Origin: Deltaproteobacteria bacterium
Lineage (GTDB): Bacteria > Myxococcota_A > UBA9160 > SZUA-336
Length of the DNA: 64,000 bases
Assembly: GCA_029261925.1 (NCBI GenBank)
Contig: JAJDAJ010000093.1
Location: 1 to 64,000 of the forward strand
Direction: 5' to 3'
The position numbers and the translations under genes are program-made. The notes under the pieces are model-generated. The model had not been told where the DNA came from. It searched no databases and saw only the letters and a program-made list of their open reading frames with translations. Shown one piece after another: positions 1 through 64,000 of this stretch (position 1 is its first letter; every line of letters starts with the position of its first letter).

Positions 1-1
1 C

Positions 2-1054
2 GACTTCGATGGCGATCAGATTGCTGATGGTCTGGACAACTGTCCACAGGTCACCAACCCGGATCAGTTCGATGCTGATGAAGACGGAGTGGGCGATGCT
101 TGCAACGACGGCGACGACCTCGACGGCGACGAGTGGTCCGACACCCTCGACAACTGCCCGAGCGACCCAAACCCGCTTCAAGAGGACGCCGACGGCGACC
201 GGATCGGCGACATCTGCGACCCGTTTCCGAGCGACCCCGACAACGAACAAGCCCAGTGCGAGCAAGACCTGGGGATATGCGTCATCGACTTCGACCAGTG
301 CGACACGGACCTGCTCACGAGCCAGACTGATCTCGCGCTCTCCGAGACCAACCTGAACGTCGCCCTGGTGAACCTGGACATGTGCACCCTGGGCCTGCCG
401 CTGTTCCTGCTAGAGACGGCCGGACTCGGACCCGTCGGCGGCACCAGCGGTGCCGGTCGAGATGTAGACGCAAGCAACTTTGTCGCGGCGCGCTTCGAGG
501 TCCTGGCACCCGTGCGCACCGGGCATGTCGGCGCGCATCTGGCACAGGCACCCGGCGGCGCCACGGGCGAGGTGTTTGCCGGCATCGTTGCTCTCAACGG
601 ACCGACCGACGTGCCAGATTCGTTTGACCTATCGACGCCCGACTTGCTGGGCACCACTCGGATGTTGATTCCCGGCCCCTCCGCGGAGGTGACGGCAGAC
701 CTGAGCCTTACGCTGCAGCCGGGCTGGTACGCCTTCATCATCGGGAGTGGTCTGTTCGGTGCCTCCGGGGAGGCGGTGGCACCGTTCGACAACCCCGAGA
801 TCGGGATGGCTTCGGTCTTCGAGGCGGATCTAGCCGGGACGCCGGAGTGGCAGGAGCGTCCACCGGGGCTCGACATCGCCCCGCGGCTGTTCGTGGGCGT
901 GGAGTCCACGCAGCTCGCCATGTGCGAGGAGGATCTCTCAGCGCTCCAGGCCATCGTGGTCGATGGCAATGGAGACGTGAACGGGGACGGGGTCGTGGAC
1001 ATTCTGGATACGACTCTGATCCGGCGATCGGTCGCAGGTGCGCCAGTGCCATAG
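2..1054 (+). CDS. Secreted thrombospondin type-3 repeat protein with dockerin-like tail (5' end outside window)
   Basis: The reading frame is open from the first bases, so the N-terminus lies outside the window. Calcium-binding thrombospondin type-3 repeats (D-x-D-x-D-G and DNCP motifs) fill the first ~85 visible residues. Next comes a short heptad-like stretch with regularly spaced Cys and repeated T-D-L units, probably a disulfide-bonded coil. A ~170-residue domain follows (about bases 401-915) that recurs at the end of the next gene. The last 30 residues hold a dockerin-type calcium loop ([12 protein letters not shown]) and then the stop. TSP3 repeats are extracellular, so export is expected, but the signal peptide is not visible. 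No enzymatic motif is seen. A role in surface or matrix assembly is inference. The next gene lies 94 bases downstream in the same direction and is clearly related. Confidence 0.85.
401..915 (+). repeat. Duplicated ~170-residue beta-rich domain, copy 1
   Basis: This protein-level repeat reappears near the end of the neighbouring gene (about 3700-4202). Shared landmarks in order are a Gly-rich GP(V/L)G opening, a V(F)(A/G)(A/G)IVAL segment, SFDLST, LxPGWYA, GSGLFGA and AVAPFxNPEIG. No known family is recognised. It looks like a compact beta-sandwich. Confidence 0.7.
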
Positions 1055-1148
1055 CGGGCATGGCAGTCCTCCTCCGCCCCCCGAGATTGCAGCCTACCAC
1101 CGATCCCGAGCCTGGTACGATGTCCCTGGGGTGAGCGGAGGGTTCGCG

Positions 1149-4100
1149 ATGCGTGCTCTGCTCGTGTTGGTGGTGGTGTTTCTGAGCCTGCGTGCCTCGA
1201 TCGCACTAGCAGGTGCGTTCCTCAGCATCGATGCACCATCCGGCACCACGTTCTTGCCTCTCAACGCTGGGGGGCTCACATACAACCCCGTAGGCGACCC
1301 AGACAATTGTCTACTGACCGGCGCATCTGGGTGCTCCAACAGCTCCCGAGACATCGTCCTCTTCTACTTCCGCAATGAAGGCAACCAACCCGTAGACCGA
1401 ATTGACCTTCAGTTTTCGCCAGCAGGGTTCGGCGGCTTGGAGTTCGGCTATTACTCTGACTCTCCGGGAATTGCCGTACCCGCCTCCGCCTCTCAAGCGG
1501 CGCCCTCCGGGACCCTGTTTTTCGATCCGCCTATCCTTCCCGGGGTCCTGTCGAAACTCCTATGGGTGGCGAGACTCGAAGGAAACTTGCAGCTGGGCGG
1601 AGGTCAGACGGTTGCGCTGTCCGCCAGCGGCGCCCAGGGCTTCGTCACTTCTGCAACGCCGCTGACCGCTCCCGCCACCCTCGTCCAATTCGGTGCGGCA
1701 TTGCTTCCTGGTGACATAGTCGTTGTGGATATAGGCGCGGGCTCTGCGTTCGGCATACCCTCGAAGGTCATTCACGTCGACCCGCTGACGGGCGACCAGG
1801 CTCTGATCACGGCGGGTGGCTTCCTCGACCACTCAATCGGAGTCGCCGTCGACACCAACGGCGAGATTTTTGTGGTGAACCACGAGGCTGGTACTGGTGC
1901 CTGGGTCGTCCGAATCGATGCGGAGACTGGCAATCAAACTCCATTCACAACGGAGGGACTGCTAAGAGGCTTTGCCATCGTGATAGATGCTAACGGTACG
2001 ATCTTCGTTAGCGACGAACTTCTGGGTCTCTTCGCTCTAGACCGAGACAATGGGACACCCACACTCGTCTCTCCTGCCAGCGGAATCCACGGGATCGCAG
2101 TCGCACCCAATGGAGACATCCTCGCAGTCCTCTGGAGCGGAGAGCAGAACCAAATCCTGCGCATCGATCCAGCGAGCGGATCCCAATCTCTTGTCTCCCA
2201 GGAGGGGCTCCTCAATGCTCCAGTTGGAATCGCTGTCGATGCCTCAGGAAGCATCTTCGTAACAAATGGATCGAACTCCTCCATCGGAAGTTACATTATC
2301 AAGATCGATGGCACTACGAGTGAGCAGACAGTTGTTTACGATCCGGGTCCGACCTATGTCAGAGCGCTCCTCGCCATCGATGCCAACGAGCAACTGATCG
2401 CTCCAAATCAGCACTTCTCACTGGATCCGCGTGAGTCTGGAATCATATCGGTTGATCCGCAGACCGGTGCAGCGAGTGAAGTAGCGCGAGGTGGTCAGTT
2501 CTTCGACGCGGTGGGCGTCGCCGTGTTTGATCCACAGGATGCGGACGGGGACGGGGTTCTAGACTCGATGGACAATTGCCCACTTGCACCCAACGCCGAT
2601 CAGTCAAACGTTGACCAGGATGACCTCGGTGATGCCTGCGACAACTGCCCGACCACAGACAACCCAAACCAGCTTGACGCCGACGGGGACGGAGTCGGTG
2701 ATGCCTGCAACGACACAGACGATTTCGACAGCGACGAATGGTCCGACCTTCTCGACAACTGCCCAGATGTATCCAACGCACCCCAAGCCGACATCGACAG
2801 CGATGGGGTGGGGGACGCCTGCGACCCATGCTCAGACCAGGATGGAGATGGGTTCGGTGATCCTGGCCTGCCTGCTAGCGGATGCATGGTAGATAACTGC
2901 CCTGCTGAGCCCAATGCGGACCAGCTAGATGATGACATCGATGGGCTCGGTAACGCCTGCGATAGCTGTGTGGACGTACCCAATCCGCTCCAGGCCGATG
3001 CAGATGGCGACCTTCTCGGAGATTCCTGTGACAACTGTCCTGGGGAACCCAATGGACTCCAGGAGAACAATGACGGCGACGGACTCGGCGATGCCTGCGA
3101 CTTGGACGACGACAACGACGGAATCGATGACGTGACCGACGTGTGTCCGCTGGTCGCCGATACCGTGCAGACCGACACGGACGCCGACGGGACGGGCGAT
3201 GCCTGTAACGACGCCGAGGATGCAGATGGCGACGAGTGGGCCGACATCCTGGACAACTGCCCAAACAGAGCGAACCCATCGCAGGAAGACACCGACGGTG
3301 ACGGAGTAGGCGATGCCTGCAACGACGCCGACGATTTCGATGGAGACGAGTGGTCTGATGGGCTGGATAATTGCCCGATGGACTTCAATGCGGCGCAGGT
3401 AGAGAGCGACTCCGACGGGACCGGAGACGCATGCGATCTGTGCCCCGACTACCCATCGGCTGGTGACGATTTCGACGGGAACGGGATCGGCAACGAGTGC
3501 GAATGTGGGGACCAGACCCAGGACGGGATCGTCAACGTGGGCGACATCCTCCTGATCAACCTCGCCATCTTCGACCAGGTCCCCGTGAGCCCGCTCTGCG
3601 ACGCGAACAACGACGGCCTCTGTAACATTGGGGACATCCTCGCGGTCAATGCGAAGCTCTTCGGCGCGGAGGCTTACTGCGAGCGATACCCACCCCCGGT
3701 CTACTTGCTCATGACCGGCGAGTTGGGCCCGCTCGGAGCGACTGACGGCGCCGGCAAACCGGTGGACGCGGCGACCCTACGCGGTGCCCGCTTCGAGATC
3801 ACGGAGGCCACCACGACGAGGTCCATCACGGCTGTGATCGCACAGGCGATCGGAGGCGCTCCGGGGCAGGTATTCGGCGCCATCGTTGCCCTGGATGGGC
3901 CGGACGACTTTCCCGAGTCCTTCGACCTGTCCACCAGCGACGTGCTCGGCTGGAGGCTGCTACCGATCCCCACTGCCTCCAACGAGGTGTCGGCGGGGCT
4001 GGGAGTCGCACTGGAGCCGGGGTGGTATGCCCTGGTTCTTGGGAGCGGCTTGTTCGGGGCGGCTGGCGAGGCCGTGGCACCGTTCCAGAACCCCGAGATC

Positions 4101-4205
4101 GGCACCGCGTCGCTGTTCAGGGGCGATGTCGGGGCGGGTGTCTGGGAGGACCGGCAGCCCGATGGGCCCGCGTTCGTCTCCCGCATGCTGGTGCGGGGCA
4201 ACTAG
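1149..4205 (+). CDS. Secreted beta-propeller / TSP3-repeat / double-EF-hand protein
   Basis: The product is 1018 residues if translation starts at ATG 1149. A GGAG-type ribosome site precedes that ATG, and it opens directly into a signal peptide ([21 protein letters not shown]). A longer in-frame reading from 1038 would bury this signal. Domains in order: an N-terminal beta domain (~20-185); NHL/SMP-30-like propeller repeats (~190-455, recurring IxVDPxTG and GIAVxxNG units); roughly ten thrombospondin type-3 repeats (~460-780); a 67-residue Cys-framed double EF-hand module (~784-850); and a ~165-residue C-terminal domain shared with the gene upstream. The protein is probably extracellular and calcium-stabilised. 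No catalytic residues were identified. The tandem relationship with the previous gene suggests duplication and domain shuffling. Confidence 0.85.
3498..3698 (+). repeat. 67-residue Cys-framed double EF-hand module, copy 1
   Basis: This is the coding sequence for CECGDQ...DG..N..DIL, then SPLCD.N.DGLCN..DIL, then NAK.FGA.AYC..YP. The same module, with the same 67-residue length, ends the gene at 59500-62145 and the remnant at 11148-11573. Here it is internal, followed by one more domain. Two DxNxDG calcium loops are framed by conserved cysteines. It resembles type-I dockerin repeats but has its own Cys pattern. Confidence 0.75.
3700..4202 (+). repeat. Duplicated ~170-residue beta-rich domain, copy 2
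   Basis: This is the second copy of the domain at 401-915. It shares SFDLST, LEPGWYA, GSGLFGA and [11 protein letters not shown] at matching spacing. It forms the extreme C-terminus of its protein, whereas copy 1 is followed by a dockerin loop. Confidence 0.7.
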
Positions 4206-4269
4206 CTGGCAGGGCGCAAGTTGGACCCTGCATGCCGCCCTGGCTAGACCGAAGGGCTTACGCGTCGAG

Positions 4270-4401
4270 TCAGCGGTCCGAGAGCAGGCGGTCCAGGATC
4301 ATCCCCGCGATTTCGGGCATGTATTCAAACTCTAGAAAAGGGCTCTTGCCGCGATCCTTATGTACCTCGAGCCCGTTGCGGAATGTCGAGCCTCGAAGGG
4401 C
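4270..4401 (-). pseudogene. Unidentified C-terminal coding remnant
   Basis: On the minus strand a frame ending in TGA at 4270 reads as plausible protein, including GLEVHKDRGKSPFLEFEY followed by MPEIAGMILDRLLSDR. It has no start codon that would give a sensible length; the only ATG, at 4320, leaves 16 residues. It lies in the 358-base gap between the TSP3 gene and the AlbA_2 gene. The rest of that gap shows no convincing gene, although a plus-strand frame ending at 4567 also looks weakly coding. The parent family is not recognised. It may be a fragment left by rearrangement. Confidence 0.25.
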
Positions 4402-4563
4402 GGGGCTCGTAGGCGAGCCGTTGAGAGGCACCGCCCGACCAACCCGGCGGGCATCGTCGAGGCAAACCTGACCGAGCTTCGGCGCAAGCTTCGAGTCGAG
4501 TCAGGGGGGCGACGAGCGGGTCGCCGAGTGCCGCCGGCTGCTGGAGGAGATGGACGGTCCTAA

Positions 4564-5931
4564 CTAGTCCGGGAACCTCTCTGAGTCGATCGAGCGCGGT
4601 GTCTCATCGGTAGAGTAAGGAATTGCATCTTCGTCGAACCCGAACCAGCCGTAGACCTGGCTCACTAACTGGAACGCCGACCTCTCCGCATCCATCTCCC
4701 CGTCGACGAGAACCTGCGCATCCATATCCGGTCCTGGAGCGCTCTTCTGCTCTCGAAGCATGTAGTCCAGTGGACCATCGCGCAGAACGTGAGTGTATAC
4801 CTCCGGGTTCATCCGCCGGAAGCCGAACGCGAGGATCGCGTGCTCAACGCCCCGACCAGCGAAGAGCCGCTTGCACAGCAGGCAGAAGGTGTAGATCGGC
4901 TCGACCAAGGCCAGCTGGTTGATGACGAGTTCTGTAGGGTCTCGACGGCGCTTTTCGGTGACCCAGCACAGCTGGCGCGCATCGGCCGGAGCGGCGTGGA
5001 CGAGCATACCATCGGGCCACAGGGCCAATACCAGGCTGCTCCCGGAGCCTGCGTAGCGGAACCCTCCACCCGGTGCGATCTCCAGCTCGCGGCCTGAGTA
5101 GACGTCGAAGCCCGACTGCCTCAACCTCGGTGGGTTGCGAAGGATGTTGGGCGTCTCCGCATCTTCACCGCCCAGAAGATCCTCGATGACAATCGGCACG
5201 GCCGGTACGTAGGTGAGGAAGTAGTGAGGGTCCTGGCGCAGCTCGACACGGTCGAGCGCAGCGCAGATGCGCTCCCGCTGTTCTTCCTCCAAGACGCCGT
5301 GGCTGCGCCGGGGAGCTGCTCGGAGGTGGGACTCGATCGCTTCCAGCCGCTCGACGATCTCACCCGACCTCATCCCGCCCTGCAACAACGAGTGGATCTC
5401 ATGAATGCCCATTGGAGGGGCGCGGTCTTGCGCGCGTTCCGCGTAGCCGAACATCGTCGTTACCGCCTTGCCGTCCTCGTCTGCGGTAGGTTTCCTGAGT
5501 AGGACGGGCCTGCGGGCAGCGTCCGCGGCCTCGACTTGAATCCCGATCAACCCTCGGCCGGCATCGGCGGGTAGAGGAAACCAACGGACCTCCGGCGCGA
5601 TCGGAGGATACGTCCAGTCAGCGACGATGTGCTGGTACCGGCTCGGGTCAGCCCGATCCGTTGGGATCGGCCGTACCTCGACGATGACGTCCGTCGCGTG
5701 CGCCGGGTCCTTGTCCGTGTGAGCGCCGATGACGAGCACGCCGCCCCGCGCATTCGCAAACGCCGAGAGGTCCTTCGCCAGTTCCCGCTTTCCAGCGTCG
5801 GAATCGAGGTCGTACGGCTGTCCCTTGGCCTCTACCCGGTCGTCCTCGGCGACGCCCACAAGCTGATCGAAGTCCCCCGCCTCCAGGATGGACCATACCT
5901 CATCGGGTGACGCGAATCGGAGTTCGGGCAT
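4564..5931 (-). CDS. AlbA_2 (Schlafen-type) domain protein
   Basis: The product is 455 residues. I start at the ATG at 5931 (MPELRFASPDEVW) rather than an in-frame ATG 30 codons upstream, because the extra residues are Pro-rich and look untranslated. Residues ~15-165 match the AlbA_2 putative DNA-binding domain of Schlafen-like proteins, with a DRVEAKG entry and an LAKDLSAFANARGGVLVIG core. The remaining ~290 residues resemble no domain I recognise. AlbA_2 proteins occur as regulators, in mobile elements and in antiviral systems; the role here is not known. The gene sits alone beside a truncated tRNA-Lys, which suits cargo of an integrated element, but no integrase or partner gene is visible. 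Confidence 0.8.
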   Translation of the reverse strand: MPELRFASPDEVWSILEAGDFDQLVGVAEDDRVEAKGQPYDLDSDAGKRELAKDLSAFANARGGVLVIGAHTDKDPAHATDVIVEVRPIPTDRADPSRYQHIVADWTYPPIAPEVRWFPLPADAGRGLIGIQVEAADAARRPVLLRKPTADEDGKAVTTMFGYAERAQDRAPPMGIHEIHSLLQGGMRSGEIVERLEAIESHLRAAPRRSHGVLEEEQRERICAALDRVELRQDPHYFLTYVPAVPIVIEDLLGGEDAETPNILRNPPRLRQSGFDVYSGRELEIAPGGGFRYAGSGSSLVLALWPDGMLVHAAPADARQLCWVTEKRRRDPTELVINQLALVEPIYTFCLLCKRLFAGRGVEHAILAFGFRRMNPEVYTHVLRDGPLDYMLREQKSAPGPDMDAQVLVDGEMDAERSAFQLVSQVYGWFGFDEDAIPYSTDETPRSIDSERFPD

Positions 5932-5994
5932 GACGGGCTCCGCTCCGCGGCACCGTATCACCGTGCCACACACCGTGCTAACCCACGAAAGTGC

Positions 5995-6044
5995 TGGTGG
6001 AGGGGAGGGACTCGGACCCACGACCCCCTCGTGTAGACTACAAG
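5995..6044 (-). other. Degenerate tRNA-like 3' half
   Basis: Read on the minus strand, this forms a 5-bp anticodon-like stem (CUUGU/ACGAG) around a 7-base loop, a short variable stretch, a T-arm-like hairpin with UCCGAGU in the loop, and a terminal CCA. The acceptor strand is one base short, U33 and T55 are not conserved, and no D-arm or 5' acceptor strand is found. It is therefore at best a decayed tRNA 3' half, and chance similarity is possible. Confidence 0.22.
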
Positions 6045-6310
6045 CCTGGCCGGCGCATCAGTAAGCACCTGACCCATTGCGCGAAGTTCGGACTCCTCGG
6101 ATCGGGAACCAACTCATCTGATCTGGAGACATGCCCACTGCTCCGAGATGGAGCGTCGGATGGGCGCCGGACCCCAGAAGTCCAGGTGCCGCCCCCGCTG
6201 AAGCGACCAGAGGCCGGTGACGTATGGTGACGTTTGGCCGTGCACCGGTGCGCCTCTATGCGGCTCGGTGCGGTCGTAAGTCCCTAATCCTGTGTGTCCT
6301 CAGGATCGGT

Positions 6311-6362
6311 GCCTGGACTTTTAATCCATCGGTCCAGGGTTCGAGTCCCTGAGGGCCCACCA
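6311..6362 (+). other. 3' half of tRNA-Lys(UUU): probable attachment-site copy
   Basis: The segment contains the anticodon arm (CTGGA, loop CTTTTAA with anticodon TTT, TCCAT), a 5-base variable loop, a perfect 5-bp T-arm around TTCGAGT, the 3' acceptor strand AGGGCCC, discriminator A and encoded CCA. The expected 5' acceptor strand (GGGCCCT) and a normal D-arm are absent upstream, so this is not a complete tRNA gene. A duplicated tRNA 3' half is the classic product of site-specific integration into a tRNA. Given its orientation, the element would lie to the left (lower coordinates) and an intact tRNA-Lys beyond it. Confidence 0.65.
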
Positions 6363-6507
6363 GCTACCTCGGGAAGTTACGGCGGCTTCCGCGCACCGGC
6401 GCCGTCTCAGAATCGGTGTCTGAGACGGTGCTAAGACATTGTCCGGCCGTCGGTTGACCCCCTACCCGCGAACCGAAGAGACTGGCCGAGGAGTCGAAGA
6501 GGACCCG

Positions 6508-7284
6508 ATGCTCACGGTCTATGGCCAAGGCGCGAGTCAGCCGTCGAGGGCGGTCCTGTGGCTGCTGCTCATGAAGGGATTCGAGTTCGAGTTCTGCGAT
6601 GTGCGGATCGACCAGTTCGGACCGTCGGGGGCGCTGGCTCGGATCCAGCCCACGGGCCAGGTTCCCAGCATCGAGGACGGCGACTTCGTGCTCTGCGAGA
6701 TGCCCGCCATCATGGCGTACCTCTGCGACAAGCACGGGTGGGACGATCTGTACCCGCGCGACTTGCAGGCGCGCGCCTACGTCGACCAGTACCTGCACGC
6801 CCATCACGAGCGGACCCGGCGGGTGATGGTCGAGCTCATGGCGCCGCACGTCACGGTCGCCTTCATGGACTTCCTGGAGGGCCGCGGGGGCGACGATCTG
6901 CTCGAGCGTGCCAGGCGCCCCGACAAGCTCGAGCGCGGGCAGGCCCGCGTGCGGCAAATCTTTCGCCTGATCGAGGCCGCCTACCTCCGCGGCACGCCGT
7001 TCCTGTGCACGGAGCAGCCCAGCATCGCGGACATCGCCTGCTACGAGGAACTCGCGCAGCTCACCTGGGCCCGGCTCTTCGACTTCGACGAGTTCCCCGT
7101 CCTGAGCCGATGGCTCGAGGCCATGTCCCGGCTGCCGGGGCACGAGGCGGCCCACGCCTACAACGTCACCCTGGGCGACATCGCCAGCCAGCCCAACACG
7201 ATCGAGCGCTTCCTGGCTGCCAATGCGGCCGCGGTCGAGGCGATCTCGAGGGCGGGCATCAAGACCCGGCACCTGGGCGATTAG
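6508..7284 (+). CDS. Glutathione S-transferase family protein
   Basis: The product is 258 residues. The start at ATG 6508 is chosen because a GAAGAGGA ribosome site precedes it and the N-terminus (MLTVYGQGASQPSRAV) opens a thioredoxin-fold GST domain. The glutathione-binding loop is clear (GQVPSIEDGDFVLCE, with the cis-Pro after Val), followed by the all-helical C-terminal domain with an ADIACYEELAQL segment. The family conjugates glutathione to electrophiles or isomerises and reduces them in the cytoplasm. The Ser near residue 11-14 is the likely activating residue. A paralogue with the same landmarks lies at 51779-52537. No operon partner is evident, and a GC-rich hairpin follows the stop. 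Confidence 0.88.
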   Translation: MLTVYGQGASQPSRAVLWLLLMKGFEFEFCDVRIDQFGPSGALARIQPTGQVPSIEDGDFVLCEMPAIMAYLCDKHGWDDLYPRDLQARAYVDQYLHAHHERTRRVMVELMAPHVTVAFMDFLEGRGGDDLLERARRPDKLERGQARVRQIFRLIEAAYLRGTPFLCTEQPSIADIACYEELAQLTWARLFDFDEFPVLSRWLEAMSRLPGHEAAHAYNVTLGDIASQPNTIERFLAANAAAVEAISRAGIKTRHLGD

Positions 7285-7303
7285 AAACTCGGTGCTCGAT
7301 CCT

Positions 7304-7320
7304 GCGCGCGAGCTGCGCGC
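7304..7320 (+). terminator. GC-rich hairpin after the GST gene
   Basis: A 6-bp perfect GCGCGC stem with a 5-base loop begins 20 bases after the GST stop. There is no T-tract, so it is at best a weak or factor-assisted terminator. In GC-rich DNA such stems also arise by chance. Confidence 0.25.
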
Positions 7321-7556
7321 TCGTGAGACGTTGCTGGGTTTCGCGGGCTGATGCATGCTTCGCGGTGCCAGCGAGTCTCGGGCGAAGCCACCCGAGGCGC
7401 GGCGGGGCAACCTCCGTCGCCGTTGTCGCTGAGGCAGCGTCGGAAGTTCCAGGTCGCACTGGGAGACGGCAAGCTACGGCGCTGAACCGATGGCGGAACC
7501 CCAATCCGGGGCGCCGCCGTCCGTCGCGCGGCGTCCCATCAGACGAGAACGCCGCC

Positions 7557-7808
7557 ATGCGTCGAGAACCGCGCGACCTGGGCGAGCTCGCCCAGGCCAT
7601 CGCCGCGACCACCGCGCGCGCCGTGGTCAAGGAGCTGCGCGCCCAGGAGTCGCCGCCGCCGAAGGCCTGGCTCACCCCCGACGAGACCGCCGACTACCTG
7701 TCGGTGTCGCCGCGCACGCTGGAGAACTGGCGCCGCGCGGGAGATGGGCCGCCGCACTTCAAGGCTGGGCACCTGGTCCGCTACGCCGTCGCCGACCTGG
7801 CCGTGTGA
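7557..7808 (+). CDS. Excisionase-like helix-turn-helix protein
   Basis: The product is 83 residues. Residues ~37-83 match the MerR/Xis-type HTH_17 fold (LTPDETADYLSVSPRTLENW, then HFKAGHLVRYAVADL). Such proteins bind DNA as excisionases or small regulators. The frame ends with TGA exactly where homologues usually carry the conserved Trp of the D-L-x-x-W ending. Beyond that TGA the same frame continues for 19 codons (ESRRQTAG...) to a TAG, which looks like a normal tail for this family. The visible protein may therefore be slightly truncated by a TGG-to-TGA change. It lies 1.2 kb from the tRNA-Lys fragment, which would suit a mobile-element relic. No integrase is present. Confidence 0.7.
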   Translation: MRREPRDLGELAQAIAATTARAVVKELRAQESPPPKAWLTPDETADYLSVSPRTLENWRRAGDGPPHFKAGHLVRYAVADLAV

Positions 7809-7906
7809 GAGTCGCGGCGGCAGACCGCGGGCGCCGCGTCTCCCGTTACCGCCTCGTGCGAGAGGTAGTAGCGGCGCGACGCGACGGCTCAGATCCCATT
7901 GCTGTC

Positions 7907-10624
7907 CTAACCGGTGTTGCGAAGGCCGGCCGCGATGCCGTTGATGGTCAGCAGCAGGCCGCGCTCGGTCTCCGGATCCCGCGTGTTGCGCGCTCGCGTT
8001 CGCGCGAGCAGCTCGACCTGCAGCGCGTGCATCGGGTGCAGGTAGCGATCGCGCACGGCCAGCGTACGGCGCAGGATCGGATGGTCGTGCAGCGCCTGCC
8101 TCCCCTCCGTGATCCAGCCCAGCTGCTCGCGCGTCAGCGCGAGCTCATCGTCGATTCGCCCCAGCACGTGACGGTGCTGGCTGGGGACCAGCGCGTCGAC
8201 ATACTGGCGGGAGATGAGCAGATTCGTCTTCGTCAGCGTCATCTCCACGTTGCCGAGCAGGACGCGCAGGAACGACCATTCGCGCGCCATCTCGTGCAGG
8301 GTCTTGCCGTGGCCGGCCGCGCGCGCGGCAGCGATCCCGGTACCCAGTCCGAACCAGCCCGGCACGATCTGGCGGCTCTGCGTCCAGCCGAAGACCCACG
8401 GAATCGCGCGCAGCCCGCTCAGCCCGGAGCCCACATCCGGGCGGGAGGAGGGGCGGGAGCCGATGTGCAGCCTGCCCAGCTCCTGCACGGGCGTGGAGGA
8501 CAGGAAGTAATCGACCAGCGAGCCGTCCTCGATGAGCTCGCGATAGGCGCGATGCGCGGCGGCCGAGGCGACGTCCATGGCCTCGTCGTAGCGCGCCAGC
8601 GACGCGGGAGACTGCCGCGACGTCACGTGCAGGAGTGATGCCTCGAGGGTCGCAGAGAGCAGGAGCTCGAGATTCTGACGGGCCAGACCCGGGAGCAGGT
8701 ACTTGTCGGCGATCACCTCCCCCTGCTCGGTCAGCTTCACCGCTCCGTCGACGGCCCCGAACGGCTGCGCGAGGATGGCCTGGTGAGCCGGTCCGCCCCC
8801 GCGGCCGACGGATCCGCCGCGACCGTGGAAGAGGCGCAGGCGGACGCCGTGACGGGCGGAGACGTCGCGAAGCGAGCGGATGGCCTGATGGATCGACCAC
8901 TGAGAGGTGACGATGCCGCCGTCCTTGTTGGAGTCCGAGTAGCCGAGCATCACCTCCTGCGTGTTGCCCCGTATCGCGGCGATCGACCTGTAGCTCGCGG
9001 TGGAGAGGAGGTCATCCAGGATGCTGCCGGCATTCCGCAGCTCCTCGATCGTCTCGAGCAGGGGAACGAAGGACAGGCGCGCGATCCCCTGTCGCACGTC
9101 GACCAGTCCGGACTCGCGAGCCGCCAGGACCGCGGCGAGAACGTCGGAGGCGCCGTGGGTCATCGACACGATACAGGTGTCGACGACCCCGTCACCGTAC
9201 CGGTCCATGCATTCGCGCACCGCCGTGAACATGCTGGCCACGCGGTTGCCGTCGTCCGACACTCGCGTGGTCAGGCTGCTCAGGGGGCGGGCCCCCGAGA
9301 GCTCGCGGTCGATCGCGTGCCGACGTCCGGCTTCGTCGTCCGGGTACGCCAGGTCGTTGACCCTGAAGAGCTGCGCGATCAGCGCGTTGAACATGCTGCT
9401 GTGCTCGCGCACGTCCATCACCGCCAGGTGGAAGCCGGCGGCCTCGATCACGCGGAGTGTCGTCTCGATCCGGCCCGCTGCGAGCATGGGGCCACCGTGC
9501 TCCCGGATGGACGAACGCACGAGATCGAGCTCCGCGACGAGCTGCCGCACATCCTGGTAGTCGAGGCCAGGCTCGTGATGCGTGCCGGTGCGATGCCGCT
9601 CACGCGTCCGGCGCAGCCGCTCCAGGCAGCACGACAGCTTGAACCGGTACGGCTCCTCGGCGTTCAGGTGCCGCAGGCGCTCCCATACGTGGGGCAGCAG
9701 CTGGCGGTCCCGTTCGATGCTGGCCTCGAGAGCTGCCGAGATGCCCACGATGCTCGTCGACAGGGAGAGCTCCGTCACGAGCGCATCGAGCGCACGCTCC
9801 ACGAGCTGCAGACCGCGCTCGTGCATCCAGGCCAGCACCTCGGTCGTCACCTCGGCGGTGACGGCGGGATTCCCGTCCCGGTCGCCTCCGACCCAGGTGC
9901 CGAAGCGCACCGGTGCGACCTCGATCGGAAGGTCCACGTCCATTCGAGCGAGCTCGGCGCGCAGGTCGTCGAGAAGCTCGGGCAGCACCTCGAAGAGCAG
10001 GGACTCGAGGTAGTACAGCGTCGCCTGTGCCTCGTCCGTGGGCAGGGGTGCCGACAGGCGCAGCTCATCGGTGACCCACAGGAGGTCGATCAGCTCCGCG
10101 ATGCGGCGATCGATGCGGTTGCGGTCGAGCTCGCGGAGGCGTGGGTCGCGTCGCTGCTCGATGAGCGTCCCGATGTCGGCGAGCTTGGAGAGAACCGAGC
10201 GCCGCGACACCTCGGTCGGATGGGCGGTCACGACCGGCCGGATCTCCAGGTGCGCGAGGACCGCCCGGAGCTGCGCGCTGTCCACGCCAGCGTCGCGCAG
10301 GCGATCCACCGCGAGCGACAGCCAGCCGCGCTCGGACCCCTCCGGCGAGCCCGGCAGGGATACGCGGTGCGTCTGCTCGACGACGGTGGCGAGATGGAAG
10401 TAGGTCGTGAACGCCCGCGCGAGCTGGATGGCCTCCCGCGCATCCACCTGCTTCAGCATGTCTCGCAGGCGCTCCGCGGCGTCCTGGTCACCCCGGTCGG
10501 CCCGACCCGACAGCTCCCGCACTCGCTCGACCCGATCGAGGAGCTCGCTGCCGACCTGACGCACGAGGGTACGGCCGAGCTCGTCCCCGAGCCTGCGGAT
10601 GTCGGTTCGGAGCGCGGCATCCAC
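7907..10624 (-). CDS. ppc: Phosphoenolpyruvate carboxylase
   Basis: The product is 905 residues, full length for the bacterial enzyme. It carboxylates phosphoenolpyruvate with bicarbonate to give oxaloacetate, replenishing the TCA cycle in the cytoplasm. All signatures are present: TAHPTEVSRRSVLSK (~132), GYSDSNKDGG (~560), FHGRGGSVGRGGGPAH (~598), and the invariant C-terminal ending INGIAAGLRNTG. The start ATG at 10624 gives a normal N-terminus. This is the one unmistakable housekeeping gene in the window. Nothing is co-transcribed on its 3' side within 100 bases. Upstream of its start lies a region of gene remnants rather than a partner gene. Confidence 0.97.
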   Translation of the reverse strand: MDAALRTDIRRLGDELGRTLVRQVGSELLDRVERVRELSGRADRGDQDAAERLRDMLKQVDAREAIQLARAFTTYFHLATVVEQTHRVSLPGSPEGSERGWLSLAVDRLRDAGVDSAQLRAVLAHLEIRPVVTAHPTEVSRRSVLSKLADIGTLIEQRRDPRLRELDRNRIDRRIAELIDLLWVTDELRLSAPLPTDEAQATLYYLESLLFEVLPELLDDLRAELARMDVDLPIEVAPVRFGTWVGGDRDGNPAVTAEVTTEVLAWMHERGLQLVERALDALVTELSLSTSIVGISAALEASIERDRQLLPHVWERLRHLNAEEPYRFKLSCCLERLRRTRERHRTGTHHEPGLDYQDVRQLVAELDLVRSSIREHGGPMLAAGRIETTLRVIEAAGFHLAVMDVREHSSMFNALIAQLFRVNDLAYPDDEAGRRHAIDRELSGARPLSSLTTRVSDDGNRVASMFTAVRECMDRYGDGVVDTCIVSMTHGASDVLAAVLAARESGLVDVRQGIARLSFVPLLETIEELRNAGSILDDLLSTASYRSIAAIRGNTQEVMLGYSDSNKDGGIVTSQWSIHQAIRSLRDVSARHGVRLRLFHGRGGSVGRGGGPAHQAILAQPFGAVDGAVKLTEQGEVIADKYLLPGLARQNLELLLSATLEASLLHVTSRQSPASLARYDEAMDVASAAAHRAYRELIEDGSLVDYFLSSTPVQELGRLHIGSRPSSRPDVGSGLSGLRAIPWVFGWTQSRQIVPGWFGLGTGIAAARAAGHGKTLHEMAREWSFLRVLLGNVEMTLTKTNLLISRQYVDALVPSQHRHVLGRIDDELALTREQLGWITEGRQALHDHPILRRTLAVRDRYLHPMHALQVELLARTRARNTRDPETERGLLLTINGIAAGLRNTG

Positions 10625-10844
10625 CTCGCCGCGCCACGCATCGAGCAGGTCGTCGGGCCTCGTGGTTTCGGGATCTTTCAGGAAACCTCCCCCGTGCTCG
10701 GTTCACAGTATATCGGGAGGGATCCGTCGCTGCGGACCGCCATGGCGGCGGCCACCTCGCGCAGTGGGCCTCCGCCCCTCTCGTGCGCCGCAAGGCCGCC
10801 GGGTTCCTCGAGTCCTATCGCGACAGCGGTGCCAGCGTGCTGGG

Positions 10845-11104
10845 ATGGAGACCTACTACGCGCTCAGGTGCATCGAGCGGCTCATCCTCGACGACAGGAA
10901 GTCGATCGACGTCAAGGAGGAGCCATTCCGGCGCGACAACGAGATGATCGACGAGCGCAACCAGCGCATGGCGTGGAGCGATCCCCGCGCGGAGAACTGC
11001 TACTGGACGCGGTTCGGCCGCTCCGCGACGCAGAACCCCAGACGCCGCTGGAGGTGTGGAACTCGCTACGGGAGCCGGACTTCGCGGATCTCGACGTGCG
11101 CTGA
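10845..11104 (+). pseudogene. Frameshifted C-terminal remnant of a BVMO-type flavin monooxygenase
   Basis: From 10845 the frame reads METYYALRCIERLIL, then KSIDV, DPRAENCYW and FGRSATQNP. These landmarks match, in order, the C-terminus of the intact monooxygenase at 11595-13589 (KTIDV, DPRAHNYYTN, SGRSATN). At a CCCC run (11036-11039) the frame breaks. The following frame then completes the protein as TPLEVWNSLREPDFADLDVR and stops at 11104. The catalytic two-thirds of the gene is missing. Just upstream (about 10741-10842) another frame reads GGGHLAQWASAPLVRRKAAG, possibly a fragment of an unrelated hydrolase. The single-base break in a C-tract could be a sequencing error, but the missing N-terminus could not. 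Confidence 0.7.
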
Positions 11105-11147
11105 GGCCTGCCGCCGCAGGAATTCGGCAGGACCGTGCGTCGCCCCC

Positions 11148-11351
11148 TCAGTGCGACGGGTACCTCGAGCAGAAGGCATCCACGCCGAAGATCTTCGCGT
11201 TGGCGCCGAGGATGTCGGCAACGTTGCACTCGCCATCCTCGTTGGTGTCGCACAGGGCGCTGGCCGCGGCGAGCTCGAAGAGCACGTCGTTGATCGCGAG
11301 GATATCGGACACGTTGACGGTGCCGTCGCCGTTCTGGTCCCCGCACTCGCA
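11148..11351 (-). repeat. 67-residue Cys-framed double EF-hand module, copy 2
   Basis: It starts at CECGDQNGDGTVNVSDIL, has LCDTNEDGECNVADIL in the middle and ends in AFCSRYPSH plus stop. It has the same length, Cys spacing and NAKIFG landmark as the copies at 3498-3698 and 59500-59703. It sits in a gene that no longer has a start. Confidence 0.75.
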
Positions 11352-11573
11352 CTCGTCGCCGATGCCGTTGCCGTCGGTGTCGGAGTTGTCGGCCGAGGCG
11401 TGCTGTGGGCAGAGGTCCTCCGGATCGGGAATCCCATCCCCATCTCCGTCGCCGGCTCCCGCCGAAGGGTGAGGAAGCGAGTAGTCGAACCCCGAAGTCG
11501 AATCGACCGTGAAGTCCGCAACCGGCGCACCCTGATCGTCCAGAACTGCATCGAAGCCCAGCCCCGACGGGAG
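11148..11573 (-). pseudogene. Headless remnant of a secreted calcium-repeat protein
   Basis: The minus-strand frame between in-frame stops at 11574-11576 and 11148-11150 encodes ~141 residues with no ATG, GTG or TTG start. It reads GFDAVLDDQGAPVADF, a D/G-rich calcium repeat (GDGDGDGIPDPEDLCP), then DTDGNGIGDECECGDQ. It ends with the same 67-residue module that terminates the gene at 59500-62145. The missing N-terminal part is replaced by the end of the monooxygenase gene, whose stop lies 21 bases away. This is the C-terminal stub of a once-larger secreted protein, cut by rearrangement. Confidence 0.7.
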
Positions 11574-11594
11574 TCAACTCCCCCGAGCCAGCCC

Positions 11595-13589
11595 TCACTC
11601 CACCATCAGGTCTTCCCCGAAGCGTGGTTGCACATCGCTGGCCAGCGCCTCGGGATCCCCTTTCCGATCGTTCCCGGAGCTCTGCGACGGATCGCGCAGC
11701 CAGGTCCAGATCCTGCGCACGTCGATCGGGCAGTTGGTCGCCGAGCGCCCGGACGCGTTGGTGTAGTAGTTGTGCGCGCGCGGGTCCTTGTAGATCATGA
11801 GCGCCTCGTCCCGGTCCACCTCGGCGTTGTAGCGCCAGTAGGCATCGAGGGAGACGTCGATCGTCTTCTTCCCGCTCGTGATCAGCTCGCCGATGCACTG
11901 GAGCGCGAACCGGGTGACGAGCTCCTCGAGATCCACGATCTGCAGGCCACCGAAGTTGTTCGTGTTCGGTCCGTAGATCATGAACAGATTCGGGAACCCC
12001 GGCAGCATCGTGCCGAGGTAGGCGCGGGCGCCGTCCTTCTCCCAGAGCTCCTCGGCGCGCTGGCCGCCTCGCCCGCGGATCTCCATCGGCCACAGGAAGT
12101 CGTTGGCCTTGAACCCGGTGGCATAGACGATGACGTCGACGGGGTGCTCGACGCCACCCTCCACCTCGATCCCCTCGGGCGTGATCCTCCGGATCCCGTC
12201 CGTGACCAGGGTGACGTCGTCGCGCAGCAGCGTGTCGTAGATGCAGTCGCTCGAATCGACGATGATGGGCCGCGCCGAGTACGGCGGTGCGACCGGAGTC
12301 ATCTTCTCGATGAGGTCCGGGTGGCCCGCGAGCTTGCTGCGGATGAACTCCAGCCGCTGCTCCAGGACCTTCTTGTTGCGCGCGCTCCTCGCGTGCGGAT
12401 CGCTGAACCCCGGATCGATGCGCAGGACCTGCTGCGCGTTCCGCGGCCCCGCGAGCCAGCTCAGGCGCAATCGCATGAAGTTCGTCATGTACGGGAAGCA
12501 GCGGTCCAGCCAGTTCACCTGTGGCGGAAGCTCGTCGAGATAGCCCGGCGTGTCGAAGCACCAGTTCGGCGTGCGCTGGAACAGGAGCGTGTGCTCCGCG
12601 AGCTTCGCCAGCTCCGGCGTCATCTGGTACCCCGTGGCTCCGGTGCCGATCACCGCGACCCGCTTGCCTGCGAGATCGAGGTCGGCCGGCCAGCGGGCCG
12701 TGTGGAAGGAGGGACCCTCGAAGCGGTCCATGCCCTCGATGTCCGGCATCTGCGGGCGCGACAGGAATCCCACGCTGGCGATCACGGCGTTCGCGCGGCG
12801 GATGTCCAGGCCGGCGGGGCCCTCGGCCGTGATCTCCCAGACGCCGGCGGCCTCGTCCCAGACGATCGACCGCACCTCGGTGTCGAACGTGATGTCCCGG
12901 CGCAGGTCGAACTCCTCGGCCACCCAGCTGAAGTACCGCATGTTCTCGGACTGCGGACAGAACGCGTTGGGATAGCCGAAGTCGACGCCGTACAGGTGCG
13001 TGTAGGTGCGGCTCGTCGAGTCGACTCGCGCACCGGGGTAGCGGTTCTCGTACCACGTGCCTCCGACGTCGGCGTTCTTCTCGATCACGAAGTACGGGAT
13101 CCCGGCGTGCTGCAGCTGGACGGCGGCGTTCAGGCCTCCCATGCCCGCGCCGATCACCGCCACCGTGAACTCCTCCAGATCCTCCTCGGGAGGTGGCTCG
13201 TGCCAGACGAGGCCCCGCGCCCACGGGTCCAGCGCCAGCTGCTCCACCCACAGCTCCAGCTCGGATGGCGGGATGTCGACTCCGGCAGTCAGGCCGAGGC
13301 TGCGCGGCAGGCGGTCCGGCTTGCCACAGGGGATGTCCGGTGCTCCCTGGTCCCGATGGGACTTCAGGAAGGCGGCCGCCCTGGACCGGAGCAGCTCCAG
13401 GTCGTCCGGATCCGAGACCGTCACGGTCTCGAAGATCATGGCGGAGCTCTCCGTGAGCCGCGTGTCCGCGACGCTCTCGTCGCCCGTGAGCTGATAGAGA
13501 AGCCCGCGCAGGACCATGGGGTCGGCATACTTCACCGCGTCATCGATGGTCGCATCGCTTGCGGCGAGCAATTCGGATCGTCCGGCCAT
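11595..13589 (-). CDS. Baeyer-Villiger monooxygenase, HAPMO-like with N-terminal extension
   Basis: The product is 664 residues from the ATG at 13589 (MAGRSELLAASDATIDDAV). The upstream in-frame extension overlaps the ThDP gene and was rejected. It has a ~140-residue N-terminal extension as in 4-hydroxyacetophenone monooxygenase. Next are the FAD Rossmann motif (VAVIGAGMGGL, ~141), GGTWYENRYPGARVD, the BVMO fingerprint FEGPSFHTARWP (~289) and the NADPH Rossmann motif (VAVIGTGATG, ~308). The family inserts an oxygen atom next to a ketone, giving esters or lactones, using FAD, NADPH and O2. The ThDP-enzyme gene upstream ends 41 bases before it on the same strand, so the two are probably one operon. 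The ketone substrate is not known. Confidence 0.9.
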   Translation of the reverse strand: MAGRSELLAASDATIDDAVKYADPMVLRGLLYQLTGDESVADTRLTESSAMIFETVTVSDPDDLELLRSRAAAFLKSHRDQGAPDIPCGKPDRLPRSLGLTAGVDIPPSELELWVEQLALDPWARGLVWHEPPPEEDLEEFTVAVIGAGMGGLNAAVQLQHAGIPYFVIEKNADVGGTWYENRYPGARVDSTSRTYTHLYGVDFGYPNAFCPQSENMRYFSWVAEEFDLRRDITFDTEVRSIVWDEAAGVWEITAEGPAGLDIRRANAVIASVGFLSRPQMPDIEGMDRFEGPSFHTARWPADLDLAGKRVAVIGTGATGYQMTPELAKLAEHTLLFQRTPNWCFDTPGYLDELPPQVNWLDRCFPYMTNFMRLRLSWLAGPRNAQQVLRIDPGFSDPHARSARNKKVLEQRLEFIRSKLAGHPDLIEKMTPVAPPYSARPIIVDSSDCIYDTLLRDDVTLVTDGIRRITPEGIEVEGGVEHPVDVIVYATGFKANDFLWPMEIRGRGGQRAEELWEKDGARAYLGTMLPGFPNLFMIYGPNTNNFGGLQIVDLEELVTRFALQCIGELITSGKKTIDVSLDAYWRYNAEVDRDEALMIYKDPRAHNYYTNASGRSATNCPIDVRRIWTWLRDPSQSSGNDRKGDPEALASDVQPRFGEDLMVE

Positions 13590-13630
13590 CTGCTCGATCT
13601 CCCTGCGGGTGGCTACGGCGGAGCCCGGAC

Positions 13631-15358
13631 CTATTGCGTGCCCTCGGCGTACCAGGTGCGGAACCGCTCGTACTTCGGCATCTCCTCGGAGTTGGCCTTG
13701 GGGTCGATCGGTACGTGGATCACCGCCGGGCCCCCGCTCGCGTAGGCTCGGGCGATGGCCGCGCCGAGCTCTCCCGCCTTGTCGACGTACTCGCCGTGGC
13801 AGCCGAAGCCCTCGCCGATCTTGTCGAAGCGGACCTTGTCGGACCAGTGCGTGCCCGTCTCGGCCGTTCCCGGGCCGAAGGTGCGCTTGTAGACGCCCAC
13901 CTCGAGGCCCCACTGGAAGTCCACGCCGACGACGCAGACCAGCGGCAGGTTCTTCCGCACCGCGACCTCGAGCTCGGCGATGTGGAACAGGAACGAGGAG
14001 TCCGAGGTGATCAGCATGCCGGGCCGGACCTTTCCGGTCGCGGCCTGGTCGGCGAGCATGGCGCCGGTCGCGTACGGCAGTCCCGTTCCGATGTGGCCGA
14101 AGTTCTGGTTCCAGATCACGTCATGCGGCTTGCACTGCGAGTAGGTCCACTGGAAGATCACCGTGGCGCCGCCGTCGCGGATCAGGATGCCGTCCTCGGG
14201 GAAAGCCCTGGTGGCCTCGACGACGAAGCGCGAGGTGTGCATCGGCGCGCCGGAGCCATCGCCGTGGCTGAGCGATTCCTCGGCGATCTCGGCGAGCTCC
14301 GCCGCCCCGTCCCTCATGAAGGCCTCGAGGCCCGGCGCGGTCGCACGCGGCGTACCGAGCGCGCGCGAGAGCTGCGGCACGACGGCGCGCAGGTCGCCGA
14401 CCAGAGGCACGTCGATCGGCCGGTTGACGCCGATCGCGGTCGGATCCTGCTGCACGTAGATCCACTTGCGGTCGGCCTCCTTCTCGAACCAGTGGCGCCA
14501 GCGACCGTAGTGCAGCGGCTCGCCCAGCTCGGTGCCGAGCGCGAGGACGACGTCGGAGTCCTCGACGGCACGGATGGAGGCCTCGGAGAAGACGTACTGG
14601 AAGGTACGATCCTCCAGCCCGGGAATGTACGAGGTGCCGCCCGAGGTCTGGATCACCGGGCACTGCATCAGGTCCGCCAGCTCCTTGACCGCGGCGCCGC
14701 TCCTCGAGGTGTGCACGGCGTGGCCGACGAGCAGGATCGGATTCTCGGCGTCGCGGATCAGCTGCGCGGCCTCGGCGATGCGGTCGCCATCTGCACCCTG
14801 GTTCACCAGGCGGTATCGGTGCGGGGGCAGGACCTCGGGCAGGTCGAGCTCCTCGACAATGACGTGGCTCGGATACTCGATGTAGCTCGGGCCGGGCGTG
14901 CCCGACATCGAGACACGGATCGCCTCCTGGATGATCTCGTCGGTCTGGTCGGCATACTCGATCGAGCCCGCGTACTTGACCGAATCCTCGATCATCGGCT
15001 CCTGGCGTACGAACTGGATGCGGCCGCGGCGCACGCGCCGCTCGGTGACGCGAGCGCGCTGGCCGCCGAGGAAGATGACGGGCGAGTTCTCGACCTTGCA
15101 GCACTGGATCGCGGGCATGGCATTGGCCATGCCCGGACCGAGCGTACCGATGGCGAGACCGGGCTTGCCGGTGATGCGCGAGGCGGCCTCCGCCATGAAA
15201 CCGGCGGCTGCCTCATGGTGCGGCGAGACGACGGTCCAGCCGCGAGCCTCGGCCTCAAGGAACAGATGTACGAAGTTCGGATCCGGAATGCCGAACAGCG
15301 TGTTGATGCCCTCGGCCTCGAACAGGTCCAGAATGCGCTTGTAGACAGGTACGCCCAT
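13631..15358 (-). CDS. Thiamine-diphosphate-dependent enzyme, acetolactate synthase-like
   Basis: The product is 575 residues from the ATG at 15358 (MGVPVYKRILDLFEAEG). It has the three-domain ThDP fold: the N-terminal Pyr domain with the cofactor-activating Glu (HHEAAAGFMAEA, ~45), a central domain (~190-330) and a C-terminal PP domain. Where homologues carry GDG...NN for Mg-diphosphate binding, this protein has TSDSSFLFHIAELEVAV (~448), so the first Gly of GDG is replaced and the second is Ser. The reaction could be acetolactate synthase, benzoylformate decarboxylase or benzaldehyde lyase type. The regulatory small subunit of anabolic acetohydroxyacid synthase is absent, and the partner gene is a BVMO, so a catabolic lyase or decarboxylase role is more likely. 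Confidence 0.82.
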   Translation of the reverse strand: MGVPVYKRILDLFEAEGINTLFGIPDPNFVHLFLEAEARGWTVVSPHHEAAAGFMAEAASRITGKPGLAIGTLGPGMANAMPAIQCCKVENSPVIFLGGQRARVTERRVRRGRIQFVRQEPMIEDSVKYAGSIEYADQTDEIIQEAIRVSMSGTPGPSYIEYPSHVIVEELDLPEVLPPHRYRLVNQGADGDRIAEAAQLIRDAENPILLVGHAVHTSRSGAAVKELADLMQCPVIQTSGGTSYIPGLEDRTFQYVFSEASIRAVEDSDVVLALGTELGEPLHYGRWRHWFEKEADRKWIYVQQDPTAIGVNRPIDVPLVGDLRAVVPQLSRALGTPRATAPGLEAFMRDGAAELAEIAEESLSHGDGSGAPMHTSRFVVEATRAFPEDGILIRDGGATVIFQWTYSQCKPHDVIWNQNFGHIGTGLPYATGAMLADQAATGKVRPGMLITSDSSFLFHIAELEVAVRKNLPLVCVVGVDFQWGLEVGVYKRTFGPGTAETGTHWSDKVRFDKIGEGFGCHGEYVDKAGELGAAIARAYASGGPAVIHVPIDPKANSEEMPKYERFRTWYAEGTQ

Positions 15359-15730
15359 GGTGGGTCTTGCCCTCTCTTTCCAGGTCTTCTCGACTGTTTT
15401 CAGGGGTTGTGAGGCTGTGAACCGCCGGATGCTGTCGTCCCGCGCTCCGGCTCTCCGGAGCACGCGGGCTCGAGCAGTCGCGGCGAAAGCTCGATCGCTG
15501 CGGTGGCAGCCGGCACTAGAATACGCGGTTTCCGGGATCGATGGGCGTGTGGCCCCTCCACTGCGGGCCGGGCGCAGCGAGCCGACCTGGACGTCGGCCC
15601 GGGACGGACGGCGCCCGCCGATCCACTGGATCCGTGCAGGCTCGAGTCCGAGGGAGACGGGCTCCGCGTGTACAGTGTGGGGCGGTCGCTGCGCCCGGGG
15701 GCGCGCTGGCCTCCGGGGAGGAGAGTGCTC
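15359..15730 (+). promoter_or_regulatory. Divergent intergenic region, 372 bases
   Basis: The region separates the minus-strand ThDP operon from the plus-strand hydratase, so it must hold the start signals for both unless they are read from farther away. A TAGAAT hexamer at 15517-15522 and a TACAGT near 15672 could serve as plus-strand -10 elements. No good -35 match at proper spacing is seen. No gene, tRNA or convincing operator was found. Confidence 0.3.
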
Positions 15731-16564
15731 ATGCCGATGAACCTGGACAAGGTCGGGCTCGAGAGCGAGCCCGCGGAGCGGACCTGGACCGCGCGGGACT
15801 GCATGCTGTACGCGATCAGCGTCGGCTGCGGTGTCGAGGAGCTGCAGTTCTCGACCGAGAAGGACCAGCAGGTCCTGCCCACGATGGCGGTGATGCTCGG
15901 TGGCGGCACCGGAGGGTTGCTCTACGAGGCCGGCTCCTGGAAGCGGGGCTCACTGGTGCACGGCGAGGAGGGCTTCACGCTGGAGCGCCCCATTCCTCCC
16001 GACGGCAAGGCGAAGGTGGAGGGCAAGCTCGCCGGCATCTACGACCGGGGAAAGGGCGCGCTCGTGGTGCTCGAGGGCACGGCCCGCGATGCCGAGACCG
16101 ATGAGATCTGGTTCACGACGAGCATGCGCCTGTTCATCCGCGGCGAGGGCGGATTCGGTGGCGAGCGCGGGCCCAGCCTCGAGGCCAACCGCGCCCCCGA
16201 GCGCAAGCCCGACACCGAGGTCACGTACTCGACGCTGCCCGAGCAGGCGCTGATCTACCGCATGACGGGCGACATGAACCCGCTGCACGCCGACCCCGAC
16301 TTCGCGAAGAAGGCGGGCTTCGACCGACCCATCCTGCACGGACTGTGCACCTACGGATTCACCGGTCGTGCGCTCCTCCACACCCTGTGTGGCTCGGACC
16401 CGGCGCGCTTCCGCTCCATGGACGGCCGCTTCTCGAAGCCCGTCTTCCCGGGTCAGGACCTCACCGTGCGCATCTGGGTCGATGGCGACGAGGCCATCTT
16501 CCAGACGCAGAGCTCGGGCGGGGACGTCGTCATCGACCAGGGGCGCTGCGGCTTCGTGCCCTGA
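15731..16564 (+). CDS. MaoC-like enoyl-CoA hydratase 2
   Basis: The product is 277 residues. The ATG at 15731 follows a GGGGAGGAGAG ribosome site; a second in-frame ATG lies two codons on. It has a double hot-dog fold as in the hydratase-2 domain of multifunctional enzyme type 2. The N-terminal hot dog is degenerate, and the C-terminal one carries the hydratase-2 signature YRMTGDMNPLHADPDFAKKAGF at ~175, including the catalytic Asp and His. The family adds water to trans-2-enoyl-CoA to give (3R)-hydroxyacyl-CoA, with preference for long or branched substrates in two-domain forms. Its stop abuts the convergent Dabb gene with no gap. Confidence 0.9.
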   Translation: MPMNLDKVGLESEPAERTWTARDCMLYAISVGCGVEELQFSTEKDQQVLPTMAVMLGGGTGGLLYEAGSWKRGSLVHGEEGFTLERPIPPDGKAKVEGKLAGIYDRGKGALVVLEGTARDAETDEIWFTTSMRLFIRGEGGFGGERGPSLEANRAPERKPDTEVTYSTLPEQALIYRMTGDMNPLHADPDFAKKAGFDRPILHGLCTYGFTGRALLHTLCGSDPARFRSMDGRFSKPVFPGQDLTVRIWVDGDEAIFQTQSSGGDVVIDQGRCGFVP

Positions 16565-16858
16565 CTAGACCTCGATGTCGACCACGAGGACGTCTTCCAT
16601 GTGGGGCCTGATGGCACGCCCCACCTCCTGATGTCTGTCGTGCGGGCCATAGGCGGCAAGGGCCTCGCGATCCTTCATCCGGACCACGGCTGCGTCGGTG
16701 TAGCGGGACCCTTGCTCCAGGAAGTTCTTGCCGATGTCGACCGACTCGACGCCTTCGATCTGTGACAGCAGATCTGTGAACTTCTGGTGAAGCTCCCTGC
16801 GCTGATCGTCCGTCGTCTCCTGCTTGAACGCGAAGAGCACGACATGCAATACGGCCAC
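16565..16858 (-). CDS. Dabb-type stress-responsive alpha/beta-barrel protein
   Basis: The product is 97 residues (MAVLHVVLFAFKQETTDDQR). It matches the Dabb dimeric ferredoxin-like fold: VLHVVLFxFK strand, helix, GVESVDIGKNF turn, and a final SRYTDAAVVRMKD strand followed by HMEDVLVVDIEV. Members include small-molecule cyclases, fluoroacetate- and olivetolic-acid-type catalysts and stress proteins, so function cannot be assigned. It runs convergent to the MaoC gene and its stop is immediately adjacent. Confidence 0.85.
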   Translation of the reverse strand: MAVLHVVLFAFKQETTDDQRRELHQKFTDLLSQIEGVESVDIGKNFLEQGSRYTDAAVVRMKDREALAAYGPHDRHQEVGRAIRPHMEDVLVVDIEV

Positions 16859-16942
16859 GGTTCCACTCCTCAGGGTTGACGCCGGCCTTCGAGGCGACGC
16901 TTGCGAGTCCGGCCCCGCATTATCGCACGACTCCCGGTCCGC

Positions 16943-17845
16943 CTACCCTGCCGGCATTCTCGAAGGGGGATGACCGGAAACTGCCCGGGTGACCTCGCCG
17001 CAGACCGTGCGCAGGCGCCGCGCCATGGCCTCGATCCGCGTCGCGCTCAGGCGCCTGGGTAGATCGGTCAGCACGAGCTCGAGTGTGACGCGACCATGGG
17101 CATCGAAGATCGGAGCTGCAATGTGGTGCACGGAGTAGTCTCTGCCCGTGTGGAGCTCCAGGAGCTGGAGCTCGTCCTCCGAGAACGATCTCGTCGCGCG
17201 GCTCACGACGGCCCGCGCCTCGGGGTCGAACGGATTCTCCCGGAGCCTCAGGATCGGCTCCCGCAGGCGCGCCATGGCGCGGCCCCGAAGGACGACCGAG
17301 TAGCCACGTTCGCGAATCACCACGAAGCCGCTGCGGAGGAATGCGAGCTTCCTCGGACCCAGGTCGAGTGATTCGAGCCATTGCTCCCGCCGCTCCTCGG
17401 GAGCAAAGGCCCAGTGCGTCGGCCCGAAGCAGGGCAGGTGCGGGGAGCGGATCCCGACCTGCGAGAGATGATGATCGGACCCCAGGGCGCCCGACGCAGC
17501 GATCACGAGGATGCCCTCCTCGCTGATCGCGACGGCACTGCACTGTACGCCGAGCTCCTCGGCCAGCGCGTCGCTCGCCCGGTGAGCTCTCCCCACCACG
17601 GAGTGCCTCATGATGGCCGACTGGCCGATGGCCACGAGCCCCAGGCCGAGCGCATACGTCCCGTGGTTCGGGTGGCGCTCCACGTATCCGCCGTGGACGA
17701 GGGCGCGGAGCACGCGCAGCAGAGAGCTGGCGTTGACGCCGAGCCGCCGGGCCAGCTCCGAGAGCGTGAAGGTCTCGGAGGGATGGGCCGCCAGGTAGTC
17801 GAGCGTCTGGACTACGCGAAGGGCTGCGGGAGCGAGCTGTTCCAT
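16943..17845 (-). CDS. IclR-family transcriptional regulator
   Basis: The product is 300 residues from the ATG at 17845. The upstream in-frame reading covers the neighbouring MaoC gene on the same strand and was rejected. The N-terminal winged HTH (TLSELARRLGVNASSLLRVL, ~27-46) is followed by the IclR effector-binding GAF-like domain (~80-290). This family controls aromatic and carboxylate catabolism, usually binding short palindromes near divergent promoters. It lies at the left edge of the accessory catabolic region, downstream of a MaoC gene on the same strand. The shared CATATATGAAA motifs at 18459 and 29119 are candidate targets only. Confidence 0.9.
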   Translation of the reverse strand: MEQLAPAALRVVQTLDYLAAHPSETFTLSELARRLGVNASSLLRVLRALVHGGYVERHPNHGTYALGLGLVAIGQSAIMRHSVVGRAHRASDALAEELGVQCSAVAISEEGILVIAASGALGSDHHLSQVGIRSPHLPCFGPTHWAFAPEERREQWLESLDLGPRKLAFLRSGFVVIRERGYSVVLRGRAMARLREPILRLRENPFDPEARAVVSRATRSFSEDELQLLELHTGRDYSVHHIAAPIFDAHGRVTLELVLTDLPRRLSATRIEAMARRLRTVCGEVTRAVSGHPPSRMPAG

Positions 17846-17928
17846 GGCCTTCGGGCCCTCTCCGGGGCTCCCGTACCTCCCCCGGGACTGCCACGCTGCA
17901 GGGCCCGGAGTCCGGTCACGGACCGGGC

Positions 17929-18399
17929 CTAGACATAGAGGACCTGCATCCCGTAGCGGAGGGCCGGCTTCTCCTGTCCGACGATTCCCACCTCGACCTG
18001 CGCGGTGACGAGGGTCCCCTTCGACCTCGCCTCGGCTCTGACCACGCGGCTGCGCGCCCGGATGGAGCAGCCGACGCGCACAGGCGAGAGGAACCTGAAG
18101 CTCTCGGCGCCGTAGTTGATGCCGCTGCTGTGACCCTTGACCTCGATCGGACGAGGAACCGACTGGTGCATCAGGGACAGCACGAGATTGCCGTGTGCGA
18201 CAGGTGCACCGAACGGGCTCTCCGCCCTGCAGCGCTCGACGTCCACGTGGATCCACTGGCGGTCGCCGGTCAGGTCCGCGAATGCGTCGACGAGCTCCTG
18301 CGTGATGGCGACCGCCTTGCCCCAGGGCCCGAAGTCCGCGGAGGCAGCCGCGTTGAGGGCGTCGATGTCCTCGAAGTCGATGGGCTCCAAGGCGCGCAT
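17929..18399 (-). CDS. MaoC-like (R)-specific enoyl-CoA hydratase
   Basis: The product is 156 residues, a single hot-dog domain. The hydratase motif reads FADLTGDRQWIHVDVERC (~41-58), with catalytic Asp and His in the expected spacing, then a conserved GAPVAHG turn. It would hydrate an enoyl-CoA intermediate. It is transcribed away from the aldolase gene, across a 146-base divergent region, and lies directly upstream of the IclR regulator on the same strand (83-base gap). The two could be co-transcribed. Confidence 0.88.
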   Translation of the reverse strand: MRALEPIDFEDIDALNAAASADFGPWGKAVAITQELVDAFADLTGDRQWIHVDVERCRAESPFGAPVAHGNLVLSLMHQSVPRPIEVKGHSSGINYGAESFRFLSPVRVGCSIRARSRVVRAEARSKGTLVTAQVEVGIVGQEKPALRYGMQVLYV

Positions 18400-18458
18400 T
18401 CTACCATGGCCAGTCCTGATCGAGACGGGCTCGGCTATACTCTATGCCCTGATCATTG

Positions 18459-18469
18459 CATATATGAAA
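18459..18469 (+). promoter_or_regulatory. 11-base motif CATATATGAAA, copy 1
   Basis: The motif CATATATGAAA contains the 8-base palindrome CATATATG. It lies in the divergent region between the MaoC gene (start 18399) and the aldolase (start 18546). An identical 11-mer sits in the divergent region at 29119-29129. A TATACT hexamer (18436-18441) just upstream could be a -10 element. It is a candidate operator for the local IclR or another regulator, by inference. Confidence 0.4.
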
Positions 18470-18545
18470 CACCGTCGATCGTGGATCCGATGACCTGGGC
18501 ATGTGAAGATGGTGTCGCCATGCCGAGCCCCGCTCCGGGTCCACG

Positions 18546-19325
18546 ATGAACGATCTGATGAAGAAGAAGCTCGATGCGAACGAGCTGATTCTCTGCCTCA
18601 GCCTCTCGCAGGCCCGGACGGTCGACATCCCGATGATGGCGGCGGCGTGCGGCTTCGACGCCATCTATGTCGACCTCGAGCACACCGCGACGTCCCTGGA
18701 GACCGCGGCAATGCTCTGCGCGGCATCGGTCGGCTTCGGACTGATCCCGATGGTGCGCGTGCCCTCGCACGATCACCAGTACATGACGCGCGTGATCGAC
18801 ACCGGGGCGATGGGTGTGATCGTTCCGCACGTGGACACCCGTGCCGAGGCCGAGCACATCGTCGACGTCTGCAGGTTCCCTCCGGTGGGTCATCGTTCCA
18901 TCTCCGGCCCCGGCCCGGTGAGCCGCTATCGAGCCATGTCGCCGGCGGAGAACGTCGAGTACATGAACCGACAGACGATCGTCGCCGCCATGCTCGAGAC
19001 GCCGGGGGCGATCGATCGGGCAGACGAGATCGCCTCGGTGCCGGGGCTCGACATGGTCCTGATCGGGACCCACGATCTCACCGCGGAGATGGGAATCCTC
19101 GGCCAGTTCGAGGACGCGCGATTCGGGGACGCCATGAAGGCCGCGGCGGCGGCCTGCCGGAGACACGGCAAGGTGATGGGGGTTGCGGGCATCCGCGATC
19201 TCGCGCTCCTGGGAGAGCTCGTTGCCCTGGGCGTGCGCTTCATCAGCGCCGGCACGGACGCGGGATTCTTCGTGGAGGCGGCCCGGGCCCAGGCGGGCAG
19301 GCTGCGAGGCATCCCGGTCGAGTAG
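18546..19325 (+). CDS. HpcH/HpaI-family aldolase
   Basis: The product is 259 residues. It matches the class II, metal-dependent HpcH/HpaI aldolase or citrate-lyase-beta-like TIM barrel: a DAIYVDLEHTA strand with the metal-proximal Glu, GAMGVIVPHVDT, METPGAIDRADEI-type acidic strand (AAMLETPGAIDRADEIAS) and GTHDLTAEMG. The family cleaves 4-hydroxy-2-oxoacids to pyruvate and an aldehyde. The canonical KxRxxG-type N-terminus is partly altered, so the substrate may differ. It begins a plus-strand run of five closely spaced genes (18546-23438) and probably shares their transcript. Confidence 0.87.
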   Translation: MNDLMKKKLDANELILCLSLSQARTVDIPMMAAACGFDAIYVDLEHTATSLETAAMLCAASVGFGLIPMVRVPSHDHQYMTRVIDTGAMGVIVPHVDTRAEAEHIVDVCRFPPVGHRSISGPGPVSRYRAMSPAENVEYMNRQTIVAAMLETPGAIDRADEIASVPGLDMVLIGTHDLTAEMGILGQFEDARFGDAMKAAAAACRRHGKVMGVAGIRDLALLGELVALGVRFISAGTDAGFFVEAARAQAGRLRGIPVE

Positions 19326-19341
19326 GCAACGGGAGGAAGCG

Positions 19342-20469
19342 ATGACCACCGAGATCCACCGGGCGCGGATCAGGCAGCCGATGGCCTGGCGAGGCAGCGA
19401 CTTCTCGGGCAAGGACGACATCAGCTACGACCTCTCCCCGGGTCAGGCGCTGGCCCTGGAGGAGATCCTGGAGCGCACGGCGGCGATCGAGCGGGACGCG
19501 ATCGGTCGCGAGCACTGCGGCCATCCCGCTCTCGACGGGGCACTCGCCACGGTCTACGAGGAGATCCTCCGCGGCCGCGGGCTGGTCGTCGTCCGGGGCT
19601 TTCCGGTCGCGGGACACACCGTCGAGGAGATCGAGCGGATCTACTGGGCGTTCTGCACGCACTTCGGGCAGCTGCTGTCCCACAATTCGTTCGGGCAGCG
19701 CATGGTCCGCGTGTTCGAGAGCCCGCTGCCGGGCGGCGTGCAGCCGGCGCGGGGGACGAAGTCCCGGGCGGAGCTGGCGATGCACAACGACGCCGCGGAC
19801 ATCTTCGGACTGCTATGTGTGCACCAGGCGAAGCAGGGCGGGGAGAGCCAGTACTCGAGCGGCCCGGCGGCGCACGACGCGATTCGCGAGTCGCATCCGG
19901 AGATCCTGCCGATCCTCTATCGCGGCTTTCCTCACCATCGCCGCAGCGAGCAGCCGGACGATCAGCCGGACGTCACGCCCTACGACGTTCCGATCTTCTC
20001 GAACGTCGACGGCTCGATCTGCATCAACTTCACCTACAGCAGCATCCTGCCCGCCCTGCACGAGCTCGGCCGCGCGTTCACGCCGGAAGAGACGGAGGCG
20101 ATCGACATCCTGCGAGAGACCCTGGTGGCGCAGCAGATCGAGTTCCGGCTGGAGTCCGGAGAGGCCGCGTTCGCGAACAACTACGCGATGTGCCACTCGC
20201 GATCCGACTTCGTCGACGGTGATACACCCGGGACCCGCAGGCTCCTCCTGCGCGCCTGGATGGAGGTCTCCGCGGCGGACCGGCGACTCCCGGTGGGCCG
20301 GGAGTTCTTCCACATGGAGAACGCCGGGGGCAGACTCGGCTACGACCCGGTTCCCGGCCGCGCGGAGCGGATCGCCTCGAACGACTACGACCACGTCTCC
20401 GAGGAGCTGGCCAATCTGTTCAAGACCGCCCAGGCAAAGCCGGGGAGCGCCCGGGTAGAGCGCAAGTGA
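19342..20469 (+). CDS. TauD/TfdA-family 2-oxoglutarate/Fe(II) dioxygenase
   Basis: The product is 375 residues. The ATG at 19342 follows a GGGAGGA ribosome site. It has a jelly-roll fold with the iron triad as H-x-D in AMHNDAAD (~148-150) and the distal His in CHSRSDF (~284), and the 2-oxoglutarate-binding Arg in GTRRLLLRAW. It would hydroxylate a substrate, using 2-oxoglutarate and O2. The next gene's GTG start overlaps its TGA, so the two are translationally coupled. A second, more distant TauD-type gene lies at 46900-47817. Confidence 0.88.
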   Translation: MTTEIHRARIRQPMAWRGSDFSGKDDISYDLSPGQALALEEILERTAAIERDAIGREHCGHPALDGALATVYEEILRGRGLVVVRGFPVAGHTVEEIERIYWAFCTHFGQLLSHNSFGQRMVRVFESPLPGGVQPARGTKSRAELAMHNDAADIFGLLCVHQAKQGGESQYSSGPAAHDAIRESHPEILPILYRGFPHHRRSEQPDDQPDVTPYDVPIFSNVDGSICINFTYSSILPALHELGRAFTPEETEAIDILRETLVAQQIEFRLESGEAAFANNYAMCHSRSDFVDGDTPGTRRLLLRAWMEVSAADRRLPVGREFFHMENAGGRLGYDPVPGRAERIASNDYDHVSEELANLFKTAQAKPGSARVERK

Positions 20470-21551
20470 GCCGACCGGGGCGAATCGTCTACTTCGACGC
20501 GTGGACCGATCCGGTGGCCGGGGAGATCCTGGCCGCCGCAGCCGACGTCGAGCTGGTGCGGCTCGAGCTGGACGGTGACGGGTGCACGAACTGGACGGAG
20601 CTGGCCCGCACGCACGGCTACCAGGCCCTGACGCGCAGCGAGGCCCGGAGCCGGCCGGAGCGGGGCGAGCAGTGGCTTCCGGGAGCCGCACTCGTCGCCC
20701 GCTGTCCGCATCTGCTCGCCGTCTGCTCGGCGGGGGCGGGATACGACGTGGTCGACGTCGACGCGTGCACGGCTGCCGGAGTCATCGTCTGCAACAACGC
20801 TGGCCCGGGGGCGGAGGCGGTCGCGGAGCACGTCCTGGGATTCATGCTCGCGCTGTCGAAGAAGATCGCCCTCGGGGATCGCATGATCCGGCGCGGCCCG
20901 CTCGCGGACCGGATGGTCCTCAGGGGCAACGAGATCCGCGGCAAGACGCTCGGCGTGGTGGGCATCGGAAAGATCGGCGCACGGCTCACCGAGCTGTGCC
21001 GGGGTCCGTTCGACATGAACGTTGTGGCCCACGATCCGTTCCTCGGTGCGGACGAGATCGCATCCCACGGAGCCCGGAAGGTCGAGCTGGGTGAGCTCCT
21101 CGAGGAAGCCGACTTCGTCGCCGTGAGCTGTCCCCTCACCGCCGAGACGGCCGGTCTGTTCGGAGCCGACGAGTTCGCGCAGATGAAGCCGACCGCGTTC
21201 TTCATCTCGACGGCTCGGGGTGAGGTGCATGACGAGGCCGCGCTGGTCCAGGCACTCGAGACCGGACGCATCGCCGGTGCGGGGATCGACGTCTTTCACC
21301 AGGAGCCTCCGCCGCACGACCACCCGCTGCTCGGGCTGGACAGCGTCGTCGCGACCCCCCACACGGCGGGGATCACGCGGGAGTCCGCACACGCGATCGC
21401 CGTCGCCACCGCACAGCAGTGGATCGCGATCTTCGAGGGCGCGGTTCCACCGCGCATCGTCAACCCCGAGGTCTGGCCCCGCTATTCCGAGCGCTTCGAG
21501 GAGATGCTCGGCTTTCGACCGGCCGCGCTGGATGCAGGAGAGTCTCGATGA
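20466..21551 (+). CDS. D-isomer-specific 2-hydroxyacid dehydrogenase
   Basis: The product is 361 residues from a GTG start that overlaps the previous stop (GTGA). It has the NAD-binding Rossmann motif LGVVGIGKIGARL (~163) and the catalytic Arg-Glu-His triad in ISTARGEVHDE, HQEPPP and TPHTAGIT. The enzyme interconverts a 2-oxoacid and (R)-2-hydroxyacid with NAD(P)H. It is placed between an oxygenase and a SnoaL-like protein and again coupled by overlap (ATGA at 21548), so it belongs to the same pathway. Confidence 0.9.
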   Translation: MSRPGRIVYFDAWTDPVAGEILAAAADVELVRLELDGDGCTNWTELARTHGYQALTRSEARSRPERGEQWLPGAALVARCPHLLAVCSAGAGYDVVDVDACTAAGVIVCNNAGPGAEAVAEHVLGFMLALSKKIALGDRMIRRGPLADRMVLRGNEIRGKTLGVVGIGKIGARLTELCRGPFDMNVVAHDPFLGADEIASHGARKVELGELLEEADFVAVSCPLTAETAGLFGADEFAQMKPTAFFISTARGEVHDEAALVQALETGRIAGAGIDVFHQEPPPHDHPLLGLDSVVATPHTAGITRESAHAIAVATAQQWIAIFEGAVPPRIVNPEVWPRYSERFEEMLGFRPAALDAGESR

Positions 21552-22573
21552 GCCGGATGCAGGACCTGCTTCCCGCGTACCGGAAGCTCTGGGAGCCTGC
21601 CGGCGGGGGGGAGCGAGCTCAGCGCAGCGACGCCTACGGAGACTGGTACGCGCAGGACATCCATTCCTTTCTTCCGGGGACCTGGGTGATCGCGGGTCAC
21701 CACCGCGGACATGCGGAGATCCTCGAGCTCTTCGAGGCGGTCCGGCGGGTCTGGACCGTGCGCTCGGTCTTCCACCACAACAACTACTGGGTGGGGGAGG
21801 ACACGATCTGCACCGAGTGGTTCTCGACGAACGGGGTCTTCACCGGTCAGAGGTGTCGCAACAGCGGACTCACGCGCCACAGCTTCGTCGGGGACCGGGC
21901 CGTGGAGTGGCAGGAGTACACCGACAGCGAGTTCTTCGAGGAGATGCACGCCGGCTGGAGAGACGTGGTGGGCCCCGAGTTGGGAGCCCATCTGTCCCGC
22001 TACGATCGAAGCGGCCCGCCGTGGTACCCCGATCCCGCGCAGAACGAGTGGCCTCTCGAGACGTCGCTCGGCGACGGCCGCAGCTCTGCGCCGGAGGGAA
22101 TGCGGAAGCGACTCGACGCGTCCATGCGCTTCTGGGAGGCGCCGAGGAGCGCGTCTCGCGACCTGTTCGCGGACGACGTGGACGTCCACTTTCAGGGGCG
22201 GTCGTGGCCGCTCGGCGGACACCATCGCGGCCGGGAGGGCGTCGAGCGCCTCTTCGAGGTCGCGAGCAGGATCTGGCCCGAGCCCTCGGAGATCGTGAAG
22301 ACCGAGTTCTGGGCCAATGACGACAGCGTGCTGGTCCACTGGTTCAGCCGCAACGAGACCTGGAAGGGCCAGCCCTGTCGGAACAGCGGGTGGGCGGTGT
22401 GGCAGTTCGCAGGGGAGCGGGTCGTCCGCTGGCGCAACTACGTGGACACGAGCTTCTACGCCGAGGTACACGATGGCTGGAGAGAGGCCGTGGGCCGCGG
22501 TCTGGGGCAGGGGCTGCCCAACTGGCCACTGCCGGGGGACGTGAAGTACCCGGATCCAATGGCGCACGAGTGA
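21548..22573 (+). CDS. Tandem two-domain SnoaL-like (NTF2-fold) protein
   Basis: The product is 341 residues, starting at an ATG that overlaps the preceding stop. It contains two copies of a SnoaL/NTF2-like domain (about 1-155 and 175-325). Both carry GHHRG, LFE, WFSxN, GQxCRNSG and HxGWRxxVG landmarks in the same order. Proteins of this fold act as polyketide cyclases, epoxide hydrolases, ketosteroid isomerases or non-catalytic partners. A tandem fusion usually implies that one polypeptide forms what is otherwise a homodimer. The catalytic residue is not identifiable by eye. It is coupled to the 2-hydroxyacid dehydrogenase gene. Confidence 0.82.
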   Translation: MSRMQDLLPAYRKLWEPAGGGERAQRSDAYGDWYAQDIHSFLPGTWVIAGHHRGHAEILELFEAVRRVWTVRSVFHHNNYWVGEDTICTEWFSTNGVFTGQRCRNSGLTRHSFVGDRAVEWQEYTDSEFFEEMHAGWRDVVGPELGAHLSRYDRSGPPWYPDPAQNEWPLETSLGDGRSSAPEGMRKRLDASMRFWEAPRSASRDLFADDVDVHFQGRSWPLGGHHRGREGVERLFEVASRIWPEPSEIVKTEFWANDDSVLVHWFSRNETWKGQPCRNSGWAVWQFAGERVVRWRNYVDTSFYAEVHDGWREAVGRGLGQGLPNWPLPGDVKYPDPMAHE

Positions 22574-22613
22574 GTCAGGGTGCGCGGCAGCGTATTCCGG
22601 TAGAGGTGGAGAA

Positions 22614-23438
22614 TTGAAGTACAGCACGATCCAGTACGAGCAACGGGGCCACACCGCGTGCATCACACTCGACCGGCCGGAGCGTCTCAACGCCATCAGT
22701 GACGAGATGATCCGGGAGCTGACCGAGGCGTACGCCACCGTCGAGGACACGGAGAGCGTGTGGGCGCTGATCGTGACCGGAGCCGGTCGAGCGCTCTGCG
22801 TCGGCGCGGATCTGAACAAGGCGGGAACACCGGAGGCCGGCACCTTCTCGGGCGGCGTCGACACCCAGGGACAGCCCATGCTGGGCTCCTACCGCCAGTG
22901 GGATGCGCCGCAGGAGGCGACGCCGCCCTACCTCCAGATGACGAAGCCCGTCATCTGCGCGGTCAACGGCATCGCGACCGGTGCCGGCCTCGACCTGATC
23001 ACGACGGCCGACATCGTGATCGCATCGGATCAGGCGTCCTTCTTCGACCCGCACGTCAGCATCGGTCTCGTCCCGGGTCGGGAGATGGTCCGCCTGGCAA
23101 GGGTGCTGCCCCTGAGCGTCGCGATGCGTGTGGCGCTGCTGGGCAAGCACGAGCGGCTTCCGGTCGAGCGCGCCTACGAGCTGGGGCTCGTGACCGAGAT
23201 CGTCCCGCATGACGGCCTGATGGACCGGGCCTGGGAGATCGCGGAGATCATGAACCGCAACGCGCCGCTGGCGGTTCGCGGGACCCGCCTGGCGATCCGC
23301 AAGGGACTGTCCCTGCCGATCTACGAGGCAGAGCTGCTCTCCGAAGGCTACCGGCTGCGCGTGGCACAGACGGAAGATGCCCTGGAGGGCCCGAAGGCAT
23401 TCCTCGAGAAGCGCGATCCGCACTGGCGAGTCCGCTAG
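22614..23438 (+). CDS. Enoyl-CoA hydratase/isomerase (crotonase family)
   Basis: The product is 274 residues from a TTG start preceded by GAGGTGGAG. Crotonase landmarks: LDRPERLNAISDEM, the first oxyanion-hole segment GAGRALCVGADL (~58), and GIATGAGLDLITTADI (~122). At the usual catalytic Glu region it reads LVPGREMVRLARV. The family hydrates, isomerises or hydrolyses acyl-CoA esters. It ends the plus-strand run that began with the aldolase; the BVMO gene follows after 37 bases. Confidence 0.9.
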   Translation: MKYSTIQYEQRGHTACITLDRPERLNAISDEMIRELTEAYATVEDTESVWALIVTGAGRALCVGADLNKAGTPEAGTFSGGVDTQGQPMLGSYRQWDAPQEATPPYLQMTKPVICAVNGIATGAGLDLITTADIVIASDQASFFDPHVSIGLVPGREMVRLARVLPLSVAMRVALLGKHERLPVERAYELGLVTEIVPHDGLMDRAWEIAEIMNRNAPLAVRGTRLAIRKGLSLPIYEAELLSEGYRLRVAQTEDALEGPKAFLEKRDPHWRVR

Positions 23439-23475
23439 GCCCCCGGCGACGCGGCGGGTGTCAGAATAGGCGGCG

Positions 23476-25140
23476 ATGGCGATGGCTTCCCACGGACGGA
23501 GCGTGACCGGGCGGCCGGCCGGGCCGCCCGCGCTCGACTTCGACGTCGTCGTGGTCGGCGCCGGCATGTCCGGCCTCTACGCCCTGAAGGTGCTGCGCGA
23601 GCAGGGGCTCCGGGTCGTCGTGGTGGAGAAGGCGCCCGGCGTCGGCGGTACCTGGTACTGGAACCGCTATCCGGGCGCGCGCTGTGACGTCCCGAGCCTC
23701 GAGTACTCGTTCGGCTTCGACCCCGATCTGGAGCAGGAGTGGGTGTGGACCGAGCACTTCGCATCGCAGCCCGAGATCGAGCGGTACCTCAACCACATCG
23801 CCGACCGGTACGATCTGCGCCGCGACATCCGGCTGAACACCGCCGTGTGCTCGGCGACGTTCGACGAGGCGAGCGATTCGTGGGCCGTGGAGACCGAGGC
23901 GGGCGACCGCCTCCGTGCTCGCTTCTGCATCATGGCCACCGGTGGCCTGTCCGCTCCGAACCGTCCGCCCTTCCCGGGGATCGACCGCTTCGGGGGCACG
24001 GTCGTCCAGACCAGCCTCTGGCCCGAGCAGGGCGTCGAGCTCGAGGGCAGGCGCATCGGCATCATCGGTACCGGATCTTCGGGTGTGCAGTCGATCCCCG
24101 AGCTGGCCAGGGTGGCCGCGCACCTGACGGTGTTCCAGCGAACGCCGACGTTCACCTGGCCCTCGCACAACAAACTGCTGACGGCCGGGGAGCAGGCCGC
24201 GGTCAAGAAGCGTTACCGGGAGATCCGACGCGAGCAGGCGAGGTCGCCCAGCGGCACCGCCGGCACGACCGGCGCGCTGAGCTTCCAGGTTCCCATCGAC
24301 GACCGTGAGATCCTCGCGAGCACGCCGGAGGAGCGCGAGGCGGTGCTGGGCGAGTTCGGCTTCAGCGCCTGCCGCGTCTGGGTCGATACCGCTCGAGATC
24401 TCGAGGCCAACGAGATGGCCGTCGAGCTCTTCCGCGAGATGGTCCGGCGAACGGTGAAGGACCCGGAGCTGGCCGAGGCACTGTCGCCCCGGGGCTATCC
24501 GCTGGGCTGCAAGCGGCCGGTGATCGACGCGGGCTACTTCGACACGTTCAACCGCGACAATGTGAGCCTCGTCGATCTCCGGGAGGACGGGATCGAGGAG
24601 ATCACGTCCACCGGCATCCGCACCGCGCAGGGTCACGTGGAGCTCGACGTGATCGTGCTCGCCACGGGCTTCGACGCCATGACGGGTGCCCTGACGCGCA
24701 TGGACATCCGCGGGCGCGACGGGCGACTGCTGCGCGACGACTGGGCCGACCGGCCGCGGACGTACCTCGGCGTTTCCATGGCCGGATACCCGAACCTGTT
24801 CGTCAGCGTCGGTCCCGGCAGCCCGTCCGTGCTGGCGAGCTATCCGACCCAGATCGAGCTGCAGCTCGGATGGATCGCCGCGCTCCTGCGCCATGCCTTC
24901 GAGAAGGGCTTCACCTTCGTCGAGGCCGACGCCGCCTACCAGGATGCCTGGTGTGACCACGTCGACGCGGTGGCCGAGGGCACGATGTTCACCGCGCCGA
25001 GCTGCAACTCCTGGTACAACGGTCAGAACGTCGAGGGCAAGCCCCGCGTGTTCCTTCCGTACGCCGGCGGTCTGACGGTCTACATGGAGCGCTGCAACGC
25101 CGCCGCCGGCAACGGGTACGAGGGATTCTCGATCCGTTGA
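23476..25140 (+). CDS. Flavin monooxygenase, BVMO-like with altered fingerprint
   Basis: The product is 554 residues, cyclohexanone-monooxygenase-like without a long N-terminal extension. It carries VVVVGAGMSGLYAL (FAD, ~25), GGTWYWNRYPGARCD and GIIGTGSSGVQ (NADPH, ~194). The BVMO fingerprint reads FGGTVVQTSLWP (~171), so the normally invariant His is Gln while Phe, Gly, Trp and Pro are kept. Oxygenation of a cyclic ketone is expected, but the altered fingerprint may change NADPH handling or uncouple the reaction. The gene follows the crotonase gene closely and runs convergent to the acyl-CoA ligase operon. Confidence 0.88.
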   Translation: MAMASHGRSVTGRPAGPPALDFDVVVVGAGMSGLYALKVLREQGLRVVVVEKAPGVGGTWYWNRYPGARCDVPSLEYSFGFDPDLEQEWVWTEHFASQPEIERYLNHIADRYDLRRDIRLNTAVCSATFDEASDSWAVETEAGDRLRARFCIMATGGLSAPNRPPFPGIDRFGGTVVQTSLWPEQGVELEGRRIGIIGTGSSGVQSIPELARVAAHLTVFQRTPTFTWPSHNKLLTAGEQAAVKKRYREIRREQARSPSGTAGTTGALSFQVPIDDREILASTPEEREAVLGEFGFSACRVWVDTARDLEANEMAVELFREMVRRTVKDPELAEALSPRGYPLGCKRPVIDAGYFDTFNRDNVSLVDLREDGIEEITSTGIRTAQGHVELDVIVLATGFDAMTGALTRMDIRGRDGRLLRDDWADRPRTYLGVSMAGYPNLFVSVGPGSPSVLASYPTQIELQLGWIAALLRHAFEKGFTFVEADAAYQDAWCDHVDAVAEGTMFTAPSCNSWYNGQNVEGKPRVFLPYAGGLTVYMERCNAAAGNGYEGFSIR

Positions 25141-25167
25141 CCCGCCGCGCAGGTCAGCCCGCGTAGC

Positions 25168-26679
25168 TCAGGGTCGATCCCGTACGGGGCTCGCAGCAGC
25201 GTCGTGCGGCTCCTGGAACAGGGCGCGCACGGCCCGCAGATCCGGCTTCATCGAGGTGGTCCGGGGCAGGGCGTCCGTGACCCGGTAGCGTACGGGTGCG
25301 TGGACCGAGCTGAGCCGGCGCCTGACGTGCGCGTCGAGCTCGTCCTGCGTCGGGGCATCCGCCCCCTTTCGAAGCTCCAGCGCGGTCGCCGGCACGTGCC
25401 CGAGCCGCGAGTCGGGGATGCCCACGGTCGCGGCGTCCAGGATGCCGGGGTGCTCTCGGAGCACGTCGTCGATCTTCTCGGGCAGGACCTTGAAGCCTCC
25501 ACGCACGATCACCCCGTCGCCACGGCCCCTGTGGAAGACGAAGTCGTCCTCGTCGATCATCGCCAGGTCGGTCGTGCGGATCCACTCGGGCCCGATGTCG
25601 GGGAGACGCGCCTCCAGGTATCCCTGCTCTCCGCGCGGGAGCTCCCGGCCCGTGTCCGGGTCGACGACGCGGAGCTCGACCCCTGCGAAGGGGCGGCCCA
25701 TCGCCCCGCGCTTGGAGCGCGAGTACTTCTCGTGCAGCTCTGGCGTCCACGAGACCAGCGTCCCGCAGAACTCCGTCGCTCCGTAGGCCCAGATCACCTT
25801 GATCCCGTAGACGCGCTCGAACTCCTCCTGGAGCTCTGGCGGCATCGGGGCGCTCCCCCCGTAGACGTACTCGAGGCTCGCGACCGCCGACCGCGGGACC
25901 GCGGCGTCCAGCATCATCCTCGGGATCGCGGGGGGAACGTTGACGCTGCGCGGACGGTGCCGTCCGACCGCATCCGTCCACTCCTCCAGGTCGAACTTCT
26001 CGAGCAGGACCAGCAGCCGCTCGATCGCGAAGTCCGCCACCAGACAGCAGGTGCCGCCGATCCCCGACAGCGGCCACCCCATGATGTCGGGGGAGGCCGT
26101 CGCATCGACGGCGCCGCCGCGGATGCTCTCCACCGCCCGGACCAGGATCCGGTTCGGGATCGCGATGCGCTTGGGAGGCCCGGTGGTTCCGCTCGACAGG
26201 ATCTCGATGCCCGATTCCCTCAGGGGTGCCCGGTACGGCCCGGTGCCCAGACGCTCGAGGCCCGGCACGGGCGTCGCGGGCTCGTCGCCTCCCCAGCGCA
26301 GAGCGATGCCCACCGCCTGGCTCTCGCGTAGCTGCGCGATGACCGGCTCGCTCCAGTCCTCGGCCTCGGCGACGACCGCCGCGAAGCCGGCGCTCGCCAG
26401 ATCCCCGGCGAGGGCTTCGGGCGACTGATACGCGTACAGGTTCGAGACGGTCCGGCCGGCCTCGAGGAGCCCGAGCATGGACGCGGCGTGCGCGGGCCGG
26501 TTGCGGGCCACGATGGCCACGGGCGCATCCTCCGGCACACCCGCGCGGCCGAGCTCGCGGATCAGGGCGTCGGCCAGACCCGAGACAGCGCCGCAGGTGA
26601 TCTCCTGGCGGCGGAACTCCAGGGCGACCCGCTGCGGATCCCGGCGAAGGGCCTTGCCGATCTGCTCCTGCACATCCAT
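25168..26679 (-). CDS. AMP-dependent acyl-CoA synthetase/ligase
   Basis: The product is 503 residues. An ANL-superfamily adenylating enzyme: P-loop-like ILSSGTTGPPKR (~160), YGATEFCG (A5 region), TTDLAMIDEDDFVFHRGRGD and VRGGFKVLPEKIDDVL (hinge), and the C-terminal catalytic Lys in LPRTTSMKPDLRAVR. It activates a carboxylate to acyl-AMP and then acyl-CoA. It is the last gene of a minus-strand operon with two acyl-CoA dehydrogenases (gap 31 bases), which argues for a fatty-acid-like or ring-carboxylate substrate entering beta-oxidation. Confidence 0.9.
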   Translation of the reverse strand: MDVQEQIGKALRRDPQRVALEFRRQEITCGAVSGLADALIRELGRAGVPEDAPVAIVARNRPAHAASMLGLLEAGRTVSNLYAYQSPEALAGDLASAGFAAVVAEAEDWSEPVIAQLRESQAVGIALRWGGDEPATPVPGLERLGTGPYRAPLRESGIEILSSGTTGPPKRIAIPNRILVRAVESIRGGAVDATASPDIMGWPLSGIGGTCCLVADFAIERLLVLLEKFDLEEWTDAVGRHRPRSVNVPPAIPRMMLDAAVPRSAVASLEYVYGGSAPMPPELQEEFERVYGIKVIWAYGATEFCGTLVSWTPELHEKYSRSKRGAMGRPFAGVELRVVDPDTGRELPRGEQGYLEARLPDIGPEWIRTTDLAMIDEDDFVFHRGRGDGVIVRGGFKVLPEKIDDVLREHPGILDAATVGIPDSRLGHVPATALELRKGADAPTQDELDAHVRRRLSSVHAPVRYRVTDALPRTTSMKPDLRAVRALFQEPHDAAASPVRDRP

Positions 26680-26710
26680 CAGCGGTCGTCCCGGAACAGG
26701 GTCGGGCCGG

Positions 26711-27859
26711 CTAGCTGCGGCCGGGAGGGCTCAGCAGGGCATCTGCGGCTCGATCCCGGTGCCAGCGCGAATCGCCGAGCAACGCCTGGTTGAGCAGGGC
26801 TCGCTTGAGATAGAGGTGGCAATCGTACTCCCAGGTGAATCCCACTCCGCCGTGCATCTGCACTCCTTCCCGGGCCACGTGGGCGTAGCCGTCCGCCGCG
26901 AAGAACTTGGCCTCCGAGGCGGCGATTCGCGTCTCGTCCTGCTCGCTGGCAAAGGCCTCGAGAGCCCGTTCGACGCTGACCGCGCTGCCCTCGACACGCA
27001 TCATCATGTCCACGCAGCGGTGCTTCAGCGCCTGGAAGCTGGCGACGGGACGATCGAACTGCTGACGTTGCTTGGTGTAGGCGACCGTCGACTCGAGTAC
27101 CTGGCCTGCGCCTCCCGCACTGTCGCAGGCGAGAGCGATGGCACCCAGGTCGATGAGCTTCTCGCGCAGCTTCGCACCCCGGGACGGATCGCCGAGCATC
27201 GCTTCCCGGGGTACGACGACATCGCGCAGCTCGAGGCGCGAGAAGCGGCGTGTCGGATCGAAGAGGGGCTGTGGCGTGATCTCCAGCGACTCCAGCCCGG
27301 CGTCGAGGATGACCAGCGCAACGCCTCCGTCCCGGGATCGGGCAGCGACCAGGATCAGCTCGGCCACGTCCGCGTCCGGTACGTACTCGGCGGTCCCGCG
27401 CAGCGAGATCTCCGCCCCCCGGTCCACGATCTCCAGCCCCAGGCTCCCTGCCTCGCACCGGCCTGCACGTCCCACGAGAGCTGCGCTGGCCAGCAGATCG
27501 CCCGCTGCAATGCGCGGCAGCATCCGGGAGCGCTGATCGGGACGGCCCGCCATCAGCAGGGCGCCCCCGAACAGGACCACCGACGGCACGAAGGCGCAGG
27601 GGACGAGTCCGCGTCCGAGCTCCTGCATCACCACGCCCAGCTCGACCAGAGTGGCGCCCGCGCCACCGAGCTCCTCCGGGATTGCGAGTCCGGTCCAGCC
27701 CAGCCCCGAGAGCAGCTCCCAGAGCTTCGCGTCGTGCCCGGTGGGCTGGTCCATCGCCTGCCTCGTCCGCTCGGGCCCGGCCTCTCGATCCAGCACTTCA
27801 CGGATCGCCTCGCGCAGCTCCTGCGGGTCGAGCTCGGCGGTGCGTGTTCGCCGGATCAT
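26711..27859 (-). CDS. Acyl-CoA dehydrogenase (short-loop partner of a pair)
   Basis: The product is 382 residues. Acyl-CoA dehydrogenase fold with the C-terminal landmark VQMHGGVGFTWEYDCHLYLK. This is typical of the FadE29/ChsE2-like half of heteromeric enzymes used for sterol side chains. Its ATG overlaps the stop of the upstream dehydrogenase (ATGA), so the two are made together. The family oxidises acyl-CoA to trans-2-enoyl-CoA with FAD and passes electrons to ETF. The pair probably forms an alpha2beta2 complex, by analogy. Confidence 0.88.
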   Translation of the reverse strand: MIRRTRTAELDPQELREAIREVLDREAGPERTRQAMDQPTGHDAKLWELLSGLGWTGLAIPEELGGAGATLVELGVVMQELGRGLVPCAFVPSVVLFGGALLMAGRPDQRSRMLPRIAAGDLLASAALVGRAGRCEAGSLGLEIVDRGAEISLRGTAEYVPDADVAELILVAARSRDGGVALVILDAGLESLEITPQPLFDPTRRFSRLELRDVVVPREAMLGDPSRGAKLREKLIDLGAIALACDSAGGAGQVLESTVAYTKQRQQFDRPVASFQALKHRCVDMMMRVEGSAVSVERALEAFASEQDETRIAASEAKFFAADGYAHVAREGVQMHGGVGFTWEYDCHLYLKRALLNQALLGDSRWHRDRAADALLSPPGRS

Positions 27860-29058
27860 CGGGGCTCCCGGGGCATGCCCAGGACCTGCTCACTGATGAT
27901 GTTGCGCTGGATCTCGTTGGTGCCGGCCGAGATCGTCCACGTGTACGAGTTCAGGAAGTCGAGCTCCCACACGCCCGACACGTAGGGTCCGGCTCCCAGC
28001 CAGGGGGCCAGCTCCTGGGCCGCCATTCCCCCGAGCTCGGCGCAGTACCGCGTGAATCGCTGCAGGATCTCGCTGTAGTAGAGCTTGATGATCGACGACT
28101 CGGGCCCCTCGCCGCCGGTGTGGAGCAGCTCCGAGAGCATCCGGTTGACCAGCAGACGGAGATTGACGATCTCGGCGTGAAGGTCGACGAGATCGCGGCG
28201 CACGCCCGTGTCCTCGATCGCCGGCTTCCCTCCCGGCCCCGGCGTGCTGCGCGCGAGCTCGACGAGCATCTGGAATGCCACCCGCAGCTGCTCGGCCGGC
28301 ATCAGGAGGATCATGCTCCGCTCGGTCGACAGCGTGGAGTTCGCGATGCGCCAGCCCTGGTTCTCCTCGCCGATCCGGCAGTCGACAGGGATCTCGACGT
28401 CGGTCAGGAAGAGCTCGCAGAACTCCTCGCGGGAGGTGAGATCCCGGATGGGCCGGATCTCGACTCCAGGAGTCTCGAGGTCGAGCAGGAAGTAGGAGAT
28501 CCCCCTGTGCTTGGGCGCATCGGGGTCGGTCCGTGCGAGGAGCAGGCAGTGTCGAGCGTGCATCGCGTACGTCGACCACACCTTCTGTCCGTTCACCACG
28601 TAGACATCGCCCCGCCGCTCGGCGCGCGTGCGCAGCGACGCGAGATCGGATCCGGCGCTCGGCTCCGAGAAGCCCTGACACCAGATCTCGCCCTCGTCCA
28701 GGATCGCGGGCAGGTGGCGCCGCCTCTGCTCCTCCGTACCCGCGTGGACGAGTGCGCCGTACGTGTGGAAGAGGGAGATGAGGTAGACGCCGAGGCGCGG
28801 CGCGCCGGCGCGCGCCATCTCCTCGGCGATCACGACCTGCTCGAGGAGCGTGTACTCACGCCCGGTCCACTCGGACGACCAGTGCGGCGCCGCCAGCCCG
28901 GCTTGCCTGAGCTCTGCCAGCCACTCTCGCTGGAAGACCAGGCTCTCCTCGACCGAAGCCCCCGTCATGCGGGCCACCCAGCCGACGGGCACATGGTCCT
29001 GGCACCATGCGCGGATCTCTCGCCGGAAGTCGGAGAGTGCCTCGAGCTCGGCTAGCAT
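27856..29058 (-). CDS. Acyl-CoA dehydrogenase (large-loop partner of a pair)
   Basis: The product is 400 residues from the ATG at 29058 (MLAELEALSDFRREIRAW). An in-frame ATG 21 codons upstream was rejected because it would run into the divergent promoter. Landmarks: GFSEPSAGSDLASLRT (FAD/substrate), YVVNGQKVWSTYA, and the C-terminal ISAGTNEIQRNIISEQVL. Adjacent, overlapping acyl-CoA dehydrogenase genes with these two C-terminal types form heteromers in actinobacterial cholesterol side-chain degradation. This is the first gene of the ligase operon, and its start faces an amidohydrolase across a 182-base divergent region. Confidence 0.88.
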   Translation of the reverse strand: MLAELEALSDFRREIRAWCQDHVPVGWVARMTGASVEESLVFQREWLAELRQAGLAAPHWSSEWTGREYTLLEQVVIAEEMARAGAPRLGVYLISLFHTYGALVHAGTEEQRRRHLPAILDEGEIWCQGFSEPSAGSDLASLRTRAERRGDVYVVNGQKVWSTYAMHARHCLLLARTDPDAPKHRGISYFLLDLETPGVEIRPIRDLTSREEFCELFLTDVEIPVDCRIGEENQGWRIANSTLSTERSMILLMPAEQLRVAFQMLVELARSTPGPGGKPAIEDTGVRRDLVDLHAEIVNLRLLVNRMLSELLHTGGEGPESSIIKLYYSEILQRFTRYCAELGGMAAQELAPWLGAGPYVSGVWELDFLNSYTWTISAGTNEIQRNIISEQVLGMPREPR

Positions 29059-29118
29059 CGCTCGGCCCAGGATACCGGTTTCCCCCCGGTCAGGGCAGCA
29101 CGGAATGCCGGCTCCTGT

Positions 29119-29129
29119 CATATATGAAA
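29119..29129 (+). promoter_or_regulatory. 11-base motif CATATATGAAA, copy 2
   Basis: The motif is identical to the 11-mer at 18459-18469. It is located in the divergent region between the acyl-CoA dehydrogenase operon (start 29058) and the amidohydrolase gene (start 29241). It is AT-rich against a GC-rich background and centred on the palindrome CATATATG, which suits an operator or core promoter shared by a regulon. Confidence 0.4.
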
Positions 29130-29240
29130 TGGCGAGTGGGGACGGCTCGCGATCGAGACGCCCGTGTGAAGCCCACGGTCGACTAGACTCCAGCGTCTCC
29201 CGCGGCGGTCGTGTCGCATCTGCGGAAGGGAGCGAGCGGA

Positions 29241-30716
29241 ATGTCGACCCGGAGCTTCGAGATCCGATCCGGTCTCGATCACCCCGTCATCGATTCGGAC
29301 GGTCACTGGGCAGAGCTGTTCCCGGTGCTGTTCGAGTACGTCGAGGAGATCGCCGGATCCGCCGTCCTGGAGCGCTTCCGCGCCGGGTATGGCCACCGGT
29401 TTCACGACTGGTACGAGGCGGACGCCGGGTCTCGTCGGCGGAACCGGATGCGACGTCCGTCCTACTGGGGCGTTCCGACGGGCAGCGATCGCATCGCGAG
29501 CCTGGTCCCGTCGGTGTTCCGCGAGAGTCTCGATGGCTGGGGCATCGACGTCGCCGTCGTCTATCCCACGATCGGTCTCACCCTGGCGCGAGACGTCGGT
29601 GATCGCGAGCTCGTCAACGGCGTGATCCGTGCCTACAACGCGATGGTCGCCGATTTGTTCGCTCCGTTCTCCGATCGCATCATCCCGGTGGGTGTCGTCA
29701 GCCTCGTCGAGCCGTCGGACGCGATCGAGCAGCTCGAGCACGCCCACGCACTGGGCCTCCGGCAGGTGGTGACGGGTGGGTCCATCGTCCGGACCGTCGA
29801 GGCCGATGCGGGGTGGCAGCCGGATCCGGCCAGGCGCCGCGTCTACATCGATGGCCTCGGGCTCGACAGCCCGTACGACTACGACCCCGTATGGGCGAAG
29901 TTCAACGAGCTGAGGATCCCCGTCGCCACCCACAGCGGGAGCATGGGCTGGCCCGATCGGAGCTCACCGAGCAACTTCGTGGCCAACCATCTGGGGCACT
30001 TCGCCCAGAGCCATCACCTGTTCGCGCGCAGCCTGCTCCTGGGAGGCGTCACCCAGCGCTTTCCGGAGCTGCGCTTCGGTTTCCTGGAAGGCGGGGTGGG
30101 CTGGGCATGCAGCCTGCTCTCGGATCTCGGGGAGCACTGGGAGAAGCGCAACCGGAGGTTCCTGGACTCGCACCTGAAGCCGACGAATCTCGACCGCGAC
30201 GAGCTCCGTCGGCAGCTGGAAGGCTACGCGCGCGTCCAGAGGCGCTACGCCGGAAAGATCGACGACATCATCGCGAAGAACCTGGACCAGCTCGAGTCCG
30301 ACATCACGTCGGAGGAGCTCGTCGAGAGGGATCGGAACTCGGATGACTTTGACCGGGTCGAGATCGGATCCAGCGACGAGATCGCCAGCCTCTTCCGGCG
30401 CAACTTCTACTTCGGCTGCGAAGCCGACGACCCCATGACCGCCGTCGCATTCGATCCCCGGATGAAGATGCACCTGAAGCCGGTGCTGGGCTCCGACATC
30501 TCACACTTCGACGTGATCGATGCCACCGAGGTGGTGGCGGAGGCCCACGAGCTGGTCGAGAGCGGCCTCCTGACCGCCGAGAACTTTCGAGACTTCACGT
30601 TCTCCAACGCCGTCGGGCTCTTCGCCGGCATGAACCCGGACTTCTTCGCGGGCACGATCGTCGAGGAGGACGCGCGGCGGGAGCTCGAAGCCCTGCGCGA
30701 GCGAGACCTCGCGTGA
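29241..30716 (+). CDS. Amidohydrolase-family metal-dependent hydrolase
   Basis: The product is 491 residues from the ATG at 29241, preceded by GGAAGGGAGC. It matches amidohydrolase_2-type TIM-barrel proteins of the ACMSD/gamma-resorcylate decarboxylase group: an N-terminal metal-site variant VIDSDGHWAEL in place of D-x-H, AVVYPTIGL, a mid-barrel ATHSGSMGW strand with the metal-binding His, and GFLEGGVGW. Such enzymes decarboxylate or hydrolyse ring-derived acids. A C-terminal extension of ~150 residues is larger than usual. Divergent from the acyl-CoA dehydrogenase operon. Confidence 0.83.
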   Translation: MSTRSFEIRSGLDHPVIDSDGHWAELFPVLFEYVEEIAGSAVLERFRAGYGHRFHDWYEADAGSRRRNRMRRPSYWGVPTGSDRIASLVPSVFRESLDGWGIDVAVVYPTIGLTLARDVGDRELVNGVIRAYNAMVADLFAPFSDRIIPVGVVSLVEPSDAIEQLEHAHALGLRQVVTGGSIVRTVEADAGWQPDPARRRVYIDGLGLDSPYDYDPVWAKFNELRIPVATHSGSMGWPDRSSPSNFVANHLGHFAQSHHLFARSLLLGGVTQRFPELRFGFLEGGVGWACSLLSDLGEHWEKRNRRFLDSHLKPTNLDRDELRRQLEGYARVQRRYAGKIDDIIAKNLDQLESDITSEELVERDRNSDDFDRVEIGSSDEIASLFRRNFYFGCEADDPMTAVAFDPRMKMHLKPVLGSDISHFDVIDATEVVAEAHELVESGLLTAENFRDFTFSNAVGLFAGMNPDFFAGTIVEEDARRELEALRERDLA

Positions 30717-30887
30717 GCGAGCCACCTGCGGGCGTCGGCGTTCGAGGTCGCGCCGCTCTCCGGCCACCACGCGGCGCCCGGTCCGCGGGCGCCCCCGCAA
30801 TCGCGGGGCGCGCGTGTATCATGCCGCCGCGCCCGGGCGAGGGCGCGCCGATCGCCGGGGCCCGCCCGGCGTGAGCCGAATGGATTC

Positions 30888-32126
30888 ATGCCGTCCCCCG
30901 CGCTCTCGCATCTACGCATCTGCGACCTGACGGGCCAGCTGGCCGGAGCCGGAGCCACGCGGGTGCTGGCCGCATTCGGGGCCGAGGTGATCCGCGTCGA
31001 GGATCCGACGCGCAAGGGCAGGTGGGACATCCTGCGCGGGGGGGCCCCGTTCGTCGACGAGCGCAGGGGCCTCGAGCTCGGCGGCGCCTTCAACAACCAC
31101 AACGTCGAGAAGAAGGGCGTGACCATCAACCTGAAGGACCCGCGCGGTCGCGAGCTCTTTGCCGACCTGGTGCGCGTCTCCGACGCCGTCACGGAGAACT
31201 TCGCGGCGGGCGTGATGGGGCGGATGGAGCTCGGCTACGAGGAGCTCCGCCGGATCCGCGAGGACATCATCTACGTCTCGAACTGCGGGTTCGGCCACAG
31301 CGGTCCGTACGAGTCCTTCAAGACCTGGGGGCCGATCGTGCAGGCGATGTGCGGCCTCACCTTCCTCAGCGGGCTGCCCGACCTGCCCTCCGCCGGCATC
31401 GGCTTCTCGTACATGGATCACCACGGCGGAAACATCATGGCGGTGGCCATCCTCGCCGCGCTCGCGTACCGGAACCGGACGGGCGAGGGGCAGTGGATCG
31501 ACATGGCGTGCACGGAGGCCGGAGCGACGCTGGTGGGTCCGCAGATCCTCGACTTCACCGTCAACGGCCGGCCGCTCCGTCGCCCGGGCTTGCCCCACAG
31601 CAATCACAGCCAGAGCCCCGAGATGGCTCCGCACGACATCTACGCGACCGCGGGGGACGACAGCTGGATCGCGATCGCGTGCCGGAGCGATGACGACTGG
31701 CGGTCACTCGCCGCGGTGATCGCGGAGCCCTGGGCCGCGGAGCCGCGCTACGCGACGCTGGCGGGCCGCCTCGAGCACGAGGCCGAGCTGGACCGGCGGG
31801 TCGGCGCCTGGTGCGCGCCGCAGGATCGCTTCGCCCTCGCGGCGCGCCTCCAGGCCGCCGGGATCCCGGCGGCCGCGGTCCAGCAGCCCGGGGAGCGCAT
31901 CGACCACGACCCCGGCACGGAGGCGTGGGGGCTCTGGCCCCGGGTCGAGCACCCCGAGATCGGCGAGGTCCGCGTCGATGGCCTCCCGGTCCACCTCTCC
32001 GAGACCGACTGGAGCCTGCGCCGCGGGGCGCCCTGTCTCGGCGAGCACAACGACGAGGTATTCCTCGAGCTCCTCGGACGCGATCCCGGGGAGATCGAGC
32101 GCCTGCGGGCCGACGGGGTGGTGTGA
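30888..32126 (+). CDS. CaiB/BaiF-type (family III) CoA-transferase, subunit with Asp
   Basis: The product is 412 residues. Family III CoA-transferase: LRICDLTGQLAGAGATRVL, GAEVIRVEDP, VSDAVTENFAAGVM and the active-site region GFSYMDHHGGNIM, whose Asp (~176) is the expected catalytic residue that forms the acyl anhydride and CoA-thioester. It transfers CoA between carboxylic acids. Its TGA shares one base with the ATG of the next, related gene (TGATG), so the two are translationally coupled and probably form one enzyme. Confidence 0.9.
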   Translation: MPSPALSHLRICDLTGQLAGAGATRVLAAFGAEVIRVEDPTRKGRWDILRGGAPFVDERRGLELGGAFNNHNVEKKGVTINLKDPRGRELFADLVRVSDAVTENFAAGVMGRMELGYEELRRIREDIIYVSNCGFGHSGPYESFKTWGPIVQAMCGLTFLSGLPDLPSAGIGFSYMDHHGGNIMAVAILAALAYRNRTGEGQWIDMACTEAGATLVGPQILDFTVNGRPLRRPGLPHSNHSQSPEMAPHDIYATAGDDSWIAIACRSDDDWRSLAAVIAEPWAAEPRYATLAGRLEHEAELDRRVGAWCAPQDRFALAARLQAAGIPAAAVQQPGERIDHDPGTEAWGLWPRVEHPEIGEVRVDGLPVHLSETDWSLRRGAPCLGEHNDEVFLELLGRDPGEIERLRADGVV

Positions 32127-33370
32127 TGCCGGGCCTGCTCGAGGGACTGCGCGTGGTCGAGCTCGCCAGCGAGTTCGCCGCATTCGCCGGGAAGATGTTC
32201 GCGGGGCTGGGTGCCGAGGTCGTCGTGGTCGAGCCACCGGGAGGGCATGCCTCGCGGTCGTTCGGGCCCTTCGCCGGCGACGTCCCCGGACCCGAGAACA
32301 GCCTCTGGTGGCGCCACTACGGCACCGGGAAGAAGAGTGTCACCGTCGATCTCGACACGGACGCGGATGCGCTGCGCCGGCTCGTCGCCAGCGCCGACAT
32401 CGTGCTCGAGGCCGAGGCGCCCGGCCGCCTGTCCGGGCTCGGCCTCGACTTCGACGCCTTCCATGCGGATCTCCCGGCGCTCATCTGGGTCTCCGTCACG
32501 CCGTTCGGCCACGACCTTCCGCGTGCCGGGGAGCAGGCGGTGGACCTGACCGTGCAGGCGGCAGGCGGCCCGGTGTGGAGCTGCGGGTACGACGACCACA
32601 CCCTTCCGCCAGTCAGATGCGGGGGGAACCAGGGCTACCACACGGCATCGATCTGGGCGCTTCTGGGCGCGCTGACGGCCGTGCTGCACCGGGACGTCCG
32701 CGGCCTCGGGCAGCGCGTCGACGTGAGCATGCACGCGGCGGCCAACGTCACCACGGAGCTGGCATCGTACACCTGGCTCGTCGCCCGCGAGACCGTACAG
32801 CGCCAGACCGGGCGGCACGCGTCCGTCCAGCCGACGAGCGAGACCGTGGTCGTCGCCGCGGACGGTCGCGCCGTCAACACGGGCGTGCCGCCCCGGACGG
32901 GTCCGGAGTTCCGCCGGCTGCTGGCCTGGCTCGAGGAGCTCGGACTCCTCGACCAGTTCCGCGACCGGGTCTTCCTCGAGATGGGTGCGGAGCGCGAGCG
33001 GATCGATCTCTCCGTCGTGGGCGCGGATCCGGTGGTGACGGAGATCTACGCGGCTGCGCGGGAAGCGCTGGTCTTCATCGCCGGCCGCCTGGATGCCCAC
33101 GAGTTCTTCATCCAGGGCCAGCAGCACGGCATTGCCTGTGGTGTCGTCTACGCACCCGAGGAGGTGCTCGACGACCCGCACTTCGTCAGCCGGGGCTTCC
33201 CGGTCCGGATCGACGACGGGGTGCTCGGCAGGAGCTACATCGCGCCGGGCGCGCCGTTCGTCTCGAACCGGACCCGCTACGCGGTCACGCGCGCGCCGGC
33301 GGTCGGGGAGCACGACGACCTGCTGCGCGATCTCCGGCCGCGCACGGACCGGTCGCGGGAGCGGCCGTGA
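32126..33370 (+). CDS. CaiB/BaiF-type CoA-transferase, partner lacking the catalytic Asp
   Basis: The product is 414 residues, the same fold as the upstream gene (LRVVELASEFAAFAGKMF, GAEVVVVEPPGG, GTGKKSVTVDLDTD). At the position where the partner has YMDHHGG this protein reads GGNQGYHTASIW, so no Asp is visible at the catalytic site. That pattern fits a heteromeric CoA-transferase, as in the benzylsuccinate enzyme BbsEF, where related subunits act together. Whether it is inactive alone is inference. It is convergent with the amidohydrolase at 33396. Confidence 0.87.
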   Translation: MPGLLEGLRVVELASEFAAFAGKMFAGLGAEVVVVEPPGGHASRSFGPFAGDVPGPENSLWWRHYGTGKKSVTVDLDTDADALRRLVASADIVLEAEAPGRLSGLGLDFDAFHADLPALIWVSVTPFGHDLPRAGEQAVDLTVQAAGGPVWSCGYDDHTLPPVRCGGNQGYHTASIWALLGALTAVLHRDVRGLGQRVDVSMHAAANVTTELASYTWLVARETVQRQTGRHASVQPTSETVVVAADGRAVNTGVPPRTGPEFRRLLAWLEELGLLDQFRDRVFLEMGAERERIDLSVVGADPVVTEIYAAAREALVFIAGRLDAHEFFIQGQQHGIACGVVYAPEEVLDDPHFVSRGFPVRIDDGVLGRSYIAPGAPFVSNRTRYAVTRAPAVGEHDDLLRDLRPRTDRSRERP

Positions 33371-33395
33371 GCGCCGATCCAGCGGTGGGCGGGCC

Positions 33396-34571
33396 TCAGG
33401 CCGCGGTCGGCGGCAGGTCCACGCGGTAGAGCTCCGCGGCGTTGTCCTGGAGCACCTGCCGCTTCGTCGCGTCGTCCATGCCTGCGAGCGCCTTGTCGAC
33501 CGACTCCAGCGCATCGGGATACAGGCATGTCGGGTGCGGGTAGTCCGTCTCGAACATCACCTGGGATGCGCCGAGTGCCTCGATCGTCGGCTTCAGGCCC
33601 TGGCGCTCGAACCAGAAGCACCCGTAGACCTGTCGCTTGAAGTACTCCGACGGCCGCAGCGAGAGCACGTCGACCACGCTGGGCGAGCTCTCGTAGAGCT
33701 GGTAGTCGAGCGCCTCGAGGAAGAACGGAATCCAGCCGATCCCGCTCTCCACCGAGACGAACTTCACGGTGGGGTATCGCTCCATCAGACCCGAGAAGAT
33801 GAGGTTCGCCAGGACGCGCCCGTTCGCCATGAAGATCATCGCGGACCCGATCGCCAGCTTGCGCTCGCCGTCGAGCCCGGGCCACGGCGACGAGCCATAC
33901 CAGTCCATCAGCTGCTCGCTCGCGCCGATGTGAAAGTTGACCGGCTGGTGGTGCTCCGCGCACGCCTCCCAGAACGGCTCCCACTCGGGCTGCCAGAGCT
34001 CGGGCGCGCCACGCACGTGCGGGTCGCTGCAGATGTTCACGCCGCGCAGGCCGTTCGCCGCCGTGCGGTGAACTTCCTCGGCCGAGGCCTGCGGGTCCCA
34101 CCACGGCATCAGCGCCATCGGCAGGAGCCGGTTCTTGGACTCCTCCTGGATCTCCGTCATGGCGTCGTTGTAGAGGGTGACGCAGAGCTGGCGAAGCTCC
34201 GGGTCGCCGATGTCCGCGAAGCGCTGCGCGCCGAATCCGGCGACGTTCGGGTACAGCACCTGCGCCCAGATCCCGTGCTCATCGAGTACCTCGACGCGGG
34301 CGCGCATGTCGTACGACGCGGGGTGGATCTCGTCGCGCGTGAACTCGAAGAACGCGGGCCCGGGGGTCTTCGCGCCGTCCGGCCGGATCACGCTGGAGAG
34401 GTTCTGACGACCGAGCAGGGCGCCGTCGAAGGACCAGCTGAGGTTGCCGTCTGCCTCCACGACACGGGGAACGCGATCGGCGAAGCGCGCCGGCGCCCGG
34501 CTCGTCCACAGGTCGGGCGGCTCGGTGATGTGCGCATCCACGTCGATGATGTGGAGCTTGCGGATGTCCAT
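33396..34571 (-). CDS. Amidohydrolase_2 / ACMSD-like metal-dependent hydrolase
   Basis: The product is 391 residues from the ATG at 34571 (MDIRKLHIIDVDAHITE). Metal ligands are recognisable: DVDAHITEPPDLW near the N-terminus, NFHIGASEQLMDW mid-barrel, and the C-terminal Asp in FETDYPHPTCLYP. Family members decarboxylate or hydrolyse catabolic intermediates such as 2-amino-3-carboxymuconate semialdehyde. It is distinct from the amidohydrolase at 29241, and may handle a different step of the same pathway. Convergent with the CaiB pair. Confidence 0.87.
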   Translation of the reverse strand: MDIRKLHIIDVDAHITEPPDLWTSRAPARFADRVPRVVEADGNLSWSFDGALLGRQNLSSVIRPDGAKTPGPAFFEFTRDEIHPASYDMRARVEVLDEHGIWAQVLYPNVAGFGAQRFADIGDPELRQLCVTLYNDAMTEIQEESKNRLLPMALMPWWDPQASAEEVHRTAANGLRGVNICSDPHVRGAPELWQPEWEPFWEACAEHHQPVNFHIGASEQLMDWYGSSPWPGLDGERKLAIGSAMIFMANGRVLANLIFSGLMERYPTVKFVSVESGIGWIPFFLEALDYQLYESSPSVVDVLSLRPSEYFKRQVYGCFWFERQGLKPTIEALGASQVMFETDYPHPTCLYPDALESVDKALAGMDDATKRQVLQDNAAELYRVDLPPTAA

Positions 34572-34714
34572 ACCGGTTCCTCCCTGCGGCTTCTCGCGGA
34601 CCCTACGGCACGCCCCGATCCGGGTCAAACACGAGCTGGAATCCTGGCTCGGACCCCGGGACCCATCTCGAGAGCGCTCGCGCGAGCGCCGCGCCTGTCG
34701 CAGGCCGCCCCGGA

Positions 34715-35413
34715 TCAGCGGGCGGACAGGCCCTCGTTGCCCTCCCGGAGGCGCAGCCTGAGGGCGTTCTGGTAGTAGGCCACCATCTCGTACTGCCCGA
34801 TCAGCATCACGAACTCGATCAGCTGCTTCTCGTCCAGGGCTTCCGCCAGGACGCTCCAGGTCGCGTCGGAGATCATGGCGTCCTCGCGCAGCTCTTCCAC
34901 CGCGCGGAGAATGGCGCGGTCGTGATCGCTCCATCCCGGCGCCCCGGAGCCCCGGGTCACTCGCTCGATCTCCTCCGCCGTCAGGCCGACGCTCTTGGCG
35001 ATCGGGACGTGCTCTCCCCACTCGAACGGCGCCTGGCAGAGCCATCCCACGCGCAGGATCGCCAGCTCGCGATCTCGCGGTGGGAGCACACCGCTGAAGA
35101 AGAGCCGGGCGGTCTCCGCGTGTAGCCTGTAGAGCTCGGCATGGCGAACCATGGTCCGGAAGATCTCCGGAGCTTCTGCCGCCTGCGGCCCGGGCTCGAC
35201 CCCCGGCTCGTCGCGAATCTGCCCGGTCGCCTCGAGCGCCCGCAGTACCTCGTCGGTGAACTCCTGGGGCTGGAGCGGCCCGACTCGCGGCGGCTTGCCG
35301 GTGATCAGCGCCTCGCGTGCTCTCGTGTCGGGCTCTGCACGGGTCATGGTGACCAGCAGGATACCAGTCAGTCCCGCGAGGAGGGCGGTCGGGAAGCGGC
35401 GGCTGAGTCTCAT
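34715..35413 (-). CDS. Carboxymuconolactone-decarboxylase-like protein with signal peptide
   Basis: The product is 232 residues. It begins with a hydrophobic leader (RFPTALLAGLTGILLVTMTRA), so it is predicted to be exported, which is unusual for this family. The AhpD/CMD-like helical domain (~85-215) contains LYRLHAETARLFFSG, LRVGWLCQAPFEWGEH and GLTAEEI. Only one Cys is seen in the catalytic stretch (WLC...H), not a CxxC pair, so peroxidase activity through a disulfide is unlikely. Decarboxylase/lactone activity or a binding role are open. The substrate is not known. Confidence 0.82.
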   Translation of the reverse strand: MRLSRRFPTALLAGLTGILLVTMTRAEPDTRAREALITGKPPRVGPLQPQEFTDEVLRALEATGQIRDEPGVEPGPQAAEAPEIFRTMVRHAELYRLHAETARLFFSGVLPPRDRELAILRVGWLCQAPFEWGEHVPIAKSVGLTAEEIERVTRGSGAPGWSDHDRAILRAVEELREDAMISDATWSVLAEALDEKQLIEFVMLIGQYEMVAYYQNALRLRLREGNEGLSAR

Positions 35414-35460
35414 GCGCGGATCTCCGGGAAGATGGAGTGGGGAGTCGGGGCGGAGCGCGG

Positions 35461-35817
35461 TCAGCGCGGGTTCGGATCCCGGGAACGGAACGCCTGGACC
35501 TCCCGGAGGAGCGTCGCCAGTGCTCCGCGATCGAGCTGATCCATCCGGCTGAAGCGCAGGCAGCTCTTGCCACAGCTGACGCCCGGGAAGTCACACTTCC
35601 GCCTCGCCAGAACGCTCGCAGCGACGTACAGCGCGACGTAGCGCTTCTGGGCCGCGAGATTCGCCAGCCCCGGATAGTCGAGCATGCCGTGGCCAATGCC
35701 TTCCTCGACGTCGGGGGCGACCTGGAATATCACGGCGCGTACCTCCTCGAGCAGCGTTCGCAGGTCGCCGTCCACGTCGCTTCTGTACGCTTCTGGTGAG
35801 CTAGAATCTCGGCGCAT
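35461..35817 (-). CDS. DUF1801 / YdhG-like small protein
   Basis: The product is 118 residues. The start ATG at 35817 follows a clear GGAGGTGGA ribosome site. The fold and motifs fit DUF1801 (frataxin-like YdhG family): LRTLLEEVRAVIFQVAPDVEEG, YPGLANLAAQKRYVALYV and a C-terminal SCGKSCLRFSRMDQLD. Members have been linked to iron handling, but function is unsettled. Two additional Cys are in the GVSCGKSC motif. It stands 48 bases downstream of nothing on its strand and is followed by the CMD-like gene, so those two may share a transcript. Confidence 0.8.
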   Translation of the reverse strand: MRRDSSSPEAYRSDVDGDLRTLLEEVRAVIFQVAPDVEEGIGHGMLDYPGLANLAAQKRYVALYVAASVLARRKCDFPGVSCGKSCLRFSRMDQLDRGALATLLREVQAFRSRDPNPR

Positions 35818-35977
35818 TCCACCTCCGGTGCGCGCGGTAGGAGAACGGCTGGCGTCTCCAGGATATCCGATCGGTGCGTCGGACACGGAGCGCTTCGTAG
35901 TAGCATCGGCTCGCGCGGGTCCCGTACTCGCACGCAGCGATCGAGGTGCTCGATCCGCGGGCCAGGGAGAACGACGA

Positions 35978-36856
35978 GTGACGCAGATCAAGGGGAGAGC
36001 GGCGGTCGTCACCGGCGGTGGAAGCGGAATCGGCATGGGGCTCGCGAGGGAGCTCGCCCGGGAAGGCGCGTCGGTCGCGGTGGCCGACATCATCCTGGAG
36101 AACGCGAAGAAGGTCGCCGACGAGATCAACGCGTCTGGCGGCAAGGCCGTGGCCATCCACTGCGACGTCTGCGAGCGCGATTCGATCGAGCGCATGAAGC
36201 GGGAGGCCTGTGCCGCGCTGGGGCGCGTCAGCCTGCTCTTCGCCAACGCAGGGGCAACGTCCTTCGAGCCGCTCGTGGAGATGTCGGACGACGATGTCGA
36301 CTGGATCGTTCAGGTGAACCTGATGGGTGTGATGAACACCACGCGTGCCTTCCTCCCCGACATGATGGAGTCGCGCGAAGGACACGTCTGCGCGACGGCG
36401 TCCATGGCGGGCCTGCTGCCCGGCTGGATCCCGGTGCACGTGCCCTACTCGGCGGCGAAGGCCGGCATCATCGGGCTGATGATGAACCTCGCGCTGGAGA
36501 TGAGCGAGTACGGCGTCCACACCACGAGCTACTGCCCGGGGGGCGTCGCGACGGGCATGAAGGCGAACAACGCCCGCTACCGACCGGCGCGATTCGGCGG
36601 GCCCCGGACGGACGAGGTCCAGGTGCCCGAGGCGTCGTTCAAGGACAACGCGGTCACCTTCTACTCGCCGGAAGACATCGCGCCGATCGTGCTGCGTGCC
36701 GTGCGGAACAACCGGCCCTTCGTCTTCGACCACGCGGAGCAGCGCAGTGAGTTCCGGAGGACGTATTCCGACGTCGTGGAGGCCTGCTACGACGACGTCG
36801 AGGCCTGGGAGAAGGAGCACGGCACTCCGGATACCGTCGATCAGACCCGGGACTAG
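35978..36856 (+). CDS. Short-chain dehydrogenase/reductase
   Basis: The product is 292 residues, with a GTG start at 35978 after CAGGGAGA. A classical SDR: TGGGSGIG cofactor motif, NAG, Ser in the ATASMAG strand, and the YSAAK active-site motif. An insertion near residue 205 (YRPARFGGP) is shared with the SDR at 48296-49141. It reduces or oxidises a carbonyl/alcohol with NAD(P)(H). It is convergent with the RimK-like gene, and the 36-base gap has no convincing terminator. Confidence 0.92.
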   Translation: MTQIKGRAAVVTGGGSGIGMGLARELAREGASVAVADIILENAKKVADEINASGGKAVAIHCDVCERDSIERMKREACAALGRVSLLFANAGATSFEPLVEMSDDDVDWIVQVNLMGVMNTTRAFLPDMMESREGHVCATASMAGLLPGWIPVHVPYSAAKAGIIGLMMNLALEMSEYGVHTTSYCPGGVATGMKANNARYRPARFGGPRTDEVQVPEASFKDNAVTFYSPEDIAPIVLRAVRNNRPFVFDHAEQRSEFRRTYSDVVEACYDDVEAWEKEHGTPDTVDQTRD

Positions 36857-36892
36857 CCGGTCGCGGCCGCCCGGCGCGCGAGCGCTCCGGAG

Positions 36893-38116
36893 CTAGGTTT
36901 CCAGATCCTCGGAGTCAGGCTCCAGGCCCGAGGCGGTCTCCTCCGCGAGGTCCTTGAGCTCCGGGCTGCGACGACGGCGCTCCCTGTCGGGGACCATGCT
37001 GCGCATGGAGTCGAGCTTTCCGAAGCAGAGCAGCTTGTCGTTCGCCTCCAGCTCGCGGTCGGCCCGTGGGTTCGGAATCACCTTCGCGCCGCGGTAGAGC
37101 GTCAGCACATTGATGTCCTGGCCCCGGAGCTTGGTGTCCGAGATCGTCATGCCGACGAAGTTCGACCCCTCGGGAATGTAGATCTCGCTGACGCCATAGC
37201 CCTTGCTGACCGTCAGGCGCTGCCGGATGTCGATCTCCGGGAAATCGACCTGCGCGGCGATGTAGTCGACGACCGCCCCGGCGATGTCCAGCTGGGTGCA
37301 GGTCTCGATGCCCTCCAGGCCGGGCGACGAGTTGACCTCCATGATCTGCGGCCCGTCCTTGCTCTCCAGCATGTCGACGCCCGCGACCCGCAATCCCATG
37401 ATCTGCGCCGCCCGCACGGCCGTCTGCTCGTAGTCCGGGGAGAGCTCCACCGCCTCGGCCACGCCGCCCCGATGCACGTTGCTGCGAAATTCCTGGCCCT
37501 GCGCCACCCGCCGCATCGCTGCGACCACCCGGTCGCCGACCACGAATGCACGGATGTCCTTGCCCTTGCTCTCTGCGACGAACTTCTGCACCAGGACGTT
37601 CTGCTTCTGGCTCTGCAGCAGCTCGATGATCGACTCGGCCGCCTTCACGGACTCGGCGAGCAGCACGCCGATGCCCTGGGTGCCCTCGATCAGCTTGATG
37701 ATCACGGGCGCGCCCCCGACCCGGTCGATCGCCGGCAGCACGTCCTTCTTGTCCCGGACGAATGTCGTCCGCGGAATGCCGATGTGATGGCGGCTCAGTA
37801 TCTGCAGGCTGCGCAGCTTGTCGCGTGAGTTGAGAATGCCGTGCGCGGTGTTCGCGCAGAACACGTCCATCTCCTGGAACTGCCTGACCACCGCGGTGCC
37901 GTAGTAGGTGATCGATGCGCCGATTCTCGGCAGCACCGCATCGTAGTCGCTCAGCTCCTTCTGCCGGTAGTACAGATCGGGGATCCCGCGCTGAAGGTCG
38001 ATCGCGAACTTCAGCGTGTCCAGCACCCGGACCTCGTTGCCACGCTGGAGCGCGGCCTCCTTGAAGCGGCGCGTGCTGTACGATCTGGGTCCACAGGAGA
38101 GTATGGCGAGCTTCAT
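36893..38116 (-). CDS. rimK: RimK-family ATP-grasp ligase with C-terminal TrkA_C domain
   Basis: The product is 407 residues. The N-terminal two-thirds is RimK-like: MKLAILSCGPRSYSTRRFKE, ILNSRDKLRSLQIL, the ATP-grasp loop IEGTQGIGVLLAES and the Mg site QIMEVNSSPGLEGIE. It would add Glu residues to a protein such as ribosomal protein S6 or make a related amide bond. Residues ~310-380 form a TrkA_C/RCK_C domain (SEIYIPEGSNFVGMTISD), normally a ligand sensor on K+ channels, fused here to the ligase. It may sense a small molecule. The last 30 residues are acidic. Function of the fusion is inference. Confidence 0.86.
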   Translation of the reverse strand: MKLAILSCGPRSYSTRRFKEAALQRGNEVRVLDTLKFAIDLQRGIPDLYYRQKELSDYDAVLPRIGASITYYGTAVVRQFQEMDVFCANTAHGILNSRDKLRSLQILSRHHIGIPRTTFVRDKKDVLPAIDRVGGAPVIIKLIEGTQGIGVLLAESVKAAESIIELLQSQKQNVLVQKFVAESKGKDIRAFVVGDRVVAAMRRVAQGQEFRSNVHRGGVAEAVELSPDYEQTAVRAAQIMGLRVAGVDMLESKDGPQIMEVNSSPGLEGIETCTQLDIAGAVVDYIAAQVDFPEIDIRQRLTVSKGYGVSEIYIPEGSNFVGMTISDTKLRGQDINVLTLYRGAKVIPNPRADRELEANDKLLCFGKLDSMRSMVPDRERRRRSPELKDLAEETASGLEPDSEDLET

Positions 38117-38253
38117 TCGTTTCCCTCGATGACTTGGCCCGAGGGGTCAGAAGACCTCGTTGTCACGCGGGGTCCGACCTGCTCCGGGGAGATCAGACTA
38201 CCCAAACGGCGCCCGGAGCGAAAACAGCTGCGCCGCAGGGGCGGGGCACGCGC

Positions 38254-38808
38254 CTACCAGCGCACGCCGTCGGGCCTGGAAACGATCGGACGCTCGTAGG
38301 AGGGGTCGTCCTTGCTCCAGAGCGCCTTGAGGAACCCCTTGACGTTCTTCGAGTAGACCCAGGTCGCGTCGGTGTCGGCGGACATCTCGATCGTGCAGCG
38401 CCGGGTGACGATCCGCCAGTCGCCATTCCTCTTCTCGAGCTGGTCGAGGTAGCGACCGAACGCGATCGTGGTGGTCTTCCCGTCGAGCCAGAACAGCCCG
38501 CCCACCACGTAGGACTCGCAGTAGGCGGTATCGCCGTCGAGCTCGCAGAGGTGATTGGTGATGTTGTGGCTGGTCATGTTGAAGTTCGCACGATGCCCTG
38601 CGTTCGCGTTCTCCGCGTAGTCGGGCGCCCGCGTGACGACGGAGCCGTGCTCGTCCACGCCATCCTCCCACCAGCAGCTCGCGATCATCTCGACGTCCTG
38701 CCGGTCGCGGGCGCGAGATTCTCGCTGGATGCAGTCGAGAATGTCCTGCCGGTCCTTGAGGTACCCGACGGTGGTCTTGAGGCTCTCGAACTCCGCTTCG
38801 CTGCTCAT
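38254..38808 (-). CDS. SnoaL-like (NTF2-fold) protein
   Basis: The product is 184 residues. Single NTF2-like domain: RQDILDCIQRESRARDR, MIASCWWEDGVDEHG, FNMTSHNITNHLCELDGD and GRYLDQLEKRNGDWRI. The nearest classes act on aromatic or steroid-like ring substrates or serve as cyclases. The Asp in the region RQDVEMIA is a candidate catalytic residue, not proven. The gene stands alone between RimK and the divergent molybdenum-hydroxylase gene. Confidence 0.84.
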   Translation of the reverse strand: MSSEAEFESLKTTVGYLKDRQDILDCIQRESRARDRQDVEMIASCWWEDGVDEHGSVVTRAPDYAENANAGHRANFNMTSHNITNHLCELDGDTAYCESYVVGGLFWLDGKTTTIAFGRYLDQLEKRNGDWRIVTRRCTIEMSADTDATWVYSKNVKGFLKALWSKDDPSYERPIVSRPDGVRW

Positions 38809-38992
38809 CCCGGATCTCCCCTCGGGCTCTGGACGACGATCTCATTATGCGCCGGGGCGAGCTCACGGCGCAGCGGCGGCCAACGGGCCCTGCGGCGGTG
38901 AGTTCCAGGGCCGGTTCCGGGCGAGATCGGGTATATAGATCCGTGACGGCAGCCGGTCGGGTGGCCGGATCCGGTCGCCAGAGGAGAGATCG

Positions 38993-41215
38993 ATGGGCGA
39001 GCGCAAGTTCAGGCATATCGGTACCCGGGCGATCCGTCCCGACGGACTGGACAAGGTCACCGGACGGGCCAGCTACGGCGCCGACTTCAGCCTCCCGGGG
39101 ATGCTCCACGGCGCAGTGCTGCGCAGTCCGCACGCTCATGCGCGCATCCGCTCGATCGACACCCGCGCCGCCGGGACCCTGTCGGGGGTCCGCGCCGTGA
39201 TCACCGCCCGGGATCTCCCCGAGCTGTCCCCCGACCAGATGGGTGGCATCGAGGGCCATCCCGTCAGCTACCGCGACATCTCCGACAACTGCCTGGCGCG
39301 CGAGAAGGTGCTCTACCACGGCCACGCCGTCGCGGCCGTGGCGGCGAGCTCGGCGGAGGCGGCGCGCGCCGCCCTGGGCGCGATCCGCGTGGAGTACGAG
39401 GTGCTGGAGCCGGTCCTGGACATGGACCGTGCGCTGGAGGACGGCGCCCCCGTGCTGCATGGTGATCGGGGCTCGAACGTGGCCGCGAAGATCGAGCTCG
39501 ACGGCGGCGATCTCGAGGGAGGGTACGCGCAGGCCGAGCACGTCGTCGAGCGCGAGTTCCGCACGCCGATGGTGCATCCGGGGTACATCGAGCCGCACGC
39601 CTGCGTCGTCCGGGTGGGCGAGGACGGCCAGATCGTGATCTGGTGCTGCACGCAGGGCGGCTTCATGGTCCGCCAGCTCTGCGCGATCGTGTGCGCCATC
39701 GATCCGGCCAAGGTGAAGGTGATCCCGAGCGAGATCGGCGGCGGCTTCGGCGGCAAGACCACGCTCTACCTGGAGCCGCTCGCGGCGGTTCTCGCGCGCA
39801 AGACGGGCCGCCCGGTGAAGATGGTCATGACGCGCGAGGAGGTGTTCCGCGCCACGGGCCCGGCGTCGGGATCGAGGATCCGCGTCAAGGTCGGCATCGA
39901 TGGCGACGGCAGGATCACCGCCGCCGACAGCGACATCTACATGGAGGCGGGCGCCTACCCCGGCTCGCCCTTCGGCGCGGCGGCGAGCTGCATCTTCACC
40001 CCGTACCGGGTCCCGAACTTCCGCCTCGTGGCGTACGACGTGGTGCTCAACAAGCCGAAGGCCGGTGCATACCGGGCTCCCGGCGCGCCGACGGCGGCCT
40101 TCGCGATGGAGTCGGTGCTCGACGAGCTGGCCGAGCGGAGCGGTCTCGATCCGATCGAGCTGCGCCTGCGCAACGCCGCTGGCGAGGGAGACCGCGCGCC
40201 CACCGGCGTCAAGCTCTGCGACCTGGGCATGCGCGAGGTCCTCGAGGCGGCGCGCAGCCATCCGCACTACAGCGCGCCGCTCGGGCCTCACCAGGGTCGC
40301 GGTGTGGCCTGCGGCTACTGGATGAACGCCGGGATGCAGTCGAGCGCGAACGTCACCGTGCATCAGGACGGCACGGCGGTGGTCGCGATCGGCAATCCCG
40401 ACATCGGGGGTACGCGGGCCTCCATGGCCCTGATCGTCGCCGAGGAGCTGGGCGTGCCCTACGAGCGCGTGCGCTCGGTCGTGGTCGATACCGACAGCAT
40501 CGGCTTCTCGGACATGACGGGCGGCAGCCGCACCACGGTGGCGACCGGCCACGCGGTCTCGATCGCCGCGCGCGACATCGTCGACCAGCTGCGGGCCCGG
40601 GCCGCCCGGATCTGGGGCGTCGATCCCGGCGAGGTGCGCTGGGAGGAGGGCAGGGCCCTGCCGCCCGACGGCGAGCACGAGCCGCTGACGATCGACGAGC
40701 TGTCCGCGCAGAGCGGGGCCCTCGGGGGCCCGATGCTGGGCAATGGATCGCTGAGTGCGCAGGCGGCGCCCGCGGTCGGACTGCACCTCTGCGACGTCGA
40801 GCTCGACCCGGAGACGGGGGTCTCGAAGGTGGTGCGCTACACCGCGATCCAGAACGCCGGCAAGGCCATCCACCCCAGCTACGTCGAGGGCCAGATGCAG
40901 GGCGGCGCCTCGCAGGGCATCGGCTGGGCGCTCAACGAGGAGTACATCTTCGACGCCGACGGCCAGATGGAGAACCCCGGCTTCCTCGACTACCGGATGC
41001 CGGTGGCCTCGGACCTGCCGATGATCGATACCGTGATCGTCGAGGTGCCGAGCCCGTACAACCCCTACGGCGCCCGGGGCGTCGGCGAGCTCCCGATCGT
41101 TCCCCCGCTGGCCGCGGTGGCCAATGCGCTCTCGCACGCGGCGGGGACCCGCTTCACCGAGCTGCCCCTCTCTCCGCCGCGCGTGCTCGCGGCGATGGAG
41201 CCCCGGCGCACGTGA
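38993..41215 (+). CDS. Molybdopterin-binding large subunit of a xanthine dehydrogenase/aldehyde oxidase-type enzyme
   Basis: The product is 740 residues. Molybdenum hydroxylase large subunit: the hammerhead domain (~10-120), GGGFGGKT (~249, cofactor contact), GAYRAPGAP, and the C-terminal base Glu in GARGVGELP (~693). Such subunits hydroxylate C-H bonds in heterocycles, aldehydes or CoA esters, with water as oxygen donor. They normally act with FAD and [2Fe-2S] subunits, but neither gene is found within 5 kb either side. It is followed 31 bases later by an MFS carrier on the same strand, which suggests uptake and oxidation of the same compound. Confidence 0.9.
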   Translation: MGERKFRHIGTRAIRPDGLDKVTGRASYGADFSLPGMLHGAVLRSPHAHARIRSIDTRAAGTLSGVRAVITARDLPELSPDQMGGIEGHPVSYRDISDNCLAREKVLYHGHAVAAVAASSAEAARAALGAIRVEYEVLEPVLDMDRALEDGAPVLHGDRGSNVAAKIELDGGDLEGGYAQAEHVVEREFRTPMVHPGYIEPHACVVRVGEDGQIVIWCCTQGGFMVRQLCAIVCAIDPAKVKVIPSEIGGGFGGKTTLYLEPLAAVLARKTGRPVKMVMTREEVFRATGPASGSRIRVKVGIDGDGRITAADSDIYMEAGAYPGSPFGAAASCIFTPYRVPNFRLVAYDVVLNKPKAGAYRAPGAPTAAFAMESVLDELAERSGLDPIELRLRNAAGEGDRAPTGVKLCDLGMREVLEAARSHPHYSAPLGPHQGRGVACGYWMNAGMQSSANVTVHQDGTAVVAIGNPDIGGTRASMALIVAEELGVPYERVRSVVVDTDSIGFSDMTGGSRTTVATGHAVSIAARDIVDQLRARAARIWGVDPGEVRWEEGRALPPDGEHEPLTIDELSAQSGALGGPMLGNGSLSAQAAPAVGLHLCDVELDPETGVSKVVRYTAIQNAGKAIHPSYVEGQMQGGASQGIGWALNEEYIFDADGQMENPGFLDYRMPVASDLPMIDTVIVEVPSPYNPYGARGVGELPIVPPLAAVANALSHAAGTRFTELPLSPPRVLAAMEPRRT

Positions 41216-41246
41216 AGACGGAGGCCATGACGCGAGCTCGACCCGG

Positions 41247-42521
41247 GTGAGCTCCTTCACCGTGAACCCACGAGCGCGCTACGCGCTCGGGCTGCTCTGC
41301 GTGGTGTACGCGGTCAGCCTGATCGATCGCCAGATCCTGGCGATGCTGCTCGAGCCGATCAAGGCCGAGATGGGTCTGCGCGACTGGCAGCTCGGGTTCC
41401 TCTCGGGGATGGCCTTCGCGCTGTTCTACAGCACCGCGGGCATCCCCATCGCTCACTTCGCGGATCGCAGCTCGCGGCGCAACGTGATCGCCGTGGGTCT
41501 GGTCGTGTGGAGCGCCGCGACCGCGCTCTGCGGCTCGGCGCTCGTGTTCTGGCAGCTGGCGCTCGCGCGGGTCCTGGTCGGGACAGGCGAGGCCGCGGGC
41601 GGACCGCCGAGCCACTCGCTGATCTCGGACCTGTTCCCGCCGCACTGGCGCGCCCGCGCCCTGGCGATCTACACCATGGGCGCCACCTTCGGTATCGGCG
41701 CCGGCTTCATGCTCGGCGGCTGGCTCTCCGAGACCATCGGCTGGCGCTGGACCTTCGTGGTCGTGGGGCTACCGGGGATCCTGCTCGCCGTCGTGGTCCG
41801 CACGACGTTGCCCGAGCCGCAGCGAGGCGCCATAGAGGCGCGCAGCGACGACGCCCCGCAGCAGCCGCTGCGCGAGATCCTGCGCCACCTCTTCAGCCTG
41901 CGCGCCTACCGGCAGATCGGCGCGGCCTCCGGACTGTACAGCGTGGCCTCGCTGGGCTTCATGTTCTGGGTTCCGGCCTTCATGGAACGCGTGCACGAGA
42001 TGGGCCGGACGGAGATCGGTCTGTGGCTGGGGCCGATCGCTGCGCTCGCGGGCGCCACCGGAAACCTCGCCGGTGGCTGGCTGGCCGACCGCGGGATGCA
42101 GCGAGACGAGCGCTGGCTGGCCTGGGTCCCCGCGATCGGCGGCCTCACGACGATGCCCTTTCTCGTCCTCTTCCTGCTGCTGCCCGAGCCCCGGCTCGCG
42201 CTGCTCTGCTACATCCCCGCGTCGGTACTGAGCTCGGTGTGGACCGCACCCACCTACTCGGCGGTGCAGGGCCTGGCGAGCCTGCGCATGCGCGCGACGG
42301 CCTCGGCGGTGCTGCTCTTCCTGATCAACCTGATCGGCCTGGGGATCGGTCCGCAGCTCGTCGGGATGCTCAGCGACTGGCTCGAGCCCACCTGGGCGAA
42401 CGAGTCGATCCGCTACGCGCTCCTCCTCGTCGCCCTGTGCAAGGTCTGGGGCAGCCTGCACTCCCTGCTCGCCGCCCGCCACCTGCGCGCCGAGCTGGCA
42501 CAGGTGCGCGCGGCGGCCTGA
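41247..42521 (+). CDS. MFS transporter
   Basis: The product is 424 residues from a GTG at 41247; in-frame codons further up overlap the molybdenum-hydroxylase gene. Twelve hydrophobic segments are expected. Clear MFS motif between TM2 and TM3 (AHFADRSSRRNVIAVG) and a GTGEAAGGPPSHSLI loop typical of the spinster/ glucarate-porter-like class of aromatic or organic-acid carriers. The inner membrane is the location. Probably co-transcribed with the preceding molybdenum-hydroxylase gene, so import of its substrate is a reasonable inference. Confidence 0.9.
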   Translation: MSSFTVNPRARYALGLLCVVYAVSLIDRQILAMLLEPIKAEMGLRDWQLGFLSGMAFALFYSTAGIPIAHFADRSSRRNVIAVGLVVWSAATALCGSALVFWQLALARVLVGTGEAAGGPPSHSLISDLFPPHWRARALAIYTMGATFGIGAGFMLGGWLSETIGWRWTFVVVGLPGILLAVVVRTTLPEPQRGAIEARSDDAPQQPLREILRHLFSLRAYRQIGAASGLYSVASLGFMFWVPAFMERVHEMGRTEIGLWLGPIAALAGATGNLAGGWLADRGMQRDERWLAWVPAIGGLTTMPFLVLFLLLPEPRLALLCYIPASVLSSVWTAPTYSAVQGLASLRMRATASAVLLFLINLIGLGIGPQLVGMLSDWLEPTWANESIRYALLLVALCKVWGSLHSLLAARHLRAELAQVRAAA

Positions 42522-42560
42522 CCCCGGGTCCTGGGCCTCCTGCGACGCGACGCGCTGGCG

Positions 42561-44423
42561 CTACGGACCCTCTGCCTCGAGGACCAGCCCCTCCAGGTCC
42601 CCCTGGTCTCGCCAGTCCTGCAGCAGCTGCTCGAAGGCGTAGAAGCCGGGGCCGTACGGCTCTCCGAAGATGAAGCGGAGCTTCTTCCTGCGGTCGGGTC
42701 CGCTGCCGCCGCCCTCTCCGTTCCAGTAGCCGGGCGTGCACTCCAGCAGGAACTCCGTGTTGTCGATCGCGGTCTCGCGAATGGTCCGGCCCCAGCCGTC
42801 CTGAGCCTGCTGGCTGGGCTCCACGACGACGGCCCCCCGCGCCAGCGCCTCCTTGATGATCCAGGCGATGTGGGTGACCTGCTGGTCGTACATCGCGGTG
42901 ATGTTGCCGCCCGCGCCCGCCTGCGTGAAGCCGGTGTAGAAGTGATTCGGGAAGCCGTGGGCCGTCATGCCGTGGAAGGTCTTCAGCCCGTCGGCCCAGT
43001 ACTCGTAGAGCGACAGGCCGTCCCGGCCCTCGTAGGGCTCGATGCCCAGGCGTCGGTCCAGGCGTGTCGTGACCTCGAAGCCGCTGGCGTAGATGATGCA
43101 ATCGACCTCGTACTCCACACCGCTCGCCACGACCCCGTTCTCGGTGATCCGCTCGACGCCCTGCCAGGTCGAGACATCGACGAGCGTCACGTTCGGCCGG
43201 TTGAAGGTCTCGAGGAACTCGTCGTTCGAGCACGGCCGCTTGCAGCCCATGCGGTAGTAGGGCTTGAGTGCCTCGGCCGTCTTGCTGTCCCCGACGATGC
43301 TCTCGACACGGCGCCGGAGCCGCTCCATCACCCTGTAGTCCTCCTCCTCTCGCATGGCGAAGTACTGCTCCGGCGGCAGCTCCGGCCAGCCCATGGCCTC
43401 CAGCTTGGCGGCGAGGTTGCGGTTGATCTCGGTCCAGAAGTCGCAGATGGCGTCCGTCTCGGCGGCACCGGGAGGCGATGGCTCGAAGCTCCACTGGTGG
43501 AAGTTGCGCTGCCGCTCCTTCTGCCAGCCCGGCCCCAGGGTCTTCACCCATTCCGGATCGGTGGGCACGTTGCCCCGCCGGTCCACGGAGGAAGGCGTCC
43601 GCTGGAAGACGTACACGTGCTCGGCATCCCGTCCCAGGTACGGAACGACCTGGATCGCGCTCGCGCCCGTACCGATCACGGCCACGCGCTTGTCGCAGAG
43701 CTTGTGCAGCCCGCCGCTCGCGTCGCCGCCCGTGTACTCGTAATCCCAGCGCGCGCTGTGGAAGCTGTGCCCCTCGAAGCTCTGGATGCCCGGAATGCCC
43801 GGGAGCTTGGGGCGATTGGTGCTGCCCACGCACATGATGACGAAGCGGGCGCGGATGTCGTCGCCGTGGTTCGTGCCCACCCGCCAGCGCCGGATGGACT
43901 CGTCCCAGCTCAGCGAGCTGACCCTCGTGCCGAAGAGGGCGGCCTCGTACAGGCCGAAGTGCTTGCCGATCCGCTGGCAATGCTCGCGGATCTCGGCGCC
44001 GTCGGAGAACTTTGCCCTGGGGATGTAGTCCAGCTCCTCCAGCAGCGGGATGTAGCAGTAGGACTCGTTGTCGCACTGGATGCCGGGGTAGCGGTTCCAG
44101 TACCAGACCCCGCCGAAGTCACCACCCGATTCGATGATCCGGAAGCTACCGACACCGTTCTCCTCGAGACGCGCGCCGGCCATGATCCCGGAAAAGCCTC
44201 CGCCGACGATGGCGACGTCGATCTCCTCGGAGATCGGATCGCGCACCACGGGGGGCGAGTGGGGGTCCACCTCGGCGTAGTCCGCGAAGGTCTCCGCGGC
44301 CTCCACGTACTGGTCGGAGCCCTCGGGGTGGAGGCGCTTGTCGCGCTCCCTCCGGTACTTCTCCCTCAGCGCCGGGATGTCGATCTCCTGCGGCGTCGGC
44401 GTCTCGGTCGGCTCGCAGCTCAT
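42561..44423 (-). CDS. Baeyer-Villiger monooxygenase (FAD, NADPH)
   Basis: The product is 620 residues. Third intact BVMO of the window, with an N-terminal extension of ~65 residues rich in charged residues (ALREKYRRERDKRLHPEG), then VAIVGGGFSGIMAG (FAD), GGVWYWNRYPGIQCD, the canonical fingerprint FEGHSFHSARWDYEYTGGD and VAVIGTGASAIQ (NADPH). It should convert a ketone to ester or lactone. Convergent with the MFS carrier. The DDN-type gene follows upstream on the same strand (31-base gap), so both may be in one transcript. Confidence 0.92.
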   Translation of the reverse strand: MSCEPTETPTPQEIDIPALREKYRRERDKRLHPEGSDQYVEAAETFADYAEVDPHSPPVVRDPISEEIDVAIVGGGFSGIMAGARLEENGVGSFRIIESGGDFGGVWYWNRYPGIQCDNESYCYIPLLEELDYIPRAKFSDGAEIREHCQRIGKHFGLYEAALFGTRVSSLSWDESIRRWRVGTNHGDDIRARFVIMCVGSTNRPKLPGIPGIQSFEGHSFHSARWDYEYTGGDASGGLHKLCDKRVAVIGTGASAIQVVPYLGRDAEHVYVFQRTPSSVDRRGNVPTDPEWVKTLGPGWQKERQRNFHQWSFEPSPPGAAETDAICDFWTEINRNLAAKLEAMGWPELPPEQYFAMREEEDYRVMERLRRRVESIVGDSKTAEALKPYYRMGCKRPCSNDEFLETFNRPNVTLVDVSTWQGVERITENGVVASGVEYEVDCIIYASGFEVTTRLDRRLGIEPYEGRDGLSLYEYWADGLKTFHGMTAHGFPNHFYTGFTQAGAGGNITAMYDQQVTHIAWIIKEALARGAVVVEPSQQAQDGWGRTIRETAIDNTEFLLECTPGYWNGEGGGSGPDRRKKLRFIFGEPYGPGFYAFEQLLQDWRDQGDLEGLVLEAEGP

Positions 44424-44453
44424 CTGGGGTCAACCCTCCACCCAGGCACGGGT

Positions 44454-44969
44454 TCAGGACCGCCGGACTCCGGTGGCGTCCGATTCCCTGAAGACCGGGA
44501 TCGGCTCGACCGCCTTCATGAGGACGAGCGGGATCTCGCGTTCGGTCGATGCCTGGTAGCCGGCATAGAAGGGGAAGCACTCGGCCATGAAGCTCCAGAT
44601 CTTCTCGCGCTCCGCGCCCTCCGGCTCGCGCCACGTCCCACGATAAGCCTGCGTCGCGATCTGGAATTCGATCTCGCGGCTCTCCCGGATATTGAGATAC
44701 CAGTCGGGATGGTCGTCGGCGCCGCCCTTCGAAGCGCAGATCACCACCTCGCCGGCGATGTCGCCGTAGCACAGGGGCGTGATGAAGATCTTCCCGCTCC
44801 GGCGTCCCCTGTACTTGACCAGGCAGTGCGTCCCGAACGGGAGCCCGCCGACGGCGGTGATGTCCATGATATGGCCCTCGGTCCCGCCGGACCGGAGGTA
44901 CATCTCCCGGTGCTCGGTCACCCAGTCGCGTCTCTCCTCGCGGATGACGGCGGATGAACTGTCGCTCAT
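44454..44969 (-). CDS. Deazaflavin (F420)-dependent nitroreductase-like (DDN) protein
   Basis: The product is 171 residues from the ATG at 44969. DDN/FDOR split-barrel family: YLRSGGTEGHIMDIT, KYRGRRSGKIFITPLCYG, ASKGGADDHPDWYLNI and a final EREIPLVLMK. Members bind F420 or other flavins and reduce nitro or conjugated compounds. Presence hints at F420 use in this organism, but F420 genes are not in view. The gene lies just upstream of the BVMO on the same strand. Confidence 0.86.
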   Translation of the reverse strand: MSDSSSAVIREERRDWVTEHREMYLRSGGTEGHIMDITAVGGLPFGTHCLVKYRGRRSGKIFITPLCYGDIAGEVVICASKGGADDHPDWYLNIRESREIEFQIATQAYRGTWREPEGAEREKIWSFMAECFPFYAGYQASTEREIPLVLMKAVEPIPVFRESDATGVRRS

Positions 44970-45121
44970 GGAACCCTCCAGCCTGGAGATGGCAGGATAG
45001 CACCGTCCGGATTCGCCCGGACCTCGTCCACGCGGCGCGCGCAGCGAGCCCGCAGCTCCCGGTCGGAGGGGAGTAGCATGTCGCCGGAAGCCTGAGGACA
45101 TCCACCGCAGGGAGGCACGGG

Positions 45122-45991
45122 ATGCCGGAAGGACCGCTCGTCGCCGTGGTGACCGGGGCCAGCCGCGGGGCGGGGAAGGGCATTGCCATCGCGCTCGGCA
45201 GCCACGGCTGCACCGTCTACGTGACCGGCCGATCGCAGAAGACGGGCGATCACTCGCTGCCCGGGACCATCCACGAGACGGCCGATCGCGTCACCGCGGC
45301 GGGCGGCAAGGGCGTCGCCGTCCGCTGTGATCATGCCGACGACGAGGAAGCGAAGGCGCTGTTCGAGCAGGTGAAGGCGGAGCAGGGGCGCGTCGACATC
45401 CTCGTGAACAACGCCGCGGCCGTCCACGACGAGCTCACCCAGCCCGGGAACTTCTGGGAGAAGCCGCTGAAGCTGGCCGACATGATCGACGTCGGCATCC
45501 GCAGCAGCTATGTCGCGAGCTGGCATGCGGTACCGATGATGATCGAGCAGGGCCGGGGCCTGCTCGTCTTCACCTCTGCGTCGGGCGCCGTGCACTACTC
45601 GCTCGGACCCGCCTACGGCGCGCACAAGGCCGGCATGGACAAGATGTCGTTCGACATGGCGACCGAGTTCCGGGAAGCCGGTGTCGACGTCGCGGCGGTG
45701 TCGATCTGGATGGGCGCGGTGCTGACCGACCGGCTGAAGAGGGTCATCGAGTCCGACCGCGAGAAGTTCGGCGGTCTCGAGGCCAGCTCGGAGACGCCGG
45801 AGTTCACCGGCCACATCATCCGGGCCCTATACGGCGATCCCGGGCTGATGCAGCTGAGCGGCCAGACGCTGATCGGCGCGGAGCTGGCGGTCAAGTACGG
45901 CATCACGGACGAGGGCGGGCGCCAGCCGCCGTCGCATCGCGAGACGCACCGGGTCGCGCCCCATACCAACTACCCGCTCATCATCCGCTGA
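45122..45991 (+). CDS. Short-chain dehydrogenase/reductase (DHRS1-like)
   Basis: The product is 289 residues. Cofactor motif TGASRGAGKGIAIAL, NNAAAVHDELTQPG, strand VFTSASGAVHY and the active-site motif YGAHKAGMD. The extended region between the NNA strand and active site (LADMIDVGIRSSYVASWHA) matches the DHRS1-like subset rather than classical FabG. Substrate unknown. Divergent from the DDN gene and convergent with the EthD-like gene. Confidence 0.9.
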   Translation: MPEGPLVAVVTGASRGAGKGIAIALGSHGCTVYVTGRSQKTGDHSLPGTIHETADRVTAAGGKGVAVRCDHADDEEAKALFEQVKAEQGRVDILVNNAAAVHDELTQPGNFWEKPLKLADMIDVGIRSSYVASWHAVPMMIEQGRGLLVFTSASGAVHYSLGPAYGAHKAGMDKMSFDMATEFREAGVDVAAVSIWMGAVLTDRLKRVIESDREKFGGLEASSETPEFTGHIIRALYGDPGLMQLSGQTLIGAELAVKYGITDEGGRQPPSHRETHRVAPHTNYPLIIR

Positions 45992-46060
45992 GCGGTGGTC
46001 GGGAAGCGGGGAGACGGCCTGTCGCTGTGCCTCCCCCGCCGGGAATCGCGTCGTGTCGGG

Positions 46061-46474
46061 TCAGCCGTCGAACGTCGGTACGCAGCGGGGGATCTGGTTC
46101 TTCGGCCCCACCGGGGAGTCGTGCTCCTCGACGGTGACCACGGGGTTGCTGTTGGAAGCGAAGAGCCTCCGCTCGTCCTCCATGCGGATCTGCAGCATCT
46201 CCGGGTCGGCCAGTCCCTTCATGGCGGCCTCGAAGTCCTCCCGGGTGTTCCACCAGATCTCCATGATGCAGTCGTAGCCCGGGTGGAGCACCTCGCCCGT
46301 GAGCGGGTTCGGCTCCGGGGTGACGTAGCGCCGCACGTAACGCTGCGCGTTGGGGAGCGCCGGCTTCGCGCCCATCTTCTCGGACAGCTGCGAGTGCTGG
46401 TTCTCGTAGTAGTCCATGAACTCTTCCATGGTCAGGTCCGGACGCTTCTTCAGGAACACGACCTGCTTGATCAT
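46061..46474 (-). CDS. EthD-domain protein
   Basis: The product is 137 residues. Dimeric ferredoxin-like fold of the EthD family (MIKQVVFLKKRPDLTMEEFM, YYENQHSQL, then YVRRYVTPEPNP and MEIWWNTREDFEAAM). Members occur in ether degradation and in polyketide tailoring; most are of unknown reaction. The upstream in-frame extension covers the DUF1330 gene and was ignored. The DUF1330 gene lies 29 bases upstream on the same strand, so they are probably co-transcribed. Confidence 0.85.
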   Translation of the reverse strand: MIKQVVFLKKRPDLTMEEFMDYYENQHSQLSEKMGAKPALPNAQRYVRRYVTPEPNPLTGEVLHPGYDCIMEIWWNTREDFEAAMKGLADPEMLQIRMEDERRLFASNSNPVVTVEEHDSPVGPKNQIPRCVPTFDG

Positions 46475-46503
46475 CCCGTGTCCTCCCCTGACCGCGCCCC
46501 CCG

Positions 46504-46794
46504 TCAGCCGAGGCCGTGCAGCAGGATGGCGTTCGAGGTCGTCGAGGCCTTGCGCTGCTTGAGGGCTTGCTGGTATGCGGGCGAGTCGTACCACTTGCGG
46601 AACGCCGCCTCGTCGGGGAACTGCATCATGACGGTGCGCGGTCCGTGCCACGAGCCCTCGAGGAGCACGGGCGTGTCGTCGACCGCCAGAGGGGTGGCGT
46701 CGATGCCGGCCATCGAAGGGCCGGCCTGCTCGGCGTACTGGTCGTAGCCGGCCTGGTCGTGGATGTCGATCTGAGCGATGAAGAAGACGGGCAT
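46504..46794 (-). CDS. DUF1330 small dimeric-barrel protein
   Basis: The product is 96 residues. DUF1330 landmarks: FFIAQIDIHDQAGYDQYAEQ, LLEGSWHGPRTVMMQFPDEA and YDSPAYQQALKQRKAS. Function unknown. Two neighbouring genes (EthD and TauD-type) are on the same strand within 105 bases and may share a promoter. Confidence 0.86.
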   Translation of the reverse strand: MPVFFIAQIDIHDQAGYDQYAEQAGPSMAGIDATPLAVDDTPVLLEGSWHGPRTVMMQFPDEAAFRKWYDSPAYQQALKQRKASTTSNAILLHGLG

Positions 46795-46899
46795 CTGGAG
46801 CCTCCGCTGCGGTGAGATTGCGCGATTCTAGGCCCAGGAGGGGATGCTCGTCATCCGGGCCGGCGAGGGTGAGCCGTGCGTGGAGAGGCCGGGGCCTTC

Positions 46900-47817
46900 T
46901 CAGGCGCGCGAGACCCGGGCGACCCCGGCCTCGCGCGTGCCCTCGAGCCCCTCGACGCCCTCGATCGGCTGGTCCCCGTAGAGGGTGGTGCGGTGCATCA
47001 GACGCCCGGAGTCCGCGTCGTACGGGATCACCCGATGCATCACTCCCCAGTTGTCCCAGATGATGACGTCGCCCGCCTGCCATTCGTGCCGGTAGACGTT
47101 CTCCGGGCGCGTCGTGTGGGCGGTCAGACGCTCGATCAGCTCCTGACTCTCCGCGGCGCTCAGGCCGACCACATGGTCCACGGTCATGCCGAGCACGAGC
47201 GATCTGCGTCCCGATCGGTGGCGCCAGACCAGCGGATGCTCCTTCGCGCCCCTCTTTCCCGCGTTCTCTCGCAGCGCCTGCGCCTTGCGCCACTCTTCTG
47301 GATCCTCGTTCGGACTCATCGCTCGATTCGAGGCCTCGAGCGTGTGCTCGATGCGCAGCGACTCGCAGCCCTGGCGGTCGCCCCCGGGGAGATCGTCGTA
47401 GGCCGCGTACGTGTTGCAGAACTCGGTCTGCCCCCCCGTCGCCGAGAGACGCCGGGCAGCGAGGATCGACGCCCTCGGCGGCGGGGCCTCCTCGAAGAGG
47501 CCGTCGATGTGCCAGCCGATGGTGTTCTTCAGGTAGTCCGGCCCGGTCGGATTCTCCCGGCGGTCCAGCGTGATCTTGTAGATCGGCTCCGGAGTACCGT
47601 CGGGGCGTGGGTCGCCGAAGGGCATGAGCTCACCGAGGTTCTGGCTGAAGGCGACCAGCTCCTCGTCGTCGAAGCCGACCCCGGGGAAGGTCAGCACGCC
47701 GTAACGATCGAGCGCATCGAGGCACTCGTCCGCGAACGCCGGCGCGAACATCTCCTCACGAGGCATCGCCGCTCTCGCACCCACGCGGCGGGTCAGGGGG
47801 ATGAATCGATCTGCCAT
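46900..47817 (-). CDS. TauD/TfdA-family 2-oxoglutarate/Fe(II) dioxygenase
   Basis: The product is 305 residues from the ATG at 47817 (MADRFIPLTRRVGARAAM); the longer in-frame reading upstream crosses non-coding DNA. Iron-binding H-x-D in GWHIDGLFEE, distal His in NWGVMHRVIPYD and the oxoglutarate Arg in RLMHRTTLYG. This is a shorter TauD-like enzyme than that at 19342. It acts on an unknown hydrophobic or sulfonate-like substrate. The gene is first in a minus-strand row with DUF1330 and EthD genes. Confidence 0.88.
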   Translation of the reverse strand: MADRFIPLTRRVGARAAMPREEMFAPAFADECLDALDRYGVLTFPGVGFDDEELVAFSQNLGELMPFGDPRPDGTPEPIYKITLDRRENPTGPDYLKNTIGWHIDGLFEEAPPPRASILAARRLSATGGQTEFCNTYAAYDDLPGGDRQGCESLRIEHTLEASNRAMSPNEDPEEWRKAQALRENAGKRGAKEHPLVWRHRSGRRSLVLGMTVDHVVGLSAAESQELIERLTAHTTRPENVYRHEWQAGDVIIWDNWGVMHRVIPYDADSGRLMHRTTLYGDQPIEGVEGLEGTREAGVARVSRA

Positions 47818-48035
47818 GTCCGGTCTCCTCCGGAGGACGGGTGGTGATGCCAGTCTACCCGCCCGCGCGCCAGCGGGCGACGAGCGGCTCCGGTGGATCG
47901 CGGGCAACCGGGCTCCAGCGCAGCGCAGGGCGTTTCCACCGGGTCGCGAGGCAGACCATGATTGGCGCAAGACCGGCCGGTCCGCTCCGAGATCCGGGCG
48001 GGTCCGCTCCGTGCGCGAGGATCGAGGACACCCAG

Positions 48036-48185
48036 ATGATGGAATTCGAGGCGCTGCTCTGCGAGGACGAAGCGGACGTAGCGCGGGTGACGCTCAACCG
48101 GCCCGAGGTGCACAACGCGTTCAACGCCGTGATGTAGCGGGAGCTGCGCGAGCTCTGGCAGGGCCTTCGGTGCCATGACGCGCGC
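48036..48185 (+). pseudogene. N-terminal remnant of a crotonase (enoyl-CoA hydratase) gene
   Basis: From ATG 48036 (a second ATG at 48039) the frame reads MMEFEALLCEDEADVARVTL then NRPEVHNAFNAVM, a crotonase N-terminus, and stops at TAG 48135-48137. The same frame continues with RELRELWQGLRCHDARG, which is the expected next part, so the TAG probably replaced a CAG or AAG codon. Homology ends after about 50 codons, with the remaining ~200 residues missing. The rest of the 478-base gap (47818-48295) shows nothing else. Confidence 0.7.
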
Positions 48186-48295
48186 GGTCGCGGCGGCAAA
48201 CGCGGGGCCAGCGGCCGTACGCGGGACCGGGATACGATGACGGGACGGGACCGGGCCCCTCAGGGCTCCCGGGGAATCACGCGAAGGGAGGCTCG

Positions 48296-49141
48296 ATGAC
48301 CGGGGTCAGCGGAAAGGCAGCGGTGGTGACCGGGGGTGGCAGCGGCATCGGTCGCGCGCTGGCGACGGCGCTGGCGACAGAGGGAGCGTCGGTCGTCGTG
48401 GCGGACATCCTCGAGGAGAACGCTCGATCCGTCGCGAGCGAGATCAGCCGGGCGGGCGGATCCGCGCTGGCCGCCGTCTGCGACGTCTCGGACCGGGCTT
48501 CGGTTCGCGACATGAAGGCCAGGGCGAACGACTCGTTCGGGACGATCTCGCTGCTCTTCTCCAACGCGGGCGTGACCTCGCTCGAGCCGATGATGGAGAT
48601 GTCGGACGACGACTATGACTGGATCACGCACGTGAACTTCTTCGGCGCGTCCAACTGCCTGCGGGCCTTCCTTCCAGACATGATGGCCCAGCGAGGCGGC
48701 CACGTGATGGCCACGTCGTCGATGGTCGCCCTGACCCCGTCCTACCTGCCCTGCCACGTCCCGTACGTCGCGGCCAAGTCCGGACTGGTGGGGATGATGC
48801 TCAACCTGCGTGTCGAGCTCTCGGAGTACGACATCGGCTGCACGGTCCTGTGCCCGGGTGGCGTCGCGACCGGCATCGGGAACACCCCGCGCTACCGACC
48901 TGCCCGCTTCGGGGGGCCGATGGACCGGCCGGTGAAGCTCTCGAAGTCGGTCGCCCAGACCCGGAAGACCATCCACTTCCGTCCACCCGAGGAGGTCGCG
49001 GAGATGGTGCTGGATGCGCTGCGGGACAACCGCCCGATGGTCGTCACGGACGCGTCGCAGCGCTCCATCTTCGTCGAGGAGCTGGTCGACGTCGCCATGG
49101 CGGCCTTCGATGCCGCCGAGGCGTACGACCGGCGGGGTTGA
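48296..49141 (+). CDS. Short-chain dehydrogenase/reductase
   Basis: The product is 281 residues with GAAGGGAGG ribosome site. Classical SDR: TGGGSGIG, NAG, Ser in TSSMVALTPS and YVAAKSG. It shares long landmarks with the SDR at 35978-36856 (EMSDDDxDWI, AFLPDMM, YRPARFGGP), so the two are recent paralogues. Probably co-transcribed with the MFS gene that starts 3 bases later. Substrate unknown. Confidence 0.91.
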   Translation: MTGVSGKAAVVTGGGSGIGRALATALATEGASVVVADILEENARSVASEISRAGGSALAAVCDVSDRASVRDMKARANDSFGTISLLFSNAGVTSLEPMMEMSDDDYDWITHVNFFGASNCLRAFLPDMMAQRGGHVMATSSMVALTPSYLPCHVPYVAAKSGLVGMMLNLRVELSEYDIGCTVLCPGGVATGIGNTPRYRPARFGGPMDRPVKLSKSVAQTRKTIHFRPPEEVAEMVLDALRDNRPMVVTDASQRSIFVEELVDVAMAAFDAAEAYDRRG

Positions 49142-49144
49142 TCC

Positions 49145-50383
49145 TTGGAGTCGCGGGCAGATGCCGGCGGCCGGAGCCGCTGGTGGATCGTGCTCGGCTC
49201 TGCCCTCGGTGCAGGCGTCTCGCACAACACGGTCGCGCTGCTCTCGTTCGGGCTCTTTCTCAAGCCCCTGGCCGCAGAGTTCGGCTGGGGCCGCGCGCAG
49301 ATCTCGTTCGCCGTGACCCTGGCCACCCTGGTGATCGCCGTGGGTACGCCGCTGCTCGGCCACGTGATCGACCGGACCGGAGAACGCCGCGTGCTCCTGC
49401 CGGCGCTGGCGGCCTACGCGCTGGCCTTCGGGACGCTGGGTCTGATGCGCGGCTCGATCTGGGAGTTCTACGCGCTGTTCATCGCGGCCGCGGCACTGGG
49501 GGTGGGCTCGAACTCCGTGGTCTACGCGCGACTGATCTCCGGCTGGTTCGACGAGCGCAGGGGGCTGGCGCTCGGGCTGGCCATGGTCGGCGTTGCCGCC
49601 GCGGGCACGGCGCTTCCCCCGCTGACCCAGGCGCTGATCGACCACGTGGGCTGGCGGGGCGCCTATGTCGGCCTGGCGGCGCTGATCCTGCTGGTGCTGC
49701 CCGGGATCGCGGTGCTGGTCCGCTCCTCGCCCCGGCCGGGCCCGGGATCGGGGGAGACGCGTGCCGCGCCACCGCCCGCCGGGATGGCGGTCGGTGAGGC
49801 GCTGAGCACGCGGACCTTCTGGACGCTCGGTGCGGTCTTCCTGCTGGTCGCCCTGGCGATCCACGGGTGTGTCCTGCACCTGGTCCCGATGCTCACGGAC
49901 CGCGGCGTGTCGCCGCGTGCCGCGGCCGGTGCCGCGTCACTCTTCGGCGTCGGCATGCTGGGCGGCCGGGTCGGCGCGGGCTATCTGATGGATCGCCTGT
50001 TCGCGCCCCGTGTCGCCGCCGCCTTCTTCGCCGCGCCGATGCTCGGCCTGGCGCTTCTGGGCACGCAGCCGGGTCCGGCCCTTGCTCCCCTTTCCGTTCT
50101 GCTCCTGGGCCTGGGCGCCGGCGCCGAGTCCGACGTGATCGCGTACCTGACCAGCCGCTACTTCGGCCTGCGGAACTTCGGACAGATCTACGGCTACTTC
50201 TACGCGGCCTTCATGATCGGCACGAGCGCGGGCCCGCTCGCCATGGGGATCGCCTTCGAGGCGCGGGGCGACTACGTCGCGGCGCTCTGGGCCGCCTGTG
50301 GTGCGATCGCGCTGCTGTGCGCGCTGCTGCTGACCCTGGGTCGCTATCCCGCGGCTCACGGGAGCGACAGCGTGCCGGGCTAG
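49145..50383 (+). CDS. MFS transporter (oxalate/formate antiporter-like)
   Basis: The product is 412 residues. TTG start at 49145, three bases after the SDR stop, with a weak ribosome site. Twelve hydrophobic segments; it resembles monocarboxylate-transporter-like MFS proteins (LFLKPLAAEFGWGRAQISF, LISGWFDERRGLALGLAMVG, GFYFYAAFMIG-type late loop IYGYFYAAFMIGTSAGPL). It would move organic anions across the inner membrane. Confidence 0.88.
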   Translation: MESRADAGGRSRWWIVLGSALGAGVSHNTVALLSFGLFLKPLAAEFGWGRAQISFAVTLATLVIAVGTPLLGHVIDRTGERRVLLPALAAYALAFGTLGLMRGSIWEFYALFIAAAALGVGSNSVVYARLISGWFDERRGLALGLAMVGVAAAGTALPPLTQALIDHVGWRGAYVGLAALILLVLPGIAVLVRSSPRPGPGSGETRAAPPPAGMAVGEALSTRTFWTLGAVFLLVALAIHGCVLHLVPMLTDRGVSPRAAAGAASLFGVGMLGGRVGAGYLMDRLFAPRVAAAFFAAPMLGLALLGTQPGPALAPLSVLLLGLGAGAESDVIAYLTSRYFGLRNFGQIYGYFYAAFMIGTSAGPLAMGIAFEARGDYVAALWAACGAIALLCALLLTLGRYPAAHGSDSVPG

Positions 50384-50481
50384 CTCGTGCGCGGGGCCGG
50401 CGACGATTCAGCTCTTCTCGTGCTCGGCTATCGGCTGCCCGGCCGCCGCGTCGAGCATCGGTACGCGCGGAAGCCCGCTGC

Positions 50482-51741
50482 TCAGCGGGTGACCACCGGG
50501 AGCGTCGCCCAGCCGCGGACAGCAGACGGTTCGAGTGCCGCGTTCTCGACATCGACCTCCCACTCGGGAAAGCGCTCCAGCACTTCCTCGAGCGCGATGC
50601 GTCCCTCGAGTCGAGCCAGCGCGGCCCCCAGGCAGAAGTGAATGCCGTAGCCGAACGTGAGGTGGTGTCCGATCGTCCGGTGGATGTCGAAGACGTCGCC
50701 TTCGGGAGGGAAGGCGCGGTGATCCCGGTTCGCGGACGCCTTGATGAGCATCATCACGCTGCCCTCCGGCACGATCTGCCCGTAGTACTCGACGTCACGG
50801 GTCACGGTGCGGCAGCTCTGGTGCGGGGGCGGTTCGAAGCGCAGGATCTCCTCGATCGCGTTCGGGATCAGCGACCGGTCCTCGACCAGCTCGCGTCGCT
50901 GGTCCGGGTGGTCGGCGAGCACCTTGCCGATCCATCCGATCAGCCGGTTCGTCGTCTCGTTGCCCGCATTGGCGAGCACGTTGACGAAGGTGAGGACCTC
51001 CTCCCGTGTCAGCCGCCGGACGGTGCCGGTCTCGTCCTCGAACTCGGCGAGCAACAGCTCCGTCATCAGGTCGTCCGACGGTCGGCACGCCCGCCAGTCG
51101 ATGTAATCACCGATGAACGTCTCGTCGGCCAGGTTGTGCTTGCTGTAATCCTTCGGCTTCCCGGGCTCCCGACGGATTCGCTCACGGCCACGCGCCTGCA
51201 CGGCCTTCTGATCCGCCTCTGGTATTCCGAGCAGCATGCCGATCACCCGCAGCGGCATCTGGGCGCCCAGATCCGCCACGAAGTCGAAGCCGTCGCTGCC
51301 CATGAGCGGGTCCAGGACGCCGGCGCAGAACGCACGGATCTGCGGCTCCAGTGCATTCATCTTCTTCGGCGTGAATACCCGCGACAGTACACCGCGATGG
51401 GCGGTGTGCCGCGGCGGGTCCTCGCAGATGAACAGACCCTCCGGAAAGTCGACGGCGGCCGCGATCATCTCGAGGATCGTGCCTCTCGCGGAGCTGAACG
51501 TCTGGTGGTCGATCAGCCCTTGCTCCACGTCGTCGAACCGGCTGAGCGCGAAGAAGCCGTACTTCTCGTTGTGGTACAGGGGCTGCTCTTCCCGCAGGCG
51601 CCGGAACGCCGGGTAGGGATCCGCGTAGATGTCCGGGTCGTACGGGTCGTAGTAGATGCCGTTCCCGCCGCCTGCCGTCACAGCCAATCCCCGCTCCCAC
51701 CCGCTGTGTCTGCAGTTCTCAGACTGGTTCGGGCACATCAT
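50482..51741 (-). CDS. Cytochrome P450
   Basis: The product is 419 residues. Soluble bacterial P450: I-helix oxygen site ANAGNETTNRL, K-helix EEILR (ExxR) and haem-binding loop FGYGIHFCLGAALARLE with the proximal Cys. CYP125/CYP142-type bacterial P450s of terpenoid or steroid oxidation show a similar pattern, but no family number can be set by eye. No ferredoxin or reductase gene is nearby. The GST gene starts upstream on the same strand (gap 37 bases), so both may be co-transcribed. Confidence 0.92.
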   Translation of the reverse strand: MMCPNQSENCRHSGWERGLAVTAGGGNGIYYDPYDPDIYADPYPAFRRLREEQPLYHNEKYGFFALSRFDDVEQGLIDHQTFSSARGTILEMIAAAVDFPEGLFICEDPPRHTAHRGVLSRVFTPKKMNALEPQIRAFCAGVLDPLMGSDGFDFVADLGAQMPLRVIGMLLGIPEADQKAVQARGRERIRREPGKPKDYSKHNLADETFIGDYIDWRACRPSDDLMTELLLAEFEDETGTVRRLTREEVLTFVNVLANAGNETTNRLIGWIGKVLADHPDQRRELVEDRSLIPNAIEEILRFEPPPHQSCRTVTRDVEYYGQIVPEGSVMMLIKASANRDHRAFPPEGDVFDIHRTIGHHLTFGYGIHFCLGAALARLEGRIALEEVLERFPEWEVDVENAALEPSAVRGWATLPVVTR

Positions 51742-51778
51742 GAAGTCAAGTCTGGCGTGGCCCCTCCTGCTCCCGGGG

Positions 51779-52537
51779 CTACTTCCCGAGGACCGCGATG
51801 GACGCCTCGCTGGCCTCGGCGAAGCGCTCCCCCGTGAGCGGCCGGGTCCGGATGTCGCCCAGGACGATGTTGTACTGGTGAGCCTGCTCGTGGAAGGGGA
51901 GCTTCTCCATCTCCTCCAGCCAGTGCCGGAGCTTCGGGAAGCCGTCGAAGTCGAACAGGCTCGCCCACCTGAGCTGCGCCAGCTCCTCGTAGCAGGCGAT
52001 GTCCGCGATCGTGGCAGCGGGCGCGCACAGGAAGGTCGATCCGTCCTGGAAGCAGCTTCCCTCGATCAGGCCCGCGACGTCGCGAACTGCGGCCTGGCCG
52101 AGCTGCAGCCGGTCGGGATGAAGTGCCTTCGCCTCGCGCGGGGTTCCCCTGATCCGTTCCGGGAACGCAGCCATGACGTGCGGGGACATCAGCTCCGTGG
52201 TCGCGCGCCGGGTGAAGCTGTGGTGGAAATGCAGGTACTGGTGCACGCGGGCTCGCGTCCGGAGATCCGCGGGCAGCAGGTCATCCCAGCCGTGCTTCTC
52301 GGACAGGTAGATCAGGATCGCGGGCATCTCGTACAGGGCGAAGGCCCCGTCCTCGATCGTGGGGACCTGGCCCGTGGGATTGAGCCGCAGGAGAGGCCGC
52401 TCGTCGCCGGCCTCGTCGAAGCGGACCGGCCTCAGCTCGAAGGGCAGCCCCTTGATCAGGCAGGTCCAGCAGACGGCGCGTACGGGCTGGCTGGCGGGTA
52501 CGCCGTGGATGACGAGGCGCGCTGATTCCGAGCCCAT
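51779..52537 (-). CDS. Glutathione S-transferase family protein
   Basis: The product is 252 residues from the ATG at 52537 (MGSESARLVIHGVPASQPVR). Thioredoxin-fold N-domain with GQVPTIEDGAFALYEMPAIL, then helical domain with ADIACYEELAQLRWASLFDF. It is clearly paralogous to the GST at 6508-7284 (shared KHGWDDL, ADIACYEELAQL). Conjugation of electrophiles such as epoxides or aldehydes produced by the P450 is an inference from the shared strand and spacing. Confidence 0.88.
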   Translation of the reverse strand: MGSESARLVIHGVPASQPVRAVCWTCLIKGLPFELRPVRFDEAGDERPLLRLNPTGQVPTIEDGAFALYEMPAILIYLSEKHGWDDLLPADLRTRARVHQYLHFHHSFTRRATTELMSPHVMAAFPERIRGTPREAKALHPDRLQLGQAAVRDVAGLIEGSCFQDGSTFLCAPAATIADIACYEELAQLRWASLFDFDGFPKLRHWLEEMEKLPFHEQAHQYNIVLGDIRTRPLTGERFAEASEASIAVLGK

Positions 52538-52743
52538 GAACGGCCTCCTGGTCCCGCTCGACGGAGAACACACCGAGCCCGGGCGCCATCGTAGCAGCCC
52601 TGCCCGCTCCCACGCGCGCGCCCGTGTGCTCTGCACCCCGGAGATCGCGAATGCGTTCGTGGTTTACACTGTGCCGGCCGGGTACGTTCACCGCGGGCGG
52701 AGCCGTGCAGGATCACGATCGACGCGGCGCCTTGGGAGCACGC

Positions 52744-54720
52744 GTGAGCCGTTTCATCAGCGGGCTGACTGCTCTGACCGTCCTGGCCCTGGCACCCGCG
52801 CTCCGCGCCCAGGACGCCTGCCCGGATCGCTCGGAGCTGCGCCAGGCCTACTTCGGCGATCTGCACGTTCACACCGGTGTGTCGGCGGACGCCATGCTCT
52901 TCGGCACCACGAACCGTCCCGACGATGCGTATCGCTTCGCGCGCGGCCAGCGGGTCGAGCTCAAGCAGACCCACGGCACGGCAGCGCCGATCCAGGCGCG
53001 CATCGCGCGGCCGCTCGATTTCGCGGCCGTGACCGATCACGCCGAGAACCTGGGTGCGATGTCTCTGTGCACGACGCCCGGCTCACCGGTCTACGACAGC
53101 GCCGGCTGCCGGCTGGTCCGCACGCCGCTGTCGCGGGAAAGCATGGCGGAGTTCTCGGAGCAGCTCGGCCAGATCTTCCAGACGCTCTACACGAGCGAGG
53201 AGATCTGCGGCAAGGATCGCCAGCGCTGTCGCGCGGCGGCGCGGGCGCCGTGGCACGAGATCCAGGCGGCGGCGGAGCGCTGGAATGATCCCTGCGCTTT
53301 CACGGCCTTCATCGGGTACGAGTACTCTCCCACTCCCGAGGGCTCCAAGCTGCACCACAACGTGATCTTCCGCGGTCGCAGCGTGATGGAGGCGCCGATC
53401 TCCTGGCTGGACGCGCCGTCGATGATCGACTTCTGGCGGCAGCTCCGTTCCGGTTGCCGGCAGGCGGGAACCGGGTGCGACGTCCTGGCCATTCCCCACA
53501 ACCCCAACCTGGGCAACGGTCGGATGTTCGCGCTCGACTACGGCGGCGAGACCGACCCGGCCCGGCAGCGCGAGATCGCGCGGCTGCGCGCCGAGATCGA
53601 GCCGGTCGTCGAGATCTTCCAGCAGAAGGGTGACTCGGAGTGCCGTCAGGGCCTGTGGAAGGTGCTGGGTCAGGCCGACCCGTTCTGTGGCTTCGAGAAG
53701 TACCGCGACTGGCAGGGCGCCGTGCACGAGGACTGTCGCGACGGGCAGGGCGCCGGCGCCATGCAGAATCGCGGCTGTGTGTCGCGGCTGGACTACGCGC
53801 GTCACGCCCTGGCCGCCGGCCTGGCCGAGCAGCGGCGCATCGGTGCGAACCCGCATCGCTTCGGCGTGATCGGCAGCACCGACGCCCACGATGGCTCGGC
53901 GGGAGACGTGGACGAGTGGATTCACGACGGCGTGCAGCGCCAGCCGATGGTGATCGAGCCGGGCCGCATGTCGCCGGGTGGCCTGGCGGGAGTCTGGGCG
54001 CGCGAGAACACCCGCGAGGAGATCTTCGACGCCATGCGCCGTCGCGAGATCTTCGCCACCAGCGGACCGCGGATGAGCGTGCGTCTGTTCGCCGGATGGG
54101 AGCTCGCCGACGACGTCTGTGGAGATCCCGGGATGCTCGAGCGCGCCTACCGCGACGGCGTTCCCATGGGAGCCGAGCTTCCCTACCAGGAAGACCCCCG
54201 GGGGCCCCGTTTCCTGGTCTCGGCGCTGGCCGATCCCGGCACCGCGGATCATCCGGGCACGCAGCTGCAGCGCGCGCAGATCGTCAAGGTCTGGGCCGGT
54301 GAAGGCGACGAGCTTCACCAGGCGGTCCACGACGTGGCCGGCGGCGACACCGGCGCCAGCGTCGATCCGCTCAGCTGTGAGCGCTCCGGCCCGGGGTCGC
54401 ACGCGCTCTGCGGCATCTGGCGAGATCCCGACTACGATCCCGCGCAGGGCGCGGCCTACTACGCGCGCGTGATCGAGAATCCGAGCTGTCGACACAGCGC
54501 ACACGCGTGTCGTCGGGCGGCGGCCGAGGGGCGCACGCGACCCGCCTACTGCAGCGGGCAAGGCGTGCCCATGCAGGTGCAGGAGCGCGCCTGGAGCTCG
54601 CCGATCTGGCTGGCTCCCGCGCCCGCGACGCCGCCCGGACCCCGCGAGCTGCGCGAAGACGCGGACGGCAACGGGAGCCGGCTTGCCGGACCCGGGTCCC
54701 GGGTCCCGGTGCGGAGGTAG
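52744..54720 (+). CDS. Secreted DUF3604 (PHP-like metallohydrolase) protein
   Basis: The product is 658 residues from a GTG at 52744, with a GGGAG site before it and a signal peptide (SRFISGLTALTVLALAPALRAQ). An in-frame GTG at 52705 is the alternative. DUF3604 metal motifs: FGDLHVHTGVSADA (~37), AVTDHAE (~96) and GSTDAHDG (~377), which fit a PHP-type metal-dependent phosphoesterase fold. It is probably periplasmic or extracellular. No substrate is known for the family. Four bases separate its stop from the start of the next gene, so they form an operon. Confidence 0.88.
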   Translation: MSRFISGLTALTVLALAPALRAQDACPDRSELRQAYFGDLHVHTGVSADAMLFGTTNRPDDAYRFARGQRVELKQTHGTAAPIQARIARPLDFAAVTDHAENLGAMSLCTTPGSPVYDSAGCRLVRTPLSRESMAEFSEQLGQIFQTLYTSEEICGKDRQRCRAAARAPWHEIQAAAERWNDPCAFTAFIGYEYSPTPEGSKLHHNVIFRGRSVMEAPISWLDAPSMIDFWRQLRSGCRQAGTGCDVLAIPHNPNLGNGRMFALDYGGETDPARQREIARLRAEIEPVVEIFQQKGDSECRQGLWKVLGQADPFCGFEKYRDWQGAVHEDCRDGQGAGAMQNRGCVSRLDYARHALAAGLAEQRRIGANPHRFGVIGSTDAHDGSAGDVDEWIHDGVQRQPMVIEPGRMSPGGLAGVWARENTREEIFDAMRRREIFATSGPRMSVRLFAGWELADDVCGDPGMLERAYRDGVPMGAELPYQEDPRGPRFLVSALADPGTADHPGTQLQRAQIVKVWAGEGDELHQAVHDVAGGDTGASVDPLSCERSGPGSHALCGIWRDPDYDPAQGAAYYARVIENPSCRHSAHACRRAAAEGRTRPAYCSGQGVPMQVQERAWSSPIWLAPAPATPPGPRELREDADGNGSRLAGPGSRVPVRR

Positions 54721-54724
54721 TCCC

Positions 54725-55792
54725 ATGCTTCGATCCGCTTCCCTGATCGCCTGCTTGCTGCTCGCGGCCTGTGCGCAGACCGGGCCGGGCCGCGCGCCGA
54801 TCTCCGGCTGCGAGCCCGTCGGCAGCGCTCGCCCCGTCTGTGGCTTCCAGGGCCCCGAGGACCTCGTGGCGCTGCCCGGAGCGCAGGCGCTGCTCGTGAG
54901 CGAGTACGGCGACTCGACGGGATCGCTGCCCGGACGCCTGGCGCTGCTCGTCCTCGACACCGAGGAGCGACGGGTGCTCTACCGCGCGGGCGACGCCCGG
55001 GGCGCGCCCACTCCGGGCTGGGGCGATCCGGCCTGTCCGGGTCCGCCGGATGTGTTCAGCCCGCATGGCATCGATCTGGCGCCCCGGCCCGACGGCGCTC
55101 TCGCGCTGGCGGTGGTGCAGCACGGTGGCCGCGAGTCGATCGAGCTCTTCGAGGTGAGCGGCGGCGGCGCACGCTGGGGCGTGACCTGGCGCGGCTGCCT
55201 GGTGCCGCCCGAGGGGAGCGCGCTCAACGACGTGATCCTGCTCTCGGATGGCGGGGTGCTCGCCTCGCACATGGGGCGCCGCTACGCCGGTGCGGAGCCT
55301 CTCGAGCCCGACGACCTCGGCTTCGTGCTGCGCTGGTCGCCGGACGCCGAGGTGTCGAAGGTCGCGGGCAGCGAGGTGCGGCTCGCGAACGGACTGGAGG
55401 TCTCGGCCGACGAGAAAACCCTCTACCTCAACTCGAGCATGGGGGACGGTCTGAGCAGGATTGACCTGGCCACGGGTCAGCTGACCGGTCGCGCCGACGT
55501 GCCGACCCTCGACAACGCGACCTGGGCGCCCGACGGCAGCCTTCTGGTGGCGTCCCTCGAGCCCATCGAGAACGAGCTGTTCATGGATTGCCTCGGGATG
55601 ACGTCGGGCGCCTGCCCCATCGACTTTCGCATCGTGGCGGTCGATCCCGGAACTCTCGCCACGCGCGTCCTGTTCGACGGCAGGGGATCTCCCATGGGCG
55701 CGGGAACCGTCGGACTCCAGCTGGGCGACGAGCTCTTCGTGGGCTCCTTCGCGGGCGATCGCATCCTGCGCGTGCGCCTCGAGGCGCGGTGA
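54725..55792 (+). CDS. SMP-30/propeller-like lipoprotein
   Basis: The product is 355 residues. Lipobox LLLAAC at the N-terminus predicts lipid anchoring after cleavage at the Cys. The body reads as a six-bladed-propeller protein of the SMP-30/arylesterase-like type: GPEDLVALPGAQALLVSEYG, FSPHGIDLAPRPDGALAL, LNDVILLSDGGVLASHMG and ANGLEVSADEKTLYLNSSMG. Esterase or lactonase activity is likely but not proven. Lactones from the BVMOs would be plausible substrates, by inference. It follows the DUF3604 gene by four bases. Confidence 0.82.
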   Translation: MLRSASLIACLLLAACAQTGPGRAPISGCEPVGSARPVCGFQGPEDLVALPGAQALLVSEYGDSTGSLPGRLALLVLDTEERRVLYRAGDARGAPTPGWGDPACPGPPDVFSPHGIDLAPRPDGALALAVVQHGGRESIELFEVSGGGARWGVTWRGCLVPPEGSALNDVILLSDGGVLASHMGRRYAGAEPLEPDDLGFVLRWSPDAEVSKVAGSEVRLANGLEVSADEKTLYLNSSMGDGLSRIDLATGQLTGRADVPTLDNATWAPDGSLLVASLEPIENELFMDCLGMTSGACPIDFRIVAVDPGTLATRVLFDGRGSPMGAGTVGLQLGDELFVGSFAGDRILRVRLEAR

Positions 55793-55949
55793 CGTCGGCC
55801 CGGGGTCCGACGCAGGCGGGAGCGCGCCGGGCTGCGCCGGGCGCGCGGGCATGCCGGACCCGGTCGGCTCTTCGCGGTCGGTGCAGGACTTCGACACGGG
55901 AGGGTCGGGTAGCTCGTCGCGGGCCCCCGATCGACGGTGGCCGGCTCTG

Positions 55950-57197
55950 CTAGGCCGCCGGCCGCAGCTTGTACCGCACCGGCATGTGCTTGATCCCGCC
56001 GAGGGTGACCGAGCGGAGGCGCTCGATCGGGCCGGTCAGCTCGATGTGCTCGAGCCGCGGGGCCAGGTGCCGGTAGATGACCTCGAGCTCGAGACGCGCC
56101 ACGTGGGCGCCCAGGCAGAAGTGCTCGCCGACACCGAAGGCGAGGTGTCGGTTGGGTGCGCGGTCGATCCGGAAGCTGTACGGATCATCGAAGACGGCCT
56201 CGTCGCGATTGGCGGAGGGATAGAACAGGGCGGCGAGGTCGCCCTCGCGGATCTTCTGGCCGTGCAGCTCGCAGCTCTCGGTCGCGCGGCGCGTGAAGTG
56301 GATCACCGGGGTGGTCCAGCGCAGGACCTCCTCCACCGCGGGCTTCAGGAGCTCGGGGTCGTCGCACAGGGCCGCCCACTGATCCGGGTTCTCGATGAAC
56401 GCGAGCATGCCGCCGCTCGTCGCGTTGCGTGTGGTCTCGTTGCCCCCGGCGACGAGGACCAGGGAGTACATCAGCATCTCCGGGACGCTCATCGAGCGGT
56501 CGCCCAGATCCGCATGGACCAGCGCGCTTACCAGGTCGTCCTCGGGCTGTTCACGGCGCCGTCGCGCCAGATCATCGAAGTACTCGAAGATCTCGATCCG
56601 GGCCGCCTCGGTGGTCTCCTGCTGGCTGCGCCCCTGCTGGTACTCGGGGTCTCCCGCACCTGCCGTCTGGTTGGTCCAGTCGAACAGCCGGGGCCAGTCC
56701 GGCCGGGGCACGCCGAGCATCCAGCCGATCACCGCGATCGGAATCGGGGCGGAGAGCTTCTCCACGAAGTCGATCTCGGCGAAGGCGTCGCCGGTCGTCA
56801 CCTCGTCGAGCACCTCGAGCGCCAGGTCCTCCACGTCGCGGTAGACCCGGCGCAGGCCGCGCGGCGTGAAGCGGCGACTGATGATCTGGCGGTAGATCCC
56901 GTGCACCGGGGGATTCATGTCGAGGACCGTGGGCGGTAGCTGTACCTGGCCGCCGTCGCGGCTCAGCTCCATGTTCAGCGGCTTCCCGCTCTCGAAGCGC
57001 CGCGGCTGGCGCGAGACCTCCACGATGTCGGCGTGCCGGGTCACGGCCCAGTAGTCGCGTCCATCGGGCGCCACCAGCCGCGCCACCGGAGCTTCCTCCC
57101 GCAGCCGCTGCCACTGCTCATGCGGGTAGCCGAGGTCCTGGTAGGACTGCGGGTCGAGCAGCCGGGGCATCTCCGCTGCTGCGAGTGCCTGACTCAT
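55950..57197 (-). CDS. Cytochrome P450 (CYP125/CYP142-like group)
   Basis: The product is 415 residues from the ATG at 57197. Oxygen site LVAGGNETTRNATSG, ExxR in EEVLR, haem loop FGVGEHFCLGAHVARLE. The NETTRNA sequence is typical for the group of P450s that hydroxylate sterol or terpenoid side chains (CYP124, 125, 142). Together with the paired acyl-CoA dehydrogenases it hints at isoprenoid breakdown. It faces the PQQ dehydrogenase gene across a 144-base divergent region. Confidence 0.92.
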   Translation of the reverse strand: MSQALAAAEMPRLLDPQSYQDLGYPHEQWQRLREEAPVARLVAPDGRDYWAVTRHADIVEVSRQPRRFESGKPLNMELSRDGGQVQLPPTVLDMNPPVHGIYRQIISRRFTPRGLRRVYRDVEDLALEVLDEVTTGDAFAEIDFVEKLSAPIPIAVIGWMLGVPRPDWPRLFDWTNQTAGAGDPEYQQGRSQQETTEAARIEIFEYFDDLARRRREQPEDDLVSALVHADLGDRSMSVPEMLMYSLVLVAGGNETTRNATSGGMLAFIENPDQWAALCDDPELLKPAVEEVLRWTTPVIHFTRRATESCELHGQKIREGDLAALFYPSANRDEAVFDDPYSFRIDRAPNRHLAFGVGEHFCLGAHVARLELEVIYRHLAPRLEHIELTGPIERLRSVTLGGIKHMPVRYKLRPAA

Positions 57198-57341
57198 GAG
57201 CTCTTCCCCCCAGGAGCGGCGCTGGACAGACCCTCTCGCCCGTCGCGGAGGCCTGCATCGTGCCGCGGGCCGCGCGGTACGGGCCCGGCAGGCAAAGTAC
57301 CATAGGGACCCGGCGAGGGCCGGAGAGCGGGAGGGGTGAGC

Positions 57342-59456
57342 ATGACGGAGCTGCGGCGGGGGCACGGTACCGGATGGCGGGTCGCACGCGTCGGACCGAT
57401 GGGCAGCGCGCGCAGCGGGCGCGCCGCGGCCGCCGTCGGTCTGGTCGTGACGCTCGCCGCGACCGCCTGCACGCCGGCGCCGCCCGCCCAGCGTGCCATC
57501 GACGCCGCGCGGCTGCGCGAGCCGGAGGCCCGCAGCTGGCTGGCGCACGGCCGCACCCAGGACGAGCAGCGGCACAGCCCCCTGGTCCGGATCCACGAGC
57601 GGAACGCGGCGGATCTCGGGCTGGCCTGGAGCTTCGATCTCGAGACGGAGCAGGTGGTCGAGGCCACGCCGCTGGTCGCCGATGGCGTGATGTACGTGAC
57701 CGGGCCCTGGAGCGTCGTCCACGCTCTCGACGCTCGCACCGGTGCGCGGCGCTGGACCTGGGATCCGGGGGTCGCCACGCGGCACCGCTCGCGCGTCGCC
57801 TGCTGTGGCGTGGTCAATCGGGGTGTGGCGCTTCACGAAGGTCGTGTCTACGTCGGCACGCTCGACGGTCGCCTCGTGGCCCTCGACGCCGCGAGCGGCG
57901 AGCCGGTCTGGCAGGTCGTGACCTTCGATCGCGAGCAGCCCTACACGATCACGGGCGCGCCGCGCGTCGTCGCGGGGAACGTGATCATAGGGAACGGGGG
58001 AGCGGAGTTCGGGGTGCGCGGCTACGTGTCCGCGTACGACGCCGCGACCGGGGAGCTGGTCTGGCGCACGTACACGGTCCCGGGGGACCCGTCACTGCCG
58101 TTCGAGTCCGGAGCTCTCGAGCAAGCGGCCAGCACCTGGTCGGGCGAGTGGTGGAAGCGCGGGGGCGGTGGGACCGTCTGGGACTCCATGGCCTACGATC
58201 CCGGGCTCGACCTGCTCTACGTGGGCACCGGCAATGGCTCCCCGCAGGCCCGGGAGCTGCGCAGTCCCGGTGGCGGGGACAACCTGTTCCTGGCGTCGAT
58301 CCTCGCACTGCGACCGCGGACCGGAGAGCTGGTCTGGCACTACCAGACGACGCCCGCGGACAACTGGGACTACACGGCGACCCAGCACATCGTGCTGGCC
58401 GACCTCCAGATCGGCGGACGCACGCGCAAGGTCGCGATGCAGGCGCCGAAGAACGGCTTCTTCTTCGTGCTCGATCGCGAGACGGGCGAGTTCATCTCGG
58501 GCGTCCCGTTCGCGCGCGTCACCTGGGCCCGGGGCATCGACGCGGCCGGGAGGCCGGTCGAGGCGCCCGAGGCGGACTACGGCGAGCGGGAGGTCATCCT
58601 GCTCCCGGGTCCGATGGGAGCGCACAACTGGAACAGCATGTCGTTCAGCCCCGAGACGGGACTCGTGTATCTCCCCGCGCACGATCTGCCCTGGCCCTTC
58701 GTGCTCGAGCCCGGCTGGGTGGAGCTCCCGAACTCACTGAACACGGGGATGGATCTGTCCTTTCTGGCCTTTCCCCCGGTCGGCCGGCCCGAGCTGACCC
58801 CGCAGGGATACCTGCTGGCATGGGATCCCGTGGCCCAGCGCGAGGTCTGGCGCAAGGAGTTCGCGATCCCGATGAACGGGGGGACGCTCTCCACGGCCGG
58901 GAACCTGGTCTTCCAGGGCACCGCCGACGGTCGCTTCGTCGCCTATCGTGCCAGCGACGGCGCGGAGCTGTGGGAGGCCGCGACGGGGACCGGCGTCGTT
59001 GCCGCGCCGATCTCGTACGAGCTCGACGGCGTGCAGTACGTCGCGATCGCCGCCGGCTTCCGCGGCGCGGGTGCGCGAGGCAAAGGGCGCGTGCTCGCCT
59101 TCACCCTGGGCGGCAACGCCGGGCTCGATCCGGCTCCACCGGCTCCCGAGCCGCCTGCCCTCCCGCCGGCGCCCGCGGGCGCGAGCGTCAGCCGCGGGGG
59201 AGCCCTGTACGTGCGTCACTGCCTGATCTGCCACGGGACGTACGCCGTGGGCGACATCAATGGACCCGATCTGCGCTTCTCCCCGGCCGGCGTCCACGAT
59301 CGCTTCGTCGAGATCACGCTCGGTGGAATCCGCGCGGATCTGGGCATGCCGTCGTTCGCGGACGTCCTCGGGGCGTCCGACGTGCGGGACATCCAGGCCT
59401 ACATCCTCGCGCGCGCCGCTGGATCGGGCTCGGACGGCGCAGCGCCGCGGGACTGA
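57342..59456 (+). CDS. PQQ-dependent dehydrogenase with C-terminal cytochrome c domain
   Basis: The product is 704 residues, started at ATG 57342 (GTG 57336 is possible). Lipobox-like VTLAATAC in the N-terminus suggests a lipoprotein. Type-II quinohaemoprotein alcohol dehydrogenase: eight-bladed propeller (~60-570) with PQQ-ring vicinal Cys pair VACCGVV, the catalytic Asp in [11 protein letters not shown], and the C-terminal haem c site CLICHG (~625). It oxidises alcohols in the periplasm and passes electrons on through its own haem. It is convergent with the diheme fusion protein. Confidence 0.91.
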
Positions 59457-59499
59457 CCCGCACGCTCCGCAGCAGCGGATCGCGTCTCCGCGCCGGGAA

Positions 59500-59703
59500 T
59501 CACGGGCTTGGGTACTCCGCGCAGTATGCCGGAGCCCCGAAGATCTTCGCGTTCACTCCGAGGATGTCGCTCACGTTGCAGAGCGCATCCTCGTTGGTGT
59601 CACAGAGCGGACTGGCGGTCTCTTGCCCGAAGATGGCGCTGACGATCGCGAGGATGTCGACGATGTCCACCCTGCCGTCACCGTTCTGATCTCCACACTC
59701 GCA
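59500..59703 (-). repeat. 67-residue Cys-framed double EF-hand module, copy 3
   Basis: It is C-terminal in its protein: CECGDQNGDGRVDIVDIL, LCDTNEDALCNVSDIL, NAKIFGAPAYCAEYPSP and stop. It matches the modules at 3498-3698 and 11148-11351 over its full length. The preceding 20 residues (DLC...DSDGNGIGNA) are conserved too. Confidence 0.78.
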
Positions 59704-62145
59704 CGCATTCCCGATGCCGTTGCCATCGGAATCAGCGTTGTCGGCGGACGCGTGGTCGGCGCACAGGTCGCAGCTGTCTCCGATCAGATCGACATCGCGG
59801 TCGTCCTGGTCCTCGTTGAAGTCGACCGGGCAGTTGTCGAGCGTGTCCGTCCACCCGTCGCCGTCATCATCCGGGTCGCAGACGTTACCCAGTCCGTCCA
59901 TGTCGTCGTCGTCCTGCTCGGGGTTCCCGGCATTCATGCAGTTGTCGACCACGTCTGCGTGGCCGTCGAGGTCCACGTCGCAGGGATCGGCGCTTCCGAT
60001 CCAGGCATCGATGACCGAGGTTCCCTGAGCATCGACCAGGCTCTTGGCGAGAGGGGGCATGGCGCCCAGACCCAGCGCGTGGGCGCGAAGGGAGAGCACG
60101 GAACTCTCCGGTGCCCCGGGGGTCACGAGCGTCGCGCCGCTCACGCCCAGGTCGCCGAGATCGGGTGCCACGTTGCAGAGAGTCATTGGAGCTTCGAAGC
60201 GCAGGTCGATGGCCGCCACCGTCGGCCCTCCGGGCTGGTGGCAGTTCGCGCAGTTCGCGTCCATGTAGGCCTTGGCGCGGACTCCCGCCTGCACGGTGCC
60301 GTCCAGGAGATCCGGCAGCGCTGGGTGGTCGCTGGCCGGCGATCCCAGGGGCTCATCGAACATCCCGATGGCGTCCAGGGTGGCGAGCTGGCTGGCAAGG
60401 AGACCCGTCGACGGATACAGGAAGTCGCGGTTCATCTGCGTGGTCTTGGGACCGAGGGCCCGGCTGGCCGCCTCCGTGTGACAGCCCAGACACTGCGGTC
60501 GGCTGGGGTACGACCAGGTCTGGCCGCCGGCCAAGAGCCGCGCCTTGCCAGCGGGAAGCAGAGTGGCCGCGGTCTGTTCCTCGTTCCACTCGTAGGTGTA
60601 GCCCGCCCATCGGCCATCGTCGTGGTGGATCAGGAAGCGGGTCTCGATGAGCTGGTCGTCGATGCTGAAGTTCTTGATCAGCACCGTGCCTTCCGGGAGG
60701 TCCCAGTCTCCGTTTGCGAGGATCTCGATCGTCTCTCCGTCGGGCAGCGCGAGCCAGCGCTGCTTGGCCGCGCCGTCGGACCACAACGGCATGTTCACAT
60801 CGAAGGGGATCACGCCGGACGCCGGTACGAGCGGGCTGAGGCTGTCGAAGCATCCGGTATCGGCCAGCGTCTGGGGGAAGTCCGTGGGTGGCGCCGGCTC
60901 GGCCCTGACGATCCTGGCCAGCGCCCCGTCTCGCAGGGCGATGATCTCGCCGTCGGCGTCTTCCGCGAAGTTCCGGATGGCGCCGACTCCGGAGATCAAC
61001 AGCTCCGGGCTGGGGGCGCCGAGCTCGTCATGGAACAGGCCCCAGATGTTGCTGAGCGTGTCGCCGTAGATCAGCGTTCCCTCCAGCTCGGGAATCGCGC
61101 TGCCGCGATAGACGAATCCCGCGATCGCGGTGCGCATCTCTCCGCCCGGCAGCGAGTAGTGGACGTGTTCGACGACCGGTGAGATGAAGCTGGGGTTGTT
61201 GCAGCCGCTTCCCAGGCAGACGCTTCCCTCGAGGGGCGGCCAGCCATAGTTGCCCCCCTTTTCGATCAGGTTGATCTCCTCGCGCACGGTGCTTCCGACA
61301 TCGCCAGCCCACAGCTCGCCGGTCCCGCGGTCGAAGTGGAAGCTCCATGGATTCCGCAGTCCCCAGGCATAGAGCTCGGGCGCGCCGCCTCCGCTCGCAA
61401 AGGGGTTGTCGGGAGGGATGGCGTACGGTGTACCCCCATCCACGTCCAGTCGAACGATGCCGCCGAGGATCGTGCTCGTGTCCTGTGCGTTGGGATTGCC
61501 GTAGGGGTTGGAGCCCTCGCCGAGGCTGACGTAGAGATAGCCATCGGGGCCAAACGCGACACTGCCGCCCTGGTGGTGACGATCGGGTTGCGGAACCGCG
61601 AGGAGGTTGAGCTCGCTCTGTCGATCCAGCGTCAGCCCACCGTCGAATGACGTGTACCGGTTGACGTACAGGGTGAGGACCGTACCAGCAACGATGGGGC
61701 CCGCGGTGAAGCTCACGTAGGCATGGCCGTTGTTTGCGAAGTCGGGATGGAGGGCAATACCGAGTACACCGGCTTCGCTCGAGATCTCCACGACATCGCT
61801 CAGATCGAGCAGGGTGGTGATGCTGGGACTGGAGCCAGGGTTGTCGAGGACCGTGAACAGCAGGCCGATATCGTCGGGTCGCCAGTTTTCTCCCTTGAGG
61901 GTCAGGTACCAGCGCCCGGGATCGGTCGGCGACGGGACAGCCGATGTGGTGCTCGTGAATCCCTGCCCGTTGAAGATGTTCTCGAGGGCGAGGTTGATGC
62001 TGGCCACGGGAGCCGGTGGGTCCGGCGCCAGGCAGGTGGTGTTGGGCGGGCGTGCAGGCAGACCCGATAGCGGGGCGCCGGCTCGCCCCGTCGGGCCCGT
62101 CAGAATCACCAGTACAGCTGCAATCGAGATGAGATCTGTTCGCAT
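59500..62145 (-). CDS. Sugar-dehydrogenase-like propeller / SO2930-type diheme / TSP3 fusion protein
   Basis: The product is 881 residues from the ATG at 62145 (MRTDLISIAAVLVILTG, signal peptide). Domains in order: glucose/sorbosone dehydrogenase-like PQQ propeller (~60-420, with HHQGGSVAFGPDGYLYVSLG and YAWGLRNPWSFHFD); a region like the SO2930-type diheme cytochromes (~430-700, with haem c sites CLGCH and CANCH); TSP3 calcium repeats (~725-810); and the 67-residue Cys-framed double EF-hand tail. It should be an extracellular or surface-attached quinoprotein dehydrogenase that carries its own electron-transfer haems. Such a fusion is unusual, and the tail is shared with other loci in this window. 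Confidence 0.87.
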   Translation of the reverse strand: MRTDLISIAAVLVILTGPTGRAGAPLSGLPARPPNTTCLAPDPPAPVASINLALENIFNGQGFTSTTSAVPSPTDPGRWYLTLKGENWRPDDIGLLFTVLDNPGSSPSITTLLDLSDVVEISSEAGVLGIALHPDFANNGHAYVSFTAGPIVAGTVLTLYVNRYTSFDGGLTLDRQSELNLLAVPQPDRHHQGGSVAFGPDGYLYVSLGEGSNPYGNPNAQDTSTILGGIVRLDVDGGTPYAIPPDNPFASGGGAPELYAWGLRNPWSFHFDRGTGELWAGDVGSTVREEINLIEKGGNYGWPPLEGSVCLGSGCNNPSFISPVVEHVHYSLPGGEMRTAIAGFVYRGSAIPELEGTLIYGDTLSNIWGLFHDELGAPSPELLISGVGAIRNFAEDADGEIIALRDGALARIVRAEPAPPTDFPQTLADTGCFDSLSPLVPASGVIPFDVNMPLWSDGAAKQRWLALPDGETIEILANGDWDLPEGTVLIKNFSIDDQLIETRFLIHHDDGRWAGYTYEWNEEQTAATLLPAGKARLLAGGQTWSYPSRPQCLGCHTEAASRALGPKTTQMNRDFLYPSTGLLASQLATLDAIGMFDEPLGSPASDHPALPDLLDGTVQAGVRAKAYMDANCANCHQPGGPTVAAIDLRFEAPMTLCNVAPDLGDLGVSGATLVTPGAPESSVLSLRAHALGLGAMPPLAKSLVDAQGTSVIDAWIGSADPCDVDLDGHADVVDNCMNAGNPEQDDDDMDGLGNVCDPDDDGDGWTDTLDNCPVDFNEDQDDRDVDLIGDSCDLCADHASADNADSDGNGIGNACECGDQNGDGRVDIVDILAIVSAIFGQETASPLCDTNEDALCNVSDILGVNAKIFGAPAYCAEYPSP

Positions 62146-62348
62146 GGCAGTCGGCACCCGCTGGCAGGCATGGGCCAGAGATGACCCTACATGAATCCAC
62201 CTGCTCGATCCCCGGTATATTCGACTCCTGCCGAGCTGCTTCGAGCGGCAGGGTCGGTGGAGCCGCCGTACTCGCTCGGAAACGTGCGAGCGGGTTTCCC
62301 CGGAGAAGCGCTCGGGTCAGGCGTTCGACCCTCCGCTCCCCGGCTGCT

Positions 62349-63500
62349 CTACAGCAGCGACGCGAAGCGCGCCCGGTAGGCACCGAAGTGCCCGGCCAGG
62401 GCCTCGTCGGTGACCCCGAAGCTCCCGGGCTCGGGCCTCGACGGGGTCTCGCGCCGACGGTGGGTTGCCCACCAGTCGCGCATCCGCTGCTCCGTGTCGG
62501 CCGTGAGATCCCGGCCCAGCCAGCCATACAGCTTGCGGATCTGCGCGATGGGATCGGCCTGGAAGGCGGCGAAGCCGATGTCGAGGAACTTCTCCTCCCG
62601 GCCCGCCGACCGGAAGGCCAGGCACCGGTCCAGGGCAACGGCCCACTGCGTCATGTTGAGCTCGCCGACCTCGACCGGGTCGAGGGATTCGTTTCCGGCC
62701 GCACCGAGGGTGCAGTACACGTCCGACACCGACGGCAGCACCTTCGCCGGGTCCCGGTGTGTCATCAGGTAGCGCGCCTCGGGGAAGACCTTCTCGAACG
62801 CGTCCAGGAAGAGCGTGTGGCTGGGACTCTTGAGCTGCCAGCGGCCGGGCCCCGAGCGCCACTGGAGCAGCTGGAGCACGCGCCGCTCGTAGCGGTAGGT
62901 CGAAACCATGTCGCAGTCGAGGAGCCACCGGGCGTACGAGGGGAGCCGTCCCATCGACAGATACACCTGGGACGTGAACTCGAGCGACAGCAGGTCGTGG
63001 TCCTCCATCGGTCCCGTCGCCGACTGGGGCAGCATCGAGCGGAGACGGGGCGCGACCGCGTCCATCGCGGTGACCGTGTCCTCCGCGGCGGCGATGCGGG
63101 CCCGGTCGTCCGCGGGCGATACCCCCGGCGGCGGGCACGGCTTCGACGCCTCCCACATGCGCAGCGACCGGACGGCTGCGTCCTCGCCCAGCAGGTGCGC
63201 CAGGGCGGTCGATCCCGTGCGGGGTAGCCCGACGCCGAGCAGCTCGACCTGGACCTCCTCGTCGGCGATCCCGGGCTGGCGGGCGAACCAGTCCTCGATC
63301 TCCAGGCGGTTGACGAGGGTCCGCTGGATCGAGTCGAGGAGTGCGCCCTTGCCGTGGTCGTTGAACCGCGCCTCGGTCAGCGCCGATCGCAGCAGGACCT
63401 CCAGGCCCTCTCTCCAGCTGTCCCCGCCGAGGTCGTCCAGCCCCGTCTTCGCCCGGGCGCGGTCGACGAGCCCGGCCAGCAGGGCGCTCGCCTCGCTCAC
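62349..63500 (-). CDS. Sulfotransferase-family protein
   Basis: The product is 383 residues from a GTG at 63500 that overlaps the upstream gene's TGA (GTGA). P-loop-like PAPS site LGVGLPRTGSTALAHLLG (~75), the 3'-phosphate region RWLLDCDMVSTYRYERR and LKSPSHTLFLDAFEKVFP, then YLMTHRDPAKVLPSV. It would move sulfate from PAPS to a hydroxyl, or belong to the large Sulfotransfer_3 group that acts on lipids or terpenoids. It is coupled to the partial gene on its 5' side. Confidence 0.9.
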   Translation of the reverse strand: MSEASALLAGLVDRARAKTGLDDLGGDSWREGLEVLLRSALTEARFNDHGKGALLDSIQRTLVNRLEIEDWFARQPGIADEEVQVELLGVGLPRTGSTALAHLLGEDAAVRSLRMWEASKPCPPPGVSPADDRARIAAAEDTVTAMDAVAPRLRSMLPQSATGPMEDHDLLSLEFTSQVYLSMGRLPSYARWLLDCDMVSTYRYERRVLQLLQWRSGPGRWQLKSPSHTLFLDAFEKVFPEARYLMTHRDPAKVLPSVSDVYCTLGAAGNESLDPVEVGELNMTQWAVALDRCLAFRSAGREEKFLDIGFAAFQADPIAQIRKLYGWLGRDLTADTEQRMRDWWATHRRRETPSRPEPGSFGVTDEALAGHFGAYRARFASLL

Positions 63501-64000
63501 GGCCGCTGGACCTGTTCGGGCAACGACGAGCGCTCGAGCATGCCGTTGGCCGACTCTCCGTCCCAGGTGTAGCGGGCGATGCACTGCTGCAGGATCGGGA
63601 AGTCTGCGCTCTCGGTGACGGGGATGGCGTGGAAGCTGGCCAGCTGCGTCTCCCCGTGGATCCGCACCGTGCCCCGCTCGGTCTCGAGCACCACGGAGAC
63701 GTCCTCGCCCCGCGCCTGCATCCGTCGCAGCCACGGCGCGTCCACGACCCGGGCCGGGACGAGCCCGCCGTCACCCTCGAAGACGAACCCCTCGTTGTAC
63801 GTGGGCTTCCCGTCCGAACGCGGTGGGTACACGAGGTGGCCGAACGCTTTGCCGCCCGGGAAGACCGCCGATTGCCAGACGTGACCCCAGAATCGCGCGA
63901 GCCGCCGGACCCCCATGCGACGGATGCGCAGGCCCCCGCCGTTCAGCGGATACGCCTTTCCGTCGACGGTGAACGTCCCGGTGGCCCTGAAGAGCTGCTC
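63497..64000 (-). CDS. DUF7064-like protein, C-terminal part (5' end outside window)
   Basis: The frame is open to the right edge. The visible 167 residues begin EQLFRATGTFTVDGKAY and contain the landmark RRMGVRRLARFWGHVWQSAV, then GFVFEGDGGLVPARVVDAPW and VVLETERGTVRIHGETQLAS. This resembles the beta-rich DUF7064 proteins found near sulfotransferases and phosphotransferase-like genes in actinobacteria; their role is unknown. Its TGA overlaps the GTG start of the sulfotransferase gene, so the two are made together. Confidence 0.65.
   Translation of the reverse strand, partial: EQLFRATGTFTVDGKAYPLNGGGLRIRRMGVRRLARFWGHVWQSAVFPGGKAFGHLVYPPRSDGKPTYNEGFVFEGDGGLVPARVVDAPWLRRMQARGEDVSVVLETERGTVRIHGETQLASFHAIPVTESADFPILQQCIARYTWDGESANGMLERSSLPEQVQRP

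Follow-up and report, generated by a model that had tools for sequence, protein, structure and literature searches.

We found that the short cysteine-framed tail seen three times in the window, the 64,000-nucleotide stretch of DNA analyzed here, recurs on dozens of unrelated exported proteins of the same genome, mostly at the C-terminus, and has a predicted dockerin fold to which a cysteine frame and a C-terminal segment have been added. We see a roughly even chance that it serves as a Ca2+-dependent docking or retention module whose partner is no recognizable cohesin.

The initial annotation had reported a 67-residue Cys-framed block at three loci of the window, and its presence there held up: the translations agree with the description, the cysteines (C1, C3, C34, C42, and C61) occupy identical positions in the three tails, and each tail has two DxNxDG-type EF-hand-type loops. 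Copy 1 is on the plus strand, and the placement of copies 2 and 3 was corrected to the minus strand. The features of the window are as follows.

968..1051, plus strand: single dockerin loop closing the gene at 2-1054, which the window edge truncates
1149..4205, plus strand: host gene of tail copy 1, with signal peptide, NHL/propeller-like body, TSP3 array, tail, and C-terminal domain
2532..3497, plus strand: TSP3 repeat array ahead of tail copy 1 (PF02412, 139.8 bits)
3498..3692, plus strand: tail copy 1, a Cys-framed dockerin of class A; a 168-residue domain comes after it, not the stop
3699..4202, plus strand: domain 3' of tail copy 1, with 55% identity over 155 residues to a domain of the neighboring gene
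11148..11573, minus strand: open frame with tail copy 2 and one TSP3 repeat (141 codons), without start codon or signal peptide
11151..11351, minus strand: class A tail copy 2, running up to the stop at 11148-11150
59500..62157, minus strand: host gene of tail copy 3, with glucose/sorbosone dehydrogenase, SO2930-type diheme cytochrome c, TSP3, and tail
59506..59703, minus strand: tail copy 3, class A, one residue short of the stop

As had been described, two of the three tails (copies 2 and 3) run to the stop at the extreme C-terminus, and copy 1 continues into a further domain. The upstream domains are indeed unrelated for copies 1 and 3, and the unknown body that had been assigned to copy 2 does not exist. 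The likely start of the copy 1 host is the ATG at 1149, which has a GGAGG ahead of it; the copy 3 host is exported, has a possible start at the ATG at 62145, and matches TSP3 (PF02412) at 40.8 bits. Since ATG, GTG, and TTG are all absent ahead of tail copy 2, and a flavin monooxygenase-type gene (11595-13913, minus strand) ends directly ahead of its frame, the frame at 11148-11573 is best read as an orphan 3' remnant, the end of a lost gene. The loop of the gene ending at 1054 had been called a different kind, and it is: this single loop, when cut out, is recognized by Pfam Dockerin_1 at 27.9 bits against a cutoff of 22.9. More than one kind of tail therefore coexists, as had been proposed, namely class A, a two-loop class B elsewhere in the genome, and the single-loop form. 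We also observed that a domain of about 160 residues (window 390-940 and 3699-4202, 55% identity) occurs in both adjacent genes; it stands ahead of the single dockerin loop in one gene and behind the tail in the other and has no Pfam or NCBIfam name.

Several comparisons place the class A tail with the dockerins, which contradicts the earlier view of it as something separate. It contains an EF-type Ca loop in duplicate, with a helix behind each copy; the halves are 46% identical in register, compared to 9% when shuffled, and the Ca-coordinating D/N positions are conserved. Pfam Dockerin_1 (PF00404) matched 34 of 48 members at an E value of ≤0.01 (best, 2.7e-7), and many members score under the Pfam cutoff. 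A check on whether the block merges with ordinary type I dockerins gave a divided answer for the isolated window copies, with two over the cutoff of 22.9 bits (25.2 and 23.8 bits) and one under it (16.3 bits). In a PDB profile search, dockerins ranked first, weakly (best E value, 0.007). An AlphaFold2 model of window copy 3 with 32 relatives (mean pLDDT of 72, and 86 to 95 over most of the tail) places the helices at H77-87 and H107-117, and in a Foldseek search with it dockerin entries occupied ranks 1 to 18, with target TM scores mostly of 0.6 to 0.77 and all E values ≥0.03. From EF-loop geometry, C3 and C61 probably form a clasp joining both ends of the domain, and C34 and C42 probably form a staple in loop 2.

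We next give the census of the window's own genome (G000), a metagenome-assembled genome (MAG) of 5.5 Mb in 111 contigs that is 95.3% complete with 5% estimated contamination. Three loci proved far too few: a profile built from 48 copies gave 74 matches at an E value of ≤1e-5, about 65 of them whole or nearly whole. The tail lies within 5 residues of the protein end in 41 of 65 cases and within 20 residues in 52; 5 tails precede a further large domain, and 8 precede a shorter stretch, mostly a Cys-rich repeat. By blastp, the bodies upstream form 43 clusters, of which 35 have a single member; they include subtilases, reprolysin and thermolysin-type proteases, GSDH, FG-GAP, and laminin-G proteins. 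Thus, the proposal of a portable tail that many unrelated exported proteins carry, mostly at the C-terminus, is sustained, with at least 43 bodies. By a simple hydropathy rule, 55 of 64 hosts have a signal-peptide-like N-terminus; a lipobox is present in 2 of the 64 and other membrane anchors in hardly any. Because these exported hosts almost never have a lipobox or another membrane anchor, the tail is the obvious candidate to retain them.

A TSP3-type repeat stands directly ahead of 63 of the 65 tails, a count in which a regular expression caught 56 and the remaining 9 were judged by eye, all but two being TSP3-like. The first Cys of the tail is part of the GDxC end of this repeat. The 67-residue block is thus real, but because nearly all tails directly follow such a repeat, the natural unit is about 110 residues, including the preceding TSP3 repeat. 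Past the second loop the copies share a conserved C-terminal extension, NAKIFGxxxYCxRYP, in which YCxRYP sits 0 to 5 residues ahead of the stop in most copies. In one place (L068:3736-4177, contig C63), two unrelated genes converge and their class A tails are about 46 bases apart, stops included. Damaged or orphan copies also occur (the copy at 11148, C100:3987, and C22:55429). Contamination of the MAG was rejected as a source of the tails, whose loci match the tetranucleotide profile of the window (mean r of 0.970) and are spread over dozens of contigs.

Across 780 pairs of tails, amino acid identity averages 67%, and silent differences are near saturation (pS of 0.475, compared to 0.491 expected for random synonymous codons). 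DNA similarity 3' of the stop is 0.305, compared to 0.3045 for shuffled sequence. Because silent sites are saturated at 67% identity and the DNA similarity ends at the stop codon, the tails are old copies kept alike by selection at the protein level and not by recent copying. On the same grounds we rejected a mobile cassette, and a phage or plasmid origin was rejected because tblastn gave no match in the phage or plasmid collection and none in viral contigs. Domain shuffling, in which tails spread across gene ends by recombination and are carried passively with no present function, could account for the orphan and damaged copies named above; it was already disfavored by the strong amino acid conservation at saturated silent sites, and we give it next to no weight.

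Lineage specificity had been suggested for this tail, and class A is indeed nearly private to its own genome: among 379 genomes of the phylum it is absent except for three weak matches in G005, a member of the same family whose DNA is identical to that of Deltaproteobacteria bacterium CSMAG_947, and we found none in the named public genomes of the GTDB 220 collection. A broad profile gave 92 matches in the window's own genome and at most 18 in any of 59 relatives, the class relatives being mostly MAGs that are 58 to 99% complete. The same profile found zero tails in the same-genus genome G001 (89% complete), and the tail system is therefore dispensable at the genus level. Related genomes have their own Cys-framed dockerin tails behind TSP3 repeats, with the same cysteine pattern and different sequences; carriers include uncultured Deltaproteobacteria, Myxococcota, some Gammaproteobacteria, and others. 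Two of the genomes from the same class, G011 and G039, have DNA identical to that of Glo_12 and HyVt-433, respectively.

Class B tails (CQCGD ... LRxxLAG ... GLxPGxxxxC) have two loops and occur in the same genome as class A, with some contigs carrying both. Identity is 0.60 within class A, 0.27 between A and B, and 0.39 within class B of this genome, whose class B tails are 0.34 to 0.41 identical to those of other genomes. Class B is an older, shared class beside the nearly private class A. In a tree of 123 tails, the 57 class A sequences group without an outsider, and the deep split is poorly supported because the domain is short. A cyclophilin-like protein (L212, C98:24947-25156) has a class B tail that no TSP3 repeat precedes.

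The position of the tails raises the main rival to a docking module, that of a structural cap. Because nearly every tail is directly behind a TSP3 repeat, the tail may simply cap a calcium rod: the dockerin-like EF-loop pair would close the calcium-filled TSP3 rod and shield the C-terminus from unfolding or proteases, and no partner would be involved. The 63 of 65 tails that share the last Cys of the repeat ahead of them are consistent with this, as are the lack of a cohesin in the genome, which like the TSP3 association speaks against docking, and the five domains found 3' of tails, which imply that a free C-terminus is unneeded. However, 67% identity across 43 unrelated bodies is more than a cap needs, the genome has two sharply distinct classes, the class B tail of the cyclophilin-like protein stands without such a repeat, and at least one TSP3 protein encoded in the genome, L207, has no dockerin at its end. 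Since A and B are so different and coexist on the same contigs, two binding specificities would explain them better than capping alone, and we consider capping unlikely.

We also found that 11 tail genes are directly upstream of, and on the same strand as, a gene for a TonB-dependent receptor, out of 29 such receptors in total. Their locations are as follows.

All 11 tail-receptor pairs: G000 contigs C48, C5, C37 (three), C11, C73, C59, C4, C91, and C70
Example pairs: L048:1442-6170, L051:6824-11457, and L057:2152-6629

The binomial P value for this pairing (1.6e-16) overstates the number of independent events, because most of the paired hosts belong to one large, expanded Cys-rich paralogous family, which is found in none of the 59 relatives. 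The receptor companions have signal peptides without a lipobox; should they act with the receptor at the outer membrane, another feature would have to keep them there, and for this the tail is the candidate. In this receptor-companion family, a myxo-type Cys-rich acidic repeat comes after the tail at the C-termini of L048, L051, L054, and L061, and it matches TIGR02232 in two of those tested. Apart from the TonB receptor pairing, clustering of neighbor genes gave no candidate receptor.

To identify a partner, we searched for cohesins, since a co-occurring cohesin-like protein had been put forward. The cohesin model PF00963 had no match at an E value of ≤1 in the window's own genome and none at ≤0.001 in the ten further members of its family that were searched. 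It matched in 9 of 60 genomes of the class, which shows that the model works at this distance, and tails were present in 4 of the 9 genomes with cohesin matches versus 30 of the 51 without (Fisher P = 0.48). The cohesin partner was therefore rejected, being absent from the genome and the family and having no association with tails in the class. A strict cohesin-dockerin system would need a cohesin that is too diverged for Pfam or is encoded on a contig that the 95% complete MAG lacks. The dockerin fold and its repeat symmetry agree with such a system, and a non-cellulosomal cohesin-dockerin complex with TSP3 repeats, the "planctosome," has been proposed for freshwater Planctomycetes (PMC6461901). 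Against this, PF00963 was negative in the genome and the ten family members though positive in nine genomes of the class, and a scaffoldin with several cohesins would be expected beside about 65 dockerins, so we regard it as very unlikely.

The tail had also been proposed as a sortase-type sorting tag. As an export or sorting signal read by a machine, like a type IX CTD or a type II secretion determinant, it would explain the strong C-terminal bias and the conserved YCxRYP one to five residues before the stop. The tail C-terminus, however, lacks the combination of signature, membrane helix, and basic cluster, and five internal tails have large domains behind them. A search for processing enzymes, which covered myxosortase (MrtX) and sortases, gave no match to the MrtX model in the genome and a single sortase, of class GN (TIGR03784). 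Because its dedicated target (TIGR03788) is encoded in the adjacent gene, this sortase is not the tail-processing enzyme, and the link was rejected; sorting by such a machine is, in our estimate, quite unlikely. The class GN sortase and its target are at L218:6146-9084 (contig C26), and no sortase was found in the seven related genomes tested.

Returning to a docking or retention module, we propose that tailed proteins would exit by the Sec pathway and that outside, in an oxidizing, calcium-containing environment, the two EF-type loops would take up Ca2+ and the cysteines would pair as disulfides. The folded tail would then attach to one shared partner, located on the outer surface or in its matrix, and dozens of otherwise soluble proteins (proteases, dehydrogenases, propellers, and TonB receptor companions) would be retained at the cell. 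Besides the negative cohesin searches and the TSP3 repeat ahead of nearly every tail, the five tails with a further domain and the eight with a shorter stretch behind them speak against this reading, as does the lack of tails in G001. A more specific form, in which the tail is a dockerin-type plug with a non-cohesin socket and the uncultured lineage keeps its own disulfide-stapled dockerin on about 65 exported proteins beside the older class, each with its own surface receptor, is possible, and we hold it tentatively.

Dockerins are the textbook partners of cohesins. About 65 similar, strongly selected dockerin tails in a genome with no detectable cohesin therefore make a sharp test case for dockerin binding. 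Because related genomes carry their own tail types, some internally very alike, tail and receptor may co-evolve lineage by lineage; this could be followed through MAGs, and such pairs would supply new orthogonal, disulfide-stabilized protein-docking pairs.

Compared to known systems, the dockerin fold is familiar, and what is new is the five-Cys frame, the TSP3 lead-in, the C-terminal extension, and a cohesin that was looked for and not found. Like type I dockerins (PF00404), the tail has duplicated segments of Ca loop and helix over about 60 to 70 residues, and like those of cellulosomes it is mostly C-terminal on secreted proteins. Unlike cellulosomal dockerins, it has the cysteine frame, a nearly obligatory TSP3 repeat ahead, and the NAKIFGxxxYCxRYP extension, and it is on mostly non-CAZyme hosts in a genome without a detectable cohesin. 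With the planctosome (PMC6461901) it shares dockerins on non-cellulolytic secreted proteins alongside TSP3 repeats; the planctosome encodes cohesins, whereas here none is detectable and the tails are numerous and nearly species-private. With MYXO-CTERM/myxosortase (PMC11980579) and other CTERM tags it shares the plan of one C-terminal module, with an invariant Cys, that recurs across dozens of unrelated surface proteins. In contrast to the MYXO-CTERM system (PMC11980579), the genome has no MrtX match and the tail is a folded, predicted Ca-binding domain without a membrane helix or Arg cluster. Finally, MtsC-type TSP3 proteins (NCBIfam NF047638) also have a TSP3 array near the C-terminus; the window proteins score below the cutoff of that family and have a dockerin 3' of the repeats where the MtsC type has MYXO-CTERM.
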